Shown in pieces: positions 1 to 64,000 of a stretch of 64,000 nucleotides of DNA. The position numbers and the translations under genes were made by a program. Source of the stretch: Xanthostigma xanthostigma (lineage: Eukaryota; Arthropoda; Insecta; Raphidioptera; Raphidiidae); NCBI GenBank assembly GCA_963575645.1, contig OY754466.1:6054001-6118000 (forward strand). The letters run 5' to 3'. The notes beneath the pieces were generated by a model. It was not told the DNA's origin. It saw only the letters and a program-made list of their open reading frames with translations, and searched no databases. The first letter of the stretch is position 1. Each line of letters opens with the position of its first letter.

Positions 1-144
1 TCGCTCACTTAGTAATTTAGTCACCCAACTATTATTTTCTCGTCACGCGCAGTCAGTCGATCACTTAGTAATACAGTAACCCAAATTGATTATTTTTGTC
101 ACCCAAAATTGTAATTTACAGTCACTCGTTTAAATACTACCCTT
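1..144 (+). repeat. Dispersed repeat A, truncated by window edge
   Basis: Near-identical to the reverse complement of 26742-26882, with a further 36-base copy at 27513-27548. Contains the phrase CTTAGTAATTTAGTCACCCA and a second diverged version of it. It stops about 25 bases before the first visible Bcat acceptor, so it forms the end of that intron. Confidence 0.8.
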
Positions 145-168
145 ATATTAATTCTTAATTCCTTCCAG

Positions 169-405
169 ATACGATGGGTCTTAAAACACCAGCACAAATT
201 AAAACAAGTCGTACGATGTTGCCATATGCAAGCTATGAAAGAACTTCCGCGTCTGGAGCCGGAAGATTACAACAGCGCTACAAACGGACAGTCACACAAC
301 TACGACAGTCGGGTTTGTCCCCAACGGATCACGCAATTGGACGCCCGGCTATTCGAAGACAATTATAAGCTAGGGGAATATCAAGTACCGGAAAGATCTT
401 TCAAA
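169..405 (+). CDS. Bcat: Bcat exon a (N-terminal region)
   Basis: Acceptor CCTTCCAG ends at 168 and donor GTAAGC starts at 406. The 79 codons open in phase 0 with a basic, Cys/His-containing stretch, then an acidic low-conservation segment ending in [10 protein letters not shown]. This part is poorly conserved in the family; I place it by frame continuity with the next exon and by the plausible join FK-YSELEV. Whether it is transit peptide or mature protein cannot be decided here. Confidence 0.75.
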
Positions 406-3400
406 GTAAGCAAAACAAATTACTTCACTGATAAAGTAATAATGTTTATGTATCTCGTGCGTCAATATAGTTATTATGCGTTTGGGGAGAGTTCTTTAAA
501 AAACAATTTCGGGGTCGTGTATACAAAGTGAGATAGTAATACAGTAATTCTACACCAGTTACTATGACGTGCATATGTGATTTCTGATTGGTTAGATTAA
601 AATTACAGGGAAAGATGATTTTTTACGTATTTTTGAGGAAATTTGTGAATAATCCGCAAAGTTTTTTTTGGAACGTCAAAATTTAGCGTTTTCTATGACT
701 TTTAAACTTGCCGAACCGCTACTGACTTGTGCTTTTGTTTCAGTATAGTGAGCTTGAAGTCAGATTAGCTTCACCGAGTCAGCTGCATCCAAAGCCGGAC
801 GTAAGCGATCTTCAGTTCGGAAAATACTTCACAGATCACATGCTCAAAATCTACTATCACAAGGCTCTGGGCGGCTGGCAAAAACCGGAAATAGTTCCTT
901 TCGAAAACATAACCTTACATCCTGCGGCGAAGGTGTTTCACTATGCAGTCGAAGTGAGTATATTTTTTATATCGAAAATAATCGGATCATTTCGTCATAA
1001 TCTTGATTTTCTTCTTAATCCCAGGGATTTTCCAGGTCTGACTCCACCCTAAACTTGAATCAAATGTAGTTCGATTTTTTTAATCTTACTCTTAAAAAAA
1101 TCATTTGTTTATACAGCCATTTTTATAGTGTTGGTATACGTCCTTGAAACATGTTATCTCACACTTTCTTGTAAGCCACCTAAAACGGGGGTCGGCAACC
1201 TGCGGCTCGCGAGCCGCATGTGGCTCTTTTGATGTAAAGTTGCGGCTCTCCAGTTCCATACGCAAAAAATAATTATTTTAATATATAAACCTTTAAAAAT
1301 CGTCCAATCGATCCATGATTGAGCACCATGTCTATCATTCAGCCATTTCCACTCGCGTCTCACCCGCACGCCCCAGTCGCGACGTGTCGTTCACGGATAT
1401 ATATATTATATTATACCTATATAAGCAAATACTATAATACTGAAAAGAAAATGTTTAGTGGCTCTTTAAAAACTGGGAAATGTTGTAAATTGTAACTTTT
1501 GGCTCTTCCGTCTCTAGAAGAAGACTTTGCCCGCCGTTGGTAATGTTTGTCGCAGTTGTAGACGAACCATCAGGTAGAAATACCAATGGACCACGGCCTG
1601 CAAGCCCCAGAAACCAAGATGATTAAAAAAAAAATATTATTATTATTGTGGCTCTCTTTTTGTCTACCTCAATGGTTTGTGTATTCGATACGTAAAAAGG
1701 GCGACGGTTGGCTCTAAGTCTATTCGAAGTTGCAAATGTTTTTGGTTTCCATGGTTACGAATGCAGCAAACGTAAACCCGCTGTAGTTATCTGTCGCCGG
1801 CGCTCATTTGTTTAACAAACTGTCTCGTTTTGTTATATTATGATTATATTAATTAGTTGGTCGTATTGAATAAAAAATAATTGTTGTTTTTCTACATTTT
1901 AGGATGTAACATGCACATGTTTTAACATAAGCTGTAGCTACAATATAATAATAACATAGATTATGGTAGGACCCAGGGGTTATCTGATGAAACGGCTCTC
2001 TTGCAAAATTTGCCCTTATTCAATACGGACATACTATTGATTATTGTTAACAATTAATAACGATATTTATCAAGCAGGAATTCGTAAGTTGCGCAATTGG
2101 GTGGAATTCGATGTCTCTTTGTTCCATTCTTTTTTGAAAGTCATATCTATAAATGATGACCTCTTTTTGCAAGCAGCTCTTGCTTGTTCACGAAAAATTG
2201 ACTTCGACAACAGCTAACGAGTGTCCAAAAAGTTTTTATAGCTTTGGCTATTTTTTACGAACAGAGTAGCAGTTTCGGCCGCCCTACGCCCTCGCGCGGG
2301 TGCCCCTAATATCTGACCGTTTTAGGCTCGAGCCAGTCGTTCTTATGGAAAGTCTGCCCCTGGGAGTATATAAGGAAGAAGTCTTGCTTGCGGTAGGATA
2401 AAGTAGACTTTGAATCTAAAAAGGGTGTTTCAAAACGTCTGTGGTTAGAGCCCAAACCACTGAGTCGATTTTGCTAACTTTTTATTGATTCACCGTAATC
2501 TAAAAGGGGCAAAGGAGAACACAAGAGTGAAGTTGCCGTTGTCTCTTTTCGTCTTGTTTTCCGAGCTCTTGATTGGTTCTCTTTTCTGTCATCAAGTTGC
2601 AATGATATCTTGAGCAATCCGATCAATAACCGCAGTTTCTGGCAGTATATCTTACAAGATGCTTACAATTAGTCTTGAGTATTGCTCCCCACTGTAAAGC
2701 GAATGCTTTTCAAACTGGCGTGCGAAGCGCGCAAGCTATACCAATGTCTAAAAAGAGGGCTTGGTGGCTTGCTGGTCCTAATCGTCAAAGAAGATAATGT
2801 TTAGAAGTATAATAAAGATTAGCAGTGAACCGACAATTTCCAAGAATGATGTAAATATCGAGTTAAACAAATCACAAATATTTTTTCGCCGATTAAGTAT
2901 AAAAAAAGAAAAACTGCAGATAAAATATAATTGTTATCTTCAGTAAAATAAAACAATAGATGTTTAATAAAACTATTTCATCATGTCATAGTGCAGTAAT
3001 AAAAAATTGGATATTTACAGTTATTATTTTAGAAATCTCATTTAACTGTGTAAATATTTTCAATCCTTGAATGATGACGTACAACGTTGGTTTCCATAAT
3101 TTATGGAACAACGGGAAACCAGCTCAATGTTGATAAAGTGATAGCAATGTAAGGACAGTGCGTTGCGAACTTAAAACATTTATCATTTCTTATAAAATCT
3201 TAATTTGACCAAGTGTGTAGGCCAGGGATCGCCAATTAGTTTCATTGCGGGTCCGTTCGGTAAATGATGACTAACAACAAGATTTATTAAGATGAAGGAA
3301 GGTTTTGGTTGAGGATCATAAAATAAGCTTTACCAGTGTTTCGCTAGTGGCCAACGTTTCGAAAAATTTATTTTCATCTTCAGGGCCTCAAGCTGGTCAA

Positions 3401-6400
3401 GTAGTGGTAAATTGTTCTAACTACTTGACCAGCTTAGCCGTGCTGAACCGATCTTCGAATTTGCCTTTTTAATACAAGGTGGCGCAGAGGAAACGCATGT
3501 TTTTCACCGAAGCATAACATTTTATATTTTCAAGATACTGTTGTTTTAATTACAGCTAAATGAAGTAATAATAATGCACCTTTAAATCAATTATGGAAAA
3601 TAATGTCAGTCAAGTGTCGCCCTGCTTCGCGGTCGCACATCTCCAACCGCTATTGAAAATTATGCATCACACTTAAAATCATTTCGTGTGGTACTCTTGC
3701 GATTTCTTGACGAATAGCAATTTTCAGTTCATGTAACATACGGGTCTTGTTAGCGTACACTTTAGACTTAAGGTAATCCCACAAAAAGAAGTCGCATGCA
3801 GACAAGTCTGGGGAGCATGGGGGCCAAGGAACATCCCCGAAACGGGAAATCACTTCATTTAGCTGTAATTAAAACAACAGTATCTTGAAAATATAAAATG
3901 TTATGCTTAGGTGAAAAACATGCGTTTCCTCTGCGCCACCTTGTACTACTCAACACGCTCTAGTTTAAGAATTTACGGATTTATAGAATTCTTCACATAT
4001 ATTTCATCACTGTTTCTGTTTTTTAACATCATTTTCCTTATTGGATTGCAGTTGTTCGAGGGCATGAAAGCATATCGCGGAAGAGACGGACGAATACGCA
4101 TGTTCAGACCGCTGTTGAATATGGAACGGATGAACGCCTCGGCAGTTCGCTCGGGCCTGCCGACGTTCGACGGAAAAGAATTGACCAGCTGTATATCAAG
4201 ACTCATCAGTATAGATCAAGAGTGGGTGCCCCATAGCGAGGCGTCCAGTCTTTACATCAGGCCGACTCTTATCGGCATAGACGTAAGTAAAACCCATCCC
4301 AAAATGACGCACAGATCCCGCCTCCCCTCCACAATTTCTAATCATCTGATTGGTCGCTTGAAACTGAACACAGAAGAACAAGCGATCAGATACTTGGTAC
4401 CAGCGGGTTCTCCCCTTTTACTTTCTCAAGACACGAGGCTAGAAACACTGCTTGGAGTTCTGCTGGCCCGTATGCTGGAAATGACGTCACTACGGGCTCG
4501 CTTGCTAGCTCACAAGATAGGTTTTAAAATTAGAACAGGGGCTATTTTCCTTGCTATGTCCGATGCTAGGTATGAGCAAGAACCAATCATGAAGCGTGGG
4601 CGACTTGAACTAACGCCCACAAATCAACATGCGGCGTCATTCTGCTCAGAGTCAGACAACAAACACGTTTTGCTGTGTGTTTATATTTGAACTGTACTGT
4701 GCGCGCACCAGATCTATCCACAATATAAGCTTGAAAAGACGTTTCGTGTGAAGCGAGCACATAACAGCAATCAAGAAAACCAGCGCTAGAAGACTATAGC
4801 AAGGAATCTAGCAGCGTTTCTAGTCTCGTGTGCAGCGGCTTTAATGTGTCAACCCGCTGATTGCACTAATTGTCGCCCTGTGTCTGCGTCTATATGTTGA
4901 TGAATGAATTTCGATCAATTCACCGTCGAAGATGTTCGAATAATATAATTGAAAAGCGCCTTTCTTTCCAAAAATAAACAACTTGATCTGATGTGCTCAG
5001 GTTGAGAAAAAGCAGACGTTGCTAAATTTGATTTTCAATTTTTCAGCCAACATTAGGCGTAGCGTCGTCAGAATCGGCACTCCTCTACACGATAGTCTGT
5101 CCTGTGGGATCGTATTTCAAGACGGGAGGCGCGTCGGAAATGCAATCGGTGTCCTTACTGGCCGATCCGATGTACACTCGATCCTGGAAAGGCGGGTGCG
5201 GCGATCGTAAAATGGGTTCCAATTATGCGCCGACGATTCGGGTTCAATCAGAAGCAACGAGACGAGGTCGTGCTCAAGCGCTTTGGCTGCACGGCGACGA
5301 CCATCAACTTACCGAAGTGGGAACCATGAATATATTTCTGTTGTGCGTCAATGAAAACGGAGGTTTGTCTAATTTAAATACTGCACTACCCCCTTATTTG
5401 CTTGGGTGCATGACGGCACCACTGCCTTATTGCCGAACCTGTCATAGGAGGAATCGAATGACTTTATTAATTACTAGCGGTCCCGTCCGGTTTCACCCGG
5501 GTGTAAAAGAACGAATGGGGAAGGGAGGAACATGAGTACACACATTCATATTAGTTTACCGAGATGAATGTTGTGTCCAAATTTCATGATGATCGGAGTT
5601 ACCGTTCAAAATTTTTTGTCGAAAGCAGTATTTATACTTTTTTTAACTAATAATTTTTTTTAATTAATTAAATAAGATTAAAATAAATTTTAATGTAAGC
5701 CTTAGAAGAAAGCAATGTAGAAAATAAAAAAAAAATAAAAATACATTCGCCCAACGTAGGGCTCGAACCCACGACCCTGGTATTGACAGCCTTGTGCTCT
5801 ACCGATTGCGCTAGCCGGCGCTGTATTCCTACATCGCTAATATGAGTATACTTAGTTAGTGCATTTCACCTGAATAAAAGCTTATTTTTTAGATACATTT
5901 GGAACATTTTTCATTACTGCTCCGCTCCTAATGGTCGTAGCCTGATTTTATATAGCCTATAGCCTTCCTCGATAAATGGGCTAACCAACAAAAAATTTTT
6001 TTTTCAATTTGAACCAGTAGTTATTGAGATTAGCGCGTTCAAACAAACAAACAAACTCTTCAGCTTTATATATTAGTATAGATTTAGTCTTCAGATCGCG
6101 AAAAGAAGACAATATTTTTTTCAATTATTTTGGAATCTTTTCCTAGTCTCTATAATTCAAGTAAGAGCGTATTTTCTTTTCTAGAACGAGAACTGATAAC
6201 GCCTCCATTGAACGGGCTGATCCTACCCGGAATAACAAGGCATTCGATAATGCAGCTGGCCCAAATTTGGGGTGAATTCACGGTCAGAGAAGCGACAGTT
6301 AATATGAGTCAAGTCATCCAAATGCTTAACGAAAATCGGGTATGTTTACAATAATTATTATTTACACATTTATCTTCTGAACATCAAAAAAGAAGTTAAT

Positions 6401-7629
6401 AAAAAATAAGTTCAAAAACTAAAACCCGACTACTGAAAAGTTTGAAACAAGAAAATATTCTCATCTGAAGATAGCTGTGGTCATATGCTACCTACCCTAA
6501 CAAAACATTACATTTTAACAGTAGTAAGCGATCATAAGCTCAGGGCAAAGTGCATCATGTTATATTATTCTAGTTTTTTAACTTATTTGTTATTTTAATC
6601 ATAATAACGAATCGATTAACAATTTATTTATCAAAATCGGATGAATAGTTTAGGCGCTACGGTGGAACATCCGTAAATACAAACATGCATACATAGACTG
6701 ATAAACCCTTCTTTCTGGCTTTGCCGTAGTCGAGTAAAAATAAATGTATAAATGGCCTGCATACTGTCATAGCAAATATAAACGAAATTCTTGAGGAATT
6801 AAAAAATAGCCCTGTAATAATAGGAGAGAAAATTGAAAAAAAAAAAATTCGTTACAGCAATCCGACACCGGGATATTGTAGAATAAGATATTCTAAAAGA
6901 GGGAAAAATAAATCGAACAGTCTGCTGCTATCCGGGGTGGAATGGGGTGGCTTTTTAGGGGTTGAAATCAGTTTTTCGCGATATCTGGCTAAACGATGCG
7001 TTCTATCGAAAAAAGTTAAATGTAAAAGTTGTAGATAATAAAAAGATCTACAACGTTTGTATTAACCATTTTTACCCTAACCTCAAAATTTTTCGAAAAA
7101 AATACAAAAAACCGATTTTTGGTTTTTAATTTTTTTTTTATTATCTACAACTTTTACATTAACTTTTTTCGATAGAATGCATCGTTTAGCCAGAAATCGC
7201 GAAAAACTTATTTCAACCCCTAAAAAGCCACCCCATTCCACCCCGGATAGCAGCAGACTGTTCGATTTATTTTTCCCTCTTTAAGAATATCTTACTCTAC
7301 AATGTCCCGGTGTCGGATTGCTGTAACGAATTTTTTTGTTGTTCGAACCCTATTATGACTGGCCTAAAAAGGGAGTGCCAAATATTGTGCAAACCAAAAT
7401 TAAATTTAAGTCTCAAATTCAACTTCTTATTTCAATCTAGCTCTTGGAAATGTTCGGTTCCGGTACGGCGTGCATAGTGAGTCCGATTTCATCGATCGAA
7501 TACATGAACGAGTTGCTTCACATCCCGACTATGGAGCAGAAAGAGCCGGTCTTCAAACGATTGCTGGACACCCTGACGGAAATACAGTACGGAAGAGTAG
7601 AACATCCGTGGACGCAACTAATCGAATGA
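169..7629 (+). CDS. Bcat: Branched-chain amino acid aminotransferase, 5'-partial, six exons
   Basis: Transfers the amino group of leucine, isoleucine or valine to 2-oxoglutarate using pyridoxal phosphate; this is the first step of branched-chain amino acid catabolism. Exons by splice signals and reading frame are 169-405, 744-953, 4052-4282, 5047-5362, 6185-6339 and 7441-7629, joining to 445 codons plus TGA. Junctions are phase 0 except the one between exons 4 and 5, where one base (G5362) plus AA from 6185 gives Glu. Family hallmarks are the FGKYFTDHM entry block, [15 protein letters not shown], the Schiff-base lysine in [10 protein letters not shown] (about residue 281 of the visible part), [21 protein letters not shown] and the FGSGTA phosphate-binding loop. 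Visible length is already at the top of the usual animal range. The first visible exon opens after a 3' splice site (acceptor AG at 167-168), so the true start and any mitochondrial transit peptide are probably outside the window; Met codons at 226 and 235 are alternative internal starts. Introns 2 to 5 are filled with transposon relics. Confidence 0.95.
744..953 (+). CDS. Bcat: Bcat exon b
   Basis: Acceptor TTTCAG ends at 743 and donor GTGAGT starts at 954. The 70 codons carry the conserved block [15 protein letters not shown] and end in VFHYAVE, the start of the conserved substrate/PLP-pocket segment that continues as [10 protein letters not shown] in the next exon. Confidence 0.93.
1187..1545 (+). 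mobile_element. hAT-like nonautonomous relic in Bcat intron
   Basis: Starts GGGGTCGGCAACCTGCGGCT and ends near TTTGCCCGCCG, an imperfect inverted match of the type seen in hAT elements, with repeated GTGGCTCTTT phrases. No clear 8-bp duplication and no transposase frame. Related GTGGCTCTC phrases continue to about 1720. Confidence 0.5.
1546..3352. other. Bcat intron, no feature recognised
   Basis: Moderately AT-rich. Apart from scattered GGCTCT phrases and a short hAT-like terminus at about 3220-3255 (CCAGGGATCGCCAATTAG), I see no coding or repeat structure. Confidence 0.4.
3353..3383 (-). ncRNA. Hammerhead-ribozyme-like core
   Basis: On the - strand: CTGAAGA, then a possible helix II (GAAAA with TTTTC around TAAA), then GAAACGTT. 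This fits the hammerhead core CUGANGA - helix II - GAAA known in Penelope-like elements. Flanking helices were not established, so activity is unproven. Confidence 0.4.
3475..3943 (-). mobile_element. Deleted mariner/IS630-type DNA transposon
   Basis: About 90-bp inverted ends starting CAAGGTGGCGCAGAGGAAAC, flanked by TA on both sides (3473-3474 and 3944-3945), the usual target duplication of this superfamily. Inside, 3853-3650 (-) is a remnant of the transposase C-terminus with [20 protein letters not shown], matching the block around the last catalytic acidic residue in DDE transposases of the mariner type. The N-terminal HTH and the first catalytic residues are deleted. Sits just before Bcat exon c. 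Confidence 0.85.
3650..3853 (-). pseudogene. Mariner-type transposase C-terminal fragment
   Basis: 67 codons: [20 protein letters not shown] followed by [20 protein letters not shown], typical of the C-terminal part of mariner-like transposases. It runs directly into the inverted ends, so it is a deletion remnant, not a gene. Confidence 0.85.
4052..4282 (+). CDS. Bcat: Bcat exon c
   Basis: Acceptor TTGCAG ends at 4051 and donor GTAAGT starts at 4283. The 77 codons read [20 protein letters not shown], then [15 protein letters not shown] and [13 protein letters not shown], all typical of the N-terminal half of class IV aminotransferases. The open frame continues both ways past the splice sites, so a simple ORF search overextends it. 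Confidence 0.95.
4436..4845 (-). mobile_element. PIF-like repeat F, copy 1 (Bcat intron)
   Basis: Matches the reverse complement of 46019-46456. Inverted ends read ACACGAGGCTAGAAACRCTG. The outer left end is truncated here. The second copy is flanked by TAA, which suggests the PIF/Harbinger superfamily. Confidence 0.6.
5047..5362 (+). CDS. Bcat: Bcat exon d with the PLP lysine
   Basis: Acceptor TTTCAG ends at 5046; donor GTTTGT starts at 5363. It encodes 105 codons plus one base. The codon AAA at 5209-5211, in the context [12 protein letters not shown], is the lysine expected to form the internal aldimine with [16 protein letters not shown] follows, including the conserved glutamate of the cofactor site. 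Confidence 0.95.
5474..6082 (-). mobile_element. Nonautonomous Helitron carrying a tRNA-Lys-like sequence
   Basis: On the - strand it starts TCTATACTAATATATAAAGC and ends GGGACCGCTAG, inserted between A and T as Helitrons are. A short hairpin (CCCGG, loop GTGAAA, with CCGG) lies about ten bases before CTAG. No Rep/helicase frame. It lies in Bcat intron between exons d and e. Copies at 32243 and 62295; a partial copy at 46985. Confidence 0.85.
5748..5820 (-). tRNA. tRNA-Lys-derived pseudogene inside Helitron
   Basis: 73 nt on the - strand closely resembling eukaryotic tRNA-Lys (CTAGCGCAATCGGTAGAGCA as D arm, GGGTTCGAGCCC as T arm, 3' CGTTGGGCG). The anticodon loop reads CTGTCAA rather than CTCTTAA, so the anticodon position is GTC, which does not fit a lysine tRNA. 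Internal A and B boxes look intact, so Pol III transcription is possible. Probably not a functional tRNA. Confidence 0.7.
6185..6339 (+). CDS. Bcat: Bcat exon e
   Basis: Acceptor TTTTCTAG ends at 6184; donor GTATGT starts at 6340. The first two bases complete a split Glu codon. It encodes the [14 protein letters not shown] segment and the helix [11 protein letters not shown], both strongly conserved in animal BCATs. Confidence 0.93.
6841..7337. mobile_element. Fold-back MITE in Bcat intron
   Basis: Two arms of about 200 bases are inverted copies: left begins ATTCGTTACAGCAATCCGAC and the right ends with its complement. Both contain CGGGGTGGAATGGGGTGGCT. The centre is about 90 bases of AT-rich DNA. 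No coding frame. Confidence 0.85.
7441..7629 (+). CDS. Bcat: Bcat terminal exon
   Basis: Acceptor CAATCTAG ends at 7440; TGA stop is 7627-7629. It contains the FGSGTA phosphate loop, LHIPTME and the C-terminal [11 protein letters not shown]. Vertebrate mitochondrial BCAT has a redox CXXC motif just after FGSGTA; here the matching residues are C-I-V-S, so the second cysteine is serine. Confidence 0.95.
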   Translation, partial: LLEMFGSGTACIVSPISSIEYMNELLHIPTMEQKEPVFKRLLDTLTEIQYGRVEHPWTQLIE

Positions 7630-7707
7630 TATCATTTCGTATTATGCCGATGGCAGCTATTGAAATAATCGAAACGATATACGATGTCGAAATCGTCGAC
7701 TACGTTA

Positions 7708-7713
7708 AATAAA
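7708..7713 (+). other. Candidate poly(A) signals of Bcat
   Basis: AATAAA lies 79 bases after the stop codon. A second AATAAA at 8013-8018 sits in AT-rich DNA and could serve a longer 3' UTR. Neither is supported by transcript data. Confidence 0.35.
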
Positions 7714-8196
7714 TGAGTGCAAACAATCGTTTGCACTCGGACGATAATTCGTTAGCTTTACTGAAGACGCGTTTTGTAATTCGATGTCCCGAAATAATTT
7801 AAGGAGTATAAAAAGTATAACTAACCATTATTAACAACCATGAAGTGTGAACCGTGATTATGCATTCATTTGTTTTACATATACAATTGATTTGTAGCGG
7901 TTGTGTAATTACTGGACTTTTTTAAACGTTTTGAAACACAAATTATTATAACCTCAAATTTCCTAAAACGGAAATATAAATTAATATTTATTATCGGTTT
8001 TCAAAAGAAAAAAATAAAGTTCCTTTATTTTAGATATGTAAGATAAACGCTGTATAAACTATTTTTAGTTGTATAATTTTATTTATTATTTTGACGAAAT
8101 TCAGCAACAAACAAGGCTGATGTTCAATATCCATCCAAAACGCATTGGAACAGCTAGGGTACAGTTTTGTGGTGACTCCGCTTGTGTAGGTAAGGA

Positions 8197-8694
8197 TAAT
8201 AGTATATTGTGCGATTAGTGAGAGAATGAGAAGATTTCACTCGCGTGTTACCGCACTCGCTACGCTCGTGCGCTAACACGCGAATGGAATATTCTCCTTC
8301 GATCAATGGTCGCACATAATACTTTATTCAACTAGCACGAGTAATATGTAATCGGGGCCCTGATAAAAGAGGGAAAAATAATAAATCACTTCATTAATTG
8401 ACGTACCCACCGCCCTCGATGCACACAAGATGGCCCTGACTTTCGCTGAATTGCGATGCTGTTTTCATATATACCAATCGCTACCGTTGGTCCAGAAACT
8501 ACGCAGTTTTAATTCATTACTGTACAGTTTCGGCTCGCTATCGCGTTCCTATTGGTCCAGAAACTATGCAGTAATACATTATCGTACAGTTTTGGCTCAT
8601 TATTAGCACTCTACGCGTTAACATGAAGTAATTTATTATTTCTCCCGAATATAGTAGGGCCCCGAAATTATATATTACTCACGCGTGTTGAATA
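8197..8694 (+). repeat. Dispersed repeat C, copy 1
   Basis: About 500 bases nearly identical, in the same direction, to 14853-15367. It contains two nested inverted pairs: AGTATATTGTGCG with CGCACATAATACT, and GAGTAATATGTAATCGGGGC with GGGCCCCGAAATTATATATT. Likely a nonautonomous DNA transposon; class unknown. Confidence 0.75.
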
Positions 8695-9130
8695 AACAAA
8701 ATTATGGTACACCACTACATCATACGTATTTTTTTTTCAATGTTTATTTTAAATAAATCAAGGAAATTGCAATTCTATTTTGTTTACCCGACTCATTGTT
8801 ATCAACTATGAGAAACCACAACTACAATAAAAATATGTAAAAAACTCTGTATTGCCCATAAAAATATTAAATTAAATATACCTAATAAAAAACATCAAAC
8901 TTTGTATTTTGTTTTCCAAATCCATGATACGCTTCCCAATCCAAATTAGATTTGCAGTGCCACATTGTCAAATAGAGTAAGTAGCCATCGGCGTAAGGGA
9001 CCAGCGCCTTTTAGGGTTCTTTTTTAGTGCTGGAACTCCTGTGAGAAATTTTATGCTTCAAGATCTACCGGTTTAGACTGTGAGTTGTACTGTCAGTCAA
9101 TGTTAGAGTTTTAACTAAATAGATTAACCC

Positions 9131-10315
9131 CCTTAGGGGATGAATTTTCAAAAACCCTTTCTTGGTACACATCCACGTTATATAAGGAACTCATGTGCGA
9201 AATTTCATGCTTCGAGGCCTTCCGGTTTAGACTGTGCGTTGTCTGTCAGTCTTTTAGGGGGATTAAGAAATAAAGTGAAAAATGTTTTGTAATGCAATAT
9301 TTAACAAAAACGTAAAATGAGAAATTTAGTATCCAGCTCGCAGAACTATATAGGAGGTATTTATATTGCGGATAGAAAACAGACACACAACGTAAGTTTA
9401 GAAGTCTACTTACAGGCGTACGTACGGAGGCACTTGTAAACTTTTTTTTAATGCGTTTAGCTAGAAGTGAAACTTCTTGGTTTGAAGGATTTGTTGACGA
9501 GTCTAATATTAATTCAGGACAGTGAAATAATTCGGTGGAATTTGTTAGCGTCACTAGAGAAGCACAAAGCGCGCACTGCCAGACTCCTCTTTCCGTCTGG
9601 ACCCCTTAGGGGATGAATTAAAAAAAATCCTTTCTTAGTACACACCCCTGTCATATAAGGAACTCCTGTGCAAAATTTCATGCTTCTAGACACACCGGCT
9701 TAGACTGTGCGTTGTAATGTCAGTCAATGTCAGATTTTTAACTAAGTAAATTATAGGGGATGAATTTTCAAAAACCCTTTCTTGGTACACATCCACGTTA
9801 TATAAGGAACTCATGTGCGAAATTTCATGCTTCGAGGCCTTCCGGTTTAGACTGTGCGTTGTCTGTCAGTCTTTTAGGGGGATTAAGAAATAAAGTGAAA
9901 AATGTTTTGTAATGCAATATTTAACAAAAACGTAAAATGAGAAATTTAGTATCCAGCTCGCAGAACTATATAGGAGGTATTTATATTGCGGATAGAACAC
10001 AGACACACAACGTAAGTTTAGAAGTCTACTTACAGGCGTACGCACGGGGGTAAATTATTAAACTCGGCACTTGTAAACTTTTTTTTAATGCGTTTGGCTA
10101 GAAGTGAAACTTCTTGGGTTGAATGATTTGTTGACTGGTCTAATACTAATTCAGGACAATCAAATAGTTAGGTGGAATTTGTTAGCGTGACTAGAGAAGC
10201 ACACAGCGCGAATTGCCAGGCTCCTCTTTCCGTCTGGACCCCTTTGGGGATGAATTAAAAAAAATCCTTTCTTAGTACACATCCCTATTATATAAGGAAC
10301 TCCTGTGCAAAATTT
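9131..10315. repeat. 620-bp tandem duplication
   Basis: Two adjacent direct copies (about 9131-9750 and 9751-10315) start GGGGATGAATTTTCAAAAAC and are nearly identical for over 250 bases. The second has about 18 extra bases (GTAAATTATTAAACTC) and breaks off at 10315. Phrases such as AAATTTCATGCTTC recur within each unit, so each unit itself is built from diverged subrepeats. Confidence 0.85.
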
Positions 10316-10847
10316 CAGAAATGGTTTAGACACTAAAAATAACACAACACAATATGTATATATTTTTTGTTTATTATGTATTTGTATTTATGTAAAAAAG
10401 AAGATTGCTGCCATTTTAAATACATTTAAATTACAGGTAATGGATAACATTACATGTTTCTTCCAAATGTTGATTCTTTTAAATGGAAAACATTTTCATA
10501 ATATTGTATACGTAAAATAAACATTATAATAAAGAATAATATAATATATACACTATAAAAAATAATATAAAATATAATACAATGTATTCTATCTATTAAA
10601 TTGTGTAAAAGGGATGACAAAGAAAAGGATTATGTACATTAAAATATAATATTTTAAAAGATATAAATTTATAAGTAAAAATATGGCCAAATTTAATTAA
10701 TATTTAATAGTTATAAGACGTTTAAATAAGTTATTTTTCATTAGGTCAGAATAAGGAACCGGGAAGAATCTTTTCACAACAGTCTAAAATATTAGCAAAT
10801 AAACTTTTGAAAGAAAAAGGTGCAAAACAAATAATATAACAAGTGAA

Positions 10848-11024
10848 CGCGCTGGGTTGCAGAACGCATTGTCAGAAAATCTGGTTTGACAACGAACTCA
10901 GATTGTGACCACGCATTTTTTTACACTAGGCTGCGCTAACGTACAAAAAAGTGCAATTTATTATCACAATCTACGATCATTCTCAAATCACATTTTCTGA
11001 CAATTTGTTCTGAAACCCAGCGCG
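10848..11024. mobile_element. Fold-back MITE
   Basis: Inverted arms of about 32 bases: CGCGCTGGGTTGCAGAACGC on the left, complement ending CCCAGCGCG on the right, with an inner pair AGATTGTGA/TCACAATCT. No coding frame. Confidence 0.7.
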
Positions 11025-11592
11025 GCGAAAGTTCTGAATGAATACCTTCCTTTTAATAAGTAAAGTTCACTATTCAATAATCAGCTACGAATGTAAAGGT
11101 CTATAATTTTGGAAAAAAAATTAATACATTGAACTCTTACAAATAAATATGATTGACAAAATTGCCAATCAGCATTTTTCTCTTTACAAAAAAATCATAA
11201 ATCAAATAAAACAAAACAGAAACAAATATTCTAAAACAAAAGATCGGCAGGACTTTGTTAATTCTTTTAAATAAATAAAGAAAAGTTAAAAATGACTCAT
11301 TGGTTATTATTGGTGGCAGGACAAGAGCTGAATTTTTGGTATGTTTTATCCATATAAGAGGAGACTAATTAATTATGACAACTCCAAAATTTGACATCTC
11401 CAAAAATACAAGTGTTTTTTAATACGTATTAACATTCTTATATTCAATACATACACCAGCAGTTCTCAATATGTTCATTAGGAGGAATCCTTGAAATATT
11501 TCTCAAAACCTTGCAGACACAGGCGTAAAATACAAAATAAGACGCATAAAGCAGTAAGGTTAATAAATAATAATTGAAAATAATACAAGTTT

Positions 11593-11779
11593 CAAATCTT
11601 TGATTAACGTCTGATTAGAATTCTTCAATAAATTAAATTATCGACCAATTTTTCAGACAAATATATTAACAAAAAATAATAATAAATTATTTTTTGTTAA
11701 TATACCTATTTGTCTGAATAAATTATTTTTTGTTAATATATTTGTCTGAAAAATTGCTCCATAATTTTATTTATTGAAG
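11593..11779. mobile_element. Family B palindromic insertion, short copy
   Basis: Arms CAAATCTTTGATTAACGTCT... and ...AAAATTG...TTATTTATTGAAG share the family B termini. Flanked by an 11-base direct repeat AATACAAGTTT (11582-11592 and 11780-11790), fitting retroelement-type insertion. The centre, with the hammerhead-like core, is deleted. Confidence 0.75.
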
Positions 11780-12052
11780 AATACAAGTTTCGATTACTTT
11801 AAAATTTTAACAGATGTTAGATATTACTGTTTTCTAAAAGATACCCAAATTTGATCAAATTCCTATGAAAAGTGTTTAACAATAAATTAAAATGTTTAAA
11901 AAAAAAAAAAGAAATTGGAGAAATGGGGACATACAAGAAACAGCAAATTAAAAATTTGCAGATTCGTAGACAGCTAGCCGTGGGTCTGCTTCACGGAAAA
12001 ATAACCGTTCGATAAACGAGGCATCAGCCTTCCTCCCGTCGGTATGGTGTTA

Positions 12053-12395
12053 CAGTAGAACCCCGATTATCCGAGGTAACATGGGGAACACCCTACCCGG
12101 ATAACTGAAAACTCGGATAATTCGGATTTATTTATTTATTAAAAAAATAAACATAAATGTACTTTAAACGGTTTATAAACGTTTTTACCATGCAAATATT
12201 TTTATTAATAAATTATTTTATCGCCCCGACGATTTTAAACGGAAATATGTACATTACATACTATATTTTAGAAGCTCGGTTAATACGGATATTGGGTCTT
12301 TAGTGGCTCGATTAATCCGGATCATAGACGCATTAGATTGGCTCGGTTAATCCAGAGCTCGGATAATTGTGACTCGGATAATCGAGGTTCTACTG
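12053..12395. mobile_element. pogo/Tigger-like MITE
   Basis: Ends CAGTAGAACCCCGATTATCC and its inverse CTCGGATAATCGAGGTTCTACTG, flanked by TA at both sides (12051-12052, 12396-12397). This terminus is typical of the pogo group. Only AT-rich DNA and further CTCGGTTAAT phrases lie inside. Confidence 0.85.
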
Positions 12396-12668
12396 TACTT
12401 CTATATTTGTTATTTACGGTAGCATCGAGTAAACAGTAATATTAAAATTTTACAGATCTTCACACAAGTTATTATGAAACTAGATTTGATATAGAAATGT
12501 TAACACTAGGTTGAAATAAATATCAATTAAAATTTTGTAGTTTTACTCAAGGTTATCAGAACACAGGTTACTTCGTTCCACGAATGATGTCGCTGGCAGA
12601 CCGTTTCTATTTTTATCAATCGCGCAAATTTAATTGACAGGTCCGCTGGACGACGTCATCGCTTCTAT

Positions 12669-12965
12669 CCAATGGAACAAGAAGTCTATAACCAGGATAC
12701 CTAGCTTCCTATGAGTGCTGTGTTTCGAGACAGACCGCTTTCTGGCGCACGCGAGATGGCACTGTTATCACTACGTGGGAAAACTTCGGTTCTTTCCGCC
12801 TGTTTTCGTCATAGTTACTAAAGTTGTTTAACTTAACAGACATTACACACATGTAAGTTATGAACGTGTGTGCGTTACCCAGTAGCTGACGCCATATTGG
12901 TTCATGTGGCAGATATCGGTCCACGCTCGAGCTGGGTCTCCTGGTTATAGACTTCGTGCAATGGA
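12669..12965. mobile_element. Putative MITE
   Basis: About 30-base imperfect inverted ends around GAAGTCTATAACCAGGA, left at 12681 and right ending near 12955. An ORF on the - strand inside shows no family features. Class unknown. Confidence 0.5.
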
Positions 12966-14479
12966 AGGAGGTAATAGGTATTCGATTGTACTGATGTGAA
13001 ATCTCTCAAGTCCGTACAAATTTGGAGTCTAACGAAACCAAGGTAAACTTTACCCCAGAAAACTAAAACTCAAGGAATTAAGATCGGATGTATTTGATAT
13101 GAAATTTTTGATATATGAATTATTCTATTTTCAATGGAGATACAAGATTATTAAAACATGTCTATGTTTTTTCATAATTGTACAAATAGAAAATTACAAA
13201 AGGGAAAAAACAAACGACGTTGATAAACAAAAGAGTTATGATAATATTCAGGTTCCCAAACCAATGTTATAAAAATCACTCTGTCATTGTAACATCAAAA
13301 AGTAGTTATTGTAATTTTTAAAGTGAAACTTATTATCTACTTTCAAAAATTAATTTTAGATACATATACAACGAAAAATGAAATAAAATAAATCGCAAAT
13401 GTAAATCTATTTTATTCATGCATACGAAGTTTCACTTTGGTCGTGGGTGCAGCAAAACGTGCCTTTTATGATCGAATTAGCTGACGACGAATAAAAATCA
13501 CTATATAAAAAATTATCTTCAAAAACTAACATAAAAGTTTGGGAACTTATGAATATTTTTTTCTTTCAGTAGACAAAAAACATCTGTAAAATTGTTCTAT
13601 GTTTGGTCCCTCATTATTTAGAGGTTAACAATTTCCAATATTTTTTTATTTTCTTTTTTTTTTGATTCCGCACAGAAATTTTTTGATTTTTTTTTCATTA
13701 ATCGATCATATTTTATCAGAACTGATTAACTATATTCGAATAGATTATCTATTTAAAAATAATTATTCCATTTATAAAAAAAGACTTTTCTTTTTATTCT
13801 ATATTATTTAGAAATTGATATAAATTTATGGAATCCTTTTGTTATTTTAGTTTTCAAAATTGTTACAAAAAAGTTAGGCATATAAAGTAACTAACATTCA
13901 CGGGACAATATTAAAGATCTTCATTAAGCAATGCACTCAGTCCAATAAAACCAAACCCATAATTTTTTCAAAAGTGAAAAATGGCATATCATTACTCGTA
14001 AAATTGTCACCGATCTTTGAAATCTACAAATGCATCGGTCTGTTAGGTCAGGCCATTTAGCCTCGAGGTGGCTCCTCTGAAAACATTCGGTGCACATAAG
14101 TATAAAATATCCGGTAACTTTCGGATACTCTTATTCGAATATCGAATCCTGACTGTATTTGAGCGGAAACGAGAATTATTCGGTTAACCAGTATTATAAG
14201 TGACGAGAACAACAGTTTGTAGCAAAAGTACAAGAATTTGTAGTGTCTAATATTTATAAATTCACCATGCAATACGAGACACAACTTTCGAGTTCATGCA
14301 TTGCTTAAAGAAATTGGAGAATATAGTATTACCAAGTAAAATCCAGCCAGTTATTTATTTCTTTATAATTACAACAAACTATTAATAGTTATTGACGTAA
14401 CTAGTAGTCTAAGTCATTCATCGCGCTGACAGGTCATGACTTAGCCTACAAGTTGCGCCCATAATTTTATCCAACAATT
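12966..14479. other. Intergenic AT-rich DNA, nothing recognised
   Basis: No conserved protein similarity on either strand; homopolymer-rich. A 19-base inverted pair GCGCGTTATTCATGTTTTA (14480) and its complement (14829) frames the following 350 bases and may mark a further decayed element. Confidence 0.4.
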
Positions 14480-14852
14480 GCGCGTTATTCATGTTTTAAT
14501 TATAATGAGATGTTGTAAATATCTATTTATTTCTTTATAAAAAAAACTGTCAATACTAACAGCACCAAACAGCACGATTCAATGTTTTGGTTTGAGGTTA
14601 GCCGGTTATGAATAAACTCCATGTCGAAAACATTCGGCCTCTCAATTTTAGCCTCAATGGGTAACAACGGAGTTGTTGTTACCTACTATTTCGTTACGGC
14701 TCAGAAAATAATTACGTTTACTTTCATTACTCCACAATGGCCGAGCTAGTAGGAATCTTCATTGAGTTATGACAAGTAATTGTCACCAGTCGGTAAATGG
14801 CTATTTAGGGTTCGGTTTTTAGGCATGCTAAAACATGAATAACGCGCATGAG

Positions 14853-15367
14853 TTGAATAATAGTATATTGTGCGACTAGTGAGAGAAGGAGAAGATTCCA
14901 TGAGCGTGAAATTTGCCGCACGAGCGTAGCGAGTGCGGTAACACGCGAGTGGAATATTCTCCTTCGGTCAATGGTCGCACATAATATTTTATTCAACTAG
15001 CACGAGTAATATGTAATTGGGGCCCTGATAAAAGAGGGAAAAATAATAAATCACTTCATTGATTGACGTACCCACCGCCCTCGATGCACACAAGATGGCC
15101 CTGACTTTCACTGAATGGCGATGCTGTTTTCATATATACAAATCGCTACCGCGTTCCTATTGGTCCAGAAACTATGCAGTTTTAATTCATTACTGTACAG
15201 TTTCGGCTCGCTACCGCGTTCCTATTGGTCCAGAAACTATGCAGTAATTCATTATCGTACAGTTTCGGCTCGTTATTAGCACTCTACGCGTCAACATGAA
15301 GTAATTTATTATTTCTCACGAGTTTAGCAGGGCCCCGAAATTATATATTACTCACGCGTGTTGAATA
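14853..15367 (+). repeat. Dispersed repeat C, copy 2
   Basis: Second copy of the repeat at 8197, same orientation. Here an inner unit of about 66 bases (ACCGCGTTCCTATTGGTCCA...) is present twice in tandem at about 15147-15272. Confidence 0.75.
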
Positions 15368-16018
15368 AAAATATTTTTTTTGAGCTGTTAATAATTTTTT
15401 AGTTTATTTGGTTATTAAATGAAATGATGAGCGATGATCAATACAAAGGAAGAAAGAAATTGGCTTAGATAGGGCATCACTTGAGGAATAACGTGTAAAA
15501 AAAGAAGAGCATAAAATTGGAAACAAGATAGAAAGAAAACGGTATGTAAATTGGTTAAGAGCAACATATTGTAATAACCAATAGATTAATTATAATTTCT
15601 AGTAACTTTTATTCTATTGTGATGAATTGTTTGATTAAAAAATCGACCGATAAAAAACTTCTCTTGAACCAATTATATTTATGATTTAGTATAAAAATCC
15701 CGTTAGTATATCAGATTTGTTTCTGAAAACAATAGGAAATTTTAATAGCTTTTTATCTGATGATATCTGAGAGACTTTGATACAAAAAATTCAAATATAT
15801 TAATTAGAATTTATTAATTAGAAACGCTAACAAACAAATCAAAGAAACATTTTTTTGCCGATACGCTGTCTAAACTGCACACAATTAGTATAATTGAACT
15901 ATCGGGATGACATAATTTATTAGTAGATTTCCGATTGTTGAAATAGTCCAATGATTTCGATGTTAAAATGATCACGTGATTCTGGATAGGTATTCAAATG
16001 ATTGGCTGATTCCGATTA

Positions 16019-16624
16019 CAGTATAAACTCTATATAGCGACACTCAAGGGACTGTGCACTTTGTGGCGTTATTGAGAGTTGCCGTTAAACGGAGAGAAGA
16101 ATTAATCCATTAATATTTTTTTACTATAATATGTATTTACTCACAATATACAACTGACCAAAAAACAGTCATACTATCACAAATTACAAGGATTATTGCG
16201 TATAGCCTGTTATCTTTGTTGTTTTTTGCTACTCCAGCCGAGCTAAACATATGAAAGATAATCCCAACAAACAAAAGAACGAATTTCTTAGAATCGTCGG
16301 TACGCATAACGCCGACAACAAAGCAACAAAATAACAAATCAGCGCTGTTTATCGCTTAATGACGACGCTAGGATAAATGAGAACCTAGTTCAAACCTGGT
16401 GTATTTGCGGACTACTAAAGCAAATATATGCGGAATGATGGAATGATTTGAAAGTCGGGAAAACGCTAGCCTTAAGTGAGCGGAAAGCCTGTTTTAGCGT
16501 ATAGGCGGCACTTGGTATAATCCGGCACTGATTTAGAGTGTATCATTATAAGCAACAAGGTAAGCCAATTAGAGTTAAGTAATTTCGACGTTATATAGAG
16601 TGAAGTTAAATGGAGTTTACACTG
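16019..16624. mobile_element. pogo/Tigger-like element, no transposase
   Basis: Starts CAGTATAAACTCTATATAGC, ends with the imperfect inverse (TATATAGAG...GGAGTTTACACTG), TA on each side. The small ORFs inside show no DDE or HTH features. Confidence 0.7.
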
Positions 16625-16761
16625 TATTTTCAAATGTTTCAATTCTGTCTGCTCGGATAGTGTCGTGATCATGTAAGAGACCGGTGTACAGTATTCCGAT
16701 TTCGGAATATTAAACAATAAGATGTTCCGATTTCACAAATATTCCGATTATTTTAAATATG

Positions 16762-16900
16762 TGGCGTTTTCGGCTATGAGATCTGCCCCGAGGCAGGGCA
16801 GACCGAATTGGATAAAGACATTTTTTTATTGTTTACTTAACCAATAGTTACACATTCGGCCTGCCCTGCCCTGGGGCAGTTCTTGATGCCGAAAACGCCA
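16762..16900. mobile_element. Small fold-back MITE
   Basis: 139 bases; ends TGGCGTTTTCGGC and GCCGAAAACGCCA, with further pairing between CTGCCCCGAGGCAGGGCAG and its near complement. Confidence 0.75.
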
Positions 16901-19093
16901 ATAACCAAAGTTAACAAATAAATAATTAGCTGGATTTACGAGATTTTGATCTAAATAAGCCGTATTAACTTTAGAACACTGCTCAACAGTTTACAGGTTT
17001 ACTAAAAGCTCACTAAACAGAGACAAATATATTCTTATTATTCGAAAAATTGAAAATAAATCATAAATTTCTTCCGATTTTCTGGCTGTATTATTTTTTT
17101 TCAAATTTCAAACTAAAAACGAAACAGCTGATTTGTTTTAGATCGCATTTCTATTTGATTAAAACAAATGAAGTAACACGAAACAAAAAAGATAATTGAA
17201 ATTTGGCGTTGTTTGATACTTGTGATTTATTTTCATTCTTGAATTTGGTTTTTAGAGAACAAATTTAAGCTGCGAGACATTATTTTAAGCAATAGTAAGA
17301 TTACTTAGTTTTACAGTTATTTTTAACATCAATGTTTTAATTTAAATAGTTTATCTATAAATACTAAATTTTTAGACATTGAAATTTAGACATTTGTTTT
17401 TATTTTGTTTTATTTTTAGCTATGTTAACACAAAAAGTGATAAAACCTTACGAAGGCCTCGTTACTAAAAAAAAGTAAAATAAAAAAAACTATCCATGCT
17501 TAGCCAATCATCCAAAACCAACGAGTTACAAATTACTGTCAATTGTCTTGTAATTTGTCGAATGATTGGCCGTCTTCAATATATGTAATATTTTCATTGG
17601 CTTCCAAAATTATTTTTATTATCGAATCATGATTGTCTTTTGTTAACATAAAACATCTGACGTTTATATACGGACCCAATGTAGGTACAACCCTGTCCGT
17701 TAAAATCAAAAACACATATTATGTAAATTTAGAGCGACGTCACATCACAGAAAAATCGCCATTTTTAAAATCCAAACAACGATGTTATGTTATGTCATTA
17801 TCATATTATGTAATCTCTTATAAAGCTTTTTATTACAAACAATTTCGTTAAAAATTAAATGTAATTTTTTTAAGGTTAGGAAGCAATAACAAAAAAAAAA
17901 AAAAACTGTTTTAAAAACTAGATTTGCGTAATTTGAAATATGCAAAAGATTTTTAACTTATCAACATTTACAGCTTTTATTGCAAACGTTTTTAACGAAT
18001 TTTTTGTGTCAGATTATAACATGCCTCCGTCAAGAGGCGCTGATTGGAAATAATAATACAGATCATATAATAACAATTCTTTATCTTACTAGATAATTCA
18101 ATAAAAGTAAATTGAGATTTTTGTAATTTTATGACAATAATCAATTTTGTAAAAATAATTAAATAAATTAATTACTCTTATTCAATTTTGCAATACAGCC
18201 TTTTTTAAGTACATTTGTATAATTTTCGAATTGGGGATTGCTGTAATATAAAAAAAACCTTTTGGCGTGCAGACAAATTATTATAATTTTTGATATTCAA
18301 TAATAAAAAATATATTTTGGAGGCCATCTTGTCAACAAGTTTTTTTTCTGATTCAATAAAATATTTATATTTATTACAAAAACACAATAAAAAATCTACA
18401 CAGGCATTGCTATTATTTTAATTCAATAATTAAACGCTATTTTTGTTGTATCAAATGTCTTTTTCCATGATAGGTACAAATGTTTTTAACGAAAATTTTT
18501 GGTTCGTAATAATTATAATTCAGAAGTTTCCTTGGAAGACCAATCGTGTCAAATGAAAAACCTAAAAATCAATTTTTTTTCCACGACTAAACACGTTGTT
18601 AAATTTTCTTCCTATTTATATTTAATATTTTAGTAAAAAAACACATTTGATACACAAATATGCGCAAAACATTTTCTAGTATTTTTACAATATTACTATT
18701 TTGGAATGCATTTTTTTAATTATTTATTTTTTTCTGGAAATTTGACAATATACAAAATGCCAATGTTATTAATTATATGAGATCTGTGTTCTCTGATATA
18801 AATATTTCAGTCAGTTGGCACATAAATTAAAACCATGAATGCATAAACAAATTAATATTTCTTCTATAACTTACTCTGATATTGTTTTTCCAAAATATCT
18901 CACCGTATCCATTGAAGATTTACCAACATATTTCAATCATATAAATAAAATACATTTGCACCGATATGTTTTATGTTTATTCCTTTTGTTCAAACTTATT
19001 CGACAGGTAAGAAGATGCAAAACATTAACCGTTTTTTAAAGGACGTTCGAACGGTGATATTTGTTTTAGTTAAGTTTCTGAATAAGGTTGACA
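16901..19093. other. Intergenic AT-rich DNA, nothing recognised
   Basis: Over 70 percent A+T by eye, no recognisable protein, one short inverted pair near 17500-17570 (AGCCAATCAT/ATGATTGGC). Confidence 0.4.
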
Positions 19094-19649
19094 CCATAGA
19101 TATATATTTAATAGATTGCGGATACACTATCGCCTCCTGTACCTTTTAGAAGCCATTTTGTACGTGGAAAACGCTGTAAAAAGCGCGCGAGATTCAAAAA
19201 TATTAATTATTTTATAATATGATTTTATTGAGAAAAACAACAAAACTCACAGTAAAAAGTGATATTTCGCTCCAAAACCTATTTTTATACTGAAACGTTT
19301 CAAAAATTACAAAATTGAGCATAAATATAATGTAAAAGCTTAGAACATTTTACATTGGGAATTTGGCATCAAGGTTGACAAGCATTGATGCCAATCTGAC
19401 AATGTAAAATGTTCTAAGCTTTTATATTATATTTATGCTCAGTTTTGTAATTTTTGAAACGTTTCAATATAAAAATAGGTTTTGGAGCGAAATATCACTG
19501 TTTACTGCGAGTTTTGTTGTTTTCTCAATAAAATCATTTAAAAAAAATAATATTTTTGAATCTCGCGCGCTTTTTACGGCGTTTTCCACGTACAAAATGG
19601 CTTCTAATTGGAACCATTCCGCACAATGTTCAAGGATATATATCTATGG
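19094..19649. mobile_element. Long fold-back element, copy 1
   Basis: Almost completely palindromic: CCATAGATATATAT ends, arms of about 250 bases sharing CTCGCGCGCTTTTTAC, GAAACGTTTC and AAGCTTAGAACATTTTACAT, spacer of about 30 bases containing a small GGCATCAA/TTGATGCC pair. A second copy is at 40881. Confidence 0.85.
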
Positions 19650-20635
19650 TTGACACAATGATAAACTAAAGCAGGTGGCAGCACTGAGAAAGTAATTGAA
19701 AGTAATCTCACAAGGTGGTGCATGGCGGAGAACGTATGCAGAAAATAGCATTCCAAATTTGGAGGTTAGAAGATAAGGAGAACCATTTTAAATGGGGGTA
19801 AAACTGAAAGTGTCCATCTAAAAGCGTCAAATAACAGTTCAAAAAGTGACCGGAATGGCGCTAGTGTAGAAAAAGTTAAAAATCCACGACTGTAAAGTGA
19901 TCTGAACATTTCAATTTGTTGGAGGATCAAAATCAGTCGTTTCAACGCAATCACGCACTTTATGAAATATGTCTAAGGTTACTTTCTCTGTGGCGCCCCT
20001 AGCGGTGAAACTTTTTATGTGCCTTCCTTAATGACTACATAACCTCAATTTCAATGTTACCAATATAAGTGAACATGGCAACAAGTCCTTTTTTAAGCCA
20101 CCAATAGTCAGCTCTCGGAATAGAACAGGGTTTGTAAACGTCACATAAACAATTGCATCGCCACACGTTCGGCTATTCGCAACCTCTTACAAATATGTAA
20201 ATAAGACTGAATAATTTTTTTTCCCAATTCAATATTGATCTTTAAATTAATCAAATCAATTATTCATAAGCAAAAAAAATACTTCTTTTAATAATTGTTG
20301 CATTCATGATTAACGGAAGAATATTTTGGAACGAAGAATCGATAGCCGCAAATTAATTTGTAACAAATGACTGAATGTGAGTTATATATTATAATAACTA
20401 ATATGATTTTTATATGGTATAATATAATATTTAATATATCTGTATAGCTATTTTCATTTTTCAATTTATATTTTTCTAAGTTAGATACTGTAGCAAGTAT
20501 ATGTACAAAAATCAGTCGATATGGAAGTAAAAAGGAAGAAAAACAAAAGACATTTAAAAAAGAACAACTGAAATATTTAAAATTTAATATCACCGTCGAA
20601 AACCATCATCACCGGCATTTCTCGTGTTATTTTAA

Positions 20636-21183
20636 TACGCTAAGAAAGTATCTTTTGACAGGCGACTTTTGCGCTCTCTCGTGGTTTTTTTTTTTAAATA
20701 TGGTTCAGTCAAAACCTTAGTGTCATATGTTATACGTGCATTTTAATAAGGATTAATTGTCGAATAAAATGGGGAAAAAGCTATCAAATCGGAAGTGCTG
20801 TGTTGCTGATAAAGATACACCAACTAAACATCCAGAATTACAATTCCATCGTTTTCCTGGATTTTCTTATGAATTAGGGAGGAAAAAATGGACTGCAGCA
20901 GTACGTCGTCAAGGGTAATTAAATTTTATTTTACGTCTGTAATCATTATTAATTGAAAAATATCATAATTGTTATTTTGTTAACAAAAATAAGATTTAAA
21001 AATTTAGAAATTAAAAATTGTTATCATTTATGTAGTTTTTTTACTGACATTTTGCGTAAATTTTTTTTATAATTAAGAATAACGCTGGTTTCTATGTGTT
21101 TGTAAGTTTTGGGTGAACCACTTTTGAAAAATCAAACACGAGATGGTACAAAGGTCGCGTGTCAAAGATACTTTCCTAGCGTA
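20636..21183 (+). mobile_element. P-element-like derivative with a THAP exon
   Basis: Imperfect inverted ends of about 45 bases (TACGCTAAGAAAGTATCTTT left; complement ending CTTTCCTAGCGTA right) enclose a single short coding exon with a THAP zinc finger. THAP domains occur in P and Kolobok transposases and host THAP proteins. No convincing target duplication found. Confidence 0.6.
20769..20914 (+). pseudogene. THAP-domain first exon remnant
   Basis: ATG at 20769 opens 48 codons: basic start, K-C-C, then FHRFPG and a W in KKWTAAVRRQG, followed by donor GG|GTAATT. This fits the first half of a THAP domain (C-x(2-4)-C ... HRFP ... W). The second Cys pair partner and the C-x2-H half are missing, so no complete zinc site exists here. 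The rest of the transposase is absent. Confidence 0.65.
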
Positions 21184-21643
21184 TACATTGTCTTTGCCAG
21201 TTTATTGTTTTTGAATAGGAAAATTTTAATCATTATGGAAAGAAAAATAATTTAAAAGAAGAAATAATATAGTCGATAAATTATTTACAATAATAAAAAG
21301 TAAAAATATATATTTTGCATTTAAGGGGAAAAAACAAAATATCTTTAATTTGTAAACTACTATCCTATTATACTTTATAAGTCCATAACATTATAATATA
21401 TAATATATATAAATATACAAAATGGTGTCATTTTTGGACACCCGTTAAAAATTTTTGTTTGCGTCCAACCAAAAACTACATTTATTAGTGATTTGGTCTA
21501 AATAGGTTCCCTTCGGATAAAAATGATCCGCTAAGTTAAAAATTGCACGTGAAAATATAGTCAAAAATATTTTCGTATTTTATATAATAAATGTAGTTTC
21601 CATAGAAAATATTAAATTTTAGGTGTTCTTTTTAATTGTACTG

Positions 21644-22152
21644 CATCAATGGTTATAGGCTAAGAGCCAATAACAGATTTCGAGTAGTCGTTTCAAAATT
21701 CATGAAAGTATAGGTAAATTGAATCTTGTATACCTGCTGGACAATGAAAGTCGATTCTGGCAGTCCCTTGCGGTCGGTACTACTGCCCCAAAATACTTTT
21801 AAAATTTAAAAAGTCAGCTGCTCTTTTGTTCTGAAGATCTGTCAAAAAAATTAGTTGGGTAAATGTTGATTTTGACATGTGAAACCATATTAACTGAAAT
21901 GTTATTATAATGTATGGTTACATAAAATGGTTGGTATGCTTGTTAGCTACATAACTGACTTTTAGACAGATTTTCAGAACAAAAGAACAGCTGATTTTTT
22001 TATTTTCAAACTATACCGCGGCCACAGGAGACTGGAAATTCGACTTTCATTGTTCTGCCGTTGTAGAAGATTCAATACTTTTATTTTAACCAGTTTTGAA
22101 ATGATCACTCGAAATATGTTGTTGGCTCTTGGCTATTAAGGTTATTGGTGTT
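21644..22152. mobile_element. Fold-back element
   Basis: Arms of about 150-200 bases: left ATCAATGGTTATAGGCTAAG, right its imperfect complement; inner shared blocks GACAATGAAAGTCGA and CTCTTTTGTTCTGAA. Confidence 0.75.
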
Positions 22153-22477
22153 AACAATTATCGGAAAAAAGAAAACAAAAACAGAACAAATGAAAACTAT
22201 TAACTTATTTTTCCCTTTTTAGCACAGTACTTAAAATAATCATTTAAAATTTGACCGTCAAAGTTTCAATTAAATATTTATACTTGTAAAATTAATTACG
22301 TGTTCAATTTTTATATTAAAAATTTCTGTACAAAATAGTAAAATTTACAAAAAAAATAAATTTATAATAAAATTTGTTATAGACAACGTTTGAAAAACTA
22401 AATTACTTACGATGAATTGTGAAAACGTTTTGGTTTTATATGAAAATCATTAAAACAGAATTCAATTTAGTCATTAA

Positions 22478-22828
22478 GGAAGTACGAGCACCAAGGCAAC
22501 TAATTAAAAAGATATTTAATCTTTTTAATTAGTCGGGCACAGCGGGTTTTTTTTTGTTTTCAATAATTTATTAAGGTTTTAACTTTAATTTAAATAGTTT
22601 TTTTTTTATTTCCACCGACTAGTTTTGGAGAAATCAATGAAAACATATCATCCATCTACCGTTTTACCATAAAGCCAATGTTAAATATGCCTACTTTTGA
22701 AGTCATTTATTTATTTAAATAATCAGGCAACCCCCCTAAAATTTTCAGAATTGGTTTAGACTTAGTCCAACTTCATATAAAAAAAAATCAAGCATATTAT
22801 TTAAAATTGCCTTGGTGCTCGTACTACC
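22478..22828. mobile_element. MITE flanked by TTAA
   Basis: Ends GGAAGTACGAGCACCAAGGC and GCCTTGGTGCTCGTACTACC, each flanked by TTAA (22474-22477, 22829-22832). TTAA targets are used by piggyBac and Kolobok; the termini do not look like piggyBac. Confidence 0.75.
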
Positions 22829-23189
22829 TTAAACTGAGATTCATTATTTTACATTTATCGCAGTAGAGTAGAAAACGTTGAGATTTCTGTCAATTATAAA
22901 AAATATACCTTAAATTCAATTCACCGTTTGACTAAAATTTGAAAAATAATATTTATTATACTGGAGATCATTGTTAAAATATTAAAAACCAAATAACAGT
23001 CATTCAACATAATTGATTAAAAAAATGGGTACAAAATATATGAGACGTTTAAAAAATGTTTCTGTTACTTTCTCTCAGTGAATAATTCTTACAAACTTTG
23101 AATTGATCGAATATCAAAACGAAGTTTTGGATACACTTAATGAACTTATGTACTGTCATTTTTCGTACACTTTTTGAACTTACATATTA

Positions 23190-23200
23190 TTTATTTTATT
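23190..23200 (-). other. Candidate poly(A) signals of mam
   Basis: Two overlapping AATAAA hexamers on the - strand (TTTATT at 23190-23195 and 23195-23200), about 385 bases after the stop. The region is AT-rich, so chance matches are likely. Confidence 0.25.
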
Positions 23201-23581
23201 TTAATTACAATCAAAATTGACATATTGTAAAAATGTATTTTTAATAAATTGTTCTATTTCAATCCGTCAAAACTTTTTAGAATATAAAGTACCCTTACTT
23301 ATTTGTTCTTAAAAAAAAAAATTAAAAAACGAAACATTTTGTCAATTTGCAATAAATTATTGTCAAACAAATATTTCGGCGAAAAATCATTCATCAACAA
23401 TTCGGGTAACTATTTTAAAAATTGTAATCGGTTTTTCTAATTTAATTTTTGTACGTTCTTTTACCTAGTTGAAAATTTAGAATCAGTGTAAAAATCTGAT
23501 TTTAAACTACGCGCCATTTTTTTAATTAATTATTTATCATTTAATAATAAAACATGACTTACATTTACGACTGTCCGTTCT

Positions 23582-23872
23582 TTACAAAATGTCTTGTATA
23601 TTAAACCCGGAATCACTGTCGAGCGAATTCAAGAGTTCCTGGGCCGAGAAATTGCTCGTGTCTCCGGCCGGAAGATTCTCAAGAAAGTCGAGGCTAAAGT
23701 CCGGCGCCGAACCGCCGAAATTGGCAAGCGGATTGTTGTTGTTGGCTTGATTGTTGTTCATGGCATTGTTGTTGGCAAGTTGTTGATTGTTCATATGCGT
23801 CTGGTGATGCATGGCGTTGTTTGACATAGACAGCGACTGCTGCTGAGACATATGAAGGTTTGCCATCGACAT
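23582..23872 (-). CDS. mam: mam terminal exon with acidic C-terminus
   Basis: Acceptor is a T-run followed by TAG; the exon opens at ATG 23872 in phase 0 with exon 5. 96 codons. An Asn/Gln/Met-rich first half is followed by an acidic-hydrophobic tail of about 45 residues ([31 protein letters not shown]). In fly Mastermind the matching C-terminus is conserved and likely acts in transcriptional activation. Confidence 0.92.
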   Translation of the reverse strand: MSMANLHMSQQQSLSMSNNAMHHQTHMNNQQLANNNAMNNNQANNNNPLANFGGSAPDFSLDFLENLPAGDTSNFSAQELLNSLDSDSGFNIQDIL

Positions 23873-26800
23873 CTAAAAAAAAAAAGATAATAGTAACGTT
23901 ATAACAACAATTTGTTATCAAAGACAGAAATTTTTGAGGTTATAGGCTGTGTGAACGAAGCCTACTAGCGCCGCTAGTGGGTAATAGAGAATTATTGAAC
24001 TCACTTTTTATGGAAATCGCGACATGTTTCTAAGGTGATAAGTCAAAAACTTTAGTTATATAAATAGCATAACATAAAAGGTACGCAAGAATTATTTATT
24101 TATCAATTATGACGTACAATATATAAATAATTAACTTGTTTACACTGACAACGGAACGTCAAATGATGGTGCCAACGGTCTTCATTTTACTTAAATCGCC
24201 ATCAGCGCAACAGCCCGGAACGCAACAAGCATTTCCAGATCACTTAGTTGTGCCCATGTTTTCTTTGTAATTAAAAAACTTCATAAAATTATAACTATTT
24301 TCACTTTTAATACACCACAAATACTCGCATCGAAAAATTTGTAACTCCGCCTCCTTGCACATAGTCCGTAGTAGTGATGTGCCGGATCGTTAAAAATGCA
24401 TATCCGCGGATACGGATCTGAATACGGATATTTGGTTTCAAGATCCGCAGATACGGATACGGATCTTAACTTTCTTAGAGTACGCGGCGGTAAATATTGC
24501 ACATCGACCTTTGGAAAGAGACTATCTGTTATGGGAAAAAGTTATTGACTTCTTTAAGAGTTAACTCTCATAACAGACTGTCTCTTTCCAAATATCAATG
24601 TTCAATATCTCATTATAAAGATAGTTTTTTATTAGTATCTTTGAGTTATGTACTATTGGTATGGTACTCACTACGATACATTTTTGCAATATAAAGGTGC
24701 CAAATACGATTTTAAGAAATAAAAAATAATCTGAATGGAATTTAACAGTTTTTCATTATTACTTAATCACCTATATACAGATTGTATCAAATCAAAACAG
24801 TCCATAGAAAATTCTGTGTGTAAGACAGAGACGATATTATATAAAGCACTAAAGCAGTAAGTAAGAATGAGATAAATGATCGCTAATAGTTACTGTGGTT
24901 ATACAATCTGATAGTATCGTCTTTGCTTTCTACAGTAAAAATCACAATTTTATCAAATGTCAGTACCTATGCACTAGTGAAATTATTGATAAAATGGCTA
25001 TTTATTATAATCGATTGGGATATTGTTTGGCAGAACGTGGAGGTCTTTTTAAACATTTAATAAATTAATTATTAAAAGTATTGTTAAAACTTTTGTACCA
25101 GATATAAATAATAATACGAATTATTACGGTTTAGTTGTTTTAATTGATAAATTGGTAAAAAGATTTACAGTGTACGTAATTATTTATTTACGTAACCACA
25201 GTAACTCTTAGCGATCATTTAACTCATTCTTACTTACTGCTTTATATATCGTCTCTGTCTTACACACAGAATGGTCTATGGACCGTTTTGATTTGATACA
25301 ATCTGTATATAAAATTTCATCTATGAATTGAAAATTAATAAGGTAAAAGATCCGCCGTAAAACTAACGGATACGGATCTTTCATCTCCCTCGGATATCCG
25401 CGGATACGGATACGGATATGCGGCACATCACTAGTCCATAGATCGCAAATATTTATTGAAAGAAAATACAGCTCATCCTGCTAGGACAGTGTATTCATTG
25501 CCCACCCTACAATATTAATTGTTCACGTGCAAATAACAAAATAAATCTACAATAATCTACGTTTTCTTTGTCGTGAATTTTTTCCAGAAAGTCGCGTTGA
25601 TAGATTTCGCTTCTAGGAACAGTTTTCAAATTATGTGTAAATAGCAGCTGGTAATGGTAGGTAGAGTTGAAAATTGCCCCGCCCCCAAGGATAAAATCGT
25701 TGCTACGCCTATGAGTTTATTACTTACTGCAAATTATTATTTTAAATAAAAAATAACAAAACAGAACGAATTTAGCACAGTTGAGACAGTAGATACCAGA
25801 GTAGAAACATTTATTATTAAAAAAGTGTTTATATACAATTGACCAAAGATGTGTAAATGTATAAATTTTATCACAATTATATATCACAGATAAAAGTTCA
25901 ATATATCACAAAAAAATCACAATAATATAAAAACAAAACAAATTTGGTATAGCCGCGTGCTTAAAACAAATTGTGATCTGATTAAAAACAAAATATTTGC
26001 ATCAACACGAATATTATAAACAAGTGAGTAGCTTTGCGAAAAGGCACGTAAGTAACTTCTGAATCTTGGATTTAATTGAACGACTTTTCCATCACACTTG
26101 CGGTCAGTTTTTAATTACAAAAAAAGCACTTAGGATCTGAACAGTTACATTTCGCACCCTAAAATTAAAAAAACAAAACAAAAACGTTTGATCTGCTGTT
26201 ATTATATGGAGGCGACATATATTGAGACTCGATTGCAGTGAAAATTTGTTGAAAATATTTTAAAGGGAGCGTTTCGACGGTACAAAATAAGTAAGAAATT
26301 CATCCTTGCAGCACAACTTTTTATAGCATTCACGTTCAAAACACGGTTTATTTTTAAGGTTACAATAAAAGCACGACTTGTCGCTAACCTGTCCTGGTCC
26401 TTGCTGTTGCATCAGGGTCTGTTGGGTTTGCTGTACATGCGACTGCTGGACATGACTGATCATCTGCTGGTTGACCATGGCCTGCGACTGGCCCATCGGA
26501 CTGCCGGCACCGAGCGGATTGCCAGCCTGGCCGCCCATTCCCATACCGCCGCCCGGTTGCCCGGGGCCGCCTTGCGCCGCGACCATGTTCTGTTGCTGGA
26601 TTCGCATCTGCTGGTGCTGCATTGCGCTCAGCTGTTGCATGTTGAAACCTGCAAAAAAAGACACTAGATTTTAAACATGTGCTCGTCGGCTATGATTGTT
26701 CTGAAACAGGCACACAAACAAATCAATTGTTATTTCTAAATGGGTAGTATTTAAATGAGTTACTGTAAATTACAATTTTGGGTGACAAAAATAATCAATT

Positions 26801-29800
26801 TGGGTTACTGTATTACTAAGTGAGCGATTGACTGCGCGTGACGAGAAAATAATCGTTGGGTGACTAAATTACTAAGTGAGCGACTGACTACGCGTGACGA
26901 GAAATCAACAGAACAGCAACTTACAAACATCCATTTGAGTTACTTAAAATACAAAATGGGAAGCTTCATAATATATGAGCGACCTAATATTTGTTTGAGT
27001 GTCAACGTTACGTCCTGCATTTTTTTTTTTCAAAATTTGGCAAATGATTTATTTATTCTGAGCGGCATTTTGTTAATAGTTAATTGTTTGAATAGAACTG
27101 CGTATTCTAAAAAATATATATTTAATTGACTGTTAATTAAATATACATTTTTCAAACAAATAACTATTTAATTCGCATACCCCATTATCGTTCACCCCGG
27201 AATTGTTTTTTTAAAAACTCCACATTTGCCCCTTCCCGCGTCACTGCGAGACAATTCGCATACTCCTTTATCGTTCACCCTGAAATTACAATTCGCACAC
27301 CCGTTCACCCCGGAATTATTTTTTTAAAAACTCAACCTTTGCCCCATCGCGTTTCACTGCGAGACAATTCGCATATCCCTTTATCAAAAAAAGCGGTGGT
27401 TTTCAATCTTCATGAAAATGTAAGTTTTAAGTTGTAGTCTCAAAGTGAAAAAAAAAATAAAAAGTAAAAACAAAAGAAGATATCTGCTTCAAAATTACCG
27501 AAGGCATTCTAGTCGCTCACTTAGTAATTTAGTCACCCAACTATTATTTTAATATCTCAAGTTATTAAAACACTATCTCATCATCAGTCAGCAAATTTTT
27601 TTTTATTCGACTGTTTTATAATTCCCCTTTCTAAATAAACAATATAATAATAATAATAATAATGCGTTTCTCGACTTTATGTCATAACAGACGCCATTCG
27701 CACCATTACTATTTTCCATCTATCACACTTCCCGGTATTTTCTACATTTTTTAAACAAATTTACGTTAGCTGAATTCGCGACTGATTTCACGGAAGTATT
27801 ACGCTCGTTTAAGCAAATGTCCAAGAATGCAAAGAAGAAGAGAACGTTGATTAATCAAAGACAAGAAGAAACTTCGTATTTGTTGTCAGATGATGAGGAA
27901 CATAAATAGAATATCAGTTACTAGTGTGACCTGTGCGAATTATTCGCACTAAATAAGTATAATAATTATCACTTTACAAAATTATTTTTTAAATAATATG
28001 ATTGCAGGTATTCAATTCGTTTCTAATTTTGCACACTGCTTATAGCGTTCTTCTTTTTGTTGTATTGCAATATGAAGCTCAGATGACAGATCGAAGAAAT
28101 ATTTTACTAAAATTGTCATAATATAGAGGCGCAAGTAGCAAAAGCGTTGAGCTAAGCCGTCAGATGGCATCATGCAGCATTGCTGTGTCGTTGTTCAGCG
28201 TTTCTCGCTGTTTCAAAATTATAGCCGTCAGATGGCAGTATGCAGTATTGGGTCTGTTGTATTACAATAAGTTCGTTCCAAGCAGCCGCGAACGGTCACA
28301 AAACCGTACACAGTCTTGTTACTGCGCAAGACTGTCTTGCGCAGTATCGATTTTTGAGCTAGTGCGCAAATTAGTCTTGCGCAGTGACAAGACTGTGTAC
28401 GGTTTTGTGACCGTTCGCGGCTGCTTGGAACAAACCTATTATGAAGGTAGATGACAGATTAAAGTGTTGACGTTGTTTCAAAATTAAAACCGTCAGATGG
28501 CAGACGTTGTTCAGCGTTGCTGTTAATTAATTAATTTACAAAAACAAAAGCAATAATAAATTTTTTAGTTGTCGATGTCAGTAGAGCAAGCAATTATCTG
28601 TAAAATGATATATAATTTATGTGGAGAAATTGTAAGGTTTTTTCTAAAAAGGGAGGCAAACATCTTTAACCTTAGCGTATTAATATATATGATTTAAGCA
28701 ACGATATTTTAAATACGCAATACACTTTAATCATTACATTTTTACTGTAATTGTCTCACTTTGTATTTAATTAAAAAAATAAAATCAAACGTCAGACAAT
28801 AAAATGCAATAAAAAAACCTTCAGTATTTGCTTAGTTTATCGATTCTACGCCACCAGGATCCTTTAATCTTCCAATAATGTTTACCTTGTTGTTGGAAAT
28901 TGGGTCGTAACTGCCCTCCATAATTAGCACTCTGTTGTTGACTCATCAGAAGGTGCCTCCAATCAGCTGTTCCGGCATGTTGAGGAGGCCCGACAGACAT
29001 TCCGTCGGGCCCCATAGGATTAACGCCCTGCTGTCGAGGATACCCGGCTCGCGTCATGTGCTGAGGGCCCATCATGTACATGTTGTGGGGCCGCATCATC
29101 GGCCCCGACGGAGGCATCGGCTGTTGTGTTATTCTTCTTAAGTTCGGACCTGTAACAAAGACGATCGCTGGTAGTATTACCGCACACGAGTAAATACGTG
29201 CAATTCCCGACAGTTCCAGAGAGACACGCATTCAAAATTCTGTAGTATTCGACATTATAAATGGCAGGGAAAAATTTCGATTCGGTAAATACTAACCTGA
29301 AGCAAACCGTGGAGGGCCTCCGTGCATGAGAGCGGCGCTGGCCTTGTAGTCGGGTGGCGGAGGCCTAACGCCAGCCATGTGATGCTGTTGCATGGCGGCA
29401 GCCTGCGCCTGAGCTTGAGCCTGTTGTTGCGCCCGTAGCATCTGCTGTTGTTGGACTAGTTTTGCGTGATGCTCCGGTGTGACCGTGTTTGGTTGAGGAG
29501 CGCCGGGATGACGACCGCCCGGACCTCCCATTCCTTGTCCTCCCATCCCCTGTCCACCCATTCCCTGTCCTCCCATTCCCTGTCCTCCCATTGGTGGAAC
29601 ACTCATTGTTGGACCTCCTATAAAACGTATAGTTATAACATCAAATGATCAGTACGGTTAGATTACAACTAGTATCCAACCAAACTTTCGGTTTCAGTTT
29701 TGGCCTAGTTTCGGCAAAAAAACTTGTTTTGGTTTAGTTTCAGTTTCGGCAAAGTGTCTTTTATGCCTCCTAAAGTTAATGATTAGTTAAAATATCAGAG

Positions 29801-31177
29801 GCTGAATGATCATAATGTGATTGACTTTTAAAAAATTAAGAGCGATTATGATAATAAATAAAATTGTCGACCAATTTTTCTCAGACCAATATATTGACAA
29901 AAAATAAAAAAATAACAAATCAATATAACATAAGATGACTTTTCGATCCGGATTTGGATCTTCTTCAGAAAAATCTAAAAAAATATAAAAATTATTAGTA
30001 CACCTATCCCCCGATTTACACGGTAGATACGTTCCTGAGAAAAACGTGTAAATCGAAAATTAAAAATTTTCGAGTCAAAACCGTGTAAATCAAAAAGCTT
30101 ACAGAAAATGCATAATTTTGCTATTTAACAGTTGTGATTTTTTTCAATATTTTTAAGTGTACACAGAAATAAAAATAAATCTTTCTGAAACTGTGAAACT
30201 TTCACTCAAATACAATTTTCCGTAGATAAAACTTTAATTTTATGCGAAGAAATACAGACACAGTGTGCGTGTGCAGCAAGTCAGCACATAAGCTCGGGAT
30301 TCCCCGTGAGATGTGTACACAGCGCACGTGTTCAATCACAGTAGCATTTAGTAGAGTGCGATAAAAACAAAAAAAAAAAAAAATTTGGAAAACCGTGTAA
30401 AAGCGAAAACGTGTAAAACAAGTACCGTGTAAATCGGGGTGTATTAATTATTTAATATTTAATATAGAATGCACAATCATTGAATATTTTTGAAAGAATC
30501 AAAAGAATTAATGAAAAATTAATAGCAAAAAAAAAAAAAAAATTGGTCGACAATTTTATTTATTTGAAGACTTCTATTCAGACGTTAATCAAAGTTTCGA
30601 TTATGATAATGTTTACTTTATTTTTCCCACGATAATATGAAATTTCGGTTTCGGTCGAAATTGGGACTCAAGCCGAAATTCGGTTTCGGCCGTAAAAACT
30701 AGTTTCGGTCGGACACTAACTACAACACTGTAAATATATAAATTAATTAGATACGGAAAAGCAATAAAATGTCATCTTTTATTTGAAACCAAGGTTACGA
30801 ATCCGTCGGTAACCACATAAAACGCGCCACCGTTTGACAGTTTGAGTATTTAGATTACTGACCTTGTGGAGCGCCGTTGGCTGCAGCGGCGGCGGCCGCA
30901 GCGGCAGCTGCTCTTTGTCTTAGCGACTGCTGCGTAAAGTTGATGGTCTGCGACTGCGATACCGTAAAATCGCCCTGCGTTTGTTGTTGATGCTGACTGT
31001 TAGGAATGTGTTGTTGCTGTTGTTGCTGCTGTTGTTGTTGTTGGGCTTGCTGTTGCTGATGCGTTTGATGTGCGTTATGCGTTTGTTGAGTCTGTTGTGA
31101 ATTTGGCGGTCCCTGTTGCGGATGCTGTTGTTGTTGTTGCTGATTGGTTGACTGCTGTTGATGAGATCCGGGATGTT

Positions 31178-31208
<31 letters not shown>

Positions 31209-34200
31209 GTTGAAATACATGCCCTGTTGAGCCGCCACTGACACTCCGCCTTTCAAATCACCTGACAAATGAAGATGTTGTCCGGCCGATACCTTTGGAA
31301 AATCAAAAGCTTATTAGATTCAAGCTGCCAGCCATGATGGTTTTTTAATTTTTAATTTTATTTTTTTAGCCTAAGTTACTTCTTATAACATTAGCTATCG
31401 CCCAGTGAAATTCCCGTCAAAATCGGCCCAATAGTTTCAGAGATTAGCCGGAACAAACAAACAGACCGACAAAAACTTTGAAAATCGTTTTTTTTTTTGT
31501 TTTAAGTACCGTATATACTTTCATATGCATTTAGTAAAAAGCTGTTATTTTGACTGTAATGTCAAAATAACAGTTTTTTTTTATTCGTAGTGTAATAAAC
31601 AATGTGGTAATTCTGTAATATTCTCTCAGTAATTAATAATATTTATATTTTTACTACCATGTATTTATAAACTTTTAGATAAATATAAAGAAAAAATGTT
31701 ATAAATCTTGACTGTCTCAAACAACGGGAATTTAAAAAAAATCGTCTCCTATACAATAAATAGTTGAACACAGTTATTACTGATAAAGTCTTCATTTTGC
31801 CTTAAAATAAATACGACTGAATTAAAAAATATTATATGGAATCAATTCGTAAATATTCTGAACAAAATCGTGTTCAATTTTTTTAAGCGATTAACCCTTC
31901 CAAAAGATGGCCGAACAAACAAAAAAAATATATATATACATCACCCCTTTTTTCAGTTGGTTAAAAATTGATTTTGAGTTAAAATGTGGATCGACTTAGA
32001 AAATTAATGTTAAAAACTATTCTGCTATAAAAAAAAATAGAATTTAATTTTTAGAGACGTGACATAATTCAATTCATAGTCGAATTATAATTATGTAATA
32101 AAGGACAGCTTGAAATTGTTAAGTTTGGAAATTTCTTGACATATAGGCAAACCATATACAGCTGTGTACGGCGGGTTGCCTGTTCGACAGTCAATTGAAG
32201 TTCGTGTTTTAGAGGCGATAAAATGGCAAAATTAAAATTAAATCTATAAAGCTGAAGAGTTTGTTTGTTTGTTTGGTTGAACGCGCTAATCTCAGAAACT
32301 ACTGATTCGAATTGAAAAAATGTTTTTTTGTTGGATAGCCCATTTATCGAGGAAGGCTGTAGGCTATATAATATCACGCTACGACCAATAGGAGCGGAGC
32401 ATCAATGAAAAATGTAACTTAAAATTTGTTCGTCCGACAAAAACTTTTGAACGATAAATCCGATCATCATGAAATTTGGACACAACATTAATCTCGGTAA
32501 ACTAAGATGAATGTGCGTACTCATGTCCCTCCCCCCATTCGTTCTTTTGCACCCGAGTGAAACCGGGCGGGAGCGCTAGTTAAAAATAAAAACCCTAACC
32601 CAAAGCTACTAGCTAATCCGTTGTTTTTAAAAGTATGAAATAATTAAATATTATTTCTTCTTCATGAAAACGTTGGGAACTGCTGCAATACGTCAACAAA
32701 GAAAAGTTTCAGAAACTACGCGTTCATGAAGACAAAGGGTAGTTTGTGTATCAAGGACGCTCGTCGGTGATTGGCCGTGATCGCTCGTTGCCTTTGTCAC
32801 TTTCCTGCTTTAAAGTACAGTCGAGTACGCTATTGTCACTTTAGTTTTGTTGAGTTGCGAGTTTGTAGTTTTTCAACAGACTGTACAAGCGCAAGCCCGC
32901 ATTCGCATCTAACTTCCGAGCCTTTTAGATTCGTGGCGCGTATTATACTGGAAGCTTGTTTTCTTTACTGAAAAGGGATTTTGGGGGGCAAAAAATCGTT
33001 TTAGCTAGGTCTCATCTCTCGAAAAAATCGTTTTCTAACAAATTTTATCATTATAAAAATCAATTTTTTGACGTATGAAAATACTTAAATATTGTAAGTA
33101 GGTTTTGGAATTTTATATAAACAGTGAAACAATTGTTTTATAAATATTATGACAGCTAATCTTTGAGACTTAAAATAAATACGAAAGAAAGAAAGTTAAA
33201 AAAACAATTATATTATAGGTGGTAAGTAATTTTAATAAATAAAATTAACCTAAATTTGAAGCGAAAGATGCAATATCATAGATTCGAATTATTATAATTA
33301 TTATATAAATTTAGGTTATGTATTACGGAATACGTTATCACGTAAAACTATCGTCCGTAAACCGACTTTACAGACAACCAATTTTTTTTTTAAACTTTCA
33401 TTACGTTTAGAGTATCTAAAAAAAAATCTCCACCTCCGCCCATGATCTGTCTGACGTCACGCCTATGCGTTTGTCGTCTCACCTTCGTACGTTCTAATTT
33501 TAAGATTAATACGGGGGATGATTCTTGTTATATAACTGGGCGGAGGCGGTGGTGGTGGTGGTGGTGGCGGCGCAACCCCAAAGCGGGGAGTATTGATTGG
33601 ACACACACACACACACGAACACACGGTTGGGGTCACAGCGTCGTCGTCGTCGTCGTCCGCCACCCCTCTTCGCCGATTACGTGACTCCGGTTCTCTACCG
33701 TCGCGCGGTCTGCTCGTCACAATTTGCCAATTCTTGAGGAATTGCATATGCAGTGATGTGAGGAGCCGTTCATGATAGACTTTTAACTATCGGTGTACCG
33801 ATTTAAACGAAATTTGGCAGTCACGTTGAGATGCGTGACAGTTCGAAGCTAGAAAAGTCGCTCGGCATAATCTGACAACATTATGCATCACCTTTCAAGC
33901 GCCAATAGCTCTATAACTCGAAATATAAACTTTCTTTAACGCGATATATTATCGCGTTAAATTAAAAGCGCTTTTCGTGGAAACCATATACAGGGTGTCC
34001 CATTAAGAATGGGACATAGAACAACCGCAGATTCTCCAATTCAAAATAAAACGATTAAGCGAAATATGCTTAGATAAAATGTTACTCGTTTCCGAAATAC
34101 GGGGTGTTGAAGTTGAAAACTGAAAAATTATTAATGTCCATAATTTTTTTAATACACCGTATAATTTTACTCAAATCGGCACACTTGTTAAATATCATAA

Positions 34201-36844
34201 AATGCACCTAACAATAAAAAAAATAGTTCAGTACGCTCTACCAGTGGCGTACGGCAGGAGTAAGTAATGCTCGTACCCCTTCTAAATGTTACGCCGCTGT
34301 CTAAATTTTAATTTTGACTATAATTTTAATTTTTTTGATATTTTCTAAGTCAATAATGTACACATTTGTTAGTTTGTTGTAAAGTCATTGGTTTTCGAGA
34401 TATTCGCAGTTTTTTTAAGACAAAATTGTAAAAATGAATATTATAAATAATACAAATAAAAATAAAAAGTCTATCTATCTTTAACTGCGAATATCTCGAA
34501 AACCAATGACTTTACAACAAACTAACAAATGTGTACATTTTTGACTTAGAAAATATCAAAAAAATTAAAATTATAGTCAAAATTAAAATTTAGACAGCGG
34601 CGTAACATTTAGAAGGGGTACAAGCATTACTTACTCCTGCCGTACGCCACTGGTAGAGCGAGTAACATTTTATCTAAGCATATTTCGCTTAATCGTTTTA
34701 TATTGAATTGGAGAATCTGCGGTTGTTCTATGTCCCATTCTTAATGGGACACCCTGTATAATCCAAGCTCCCATGACAAAAAAAGTTACCCCAACGAACA
34801 CCTCAAAATTATAAAGTGAAAATGGCTGAAAAACATGTAAGAAACATGTTACGCCCGCCAGACTAGTAAAAATTTGTTAATTGTTATTTTTTATGACTTT
34901 TTGAATTTAAAAAAAACATGATTTTTTTCCAAAACACCTGTTTGAAATTTATACAATTTGTAGTAAATAATGTACCGTTTTTGAAAAAATTTGCCTGGCT
35001 GACAATTTTTGTTAATTAACTTCTGACAGACCATTTGTTATAAATTATTTTTTTTATGAAAATGCACTTCATAACACCTCCTAATTGATTATTTTTTAAA
35101 TAAAGTTTAAGATCTCTTCTATCTAATACAACTTGTCTGGCTGGCAATTTTTGTTAATAAATTCGTCAGACTTCATTTTGAATGCACAGCATCAATGCAT
35201 CAAGATCAATCACTAGCATTTAAGAACACCTCGTTAAAAAAAAATTGGTTGTCTGTAAAGTCGGTTTACGGACGATAGTTTTACGTGATAACGTATTCCG
35301 TAATACATAACCTAAATTTTAGTAGCTGTCAAACTTGGGCCGAAGCATACTGCGTTCTCGCTTGCACGCACAGGGTCAGGCGGAACGTTACACTTTTGCG
35401 TGCGTGCAGCTGGTGTTTCATCAATTTATAAGACGTTTTCACGTCAAAAAAAAAAAACAACTGAAGTTTGCATAAAAAAATACCTGACAAACTACTCTGC
35501 CATATATAACTTCGTCAAAATTTGATAAAAAAAAGTTCTTACCTGAATACCGTGTCCTGGTTGACTGATGTGGAGCTGTTGGGCTTGATTGATCTGCAAC
35601 GTGGTTGGTCCTCCCTGCGGATTCCCACCAGGCCCCGACGGAGGTCTGGGCGGCGGTCCATTTTGAGGTCCCGCGCCCGGTCCACCGCCACGCGGCATAT
35701 AACCCGGACTGCCCTGATTCGCACCAGGACTTCCGTAAGGTGAATACTGTTGTTTATACATGCCCGGTCCAGGCGGAACCCCGTTATTCCCTGCGCCTTT
35801 CGGCTGACTATTAAACATATTCAACTCCTGTTTGATCATGTCCGGTTGAGGGAATCCGCTGTTTTTGTTATGATACCCAACATTTTGTGGATTCGAGTTG
35901 GGACTGCCCAAAAATTCGCCCGCACTATTAAACTGAAAGTCTGTATATGGTGATCTGGAATTTGGAACACGCGGACCACCAGCCGGATTGAAAGACAAAC
36001 CCATTTGGTTTTTGTGTTGATGCTGTTCGGCCATTTGCTTTAAAGTCTGCGCGGCCGGACTCAATTCTGTCTTTGGGAATTCGAGGTTAGGATAAGGCAT
36101 TCTGCTTTTGTTATCGTAAACCGGTGGCGAATACGCATTTTGCAACAACGGACTTTGCGTATTTTTAATATCCATCAAATTCTGTTGTTGCAATTGTGGA
36201 ATGTCTTTGCTATCTTCAACTTTCAACCCGTTCGGAGGTTGCAACTGCTGATTATCACTTTTGTCTTCGAAATCAAAGTCTTTCATGAACTCCGGATGCA
36301 TATCGCTTATTTCACTTATTAGTTCTTTAAACGCGTCGGAAGTTATTATTTCGTCACTATTGTCATCACCCATTAGATCCGAAAAACCGGGGAAACTGTT
36401 GCCGCCATTTACGGCGGCGTCTTTTTCTAACGCGGCGGCGCACTGATCCAAATCGGCAAAGTCATTATCGGGTTCTTGTTTGCACTCGATTAAAGTGCCA
36501 ATGTCGACGCAACCGATTCCCGAATTTGGAGTTCTCAGGTTCGTTGATGCCGGCGTGGAAGGATTCGATTTTGGGGAAGAGACGTCGCTTTTGACCGACG
36601 CGTTTGTCAAAGCTTTGACAGTAACATTTGTTGAGATCTGCTGGGGTTGAGAGTTCGCCGCCGACGTCGTGAATTCGAGTTGTTGTACGATTTCGACCGA
36701 AAATTTTGTCAAGCCCTCGCCCCCTGGATGGGACGAGTGCTGCTGGTGTTGTTGAGTTGTACATTGAAGTTTGACTGGTGGTTCTAAACCGTCGTTTCCG
36801 ACGTTGTCCAGCTCGTCGGCGGAACGTTTCAGGAATTTTTGTTG
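23582..36844 (-). CDS. mam: Mastermind, Notch pathway coactivator, 5'-partial, six exons
   Basis: Nuclear coactivator that binds the Notch intracellular domain on CSL/Su(H) and recruits transcription machinery. Exons (- strand) are 36844-35543, 31292-30863, 29617-29297, 29149-28886, 26648-26389 and 23872-23582. All have AG/GT borders and join in frame to 955 codons plus TAA-type stop. Recognition rests on the overall layout: an acidic central block, Gly/Pro/Met-rich and Gln-rich low-complexity stretches, the conserved [16 protein letters not shown] junction, and an acidic C-terminus ending FNIQDIL, as in insect Mastermind. The short N-terminal basic helix that contacts Notch and CSL is absent from all visible exons and should be in an upstream exon at higher coordinates, perhaps outside the window. 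The gene ends tail to tail with Bcat, about 16 kb away. Introns hold hAT, Helitron, pogo-like, fold-back and palindromic retroelement insertions. Confidence 0.9.
24372..25433. mobile_element. Nonautonomous hAT element in mam intron
   Basis: Ends TAGTGATGTGCCG and CGGCACATCACTA with 8-base direct repeats gtccgtag (24364-24371) and gtccatag (25434-25441), 7 of 8 equal. Repeated GATACGGATC phrases lie next to each end. Inside are two further inverted pairs (about 24492-24610; 24770-24900 with 25190-25325). No transposase frame. Confidence 0.85.
26111..26388 (-). other. Possible alternative Cys-rich 3' end of mam
   Basis: Reading straight through the exon 5 donor adds 42 codons to a stop at 26260, with C-x2-C, C-x4-C and CC patterns ([19 protein letters not shown]). 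About 100 bases on, a good acceptor (pyrimidine tract, TTTTAG) precedes 16 codons at 26158-26111 in phase 0 with exon 5, reading [13 protein letters not shown] then stop. The two pieces share the nucleotide core TGCTTTT-TTGTAA. Either could be a true alternative C-terminus or chance. No family recognised. Confidence 0.25.
26389..26648 (-). CDS. mam: mam exon 5
   Basis: Acceptor TTTTTTTGCAG and donor GTTAGC; begins by completing a Gly codon and ends in phase 0 at GPGQ. Gln/Met-rich with [15 protein letters not shown] in the middle. The frame stays open past the donor for 42 codons with an unusual Cys-rich sequence (separate entry). Confidence 0.88.
26742..27550. mobile_element. Repeat A element with inverted ends (mam intron)
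   Basis: Inverted copies of repeat A at 26742-26882 (-) and 27513-27548 (+) frame about 600 bases that include two diverged direct copies of a 90-base unit (about 27165-27385, TTCACCCCGGAATT...CACTGCGAGACAATTCGCAT). No coding frame. Confidence 0.55.
27640..27735 (-). repeat. SINE 3' fragment
   Basis: Reverse complement of the 3' end of the SINEs at 53974 and 57943 (GCGAATGGCGTCTGTTATGA followed by the ATT repeat tail). Confidence 0.75.
27920..28690 (+). repeat. Dispersed repeat G, copy 1, interrupted
   Basis: Matches the reverse complement of 47415-48007 over nearly its whole length, with repeated CCGTCAGATGGCA phrases. It differs by an inserted fold-back at about 28270-28439. Lies in mam intron. 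Confidence 0.8.
28270..28439. mobile_element. Fold-back insertion inside repeat G
   Basis: Arms of about 65 bases: GTTCCAAGCAGCCGCGAACG left and its complement right, both running into ACAGTCTTG and CTGCGCAAGACT. The other copy of repeat G lacks it, so the insertion is younger than the repeat. Confidence 0.8.
28886..29149 (-). CDS. mam: mam exon 4
   Basis: Acceptor TTTGTTACAG and donor GTAAAC; 2 + 87 codons + 1 base. Sequence is Met/Pro/Gly-rich ([18 protein letters not shown]) and includes [11 protein letters not shown], the only segment with clear amphipathic character. Reading on past the donor gives 21 more codons, which I treat as intron read-through. Confidence 0.88.
29297..29617 (-). 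CDS. mam: mam exon 3
   Basis: Acceptor TTTTATAG and donor GTTAGT. The first two bases complete a Gly codon; one base is left at the end. It holds four or five tandem copies of a GGQGM pentapeptide, then a Gln/Ala-rich helix-like stretch and the motif [20 protein letters not shown] motif of this type is conserved in Mastermind proteins. Confidence 0.9.
29855..30597 (-). mobile_element. Family B palindromic retroelement with nested MITE
   Basis: Family B ends with a 12-base direct repeat CGATTATGATAA (29843-29854, 30598-30609). Hammerhead-like core on the - strand at 29968-29940: CTGAAGA, GATCC/GGATC helix, then GAAAAGT (the usual C is A). A pogo-like MITE is nested at 30001-30441. In a mam intron. 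Confidence 0.8.
30001..30441. mobile_element. pogo-like MITE nested in family B
   Basis: Ends CACCTATCCCCCGATTTACA and TGTAAATCGGGGTG, flanked by TA (29999-30000; 30442-30443). Repeated CCGTGTAAA phrases near both ends. Confidence 0.7.
30863..31292 (-). CDS. mam: mam exon 2 (poly-Gln exon)
   Basis: Acceptor TTCCAAAG before 31292 and donor GTCAGT after 30863; 143 codons plus one base. It opens [16 protein letters not shown], strongly like fly Mastermind, and then has several glutamine runs of up to about eleven, [14 protein letters not shown], and a run of about ten alanines. Both CAA and CAG codons occur, so the runs are not pure repeats. Confidence 0.9.
31375..31500 (+). repeat. Transposon fragment
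   Basis: Phrase AAATCGGCCCAATAGTTTCA followed by ACAAACAAACAGACCGACAA, of a kind common near the ends of insect repeats. Class not determined. Confidence 0.4.
32243..32579 (+). mobile_element. Nonautonomous Helitron without the tRNA part
   Basis: Starts A|TCTATAAAGCTGAAGAG and ends GGGAGCGCTAG|T with the CCCGAG..CCGGG hairpin region before it. It matches the Helitron at 5474 on both sides but lacks about 190 central bases including the tRNA-like part. In mam intron. Confidence 0.8.
32758..32953 (+). repeat. Repeat D, partial copy
   Basis: Right part of the element complete at 43712 and 54769; ends CCTTTTAGATTCGTGGCGCG. Confidence 0.75.
33307..33390 (+). repeat. Repeat E terminal fragment
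   Basis: AACTATCGTCCGTAAACCGA and flanks, found inverted at 35236-35325 and direct at 53497-53565. Confidence 0.75.
33541..33660. repeat. Cluster of microsatellites
   Basis: (GGT)n-like run at 33549-33567, (AC)n at 33600-33613 and (GTC)n at 33640-33656 within 120 bases. ORFs here are low-complexity artefacts. Confidence 0.8.
33991..34756. mobile_element. Large near-perfect fold-back MITE
   Basis: Ends CAGGGTGTCCCATTAAGAAT with the exact inverse on the right; TA on both sides. Arms of about 360 bases are nearly identical (ACCAATGACTTTACAACAAA in both), so the insertion is young. In mam intron. Confidence 0.85.
35236..35446 (-). repeat. Repeat E, deleted copy
   Basis: Joins both ends of the element at 53033: GGTTGTCTGTAAAGTCGGTT at one side and GGGTCAGGCGGAACGTTACA to TTATAAGACGTT at the other. 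Sits just after mam exon 1. Confidence 0.7.
35543..36844 (-). CDS. mam: mam exon 1 of the visible part
   Basis: Preceded on the - strand by acceptor TTGTTGCAG and ended by donor GTAAGA. It has 434 codons, phase 0 at both ends. It starts [14 protein letters not shown]. An acidic region lies at about residues 115-200 ([41 protein letters not shown]). A Pro/Gly/Asn-rich tail with [14 protein letters not shown] leads to [11 protein letters not shown]. The acidic region resembles the conserved acidic block of Mastermind proteins, presumed to be an interaction or activation surface. Confidence 0.9.
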
Positions 36845-36955
36845 CTGCAACAATTAAAAAAAAAAACATTAACATCAATACTGATTGTAATTTATGTAAT
36901 CTGCTTACTTTTGCATTATTATTTTATGATGAACTCATCAATAACATACTCTATA

Positions 36956-37652
36956 GCACGCCGTCTTACTATTTAATAGTAAAATATTTTTCCAAAAATT
37001 ATAAAAATATTTAACAATGTTAATTTCAGAAAAAAAAATTTGAGTGAATTTTTTTATGTGGTGACATAATAAAAATACATTATTATTATGTCATGACATA
37101 ATAAAAATACATTATTTTTATGTCATGACATAAAATTAAATGCTTATACATAGGAAGAGATAGGAAAAACGACGAATTATAATTATGTCATGACATAATA
37201 ATAATGTATTTTTATTATCTTGCGACATAAAAATAATTATAAATACTTTTATGACAGGCCGTTTTACTATTTAATAGTAAAATATTTTTCCAAAAATTAT
37301 AAAAATATTTAACAATTTTAATTTCAGAAAAAAAAATGTTTAGTGATTTTTTTATGTGGTGACATAATAAAATAACATTATTATTATGTCATGACATAAT
37401 AAAAATACATTATTTTTATGTCATGACATAATTATAATTCGTCGTTTTTCCTATCTCTTCCTATGTATAAGCATTTAATTTTATGTCACGACATAAAAAT
37501 AATGTATTTTTATTATATCATAACATAATAATAATGTATTTTTATTATGTCACCACATAAAAAAAATTCACTCAAAATTTTTTTTCTGAAATTAAAATTG
37601 TTAAATATTTTTATAATTTTTGGAAAAATATTTTACTATTAAAACGGCGTGC
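36956..37652. mobile_element. AT-rich fold-back with tandem palindromes
   Basis: Ends GCACGCCGT and ACGGCGTGC; the left half (36956-37250) and a second start at 37257 share TTTTACTATTTAATAGTAAA. At least five exact TATGTCATGACATA palindromes plus variants occur. The element ends about 110 bases upstream of mam exon 1. Confidence 0.75.
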
Positions 37653-37937
37653 CATAATACTCAGAACTCAAAAGAAAAATAAAGTTATGAACATATTTGC
37701 GAAGATATATATTTAGAAACAAAGCAGATTACTTTTGTTTTAACTTTAGCCCTAAAACAATTCTTAAAACAGTAGGTAGGTGCGCATGCGCCGTCAGTTT
37801 ACTGACAGTTTGAGATCGTTGTGCGAACGGAGCTAAAATAGAGGACACTTCTCTGTGACGATATTTGTCTTTTTAATGGAAGAAAAATTAAATCGGCAAA
37901 ATTTTGCATAAAGTGATAATTTTATTTCGATCCGTAA

Positions 37938-38496
37938 AGCGGCCCATAGACGCTCAATATTATTGTGCAATGTGGGTTGCACAATATTTTGACGGAGGCA
38001 CCTAGACGGTCAATATTATTGTACAATATTTTGGTTTGTGCAAAAAATTGTACTGTATGGACGCGATATTGAAGGTTGTGCAATATATTGCTCAATTGCG
38101 AGCACAGACGGTACAGCCACATTGTGCAAACAGTCCCCACCAGAACTTCAGTCATCATGTTGTCACGATTACTATAGTCTTACATCCCACAGAGCCGGAA
38201 GACCACGATACACCTCGATAAATTCAACAATAAATTGTTTTTCGGCTTTCTTGTCATCCATGATGAGGCGTAGTTGAGATGACTTGTTGGAACAACCGCT
38301 ACTTGAGATCAACTGACGGGATATTGCACAATCTTGACAACAGACGGCACAATATTTCTCCGTTTGTGCAATATATTTTCAAGATTTTGAAAATCACACA
38401 ATATATTGCGCAACCTTTCAATCTCGTCTACACACGGTCAATTATATTGCACAAACCCAAATATTGCGCAATAATATTGAGCGTCTATGGGCCGCT
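37938..38496 (-). mobile_element. PIF/Harbinger-like element with MADF exon
   Basis: Ends AGCGGCCCATAGACGCTC and GAGCGTCTATGGGCCGCT flanked by TAA on both sides (37935-37937, 38497-38499), the target size of PIF/Harbinger. Many TGCACAATATTG subrepeats inside, plus a coding remnant of the MADF/Myb-like second protein. Confidence 0.8.
38184..38261 (-). pseudogene. MADF-domain exon remnant
   Basis: ATG at 38261 (-) opens 26 codons ending [19 protein letters not shown], then donor GTAAGA. FIE.Y...P.LWD is the start of a MADF domain; PIF/Harbinger elements encode such a DNA-binding partner of the transposase. Too short to be a gene. Confidence 0.65.
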
Positions 38497-38499
38497 TAA

Positions 38500-39245
38500 A
38501 CCGTTAAAAATATACTATTTAAAAATAATTGGAGCAGTGACTACAATTTCTTTTAACGATCCGATACTAGATAAATATTGTAAATTATAGACGTTCGACA
38601 GCACAGGTATTGAGGATTTTAATTATTATTTAGCCTTAGGTTCATACCACATCAATAATATTGTACTGCCTTACTGAAAAGATACAGGTAAATGCATAGC
38701 ATTCTGGTTAATTCTTTTACAAGGTTATGTTTACAAACAAAATCATTTACGATTGTATATATAACAGGTACAAAACGGACACTTATATGACTGATGTGTC
38801 ACTCTTATGTTATCTGTGTATTTAACTTTAGCTGCGTTTTCAACAACTCTACATTTTTGAGACGGGCAATTCGGACTTTTTGGTGTACGTCGACTTGCAG
38901 AATGACTTCATCAGTGCAAATACAAGTTGCGACTTGACTAATGTTCAAGTCGAATAAGTTGATTAAGGGTACATACAGTAGAATACAGAATACAGTAAAA
39001 TATCGATTAACAGTTACTAGATAAGTCATCGATGATCTTGCGCGTAAATAGTTAAAGTCAAGAAAACCGCAATCAAGTATCGGAGAATCTCGTTAGAGAT
39101 TCTCTTCTGTGCTAAATTCCGCACATCTCTTACATTTATTTTGCCTCTCTCCCATATAACGCCGTGTATAAGAGGCCACTTTCCGAGTTTTATAGTTCTG
39201 TGACCACGTGACTTTCGTCTTACCAAATTTTTTAATGCTATACCT
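38500..39245. other. mam upstream or intron DNA, nothing recognised
   Basis: Two minus-strand ORFs of 66-74 codons lack family features. No repeat match noticed. Confidence 0.35.
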
Positions 39246-39249
39246 ATCT

Positions 39250-39763
39250 AAATATACTATATATAATATTAAATATATAATAAAAGGAAACCGTGACTGA
39301 CTGATCTATCAACGCACAGCTCAAACCACAGGACGGATTGGGCTGAAATTTGGCACACAGATAGTTATGATGACGTAAGAATCCGCTAAAAACGGATTTT
39401 TGAAAATTCAACCTCTTTAAGGATGTAACGGGGGTTCAAATTTTGCGTGGAGAAATCATACAAGATAGATGTATCAATTCGAAAATGCGCAGGATTACTC
39501 CTGTCAACAAATAAATAAACACATGTTTCGTGCTTTTGTCAAAAACAACCCCTTCGGAGGGTGAAAAGAGGTAAATAGTCTAAAAATCAACATGGGTGTC
39601 ATTTTCAAGGTTTGTCAGGACGTTGATCACGTGAATGTCATCAACTTTGAAATTTATTAGGGGAGGTCTACGTCCAGAAAGAAGTAACTATGCCAAATAA
39701 TGGGAATGCATCTGTATTCTGTGTTTCGTCTAAATCGCGTGCGAAGCCACGGGTAACAGCTAT
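39250..39763 (+). mobile_element. Helitron-like element
   Basis: AT-rich start, then GACTGACTGATCTATCAACG and GGGCTGAAATTTGGCACACA, ending GCGTGCGAAGCCACGGGTAA CAGCTA (expected CTAG is CTAT). The CGTG/CACG hairpin before the end is a Helitron sign. Confidence 0.55.
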
Positions 39764-40880
39764 TTATTCCATAAACAAATAATGTAGATCAATATATTTC
39801 GTACTTAATTCCAAGCAAGAATTAAAAAAAAAATGTAATCATTTCAAACGGCTGAGATTGGGCGCCATATGATGACGTCAAAGTTGGACCTAGCCAGCGC
39901 ATCACTTTCGTGGATGTCTATGGAAAGAGATGTATACACCAGTTATGGCATGATTCAAGTCTAAAGAACCAGAGGGCGCGATTCAACTGCAGGCAGCCAA
40001 TAAAATTATGATGAAAATAGCACACTTCTGAAATGTTTGTTCTTAGAGAAAAATCTTCCGAAAAAGTTCTCATAAAAAATTGTTTTATTATCTATTTGTA
40101 AAAAAATGCGAGGCGAGCGCCCATTCACATATATTTTATGTTCAAACGTTCTTTTTTAAAAGTATCTTTGAGTTTTACAATGATTTACAATTTTTATGAT
40201 ATTTCTGTGGTACAAGTATTTTGAAAATAGATTTCCCATTCACTGGCTCTTAGCTAAAAATCGTACTAAAAAAACCTAACATTAAATTAGTCTAAAATGT
40301 ATTTTTGCAGCGAGTACCTGTACAGAACACAGCAAAAAAAAATGAAAAAAGAGATCAAAATATCACATTTATATTAAATATAGTAAATAAATTTTATTAA
40401 AAATCGAAATGTATATCAAACTAATAAAATTGTCTAAATTCTTGTTTTTTATGTAGTGCTGTTAGTATTCTTTAAAAAACTCACTTTTTTATCTTGCAGT
40501 AATCGATATTTATCCATTTTAAATTGGACCTATTTTTAGAAACAAACAAACGAATACTTTCTCCAAACAGCCCACCACTGATACTAACTTCACAGGTAGA
40601 TTTTCGAAAAACTTAAGTCGATTTATTAATTTACTCGGCTTTGAGTCACTACTTGTTCAACACTGAAATCGACCTAGGACTTAGGAGGACTAAAAATGGG
40701 TTGATGAGAAATAAAATAAGTCGAGCGAATTTTTTGAAGTTAAACTTCTTATGCATCGAAGATTTGACGAGTAAAGCAACAGTTTGATGAAACGGTCATT
40801 GTTTTAAGCGTTTGAACCGGGGTTAGGGTTTTGAGGCTGGTAAATAAACCTTCTCATTATGGAGGGTAGAGGGTAAGGAG
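39764..40880. other. Non-coding DNA, nothing recognised
   Basis: AT-rich; the end (about 40860) shares GGAGGGTAGAGGGTA with 43699, hinting at another decayed repeat. Confidence 0.35.
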
Positions 40881-41378
40881 CATAGATATATATATTTAAT
40901 AGATTGCGGATACACTAGCGCCTCCTGTACCTTTTAGAAGCCATTTTGTACGTGGAAAACGCCGTAAAAAGCGCGCGAGATTCAAAAATATTAATTATTT
41001 TATAATATGATTTTATTGAGAAAAACAACAAAACTCACAGTAAACAGTGATAATTCGCTCCAAAACCTATTTTTATACAGAAACGTTTCAAAAATTACAA
41101 AATTGAGCATAAATATAATGTAAAAGCTTAGAAAATTTCACATTGTCAATTTGGCATCAAGGTTAACAAGCATTGATGCCAATCTGACAATGTAATAAAA
41201 TGTGCTAAGCTTTACTGCAAGTTTTATTGTTTTTCCATTAACATCATATTATAGAATATTTAATCTTTTTGAATTCCGCGCGCTTTTTACGGCGTATTCC
41301 ACATACAAAATGGCTTCTAATTGGAACCATTCCGCACAATGCTCAAGGATAGGCATCCGCTATCTATTAATATATCTA
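40881..41378. mobile_element. Long fold-back element, copy 2
   Basis: Copy of the element at 19094 with a deletion of about 60 bases in the right arm. Confidence 0.8.
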
Positions 41379-41679
41379 AGGTAAGGAGAACAATTTCTGT
41401 GTATGAAAAGTGTCCGTCAAAAAGAGTGAAATTAAGATGGCGCCACCGTAGGAAGAGTGTCAATTTCTCTCTGATGACTATACTATTCTATAGGTTGTAT
41501 TTACCAAATAATGTTTGACTACGTAAACGATTGAGGTCTTATTTACTGTGAATATATTAACTACTCTAGTCGCCAAAAATATTAAATATTTCCTTCCAGC
41601 ACACTTCACTTCGTCTAGAACTGCTAAGTTTACAAAACACTTTTTCTACACCAGCGCCCTTCTGGTCACTTTTTGAACT

Positions 41680-42040
41680 AATAAATAGTAAAAACAAAAA
41701 ACACGTGAAAATTCTACCAAATATTTTGTCTTCTCAACGATCAAGACATTAAGTCCATCATCAGGAGTACAGCCGTCTATAATAATAATAATAATATTTA
41801 TTTTACCCCATTGACAAAAGAGTATATGGCATGTCCATTAAAAAAACTTAGAGATTACATATTAAAAAAATCATAAATGCTATAAAATTCTCTGCTTACC
41901 CGATCATTCTTTAACTTCCTTTTCATGGTTTGCAATGGCAAATGTACTCCTGATGATGGACTTAATGTCCGAAACGATCGGTGAGAAGAGAAAATATTTT
42001 GAAGAATTTTCACGTGTTTTTTATTATTTGTTATTAATCA
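41680..42040 (+). mobile_element. Penelope-like terminal repeat pair
   Basis: Inverted arms of about 70 bases (AAAACACGTGAAAATTCT left, complement right) each hold TGATGATGGACTTAATGTC. The right arm has an intact hammerhead-like core; in the left the GAAA part is changed to TTGA. Inverted termini with hammerhead motifs are a Penelope-like trait; no reverse transcriptase is left. Confidence 0.55.
41950..41981 (+). ncRNA. Hammerhead-ribozyme-like core
   Basis: CTGATGA (41950-41956), helix II GGAC/GTCC around TTAAT, GAAA (41971-41974), then CGATCGG. All core positions of the hammerhead on this side are kept. Helices I and III and cleavage site were not established. Confidence 0.5.
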
Positions 42041-42339
42041 TGTTCTACCAAGTGCCGAGTGAAAAATCATTGCAAATTTTTGAACTGTTATTTTTATTAT
42101 TATACGTCCGAAATTAATGTTATGATAATTTTCTGTACAAAGCACGGGTTATTTTGAAACTGAACTAAAAATTAGTATTTATCTATATTAAAAACATGCC
42201 AGTTGTAAAACAGTACCTATACATATTTTCATGCATGCCAATTCTTTCCAGAACTTGAATTTTTCGACAAATTGTTAGCAAGGATTCACAAAGAATGAAA
42301 AAATATAATTTACATTTGTTGAATTTACCTAAACTTTAA

Positions 42340-42692
42340 ACTCAAATAAATAAAATTGTCGACCAATTTTTCTGACCATATATTGAAAAAAAAAAAAATA
42401 AAAATACAAATCAATATAGGTAACACAAGTTGACGTTTCGATCCGGATTAATTTTTCATAATTTTTTTAATCATTCAAACTTTCGTGCAATCTATTAGAT
42501 AATAAATAACTTAATACTAATTAATTTTTATATTTTTTAGATATTTCTGAAGAAAATCAAAATCCGGACCGAAACGTCATCTTGTGTTATATTGATTTGT
42601 ATTTTTATTATTTTTTGTCAATATATGGTCTGAGAAAAATTTGTCGACAATTTTATTTATGTATTTGAAGAGTCGTTCTATTCAGACGTTAA
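42340..42692 (+). mobile_element. Family B palindromic retroelement
   Basis: Arms AAATAAAATTGTCGACCAAT and inverse. The left arm has GACGTTTCGATCCGGATT (inverted half-core) and the right a full core at 42547. Target duplication not resolved. Confidence 0.7.
42547..42578 (+). ncRNA. Hammerhead-ribozyme-like core (family B)
   Basis: CTGAAGA, then a weakened helix II region (AATCAAAATCCGGACC), then GAAACGTC. The ACGU after GAA is self-complementary, so helix III could form only as a very short or dimeric stem. Confidence 0.45.
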
Positions 42693-43711
42693 TCAAAGAT
42701 TTGAATTAAACAAATTTAATTTAGACACCCTGTAACTAAATTTCGCCTCGTCAACTAACAAAATTTCAGTGATAAAACATAGTCCTGCAACTAAATTTCA
42801 CCCTGTATTAGTTACACGGTGAAAGTGTGCATACAAGCGGTGAACGTGTCAAGCATACTATTGTCGCACATCCAGTACGCAGCGTCTCTGTGTGAGTTGT
42901 AACAGCTCATACAGAGAAGCAACGAGTGTACAGTATACAGGGGATCCATTTTAATCTTACCAGACAGATATTTGAAAACATGGTGGGGATAAAAAAAAAT
43001 TTCCAACAAAAGTTGTACGGTTATTAGGGGGCAGACTCATCCCCCTTTCCACAACCATCCTCGTGGGGGTGGCGGTAAATCGAATTTTTTAAATAGCAAC
43101 CCCCATTTTTGTTGACGTATTTTGATTGAGTTGGCAAAAAAATACAACTTTTTTTCGAAAATGCAAATCTGTCAAGTTACCGAGCTGTCAAAATCAAAAT
43201 TTTCAAAGTTCAGCGGGAAGGTAATTGAGAAAATTACAGGTAAAAAATTATTTTTCTTGATTATTTCATGGACAGGACGGGAATTTCGAGATTTGGTTTT
43301 GCTGCCAAACGCGCCAATAGATGTTTCACATAAAAAAAAACTTGAATTTGAAAAATCCATCTCATCTTTATCGCCGTTTAGTTCAAGATGCACGACTTAA
43401 GAGGCCAGTAGTGTAACTTACTGTATTGTAAGTGGCTATAATTAAACCGCAATTTGGCCTCCAAAACAATGATGTAATATGAACCTATATATACTTGCAT
43501 ATTATACGCCATTCATGCAGTCATAATTAGGCTTCGGAAGGCTGCTTATTAGAACAGAACTGGCCAAAATAAAAACAAACGAATACCGTTTCTCCGACTT
43601 TGCAACGTGACAATAGTTTTAACCAAAGCCGCGGCCAAGGAGGGTCACAACCCAATTTTGTGCAGAAGTCAGAAGCTCTGTTCCAACCTCTCTGATATGG
43701 AGGGTAGAGGG

Positions 43712-44038
43712 TATAAAACGCGCCACGAATCTATAAGGTTGGGAAGTTAGTCACAAACAGCGTCGCAAAGGCAGATTTTAGAGCCGTTGAGACTCTCACC
43801 ACCTTCCAGCTACCTGCACAGAACGTGCGCTCGTCGGTGATTGGCCGTGATCGCTCGTTGCCTTTGTTACTTGTCGCTTTCCTGCTTTAAAGTACAGTCG
43901 AGTACGCTATTGTCAAGTTGTTATTATTATTTTAGTTTAGTTGAGTTGCGAGTTTGTAGTTTTTCAACAGACTGTACAAGCGCGAGCCCGCATACGCATC
44001 TAACTTACGAGCCTTTTAGATTCGTGGCGCGTATTATA
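43712..44038. mobile_element. Repeat D, complete copy
   Basis: Ends TATAAAACGCGCCACGAATC and GATTCGTGGCGCGTATTATA are inverted. Copies at 54769 (inverse) and 32758 (partial). Nonautonomous DNA transposon, class unknown; the 66-codon ORF repeated in copies is probably incidental. Confidence 0.75.
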
Positions 44039-44209
44039 TGAAAAGTGTCCGTCAATTTATTCGGAGGAATGGAACAAATGAACCGAATAAATAACTACTT
44101 ACGTTTGGTGAATATGGCCATTAGACAGAGATAATATATTTTTTTACTTTACGGATTAGTGAGAAAAAGAGTCATTTTACTACCGCTAAACAGGCAGCTA
44201 AAATAAACA

Positions 44210-44830
44210 AATCCTGTGACAAAGCCTTAGAGGTTATGTCAACTTATTCCCTCTACTTAATAAAAAATCAAAATTCTCAATTAAAAATAAGCTAATCATA
44301 TACAAATCAATTATTAGGTCCATAATTATATATTATGCTTCTCCAGTATGGAGCCTCACTTGCAAAACTAATCTAAAAAAGCTTCGTTCAAAACAAAAGT
44401 TTAAGAATTATTGGAAACTATACCCCCGGTATACTCGAATATCTTAATTACACTCAGATATTAACATAGAATTAATTTTCAACCATATTCGGAAACAAGC
44501 AAACAAATTTTTCACTAACAAAATAAATCAAAACAAATTTAAAATATGTAATTATAAGATAACTGATACATATAGGCATAAAAGGATAAAAAGCATCTTA
44601 AAACCAGATTCATGAAATAGCTAATTATATTCAATATTATCTAGCGTAGGGTTTTTTTAAACTTTTTCCTATATACAAAAAAAAAAAAAATGAAAATGGC
44701 AACGCATAAGACTACTAATACACAACATTTATGTTAGCATTAAGCCTATTCCACTGGGTAATTAATAAGGAACCAGTATATAAAAATATGTAAAATTGTA
44801 ACTTACTTTTATAATGTGACAATAAAATCT
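44210..44830 (+). pseudogene. Jockey-type LINE reverse transcriptase relic
   Basis: Frames broken by shifts read KLIIYKSIIRSIIIYYASPVW (44289-44349), LKKLRSKQKFKNYWKLYPRY, then HIRKQANKFFTNKINQ to a stop at 44613. YASPVW followed by RIIGNYP-like text is the thumb region of jockey-clade reverse transcriptases. The stretch to about 44830 with an A-run is probably the 3' UTR. Not functional. Confidence 0.7.
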
Positions 44831-45221
44831 TAGGCAGCTAAAGAAGCTATTTTACGAGGTGTGCAAAAACGGTATTACAATTCGTAATTTTTCTTAAATA
44901 AAATATTGCCAGCGGTGTACACGGGTAACAGTACCTCTTTAGCCGCATCATTGTGCGAGCAGCCGCTGCAGACAACAGTATTGTGAAACTTGTTTCTTTC
45001 AAATAGCTTAAAATTACCTTGCTTTGTGCTCAGTACGTTCACTTCGGCCGACGCCCCAAAGCGCAACAATCGCACATTCAACAATGAAACACTCTTCATA
45101 TACGCAATATAGATAAATGGGCAAGTATTGAGTCTATTTCCCCAATTTTGGTAGAAATTACAAACCTTTTTGAAGTAAAACTTCTTTAGGCACGCTTGAC
45201 TTGGGGAGTAAGCTGGTAAAT

Positions 45222-45521
45222 GCCTGACGAAATCGTTTACGGAACTGCATCATCGCGATGCCTGACGAAATCGTTTAGGGAAGTGCATCATCGCGATGCC
45301 TGACGAAATCGTTTGCGGAAATGCATTATTGCGATGTCTGACGAAATCGTTTTCGGAAGTGCATCATCGCGATGCCTGACGAAATCGTTTGCGGGAGTGC
45401 ATCATCGCGATGTCTGACGAAATCGTTTTCGGAAATGCATCATCGCGATGCCTGACGAAATCGTTTACGGAAGTGCATCATCGCGATGCTTGACGAAATT
45501 GTTTACGGAAGTGCATCATCG
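45222..45521. repeat. 38-bp minisatellite, eight units
   Basis: Unit GCCTGACGAAATCGTTTACG + GAAGTGCATCATCGCGAT, repeated eight times in register (last unit 34 bases), 1-4 differences per unit. Alternating gCc/gTc variants hint at a two-unit higher order. Confidence 0.95.
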
Positions 45522-46018
45522 GAATTGAGAGGGAGATATAAGTTAGTGAGTGCGACAAAGACGGAGCATTAATACAACTATTTGACGTTTAAAATGAAAA
45601 TAACTGTTTTTTTTTTGTATCAAAAATACATTTAATCGAATTTTGCTGCATTTTGTAACGGGAAATAATGTAGGTTAGTTAATAAATCCTTTTAAATGTA
45701 TTATAAATTATGCTAATAAATATATATAATATTTTGCCTATTAATTAATCAAAAATTATATTTTGTAGATATGTGCTACTGAGTGAGGTTATATTGTGTT
45801 CGATAAACTTTGAGACGAACCGACTGCATATTATTGTTCGTTTATGAATTTAACATGAGCAAATTTGAGGTATTTACGCATTATTCTTAATAAATATATT
45901 TCAAATAATTATATGGCAGGAAGAAGCTTTACTTCAGTCGTGTGGTACAAGCACACTCGCTTTTTTTTCTTACTTTTGCTGACAAAAGGAGCGAGGAAGT
46001 ATTATGAATCTTACGTAA

Positions 46019-46456
46019 AGGCCGGTGCAAACGAGGCTAGAAACGCTGCTAAGTTTTTCTAGCGCTGCTTTTCTTGATTGCTGTTATGTGCTCGCTTCAC
46101 ACGAGAAGTCTTTTCAAGCTAGTTTTGTGAATAAATCTGTGGCAGTTCAAATATAAACATATAGAGCGAAACGTGCCAATATGTCGTCTGACTCTGAGCA
46201 GAATGACACCATGTTGGTTTGTGGGCGTTTGTTCAAGTCGCCCACGTGACAAGATACCGCTTCCTGATTGGTTTTTATCTAGCAGCGGACCTAGCAAGGA
46301 AAATAGCCCCTGTTCTAATTTTAAAACGTATCTTGTGAGCTAGCAGGCGAGCCCGCAATGACGTCATTTCCAGCTTCGCACCCAGTCTACCAGTCAGCAG
46401 AACTTCAAGCAGTGTTTCTAGCAGTTGCCGCGGTTTCTAGCCTCGTGTGCAGCGGC
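46019..46456 (+). mobile_element. PIF-like repeat F, copy 2
   Basis: Ends AGGCCGGTGCAAACGAGGCT and GCCTCGTGTGCAGCGGCCT inverted, with TAA at both flanks. Inverse copy at 4436. Confidence 0.7.
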
Positions 46457-46984
46457 CTTAAGTTAGTTACTAACGTAGGAAATAACGGAATACGTCAGCT
46501 GATACATAATCATAACGAATAACAATAAAATTATTTTAATTCAAATAAAGGCGGGTACACAGAGAGAATTTCATTGCAAATCGGAGTGTGCAGAAACTGG
46601 CACTGGTAAGAGGAAGAGGGGAAGTACAAACACAGATGAAGCGGGGGAGGGCCGGTGTCAACGACACCTGGCACACGTACTCTACATAGACGTAACTTTT
46701 ATACACAACTGGTCAGAAAATATTTCTCAACAAAAATCTTGTTTTTAGTCAGTTTTAGGCGGACGCCATAGGTCAGTGAACTGGCAAAAATTTTTGAACG
46801 ATTGCGCCCTCCCCAAGCCACTTCTAAGAAAGCGGATAATTGTTAGGAGTGGTTTAGGGAGGGCGAAATCGGTCAAAAATTACTGCCGCAATATTTTCCG
46901 GCAATTAAAAAAAATTTAATGTCTCAATTAATTAGATTAATTGAGTCATTAATTTCTTTTTAATAAACTTAAAATAAAATAACT

Positions 46985-47147
46985 TAAAATATGTCCGTCC
47001 GACAAAAACTTTTGAACGGTAACACCGATCATCATGAAATTTGGACACAACATTCATCTCGGTAAACTAAGATGAACGTGCGTACTTATGTCCATCACCC
47101 CCTATTCGTTCTTTTACACCCGGATGAAACCGGGCGGGACCGCTATA
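46985..47147 (+). mobile_element. Helitron 3' fragment
   Basis: Matches the last 160 bases of the 62295 Helitron (ACAAAAACTTTTGAACGGTA to GGGCGGGACCGCTA); the terminal CTAG reads CTATAG. Confidence 0.75.
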
Positions 47148-47414
47148 GTATTACATAAGCTGAAATAATTAATTGATGTTCTTAAATGACAAAAACTTCG
47201 GTCCGTTGCTGTATTAACATTGTCTTTCCATGCAGATATTGTCGTAGTATTATAAAGTTATACAAATTACACGGATAATAAACAATAAACAGGTTTTTAA
47301 CAGTTTCTATTGTATTCATAATAATATTATTATCGGCTCTCACATGTAAGCGAACGAAAGTTAAAAGTATAGGAAAACCAAACTTATAGATAGTGGAATC
47401 TGATTACACCATAT

Positions 47415-48007
47415 CATATATATTAATATGCTAAGGTTAAAGATGTTTGCCTCCCTTTTTAGAAAAAACCTCACAATTTCTCCACATAAATTATATATCA
47501 TTTTACAGATAATTGCTTGCTCTACTGACATCGACAACTAAAAAATTTATTATTGCTTTTGTTTTTGTAAATTAATTAAAATGCAGCAACGCTGAACAAC
47601 GTCTGCCATCTGACGGCTTTAATTTTGAAACAACGTCAACACTTCGATCTGTCATCTGACCTTCATATTGTAATACAACAGACACAATACTGCATACTGC
47701 CATCTGACGGCTTTAATTTTGAAACAGCGAGCAACGCTGAACAACGTTACAGCAATACTGCATGATGCCATCTGACGGCTTAGCTCAACGCTTTTACTAC
47801 TTGCGCCTCTTTATGACAATTTTAGTAAAATATTTCTTCGATGTCATCTGAGCTTCATATTGTAATACAACAAAAAGAAGAACGTTATAAGCAGTGTGCA
47901 AAATTAGAAACGAATTGAATACCTGCAATCAAATTTAAAAAATAATTTTGTAAAGTGATAATTATTATACTTATTTAGTGCGAACAATTCGCACAGGTCA
48001 CACTAGT
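47415..48007 (-). repeat. Dispersed repeat G, uninterrupted copy
   Basis: Inverse of 27920-28690 without the fold-back insertion; serves as the empty-site reference. Confidence 0.8.
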
Positions 48008-48215
48008 ATTTAATAATAATTTACTATATGAATCATTGTCTATCTACTCAATGTGCGGTGAGTGAACGCAACAAAGCGTATCGAAAATATATCTGCGTCT
48101 CTTTCTTCGATGTAATTCCCTGATTTCTCCGATGATACGATTGGCTGATGTACTTGCATTCAATCTGAATAAAGTATCTCTGTTTCAAAAACTTTGTCTT
48201 TTTCTGTGACGTTAA

Positions 48216-48310
48216 CATGGGCGTACCCAGCTTTTGGCCCAGGACGGGGCTAATTAGAAATTTTGTAAGCCGGGTCCCCGGGCTTGTTTTGCCCTCCTGG
48301 ATACGCCAGT
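48216..48310. mobile_element. Short inverted-end repeat
   Basis: Ends CATGGGCGTACCCAG and CTGGATACGCCAGTG, imperfectly inverted; GC-rich middle with CCGGGTCCCCGGG. Relic of a DNA element. Confidence 0.5.
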
Positions 48311-49219
48311 GCTTACGGCGTAAAAAAAGACAGAAGTATATGTTAGCACCCTAATAGTTCGATTACGATTTTATTCCTATGCTCAGTATAGAATAAAAGT
48401 ATATGGATTGCACCAACAACTGTACAAGTACAGGGGTGGTCAGGAATGCTCCAGGTTCATAGGAACTCCTGATTACACTCAGTTTTGACATAGGATTACG
48501 ATTTAGTTTGAATCCCTCGACCCAGCGACAGAGATAACCTATAGCTTGTACAATGTACATATTGCTCGATGTTACTATATACCCGTTTGACGTTCGATCT
48601 TTAATTTTAAATATAATGTAACTTGTTTTATAACAATTTATCGTACACTTTGATTAGTTTTTTTATTTTGCTAACGTCCCACGTTTTAAATTTCATGTCA
48701 ATTGATTCACGTTGTACCTTGTCAATGGGTATACCAATAAAATGGGGTTTGTCTTCGTCCCCGCCATTTTATACTCGTTCCTTAATTTCTCCTAAAGCCA
48801 CCATTTGACTATCGTACGGTGATTAAGGACGGTTTTAATTACTTCGTAATAATTATTAATTAACGTTCTTGTTATTAGTTAGTAATAAATAATTGCAGCT
48901 ATTTATATCAAGTCACTGATAAATGACCAACATTAGAAGATCGCGGTAAAAACTAAAACAAGAACGTATCGTTAATTAACCGTCTTTTGTTTTATCATTA
49001 ATTATAAAACAACGGTGAATCAGCACGTAAAGTTTATACTTTCTGATCTGAAGTGCCTATAGCTTTCAATTCAAGAATTTTTCTTTTCGGTTAAAAAATC
49101 TTAGTATATTATTTACAAACAAAGTTAAAAAAACACGCGACATAAAAGCTATAGTATTGACTATTGATAATAGTAAAAGAAAGAAAAAATCCTGCTTGTT
49201 CCAATAGGTTCAATGTTCA

Positions 49220-49440
49220 TACGTTAATATTATAAAGACGTATATGTTCGTAAGTTTGGATGTAGGTGGTTATCTCCGAAACTACTCATCCGATTCAAAA
49301 AAAAATGTCATCAATATTTAGAATGGACCTTGAGGATGGACATAGGCTATATATTATCGCGTTAAAATAAAAGCGCTTTTCGTAAAGACCAACGTAAGTC
49401 GACGAAAAAACGGTGGCAATCTACAAATTCGGGCCGCTAG
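49220..49440 (+). mobile_element. Helitron-like element, second type
   Basis: Short AT-rich 5' end, GGTTATCTCCGAAACTACTC, ATCGCGTTAAAATAAAAGCG, ending GGGCCGCTAG|T. A related ATCGCGTTAAATTAAAAGCG is at 33950. Confidence 0.6.
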
Positions 49441-50067
49441 TAATAAATAAAAGAAGTTTAGCGCTAAAATAGAACGCATGATGTGTTCGTCAAGTAGTTC
49501 CAACTGCAGTTCCAAAAACAAGGATCTTCTCAGGTTATCCGAGGGAGTCTTTATTTCCTTTCGAATGTTTTAATTCACGTTATACAAAAATATCTTATGT
49601 GTGCGTCCAACTTTGATTTCAAGATTAGAGAAACCTTTAAACTCCCAAATCGTTCAGAGTTTACTAGTGTTGGTAGTATGGCTGCTTTCGTTTTAAATTG
49701 TTTCGAGGTTAGGCCAAAAGGTTTTGTCATCATAGCATAGCGGATCGTTACACAGATTCGCAGACCATTATATTATAATATAGACACTGCCCTACAGTGG
49801 CTGCTGTTCCTCTGTGATAATATAAAGGGCTCGACATAAACCTGCCGAAGGGAGCGAGTTTAGTGTCATGCGTACCGCATATCTGTTGACATCACGCACA
49901 GAGGGTTGTCCAAACTCTGTACGAACGAAAATACATCGGGCATTGAGTGTAGATTAGAGAATACAATCCCGGGATCCCGGCCGTTTTCTGGCCCCGAAAA
50001 TCCCGGGACCGTACTTGGCTAATCTCGGGATTGCCACAAACAGATCTAGTTTGCATTCCGTAATCCG

Positions 50068-50822
50068 TTGCGCCTTGACAATTACCTAGATTATATTAAT
50101 ATTGTAGTGAAGAAGCAAGTAAAATTTTTAGGTCTGGAAATAGACGATCAGCTTAACTGGAAAAGTCAAGTTGATAATATATCTGCTAGATTATATAAAT
50201 GCATATATCTTATAAGATATTTAAAAAAACAAATTAAATTCAGAAATACTTATTAATGTTTATTATGCTCATTTTCAGTCTATAATGAGATATGGTCTAA
50301 TATTTTGGGGCAACTCTGTAAGCATTAAAAAATTTTTAATAATACAAAAATTATGTGTTCGAATCATGGCAGGCGCTGCTCCTCGAGAACATTGCCGCCC
50401 TCTTTCCAAAAAATTAAATATCCTTACGATTATTGACCTTTTTATTCTAGAATGTTCTAATTTCGTCAGATTAAATCCTGCTCTTTTCAAATCAAACAAT
50501 ATAATACATAGGCACAACACTAGAAATAAAACATCCACTCTGAAAAACGATCAACATCATCTGCAAGTGACGAGTCGTGGAGCACGCAATGCCATGATTC
50601 GAATACATAATAATCTGCCACAGAATGTTAAAAATATTGATATTAACAAAAAATCCCTTTTTAAAAAGGAAATAAATAATTTTTTATTGCAAAACAACTT
50701 TTATGACTAACATGAATTTTTTAATAAATAATGTTGTAATACATTTTATTGTTGACGCCATTAATGTGTTTTAAAAAAATACTTTCTAATAAAGTGGTTA
50801 TTATTATTATTATTATTTATTA
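50068..50822 (+). pseudogene. LINE reverse transcriptase 3' end with ATT tail
   Basis: Frame 1 (50068-50253) reads VKFLGLEIDDQLNWKSQVDN; after a one-base shift near 50250 frame 2 reads LINVYYAHFQ, YGLIFWGNS, CVRIMAGAAPREHCRPL and HNTRNK, ending at 50710. These are C-terminal reverse transcriptase motifs of a jockey-like non-LTR element. A (TTA)n run at 50797-50820 is the 3' tail. The 5' part is missing, typical of truncated insertion. Confidence 0.85.
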
Positions 50823-51456
50823 CATAACGACAAAAAACAATCCTTAAATACGCTGTACGAAACGTAAGAATATGAAATCTCCTGATCCTGAAGTACAAGT
50901 ACAAAATGAATCGGGGTTGGCAAATAGTATTAGAGAGGATATGACACAAGGAATTGGAATATACCAAATTGATTCTATACATAAATATAGATCATCCACA
51001 TAAACATACCTTGTAAATAGTTGTGTTCTGTGTACTTTGAGATAAGAGAGATCACAGATTACTGTTCTGTGAGAGAGAGTGTCAACCCTACGGCAGGCAA
51101 CACGCGGTGCACATTGTAGGCTCGATGTGTAAAGCAGAAGGGCTAAGCGAACGGCCAGAGCTAGAGCAACAAGGGATAAGGGAGCGCGGCGTTCCGTTGA
51201 ACAAATGTGAATGACTCCAATACTGGAACTGGAGTAGATACACACACAGTATGTACAGAGGAGACGCATCGCATACTCTCTGTCAGATAAAATGACGCTA
51301 TCGACAATTTCGAGAATCATGTCCGAGGAACGATTTCGTTCCGCTGTTTCGCCGATAAACCTTTGAAGTTGAAAAAGAGAAATGATACTATGAGTATCCG
51401 CGGATTGCGAACTGACCTCGGTCAACTGTTCTAAAATCTAAACGGATCAACCCCTG

Positions 51457-51600
51457 TTAGGGGTCTTTCACAAATTACGTGAAGCGTTTACGGGGGGAGA
51501 GGGTCGAGCCGAACCTCTCCCAATCTCACGTGGGAAGAGACCCCCCCCTCTCCCCTATGTGAAATTGGTTGAGGTTAACATCACGTACCTAATTTTTTTC
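51457..51600. repeat. DNA-transposon fragment
   Basis: GC-rich block in AT-rich [41 protein letters not shown], then CAATCTCACGTGGGAAGAGA CCC. Recognised as repeat-like only from composition. Confidence 0.35.
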
Positions 51601-52040
51601 CTGCGAAAAAACTGTAAAATTGCGAGAAAACTTGGTTAAATTAAGTAAAAAATCCCAGCCCTAATTTCTCACAAAATTTTAGCGCTACAACTTAAAAAAT
51701 GATGGAGCTATGAATTTTCGAAAAGAACGCCTAATTTTCTGGTTTTTCCTAAATTTTTCAGGACCTAATTATCCGATTGAGACATTCAACCTCTCATTCT
51801 GTAGAAGTTTTAATTCTCTACAAACCATTTCATTGGGCCATTCCGATTGCTCCATTAGTTTCAAAGCAAAAAAAGACAAAAATCGCGTTTTTTTTGCAAT
51901 AAACTGTTGATAACTAACAAATAGACCGGAAACTCGAGTGAAAAACACATACCTATTCATCTGATCGCACAATCGGTTTGCTACTAGTCTTTATGTCACG
52001 AAAACGCAGTTTTAAATCTCTATAGCTTGGTAGGCTAGTA

Positions 52041-52940
52041 GTACAGTCAATCTGGCAAAAACCTCAACAAAACCACCCAAAAAGGTGAAACTTGGTGAGT
52101 CGTTAGAGAATGATGAAAAAAAAGGTTACCTGGCAACGGCCACCTGGTACCTGTTCAAATACCTGTTTAAATAGTCAAAAAAAACTCAAAAATATTTTGA
52201 AATGCATTTTTCTCGAAAACTATCCATTTTACAGAAAAATTTATTGAACAAAAAATGTAGAGGGTATCGTTATCTACAATTAATGTCATTGGTGCTATGT
52301 TGTACAACAAAAAATGTGCGCAGTAGGTGGCGCTTAAGTGCCAAAAAAAGTGTTTTTCCACTTTTTTGCCCTGAAATTTTCATTTTTCAGTTACGATTCA
52401 AATGGAAAAATTGTTCCATTTTATTTTATAAACAACTTTTATTTCAACATTTTTTTCATACAACTTACCGTTTCAGAGCTGCAGCTTGTTGAAGTGAAAA
52501 TAAGTTGTATGAAAAGTAAGTTGTATGAAAAAAATGTTGAAATAAAAGTTGTTTATAAAATAAAAAGGAACAATTTTTCCATTTGAATCGTAACTGAAAA
52601 ATGAAAATTTCAGGGCAAAAAAGTGGAAAAACACTTTTTTTGGCACTTTAGCGCCACCTACTGCGCACATTTTTTGTTGTACAACATAGCACCAATGACA
52701 TTAATTGTAGATAACGATGCCCTCTACATTTTTTGTTCAATAAATTTTTCTGTAAAATGCATAGTTTTTGAGAAAAATGCATTTCAAAATATTTTTGAGT
52801 TTTTTTTGACTATTTGAACAGGTACCAGGTGGCCATTGCCAGGTAACCTTTTTTTCATCATTCTCTAACGACTCACCAAGTTTCACCTTTTTGGGTGGTT
52901 TTGATACGAAATGATTTTTTTTTCGCCAGATTGATTGTAC
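52041..52940. mobile_element. 900-bp fold-back MITE
   Basis: Ends GTACAGTCAATCTGGC and GCCAGATTGATTGTAC with TA flanks; arms of over 400 bases nearly identical, so ORFs on one arm (MEKHFFWH...) appear mirrored on the other. Confidence 0.85.
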
Positions 52941-53032
52941 TATAGTACGATTCCCGACTTGTGGTTAGGAATGGTAAAATGTTTCTCCACTAAAATATGG
53001 CTAAATCATATTATGCAATAATACTTATTTAT

Positions 53033-53565
53033 GTTTTTGACGTGATAACGTCTTATAAATTGATGAAACGCCAATCTTATAAACTGATGAAACACCGGAT
53101 GCATGTACGAAAAAGTGTCACGTTCCGCCTGACCCTGTGCGTGCAAGCGAGAGCGCAGTATAAGCGATAGAGAAGCACGATCGGCCCAAGTTTGACAGCT
53201 ACAAAAATCTATTTATTAAAGATCACAAGACACAAACTTCCAATAGACTGCCACAGTTCGCTCGTATATATACTTATAGGGAGTGAAAAATCCACACTAC
53301 CCGACCGTCCGTTTATTAAAACTGCGTGTATTTTGAAAACGGTTCATTATATTTAAAAACCGTTTCTACAGTTGGTTAGAACTCTAATTTTACTATTTAA
53401 ATATGTAAAAATAAATGTTTGGAAACGTATACGTATAATGTGAAAAATAAAAAAAGTTATTTTTCAACACTTTACGAGTATGGTTCAATGTTTCTTTATG
53501 ACGTTATCACGTAAAACTATCGTCCGTAAACCGACTTTACAGACAACCAATTTTTTTTTTAATAA
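53033..53565 (+). mobile_element. Repeat E, long copy
   Basis: Ends around GACGTGATAACGTC and GACGTTATCACGT; right end AACTATCGTCCGTAAACCGA. Shares both ends with 35236-35446. Confidence 0.6.
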
Positions 53566-54158
53566 ATCGAACGTAATCAAGCACTCATATTTACATTAAA
53601 AATACGCGTCTCGAAATATCTCACATGAGATCAAAATCTCACGGCATCAATCGGTTAACTTTATGGACCGGCAAGTTATTCGACGAGAATTCAATTGTTT
53701 ATGCAGTGTTGTTGTGACTAACAGTTCAATAATGTTAGCGTACAAAGCCTACCATGATCCTCACCTAATGCCGATGTCATGATGATGTGTACGTAAGCAC
53801 GCACGCTGCCCTCCGCTCCACGCCCCCACCCACCATTTTATTAGCGTCGCAATCTGCTTGCGTGCTCTCAGTGCAAGCCTCCGTTAACTCTAATTATTAT
53901 CAATACTCGGGCACTTTAGCCGCGACGAAGAACAATATCATCCGTTTGAATATGTGTATTGTTTTAAATACAGAGCGCGAGGTGGCGTAGTGGTGAGAGC
54001 ACTAGACTCGTCATTCGGGAGGTACCGGGTACGAATCCCGGCGGGGACACATGTGGCTGGGACTTTTTCCTGCGCTGCCTCTCGCCGAGAAACGGTAATT
54101 CCTGTACCGGTCATCTTGTTGGGGTTTTCCATGGTTTCCCTCAATAAATCCAGATAAA

Positions 54159-54487
54159 CAAATCTTTGATTAACGTCTGATTAGAACTCTTCAATAAATA
54201 AAATTATCGACCAATTTTTCAGACAATATATTAACAAAAAAATATATAATTAATACATTAACGTTTCAATCCGGATTTGTTATTATTTTTTCAATATTTT
54301 GATATCAATTAATATTTTTGAAGAAATTTTATAAAAAGCGAATTAGAAATTAAATATCAATTATTTTTTATATTTTTTAGATCAGTTCTGAGGAAGGTCC
54401 AAATCCGGATTGAAACGTTAATGTATTAATTATATTTTTTGTTAATATATTGTCTGAAAAATTGGTCGATAATTTTATTTATTAAAA
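54159..54487 (+). mobile_element. Family B palindromic retroelement in SINE
   Basis: Exact 12-base duplication AATCCAGATAAA at 54147-54158 and 54488-54499. Arms CAAATCTTTGATTAACGTCT to AATATATTAAC and inverse. Core on + strand at 54388: CTGAGGA, GGTCC/GGAT helix region, GAAACGTT. No coding frame. Confidence 0.85.
54388..54419 (+). ncRNA. Hammerhead-ribozyme-like core (family B)
   Basis: CTGAGGA (fits CUGANGA), helix II candidate GGTCC with GGATT, GAAACGTT. Confidence 0.45.
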
Positions 54488-54768
54488 AATCCAGATAAAT
54501 ATCAAGATGGTTCCTTATTCAAGGCCATGGCCGATTACCTATACTAAAAATTTGCCTACCTTATCCTAATGTCCTATAATTCCTTCATTCGCCCATTGCT
54601 ATTAATTAAGTGGAAGTTTAAAAATGTAGAAAATAACGGGAAGTGTGATAGATGGAAAAATAGTAATGGTGCGAATGGCGTCTGTTATGACATAAAGTCG
54701 AGAAATGGACGTTTAAACGCATTATTATTACATTTTTTTAAATGCATATTAACTCAAACAACCAGCAG

Positions 54769-55095
54769 TATAATACGCGCCACGAATCTAAAAGGCTCGG
54801 AAGTTAGAAGCGAATGCGGGCTTGCGCTTGTACAGTCTGTTGAAAAACTACAAACTCGCAACTCAACAAAACTAACATAGCAATAACCACTTGACAATAG
54901 CGTACTCGACTGTACTTTAAAGCAGGAAAGCGACAAGTGACCAAGGCAACGAACGATCACGGCCAATCACCGACGAGCACACGTTCCGTGCAGGTAGCTG
55001 GGAGGTGGTGGGAGTATCAACGGCTCTAAAATGTGTCTTTGCGGCGCTGTTTGTGACTAACTTCTGAACCTTTTAGATCCGTGGCGCGTACTATA
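54769..55095. mobile_element. Repeat D, inverse copy
   Basis: Ends TATAATACGCGCCACGAATC and GATCCGTGGCGCGTACTATA; body matches 43712-44038 inverted. Confidence 0.75.
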
Positions 55096-57265
55096 CCTTC
55101 TAAACAAAGAAAGATACAGAGGTGGGAGTAATCGAAATCGATTCAGTGCGATTTTTTTCTGTAATGATATCCTCATGTTCATACGTAAACAGATTCTAAC
55201 AGATTTTTGAAATATATAGAGAATCGTCAAAGTCCAGTATTAATAATAGCAGTAGGTATATTATGTAAAACACCTTCCATACACATTCTGCTACTCAACA
55301 AGACTCGTATCAAACAAAGGGTTAGGCCCATCAACCATAGACGGTTGGTGAACGACCCCTTTATTATATTATTATTATCTTCTTATACCTGCACAAATAC
55401 ACAACTGTGAAAAATTATTTATTTCAAAGGCAAAATATCTCTTCTTATCCATTTAGCTTTGTGGGTTCACAACTTCACACTTCACATTTCTTAATGAGGC
55501 AAATAAAAAAAACAAGAGAATTGTAACCATTGTTGACAGTAATATTAAAATGGCGTCTGTTTCATAAAACAGCTGATCGTTATTGATATATTCGAGGTTA
55601 TGTTTCACACAATATTAAAAATTTGCTTCGCTGTTCGCTCATTGCTTTATTCATCGTAGAATAAAAATATATAGCCTAGAAGTAGGGCTTTAAGCAACGA
55701 AAGAGCTTCTCAAATATGTTCAGTTTAAAAAAAAAAACATTGACAGAATTTTTATTATACTGTTTTTTTGTGAACGCATAGTTAAAAAATGAGTAATGCA
55801 ATATCTCCCACTAGAATGTGTTAACTTTCGTAACAGGAAAGCGTTTTTATCGTTCCTGTAAAATTTATAATTTTATAGATAGATGCCAGATCGCCCACTT
55901 CAAATATTTTATACTAGTTAAACGATGATAAAATGCAAAAACACAGAAATAGGATAGTAAATAAAACAGCTAGCAAGCGACAGTTTAACGCATATCTAAG
56001 TACAAAAAAGCATTAGACTATTTGACTCTTATTTTTTTATTTTCTTAAAATGTTCACATCGTAGTATTAGTCGACAGCCATTTTTATTTTGCTTAATAGC
56101 AATCGTTTCATAGGATAAAACGACATTCGAAATTTTAAATGCATAAGTTGGCGCTAATTAAAGCACGAGCTGCCATGTTTACCCACTGTGACGTCATTCT
56201 TGTAGTACTCCGTAAGAAATAAATTATAGTGAATATTGTAAATACATTTTTACACTATCTCCTATATACCACTTCTACAGTTCTACCTGCCATTATAAAT
56301 GAGTTGTCAAAAATTTTGAAAATACTCAAAATGGCGTTAAACGCAGCTGTTTTATAAAAAGTACGTCCAAAAAATGTCGCGACCAAAATGTCAATATTAT
56401 CAATCGTGTGACGCCAGATAAATATTAGGTCATAATATATGCATGTATTTTTTATATATTTTTAATAGATTATTTAGTCAACCATAATACGGAAAAAAAT
56501 TGATAATCATTTAAAAATGCAATATCATAAGAAAAAAAAAAATTAATTTCACATTCAAAAATAGACAGTTTAAACAATCGGCCATATTGGCGGGCTTATG
56601 TGACACGTCATGATATATGATGCATGTCAATTGTCAACCTTAATGTCAAATTGTCAATGTTCTAAATGAAGTGTACCTACCTATTTATTGTTTTTTATAA
56701 ATACTGACATAATCTTACTGTGAGACGACACAGTCGTCATGGAAACTGTTGTTGATATATTATACTCTGACGTCACGCTGCGTTTTGAAAATTCGAAAAT
56801 AGCGCGTATTTTTTATTACATTTCTTTTTTATTATTTGTATTTTTTTCAGTGATTAATATAATAAAATATCCATTGCGATATGATCAGAAACTAAAATAT
56901 ATTTTGAAATAAAAATTTAAACCAATTTGGAGTCTCATGCATATAACCTATATTTGAATGTAAATAAAAATGGCTTTTCAGTTTATTTTCCCACCGGTGT
57001 AATTCGTAACATTCTACACAATCCAGAGATGGCGCGTTGTCTGTGACATCACAGAATACCAAAGTATAGCAGTTTGAATGAATCACAGGTGACACGGGTC
57101 CGTTTGTGTACTGTACCTGACCCGGTGTTGCGAGCTGGCCGGTTACGGTTACAGCGGAACCACTACAGATCCGCTGAGGACATCTTTTCTCGCCCTCTGC
57201 GAAAGGATTACTGGTGTGGCAAATAGCAATATTATAATAATTACAGTGTAGACTCTATAACAAAA
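55096..57265. other. AT-rich DNA, nothing recognised
   Basis: No repeat match or protein feature seen on either strand. Confidence 0.35.
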
Positions 57266-57637
57266 CTTAAGAGTATTCGTCCCTGCAAACACCCCCTGCA
57301 TCCTTCATCTCAAATCTTTTCCCTTCGCCTAAAAATGAAAGATAAAGAATCAGACTACAGATCCTTCAGGCGATTTTTTTGAAAAACAGTTTCGCCTACG
57401 TGTGAAATATTACGTAACTTATTATTTTTTTCAAAAGGTTGTAAGTTTTTTCAGGAATTTTTTTCAAAAAATTCGCCTGAAGGATCTGTAGTATGATTCT
57501 TTGTCTTTCATTTGGCGTTTACCAGAACCCTCTAGCTTTAAAAATAGCGTCGGGAGAGCGTGAACCGTTTTTAGGCGAGGGGAAAAGATTTGAGATGAAG
57601 GATGCAGGGGGTGTTTGCAGGGACGAATACTCTTAAG
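57266..57637. mobile_element. Fold-back MITE
   Basis: Arms of about 100 bases: CTTAAGAGTATTCGTCCCTG and inverse, plus inner pair AATTCGCCTGAAGGATCTG. About 75 bases (GGCGTTTACC...GTGAACCG) are unique to the right arm. Confidence 0.8.
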
Positions 57638-57942
57638 AGACCGAGTGTTTTCTTTCATTATATGGAGATTTAAAAAAATAAAACAGTATAAGGACACAAA
57701 CACATTTTGGTGTGAAACATCTGATGGTGCTTTTGGTTGGGGACTAAAACCGTGCAAGCGGGACGTGTTACGTTTCAATTGGCGCGACGCTGTTCGCGGG
57801 ACTTGTAACGTTCAATTTACGTTTGCTGTCTGTTCTTATCTCCGAAACGACTGGACCGACTTTGACAGGGCTTTTACTGGGAGATAGCTGATGTTAAAAG
57901 GAGTAACTTAGGCTACCTACTTTTAATTTAGAAAAATAATTA

Positions 57943-58360
57943 GGGTGGCGTAGTGGTGAGAGCACTAGACTCGCATTCAGGAGATATCTGGGAGTTTTTC
58001 CTGCTGCCTCTCGCCGAGAAACTGTAATTCCTGTACCGATCATCTTGTTGAGGTTTTCAATGGTTTCCCTCAATAATGCCAGATAAATATCGAGATGGTT
58101 CCTTATTCAAGGCCATGGCCGACTACCTGTCAAACTCCTATGCTAAAAGTTTGCCTAACTTATCCTAATGTCCTAAAATTCTTTCATTCGCCCATTGCTA
58201 TTAATTAAGTGGAAGTTTAAAAAATGTAGAAAATAACGGGAAGTGTGATAGTTGGAAAATAGTAATGGTGCGAATGGCGTCTGTTATGTCAAGAAATGGA
58301 AGTCAAACGCATTATTATTATTATTATTATATTTAACAAGTTAATCAACGCTATTTATAA
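57943..58360 (+). mobile_element. tRNA-derived SINE, uninterrupted copy
   Basis: GGTGGCGTAGTGGTGAGAGC head with the B box deleted (ATTCAGGAGATATCTGGG), body and 3' end matching 53974, tail ATTATTATTATTATT. It keeps AATGCCAGATAAATATC where the other copy has the family B insertion. Confidence 0.8.
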
Positions 58361-58877
58361 TTACCCTGCAAGGTGTGCAAAAATCAAGGTTCAGTTTTAA
58401 TGTCATTTCAGTGCAGAAATAGTAATATTTACCAGATATCTAGAATAGTTTTGAATATCTGCAACATTACTGTTGTTGGTTTAACTGTAGTTATGCGCAT
58501 GTTTTTATAACACAATGTTACGTTGTTTACATCGTTCTAGAATACTTTGTTACACCTGAAATGCTCGTAACTTATACACAAACGGTGGCCAATTTAAATG
58601 GTCATCGCTTGTTTTTACCTGAACAAAAAGACATACCAGTTTAGTTAAATCACTTGCATACCGTCGTCGCTTCATAGCATACCTCCCTTTTATGTTGTTT
58701 GTTCTTTTCATGTTAGTTTTGTGATGTTGCAAAAAAAACAGATCACGATATAATAATCACAATTTTGACTGCGCTAAAATGAGTGGCCACAGAAAATGAT
58801 TTCAAATTTCCCTGATAATTCCCGGTTTTCCACGAAATTTGTTATACTTTTCCATAATTCAATATCTTATTTGTATG

Positions 58878-59106
58878 TTCAAATAAATAAAATTGTCAAC
58901 CAATTTTTTTCTCAGACCATATATTGACAAAAAATAATATGAAAAAACAAATCAACATAACAAAAGATGATGTTTCGATCCGGATTTGGATCTTCTTCAG
59001 AAATATCTAAAAAATATAAAAATTAATTTATAGAATGCTCGAAAAAATTGGTCGACAATTTTATTTATTTGAAGAGTTCTACTCAGACGTTAATCAAAGA
59101 TTTGAA
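58878..59106 (-). mobile_element. Family B palindromic retroelement
   Basis: Exact 13-base duplication TCTTATTTGTATG at 58865-58877 and 59107-59119. Best-kept core, on the - strand at 59000-58971. Confidence 0.85.
58971..59000 (-). ncRNA. Hammerhead-ribozyme-like core (family B)
   Basis: CTGAAGA, perfect 5-bp helix II GATCC/GGATC, then GAAACATC (GAAACGTC in the consensus). Confidence 0.5.
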
Positions 59107-59664
59107 TCTTATTTGTATGATCGAGATATTTAAAGTTTTGATTAAAGTCATTTTTTTTGTACTTTTTCAAATCGAAATTGAGCATTAAAACAATTTCTTG
59201 CATTTTTTCAAGCATACAAAACTTTATCTCTTAAACTAATGATGGCACAGTAAACCTTCTTTTTACTGATCATTAGAGATATCGATGGTAAGAAACCAAA
59301 GGTTACTTTTTACTTAATCGCCGATATCTCAGCGATAAATAGTCGCATAGCAAACAAAAAAATACCAAATTGAAGTTTGAACACCAGACTCAATGAAAAG
59401 CTTGAAAAAAACTTTTTTTCGAGGCACTTTTAAAACAACAAAACATTTTCAAAACTAGAAATTTAAAACTCCAAAATGCTATTTTTCCCTGATATTTCCA
59501 GGTTGCATTAAATTCCCTTATAATTCCAGGTCTGTGGCCACCCTGAATACGAAAAATCCAGGCACATATACTGACATCTGACGTAATACAATAAAGAATG
59601 TAATTTTTAATTTCAAAATATTTAGACAAAAATAATCGATTGCATATCTAGTTTCGAATTTCTC

Positions 59665-60312
59665 CCGATTCGATCCGATGTGTACCGATGACGTCTGCAA
59701 TTGCAGTTGTTTTGTGAGGGTATCATGGCTTCTGTTAGAGAAGAACGTTCTTCTTAGTAAGAAACGTAAAAAAGGCATCAGTTTAATGAAAATAGATGTG
59801 AAGGGCTCCCGATGTGTGCCGATGTCGTCCGTTCTAAGCGCCCAATATTGGTCCGATTGGGAAGCATTATTGCAGTTGTTTTGTGGGGGTATCATGGCTT
59901 CTGTTAGAGAAGAACGTTCTTCTTAGTAAGAGACGTAAAAAGGCATCAGTTTGATAAAAAATAGATCTGAAGAGCTCTCGATCCTATTATGTGTGCCGAT
60001 GTCAACCGTCGTAAGCGCCTAATACTGAATCCGATCGGGAAGCAATTGCAGTTGTTTTGTGGGGGTATCATGACTTCTGCTAGAGAAGAACGTTCTCGTT
60101 AGTAAGAGACGTAAAAAAGGCATCAGTTTAATGAAAATAGACCTGAAGGACTCCCGATCCTATAGTGTGTTTCGATGTCGTCCGTCGTAAGTGCCCAATA
60201 CTGGTCCCGATTGGGAAGGAATTGCAGTTATTTTGTGCCATAGAGAAGAACGTTCGCGTTAGTAAGAGACGGAAAAAAGGCACAAGTTTAACGAAAATAG
60301 ATCTGAAGGGGA
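59665..60312. repeat. Tandem array of about 175-bp units
   Basis: Four units; the mark TTGCAGTTGTTTTGTG recurs at 59701, 59870, 60046 and 60222 (spacings 169, 176, 176). Units share AGAGAAGAACGTTC and AAAAAGGCATCAGTTTAATG. The long ORFs across it follow from the repeat and show no known domain. Confidence 0.85.
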
Positions 60313-60984
60313 GTTGCCAATCTTTACGAAATAACTCGGATAAATCCAATGACTACCACCGTATAGTCATTCCTCATAAGATCAATCAACACAATCTGTC
60401 ACTATGTGCCGTCGAAATGAGATATCGGACTGAAAACAAATCTATAATCTTGATGGTGTTCGCTTTTCTTTCGATGTCGGGTCTAGGATAATTGCGCAGA
60501 CGTAGTTTCCACTTGTCTCCTATTTGGAAAAAGGGAAGGCTCCGATGATTTGACGGCACATCGGTCGCGTCTATAGTTTGCTATAAAGTATTTCCTGTTT
60601 CTTATGCTACTGCCACACACTCGACGAGTGGCATGGGAAGTGGCGAGGAAAGGAGGCAGGAACGTAGTGTGGCCGCATTACTCGCCATGCCGCACATCAT
60701 GCTGCTCGTCATGCCCAGTGCTCCCTCAATTGTCGGTTTTTTGTGCGCGAGTCAAAGGACCGGCAATAGAGCACGAATAAGCCGGCCACATACTCCCGCG
60801 CCACGCAGTACGCATCAAGCGCTCAAACTATCAATGGATGTCATCCACCATCTCCGTTGGCGAGGACGACGACTACGACGTTTAATTATAATATCGTTTC
60901 GTTTTATAACATTTATAAAATTTGCTATTCTATTAAAATTTAGAATTTATTTATCCAAAGACATACAATTATGTATAGGATTTG

Positions 60985-61236
60985 TCAAAAGAAAGATAAA
61001 TCGTGTTTACAATTCATAAAATCGTCTACCTTATACAGACATTGTTTAAAAAGAGCAGTCTTCAATACTCTTTTAAATTTAGAAATTTTTAATTTTTTGG
61101 AACTGTCTGGCAATTTATTGAACATTTTCAAGGCGTTATATTCGGCGCTCTTATTAAACAACATCAGTGTAGACTTCGGCAAAATAACATTAGAATTATT
61201 CCTTGTCATGTCCATGGATAGCCTGAAACGTATCAT
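60985..61236 (-). pseudogene. LINE reverse transcriptase C-terminal fragment
   Basis: 83 codons reading LFNKSAEYNALKMFNKLPDS and KFKRVLKTALFKQCLYKVDD, matching the far C-terminus of non-LTR reverse transcriptases (..L..YN.LP..I......FK..LK..L....FY...E). No upstream catalytic domain. Confidence 0.7.
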
Positions 61237-62004
61237 AATTATGAATACGTCGTTTTATAAAACATAAAGTAAAATAGACGTATATAGACGGCACAGTTAA
61301 AATACATTTTTCTGTATAAAGACATAGTGCGCACACTGCCACAGTATTAACTTCCATTGTCGAAAGGCGAGAGCCAAGTGCGGAGCGTCGCGATGAGTAG
61401 CTCGAGTAGGCAGTGTGTGGCCGCTTAGGGCAAACATCGCGGCAACGCGATGAGCAGAGCGAGGAGCAGTGCGAGGAGCATAGTCTGGCCCTAGGGTTAC
61501 TTGGCAGTCCAACGGACGACGGCATCACTACAGGTCACTGCAGGCCCGAGGCTGTGGATTGGTGAACCCGCGCACGGACAAAACAAAACGCACACGATAG
61601 AAAACAGTAGACGCACGCCATCGAGCAGAGAACATAATATATTATAGCCCGCGAGAGCTTGCGGTCCCAAAGTTGCAAGACTTTTGTAAACGCTACTATT
61701 TACGGTGTAAATAATTATTATACAATAGTTAGCGATTGGGACGTGAAAAAAACGTGCGGAGAAGGTCACCCACATAAGCTCACGAAGGAAGTGAAACTTG
61801 TTTAATGAACTCGTTTCATTGATGCCTTATTCATTTTGCGTTGCCAAGGCTTCTCTTATAATGTACCCGTAGTTGAATAATTCCCCCTTTAACGTTACGG
61901 AATTTTTTAACAGAAACGGTGGCAAAGAAGTTTAACTTAAAAAAACTAGCGGTTTGCAAAAGTTGAGCTAATTTAGTAAATTGAGTATACATTTGGCACA
62001 AATC
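61237..62004. other. Non-coding DNA, nothing recognised
   Basis: A GC-richer patch at 61320-61620 has repeated GCGAGGAGCA/GATGAGCAG phrases, also seen near 60630-60720 (GCCACACACT), perhaps ends of one decayed element around the LINE fragment. Confidence 0.3.
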
Positions 62005-62099
62005 CAGGGGTGGGCAAATCTTTTGATCGTCGGGCCACATTGCGGGTGAAAATTTGACCGTGGGCCTAAATAATTTCTTTTTCTAATTTTAAATATATA

Positions 62100-62167
62100 G
62101 TTCAAATCTTTGATTAACGTCTGAACAGAACTCTTCAAATCAATAATGGTTGACAATTTTATTTATT
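62100..62167. mobile_element. Family B terminal stub
   Basis: Only the joined arms remain (TTCAAATCTTTGATTAACGT to AATTTTATTTATTT). Near-repeat TAAATATATAG/TAAATATAAAG on the flanks. Confidence 0.6.
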
Positions 62168-62294
62168 TAAATATAAAGTCTTTTTGAAACAACAAATTCA
62201 GTTTTTAAACACTGTTTACTATTTTTCTAAAATTCTTTTTATGCGCCAATTTATATTGGCAAACAGTAATAACTAGTATTTTTGCTTTGAATAA

Positions 62295-62818
62295 TCTATA
62301 CTAATATAAAGCTGAAAAGTTTGTTTGTTTGTTTGAACGCGCTAATCTCAGGAACTACTGGTTCAAATTGAAAAAAAAAAATTTTTGTTGGAAAGCCCAT
62401 TTATCGAGGAAGGCTATAGGCTATATAATATCACGCTACGACCATTAAGAGCGGAGCATTAATGAAAAATGTTGCAAAATGTATCTCAAAAATAAGCTTC
62501 TATTCAGGTGAAATGCACTAACTAAATATACTCATATTAGCGTAGTGAGTAAACAACCCCGGCTAGCTCAATCGGTAGAGGATGCGACTGTCAATATCAG
62601 GGTCGTGGGTCCGAGCTCCACGTTGGGCGAATATTAGTTAAAAAAAGTATAGGTAAATACTGCTTTTTATCGACAAAAACTTTTGAACGGTAACTCCGAT
62701 CATCATGAAATTTGGACACAACATTCATCTCGGTAAACTAAGATGAATGTGTGTACTCATGTTCCTCCCTTCCTCATTCGTTCTTTTACACCCGGGTGAA
62801 ACCGGACGGGACCGCTAG
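62295..62818 (+). mobile_element. Nonautonomous Helitron carrying a tRNA-Lys-like sequence
   Basis: A|TCTATACTAATATAAAGCTG at the start, CCCGGGTGAAACCGGACGGG then ACCGCTAG|T at the end. Same structure as 5474-6082. Confidence 0.87.
62557..62629 (+). tRNA. tRNA-Lys-derived pseudogene inside Helitron
   Basis: 73 nt; GGCTAGCTCAATCGGTAGAG D arm, anticodon loop CTGTCAA, T arm GGGTCCGAGCTCC (B box damaged), CACGTTGGGCG 3' end. Confidence 0.65.
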
Positions 62819-62861
62819 TCATTTATAAAATGCTTCGCGGGCCGCCATTTGCCCAGGCCTG

Positions 62862-64000
62862 ATGTAGTCTGTAGTTAGTAGAAGTTTTAAGTTTGATTTT
62901 TTATTTTCTCCCCAGAGGCAGAAATAGGACGGAAGGGCGTGGAATAATCCACATAAAAATGATTTCGTAAGGATTATCCACTGCACACATGAAAAAATGT
63001 AATCAGAAACAACAAATGAATGCAATGAGCAACAATTATCTATACAATTTAGATTTAACAATCTGAAATGCAGTTTGAATTTAGAAATCCTAAACACATT
63101 ACACAATACAATATTTTTATAAATCTATTTATTTTACGCCCTTCGCTTTCTCTTCTAAGATAGCAAACACGTCTTGAATTCTTGGATTTCTAACTTAAGT
63201 CTATCTTAAACATTAATAATTACCTATACGCTGTTTGGAATGTTTTAGACTTTCAAACTGGAAAAATATGTTTTTTAACAAAAGGGCTGTAAGAAGGGAC
63301 CGTATTTTTCTATTTATGATTTTGTTAGCAGCTTCTTGGCAACTAAAATCATAAATTTAAAATCGTGGTGCATTTTTTACACTCCATTCGAGAATGAACT
63401 TTCCCAGTTTGAAAGAATTCAGGTAAATATTAAAAAAACTCGTACAAAAGAACGATGATAAAATCAGTTAGTACTCAGTACATCGCAAAAGACAAACCCG
63501 CGATTCTCGTATGTTTTGTTTAATATTATCAACAGTTCGTGATTGTTTGTCATAACGTCAGCAAAAAAAAAAAAAAAAAAAACAGTTGTTTTCTGTTAAT
63601 GCTATGCAGTTCGGTGAGCAAAACATGCTACTGACGTGTTCAACTTTATATACATACATATTTAATAAAAACAAATCGTTCAAAAGAAACACTCACTAAA
63701 GTACCAAATCTGTACGATTATCGATGATACATTGATACCTCGGGCCCAAAACATAATTTTACAATTCGATAAACAAGGAAAAATTATATAAAAAACAATT
63801 TTAATATTTTTAGTCCGGCTTATCCGATAAGAAATATTAAGCCGTTCCGCGACTTTTGAAACACCCTGTATATATTTCTGAAATGTGCTAATTAAGCCCT
63901 TTCATTTGATACCCAGAACTGCATCATTAAAAATATTTTTTTTTTTTAGTTCATGACGTCCTTTAGAGGGCGCGTCATATGTAACGTCACATAGTCTATA
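62862..64000. other. Non-coding DNA, nothing recognised
   Basis: A-run of about 19 at 63565-63583; ACACCCTGTATATA at 63869 resembles a MITE end. The 95-codon minus-strand ORF at 62819-63106 has no family features. Confidence 0.35.

Follow-up and report, generated by a model that had tools for sequence, protein, structure and literature searches.

Penelope-like elements (PLEs) of the Penelope/Poseidon group have been described from Adineta vaga (Pen2a/Pen3a, PMC3846280) and from the anole (PAc, PMC11167929). The elements reported here resemble these accounts in having an ORF with reverse transcriptase (RT) and GIY-YIG parts, direct pseudo-LTRs (pLTRs), an inverted pLTR on one side, a tail of 30–40 bp, target duplications, and a hammerhead in or next to the pLTR. 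Inverted pLTRs with an optional tail were described in 2013 (PMC3846280), and solo pLTRs and unrelated DNA caught between pLTRs are also on record (PMC3846280, PMC11167929), while pLTRs, inverted pLTRs and Penelope activity are treated in general terms elsewhere (PMC8969392, PMC12910113). According to Frangieh et al. 2024 (PMC11167929), both target strands are cut and extended by the anole PLE, and reverse transcription begins internally at two neighboring sites that bound the tail. How PLEs integrate, and what their widespread hammerhead does, are presented as open questions in this literature (PMC11167929, PMC7761336).

The window, i.e. the whole 64,000-nucleotide stretch of Xanthostigma xanthostigma DNA that was analyzed (G000:C3:6054001-6118000), contains six short insertions, which the original prediction grouped as family B. 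A blastn comparison within the window found one kind of sequence at all six places, confirming that they are related. In the current study, these short copies are very probably explained as individual two-sided target-primed products of a host PLE rather than as a parasite family with one set structure. The copy at the center of the analysis has the following layout.

58864..58877, no strand: target duplication, left copy, ATCTTATTTGTATG
58878..59106, no strand: the copy under study, a head-to-head pLTR pair plus tail
58878..59032, minus strand: pLTR arm without tail, extending to about -188 of the pLTR reference (blastn)
58969..59000, minus strand: hammerhead-like core CTGAAGA-A-GATCC..GGATC-GAAACATC (motif comparison)
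59043..59073, plus strand: second pLTR arm, short (blastn to the pLTR references)
59074..59106, plus strand: 33-nt tail, located just 5' of the ORF start codon in full-length elements
59106..59119, no strand: target duplication, right copy, whose first A is common to the tail end

The predicted palindromic ends are present in this copy as a 32-nt inverted repeat (58878-58909 versus 59042-59073; 97% complementary). The other five copies in the window, none with a strand assigned, are arranged as follows.

11591..11779: 54159-type arms, tail on the left, duplication of at most 12 bp
29852..30600: arms separated by filler, tail on the right, duplication of at most 13 bp, hammerhead-like core at 29968 (minus strand)
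42341..42705: tail on the right, duplication not evident, hammerhead-like core at 42547 (plus strand) with helix II broken
54157..54487: 54159-type copy, tail on the left, 13-bp duplication, hammerhead-like core at 54388 (plus strand) with every compared position kept
62101..62171: very short, about 71 bp in all, tail on the left, duplication doubtful

The copy at 29855 had been delimited too narrowly, with an end near 30000. Its second arm and tail lie at 30538-30600, which puts the real end at about 30600 and separates the matching arms by approximately 440–540 bp. Between them lies a filler of about 440 bp (30001-30441).

Alignment of the arms (75 of 89 arm matches, those longer than 60 nt) gave a mean identity of 94%. 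The copies are of two sequence types. In the hammerhead sense, the main type runs from the pLTR through CTGAAGA-A-GATCC-AAATCC-GGATC-GAAACGTC to the end TATTTGAA, which on one side of the copy only is followed by the 33-nt tail, terminating in GATTTGAA. The second type is that of the 54159 copy and, among the full elements, of C6 and C8; it has GAAACGTT followed by a shorter stretch. The copy at 11593 had its best match to this second type.

Three further places in the window (33310-33387, 35234-35456 and 53027-53566) are 87–99% identical to L038, a GIY-YIG locus with hammerhead motifs. A fragment of another PLE lineage is found at 3304-3388 (minus strand); it is 89% identical to L079/L085 and has an intact-looking minimal hammerhead of its own.

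Derivation from Penelope elements had been offered in the original prediction as inference, together with the suggestion to look for a full element with the same ends. Full PLEs of two pLTR types were found in the same genome, and share the pLTR, the 33-nt tail, the hammerhead motif and the ends with the short copies, confirming that derivation. The element at C6:37064168-37067457 (about 3.3 kb) consists of an inverted tail-less end, direct pLTRs (461 bp, 99.3% identical), an 819-codon frame and a tail end; about 24 nt separate the tail end from the start codon. It is flanked by a 14-bp duplication, TAATAATGGTATAC, and that of C8 measures 13 bp, AAATACCCTTATA. Shorter direct repeats of 85 bp and 106 bp occur in C1a and C8. 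The 819-codon frame was also found in C1a and C7, and the frame of C8 is altered near the C-terminus. By pLTR type, C1a, C7 and C1b are partners of the 58878-type copies, and C6 and C8 of the 54159-type copies. The arm consensus of the 58878 type is only about 91% identical to the pLTRs of C1a, C1b and C7, so that part of the short copies may stem from different loci.

Neither the 819-aa protein (E up to 0.001) nor a 684-aa relative from C1b (E up to 10) matched the Pfam RT or GIY-YIG models. The 684-aa relative aligned to P0001, which carries Pfam RVT_1 and GIY-YIG, with 31% identity over 555 aa (E 4e-60), and the motifs YVDD and YIGQT..R were visible in that alignment. The 819-codon lineage is linked to RT and GIY-YIG proteins through this homology and these motifs. 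The short copies do not hold the frame.

The initial search of the genome (623 Mb, 28 contigs) scored 40 of 1180 candidates, and the GIY-YIG search that led to the PLEs scored 150 of 521. RVT_1 and GIY-YIG domains are carried by two proteins of the PLEs reached in this way, and a search with one such protein gave at least 78 PLE matches (78 of 1245 candidates scored). When 20 upstream regions were fetched, a frame starting MSKQISGF was immediately preceded by the family-B pLTR and tail in three loci (L083, L089 and L093), and L082 had this frame with no pLTR match; C7 and C1b were added later as partners. The first PLEs reached via GIY-YIG (L073 and L074) were rejected as partners, being absent from the best 40 blastn matches of the family-B queries (weakest E 8e-5). 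A tandem PLE array was also observed at G000:C7:24097535-24111323, with five matches on the same strand, spaced by 3,097 bp and each lying in an open frame of 823 aa.

Copy numbers were estimated by word counts over the whole genome, in which older copies that have diverged further go uncounted. A 22-nt tail word (at most one mismatch) occurred at 12,351 places (6,175 + 6,176) and the hammerhead word at 6,071 + 6,091 places. The tail continued into the ORF leader at only 27 places, an RT-domain word was found at 65, and reversed-pattern control words at none, giving approximately 190–460 tail places for each ORF-bearing copy. Such a ratio (12,351 tails to 27–65) is what a small non-autonomous parasite with a fixed palindromic master, mobilized in trans by the PLE protein, could produce, as the original prediction proposed, and the roughly 91% identity of the 58878-type consensus to known pLTRs leaves room for a source of this kind. 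However, inner junctions and lengths differ among the copies (28 from contig C1 measured 78 to 501 bp), making a parasite of this kind quite improbable. Inner junctions that vary next to outer ends that are fixed do not agree with a short family multiplying as a fixed unit, and fit separate products of reverse transcription.

The ends of the copies were studied in 85 loci, comprising 40 from a tail sample on contig C1, 39 found by similarity to the 58878 copy and the six in the window. Three loci had been dropped before counting, as L001 is the 58878 copy itself, and L071 and L072 lie at the places of L019 and L007. Arms were mapped to three pLTR references, each ending at the tail. Two opposed arms were present in 60 of the 85 loci and a single arm in the remaining 25. 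Among the two-armed copies, 59 of 60 had one end with the tail and one without, none had tails at both ends, and the one copy called tail-less at both ends (L118) has a separated tail match. An inverted pLTR with the tail at one end only is also the arrangement of C6 and C8. The tail-less end was called at -15 to -42, mostly at about -31 to -36. The inner ends of two-armed copies ranged from about -30 to -280, the two arms overlapping, nearly abutting or being separated by filler, and the single arms of L010 and L021 extended to the reference end at -519, which lies within coding sequence.

Similarity between the arms of one copy was ranked against that between arms of different copies in the 35 of 42 two-armed copies with enough overlap. 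Arms within one copy were often the closer pair (rank < 0.05 in 17/35), and in L131 and L141 they were 100% identical; in 6/35 the rank exceeded 0.5. Some of the junctions coincide with palindromes, e.g. ATCCGGAT (L108, L131). Near-identical arms and palindromic junctions would be expected if a single cDNA folded back at a palindrome, primed itself and copied itself into inverted arms, and self-priming has been inferred for inverted repeats of Penelope (PMC3846280). A cDNA folded back in this way would, however, bring the tail into the second arm, whereas tails at both ends were seen in 0/60 copies and the second arm ends close to the inner site. Many arm pairs are also unequal in reach, and six of the 35 differ as much as arms of unrelated copies. 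Self-priming is therefore considered an unlikely origin of the short copies. One RNA used twice, or sister RNAs of one locus, would fit both the alike and the unlike arm pairs.

Exact duplications of 11, 12, 12 and 13 bases had been claimed at four of the six window copies. Duplications of about 10–14 bp were recovered at the same number of copies, with different lengths: the longest exact flanking matches were 12 bp (11591-11779), 13 bp (29852-30600), 13 bp (54157-54487) and 14 bp (58878-59106), each of which may include 1–3 chance or terminal bases. The longest flank match of 42341-42705 was 6 bp and that of 62101-62171 was 10 bp but out of register, so neither gave a convincing duplication. 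Across 30 copies chosen because both ends were recognized, 22 (counting the uncertain 62101 copy) had exactly matching flanks over at least 10 bp, compared to 0 of 870 mismatched flank pairs.

The C1 sample was drawn by the tail word alone: of the first 45 tail places listed on that contig, 40 were used and five were skipped (C1:2992409, 2992955, 3234432, 5142531 and 5142907). Because every place listed has a perfect tail word, old copies are under-represented. Both ends could be placed in 28, a usable second arm being absent in 12/40. Of these 28 copies, 15 had a duplication of at least 10 bp (3/756 in control pairs) and 13 did not. The duplicated sequences were A+T rich (86%, versus 66% in the flanks). 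Two copies near 2.02 and 2.03 Mb of G000:C1 (L109 and L110) have a common 25-nt left flank and different right flanks, perhaps because both were inserted into one repeat or because of a duplication.

Target duplications of variable length, present in the short copies as well as in C6 and C8, are as in PLEs. A short size and inverted ends are also features of a DNA transposon (MITE) with terminal inverted repeats. Equal inverted repeats and a fixed short duplication were not found, though, since the tail is on one side only, junctions are variable and duplications are about 10–14 bp. The ends belong, moreover, to elements with a reverse-transcriptase-like frame, and an origin as a MITE is hardly credible.

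The motif CTGANGA...GAAA had been predicted in four copies together with helix II. The motif itself was confirmed in all four, but a paired helix II in only three (29968 minus, 54388 plus and 59000 minus), the exception being the motif at 42547. The core, helix II and the ACGT palindrome were all kept only at 54388 among the family-B motifs of the window. The corresponding stretch reads GAAACATC in the 58878 copy, with ACAT where the ACGT that replaces helix III is expected, and GAAAAGTC in the 29855 copy. No match at the Rfam gathering score was found in the window or in 18 related loci, including other PLE lineages, and no hammerhead at E up to 10 in 42300-42740. Matches to snoRNA and CRISPR models in the latter region were below their cut-offs and were taken as chance. 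At 41950 (plus strand), outside family B, a hammerhead-like sequence CTGATGA-T-GGAC..GTCC-GAAACGATC was observed.

In a first comparison of eleven motifs, helix II paired in 44/44 cells, but a paired helix II had been a condition for choosing these motifs, and the count is no evidence for helix II; in the place of helix III they have a palindrome, ACGT, ACTAGT or ATGTACAT, as do the minimal PLE hammerheads (PMC7761336, PMC6155905). An unbiased set was obtained with the pattern CTGANGA-N10..20-GAAACGTH alone from 59 PLE loci (150,943 bases), giving 10 distinct motifs and none with the reversed pattern. In these motifs the four outermost pairs of helix II formed in 40/40 cells when one spacer nucleotide was allowed, and in 14/40 without it. 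In seven representatives, helix II paired in 28/28 positions (shuffled mean 17.5; 3 of 10,000 shuffles reached 28) and helix I in 23/28 (shuffled mean 12.1; 6 of 10,000 reached 23). Pairing of helix II across copies, on which the original prediction had staked the hammerhead, therefore held over several Penelope lineages, in 10/10 motifs chosen with no pairing condition. With the core CTGANGA/GAAA, paired helices II and I and no helix III, the motifs have the form of the minimal PLE-type hammerhead, an identity that is supported by comparison across PLE lineages. In all 10 motifs a single additional A or T separates CTGANGA from helix II, and none is fully paired in the textbook register. The textbook hammerhead core has no such nucleotide at this position. 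With 1–2 of 4 pairs, helix I is weak in the main family-B type, which makes activity of its predicted hammerhead uncertain.

If RNA cut by the hammerhead were the template, the arms would end at the cleavage site. Of 143 arms compared with the predicted site, 91 read through it, 40 stop short and 12 end within 8 nt, and no clustering of inner ends at the site was seen in these raw counts. Cleaved RNA is therefore not the usual template. The hammerhead does not seem to set either the ends or the template of the short copies, as judged from the mapped arms. Mutants of the anole PLE hammerhead still insert (PMC11167929).

A retrozyme-like element, spreading by RNA circles made by the hammerhead, would share with the present copies the motif in the arms, and animal retrozymes are described as short, low in G+C and flanked by long duplications (PMC7229834). 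Tandem direct repeats bounded by hammerheads were not found, however: the arms are inverted, the motif is the PLE form that has no helix III, and the ends coincide with the tail boundaries instead of the cleavage site, which most arms read through. Such a mode of spread is very improbable here.

Fixed starts and variable stops are the traces that reverse transcription from both target strands would be expected to leave. In the pathway we propose, the PLE protein would cut the two strands of AT-rich target DNA about 10–14 nt apart, and reverse transcription would start inside the PLE RNA at two sites 33 nt apart, just 5' of the start codon. The cDNA from the outer site would yield the end with the tail and that from the inner site the tail-less end, each proceeding a variable distance into the pLTR. 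Head-to-head joining of the two cDNAs would follow, in many cases at a palindrome or a short overlap and in some with added filler. The hammerhead, of the minimal dimer type, would come with the pLTR and would not be needed to define the short copies.

The strict one-tail rule is unlike two independent choices of start, so that some coupling must be assumed. It is evenly balanced, in our judgment, whether the starts are coupled such that each copy receives one cDNA begun at the outer site and one begun at the inner, and never two from the outer. The alike arms of 17/35 copies would also fit one template or fold-back. If coupling is real, the junctions would document an ordered integration reaction by two subunits, of which little more than the outline is known otherwise, and would show the conserved hammerhead to be mostly uncut in the RNA that is copied.

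The value of these results is that one genome supplies thousands of short insertions with countable ends and junctions. The sample suggests that cDNA synthesis begins at two fixed sites under a one-tail rule, on templates mostly uncut at the hammerhead site. It also offers a plain origin for the dispersed minimal hammerheads of this genome, which are carried along when pLTRs are copied.

The motifs are like the minimal dispersed type I hammerheads (Cervera and de la Pena 2014; Lunse et al. 2017, via PMC7761336 and PMC6155905) in having no helix III, in their thousands of dispersed copies and in their location in PLE pLTRs; those of PLEs are said in PMC7761336 and PMC6155905 to act as dimers. 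They may differ from them in the extra A or T before helix II, seen in 10/10 motifs. Animal non-LTR retrozymes, as outlined in PMC7229834, are likewise short, low in G+C and hammerhead-bearing with long duplications, but the units in X. xanthostigma are inverted, have no helix III and have boundaries away from the cleavage site. In comparison with the Penelope/Poseidon PLEs, the differences are that copies without the ORF outnumber those with it by about 190–460 to 1 and that the one-tail rule can be counted (59/60). The kind of element is already known; the scale, the one-tail count and the read-through at the hammerhead site are the parts of interest.
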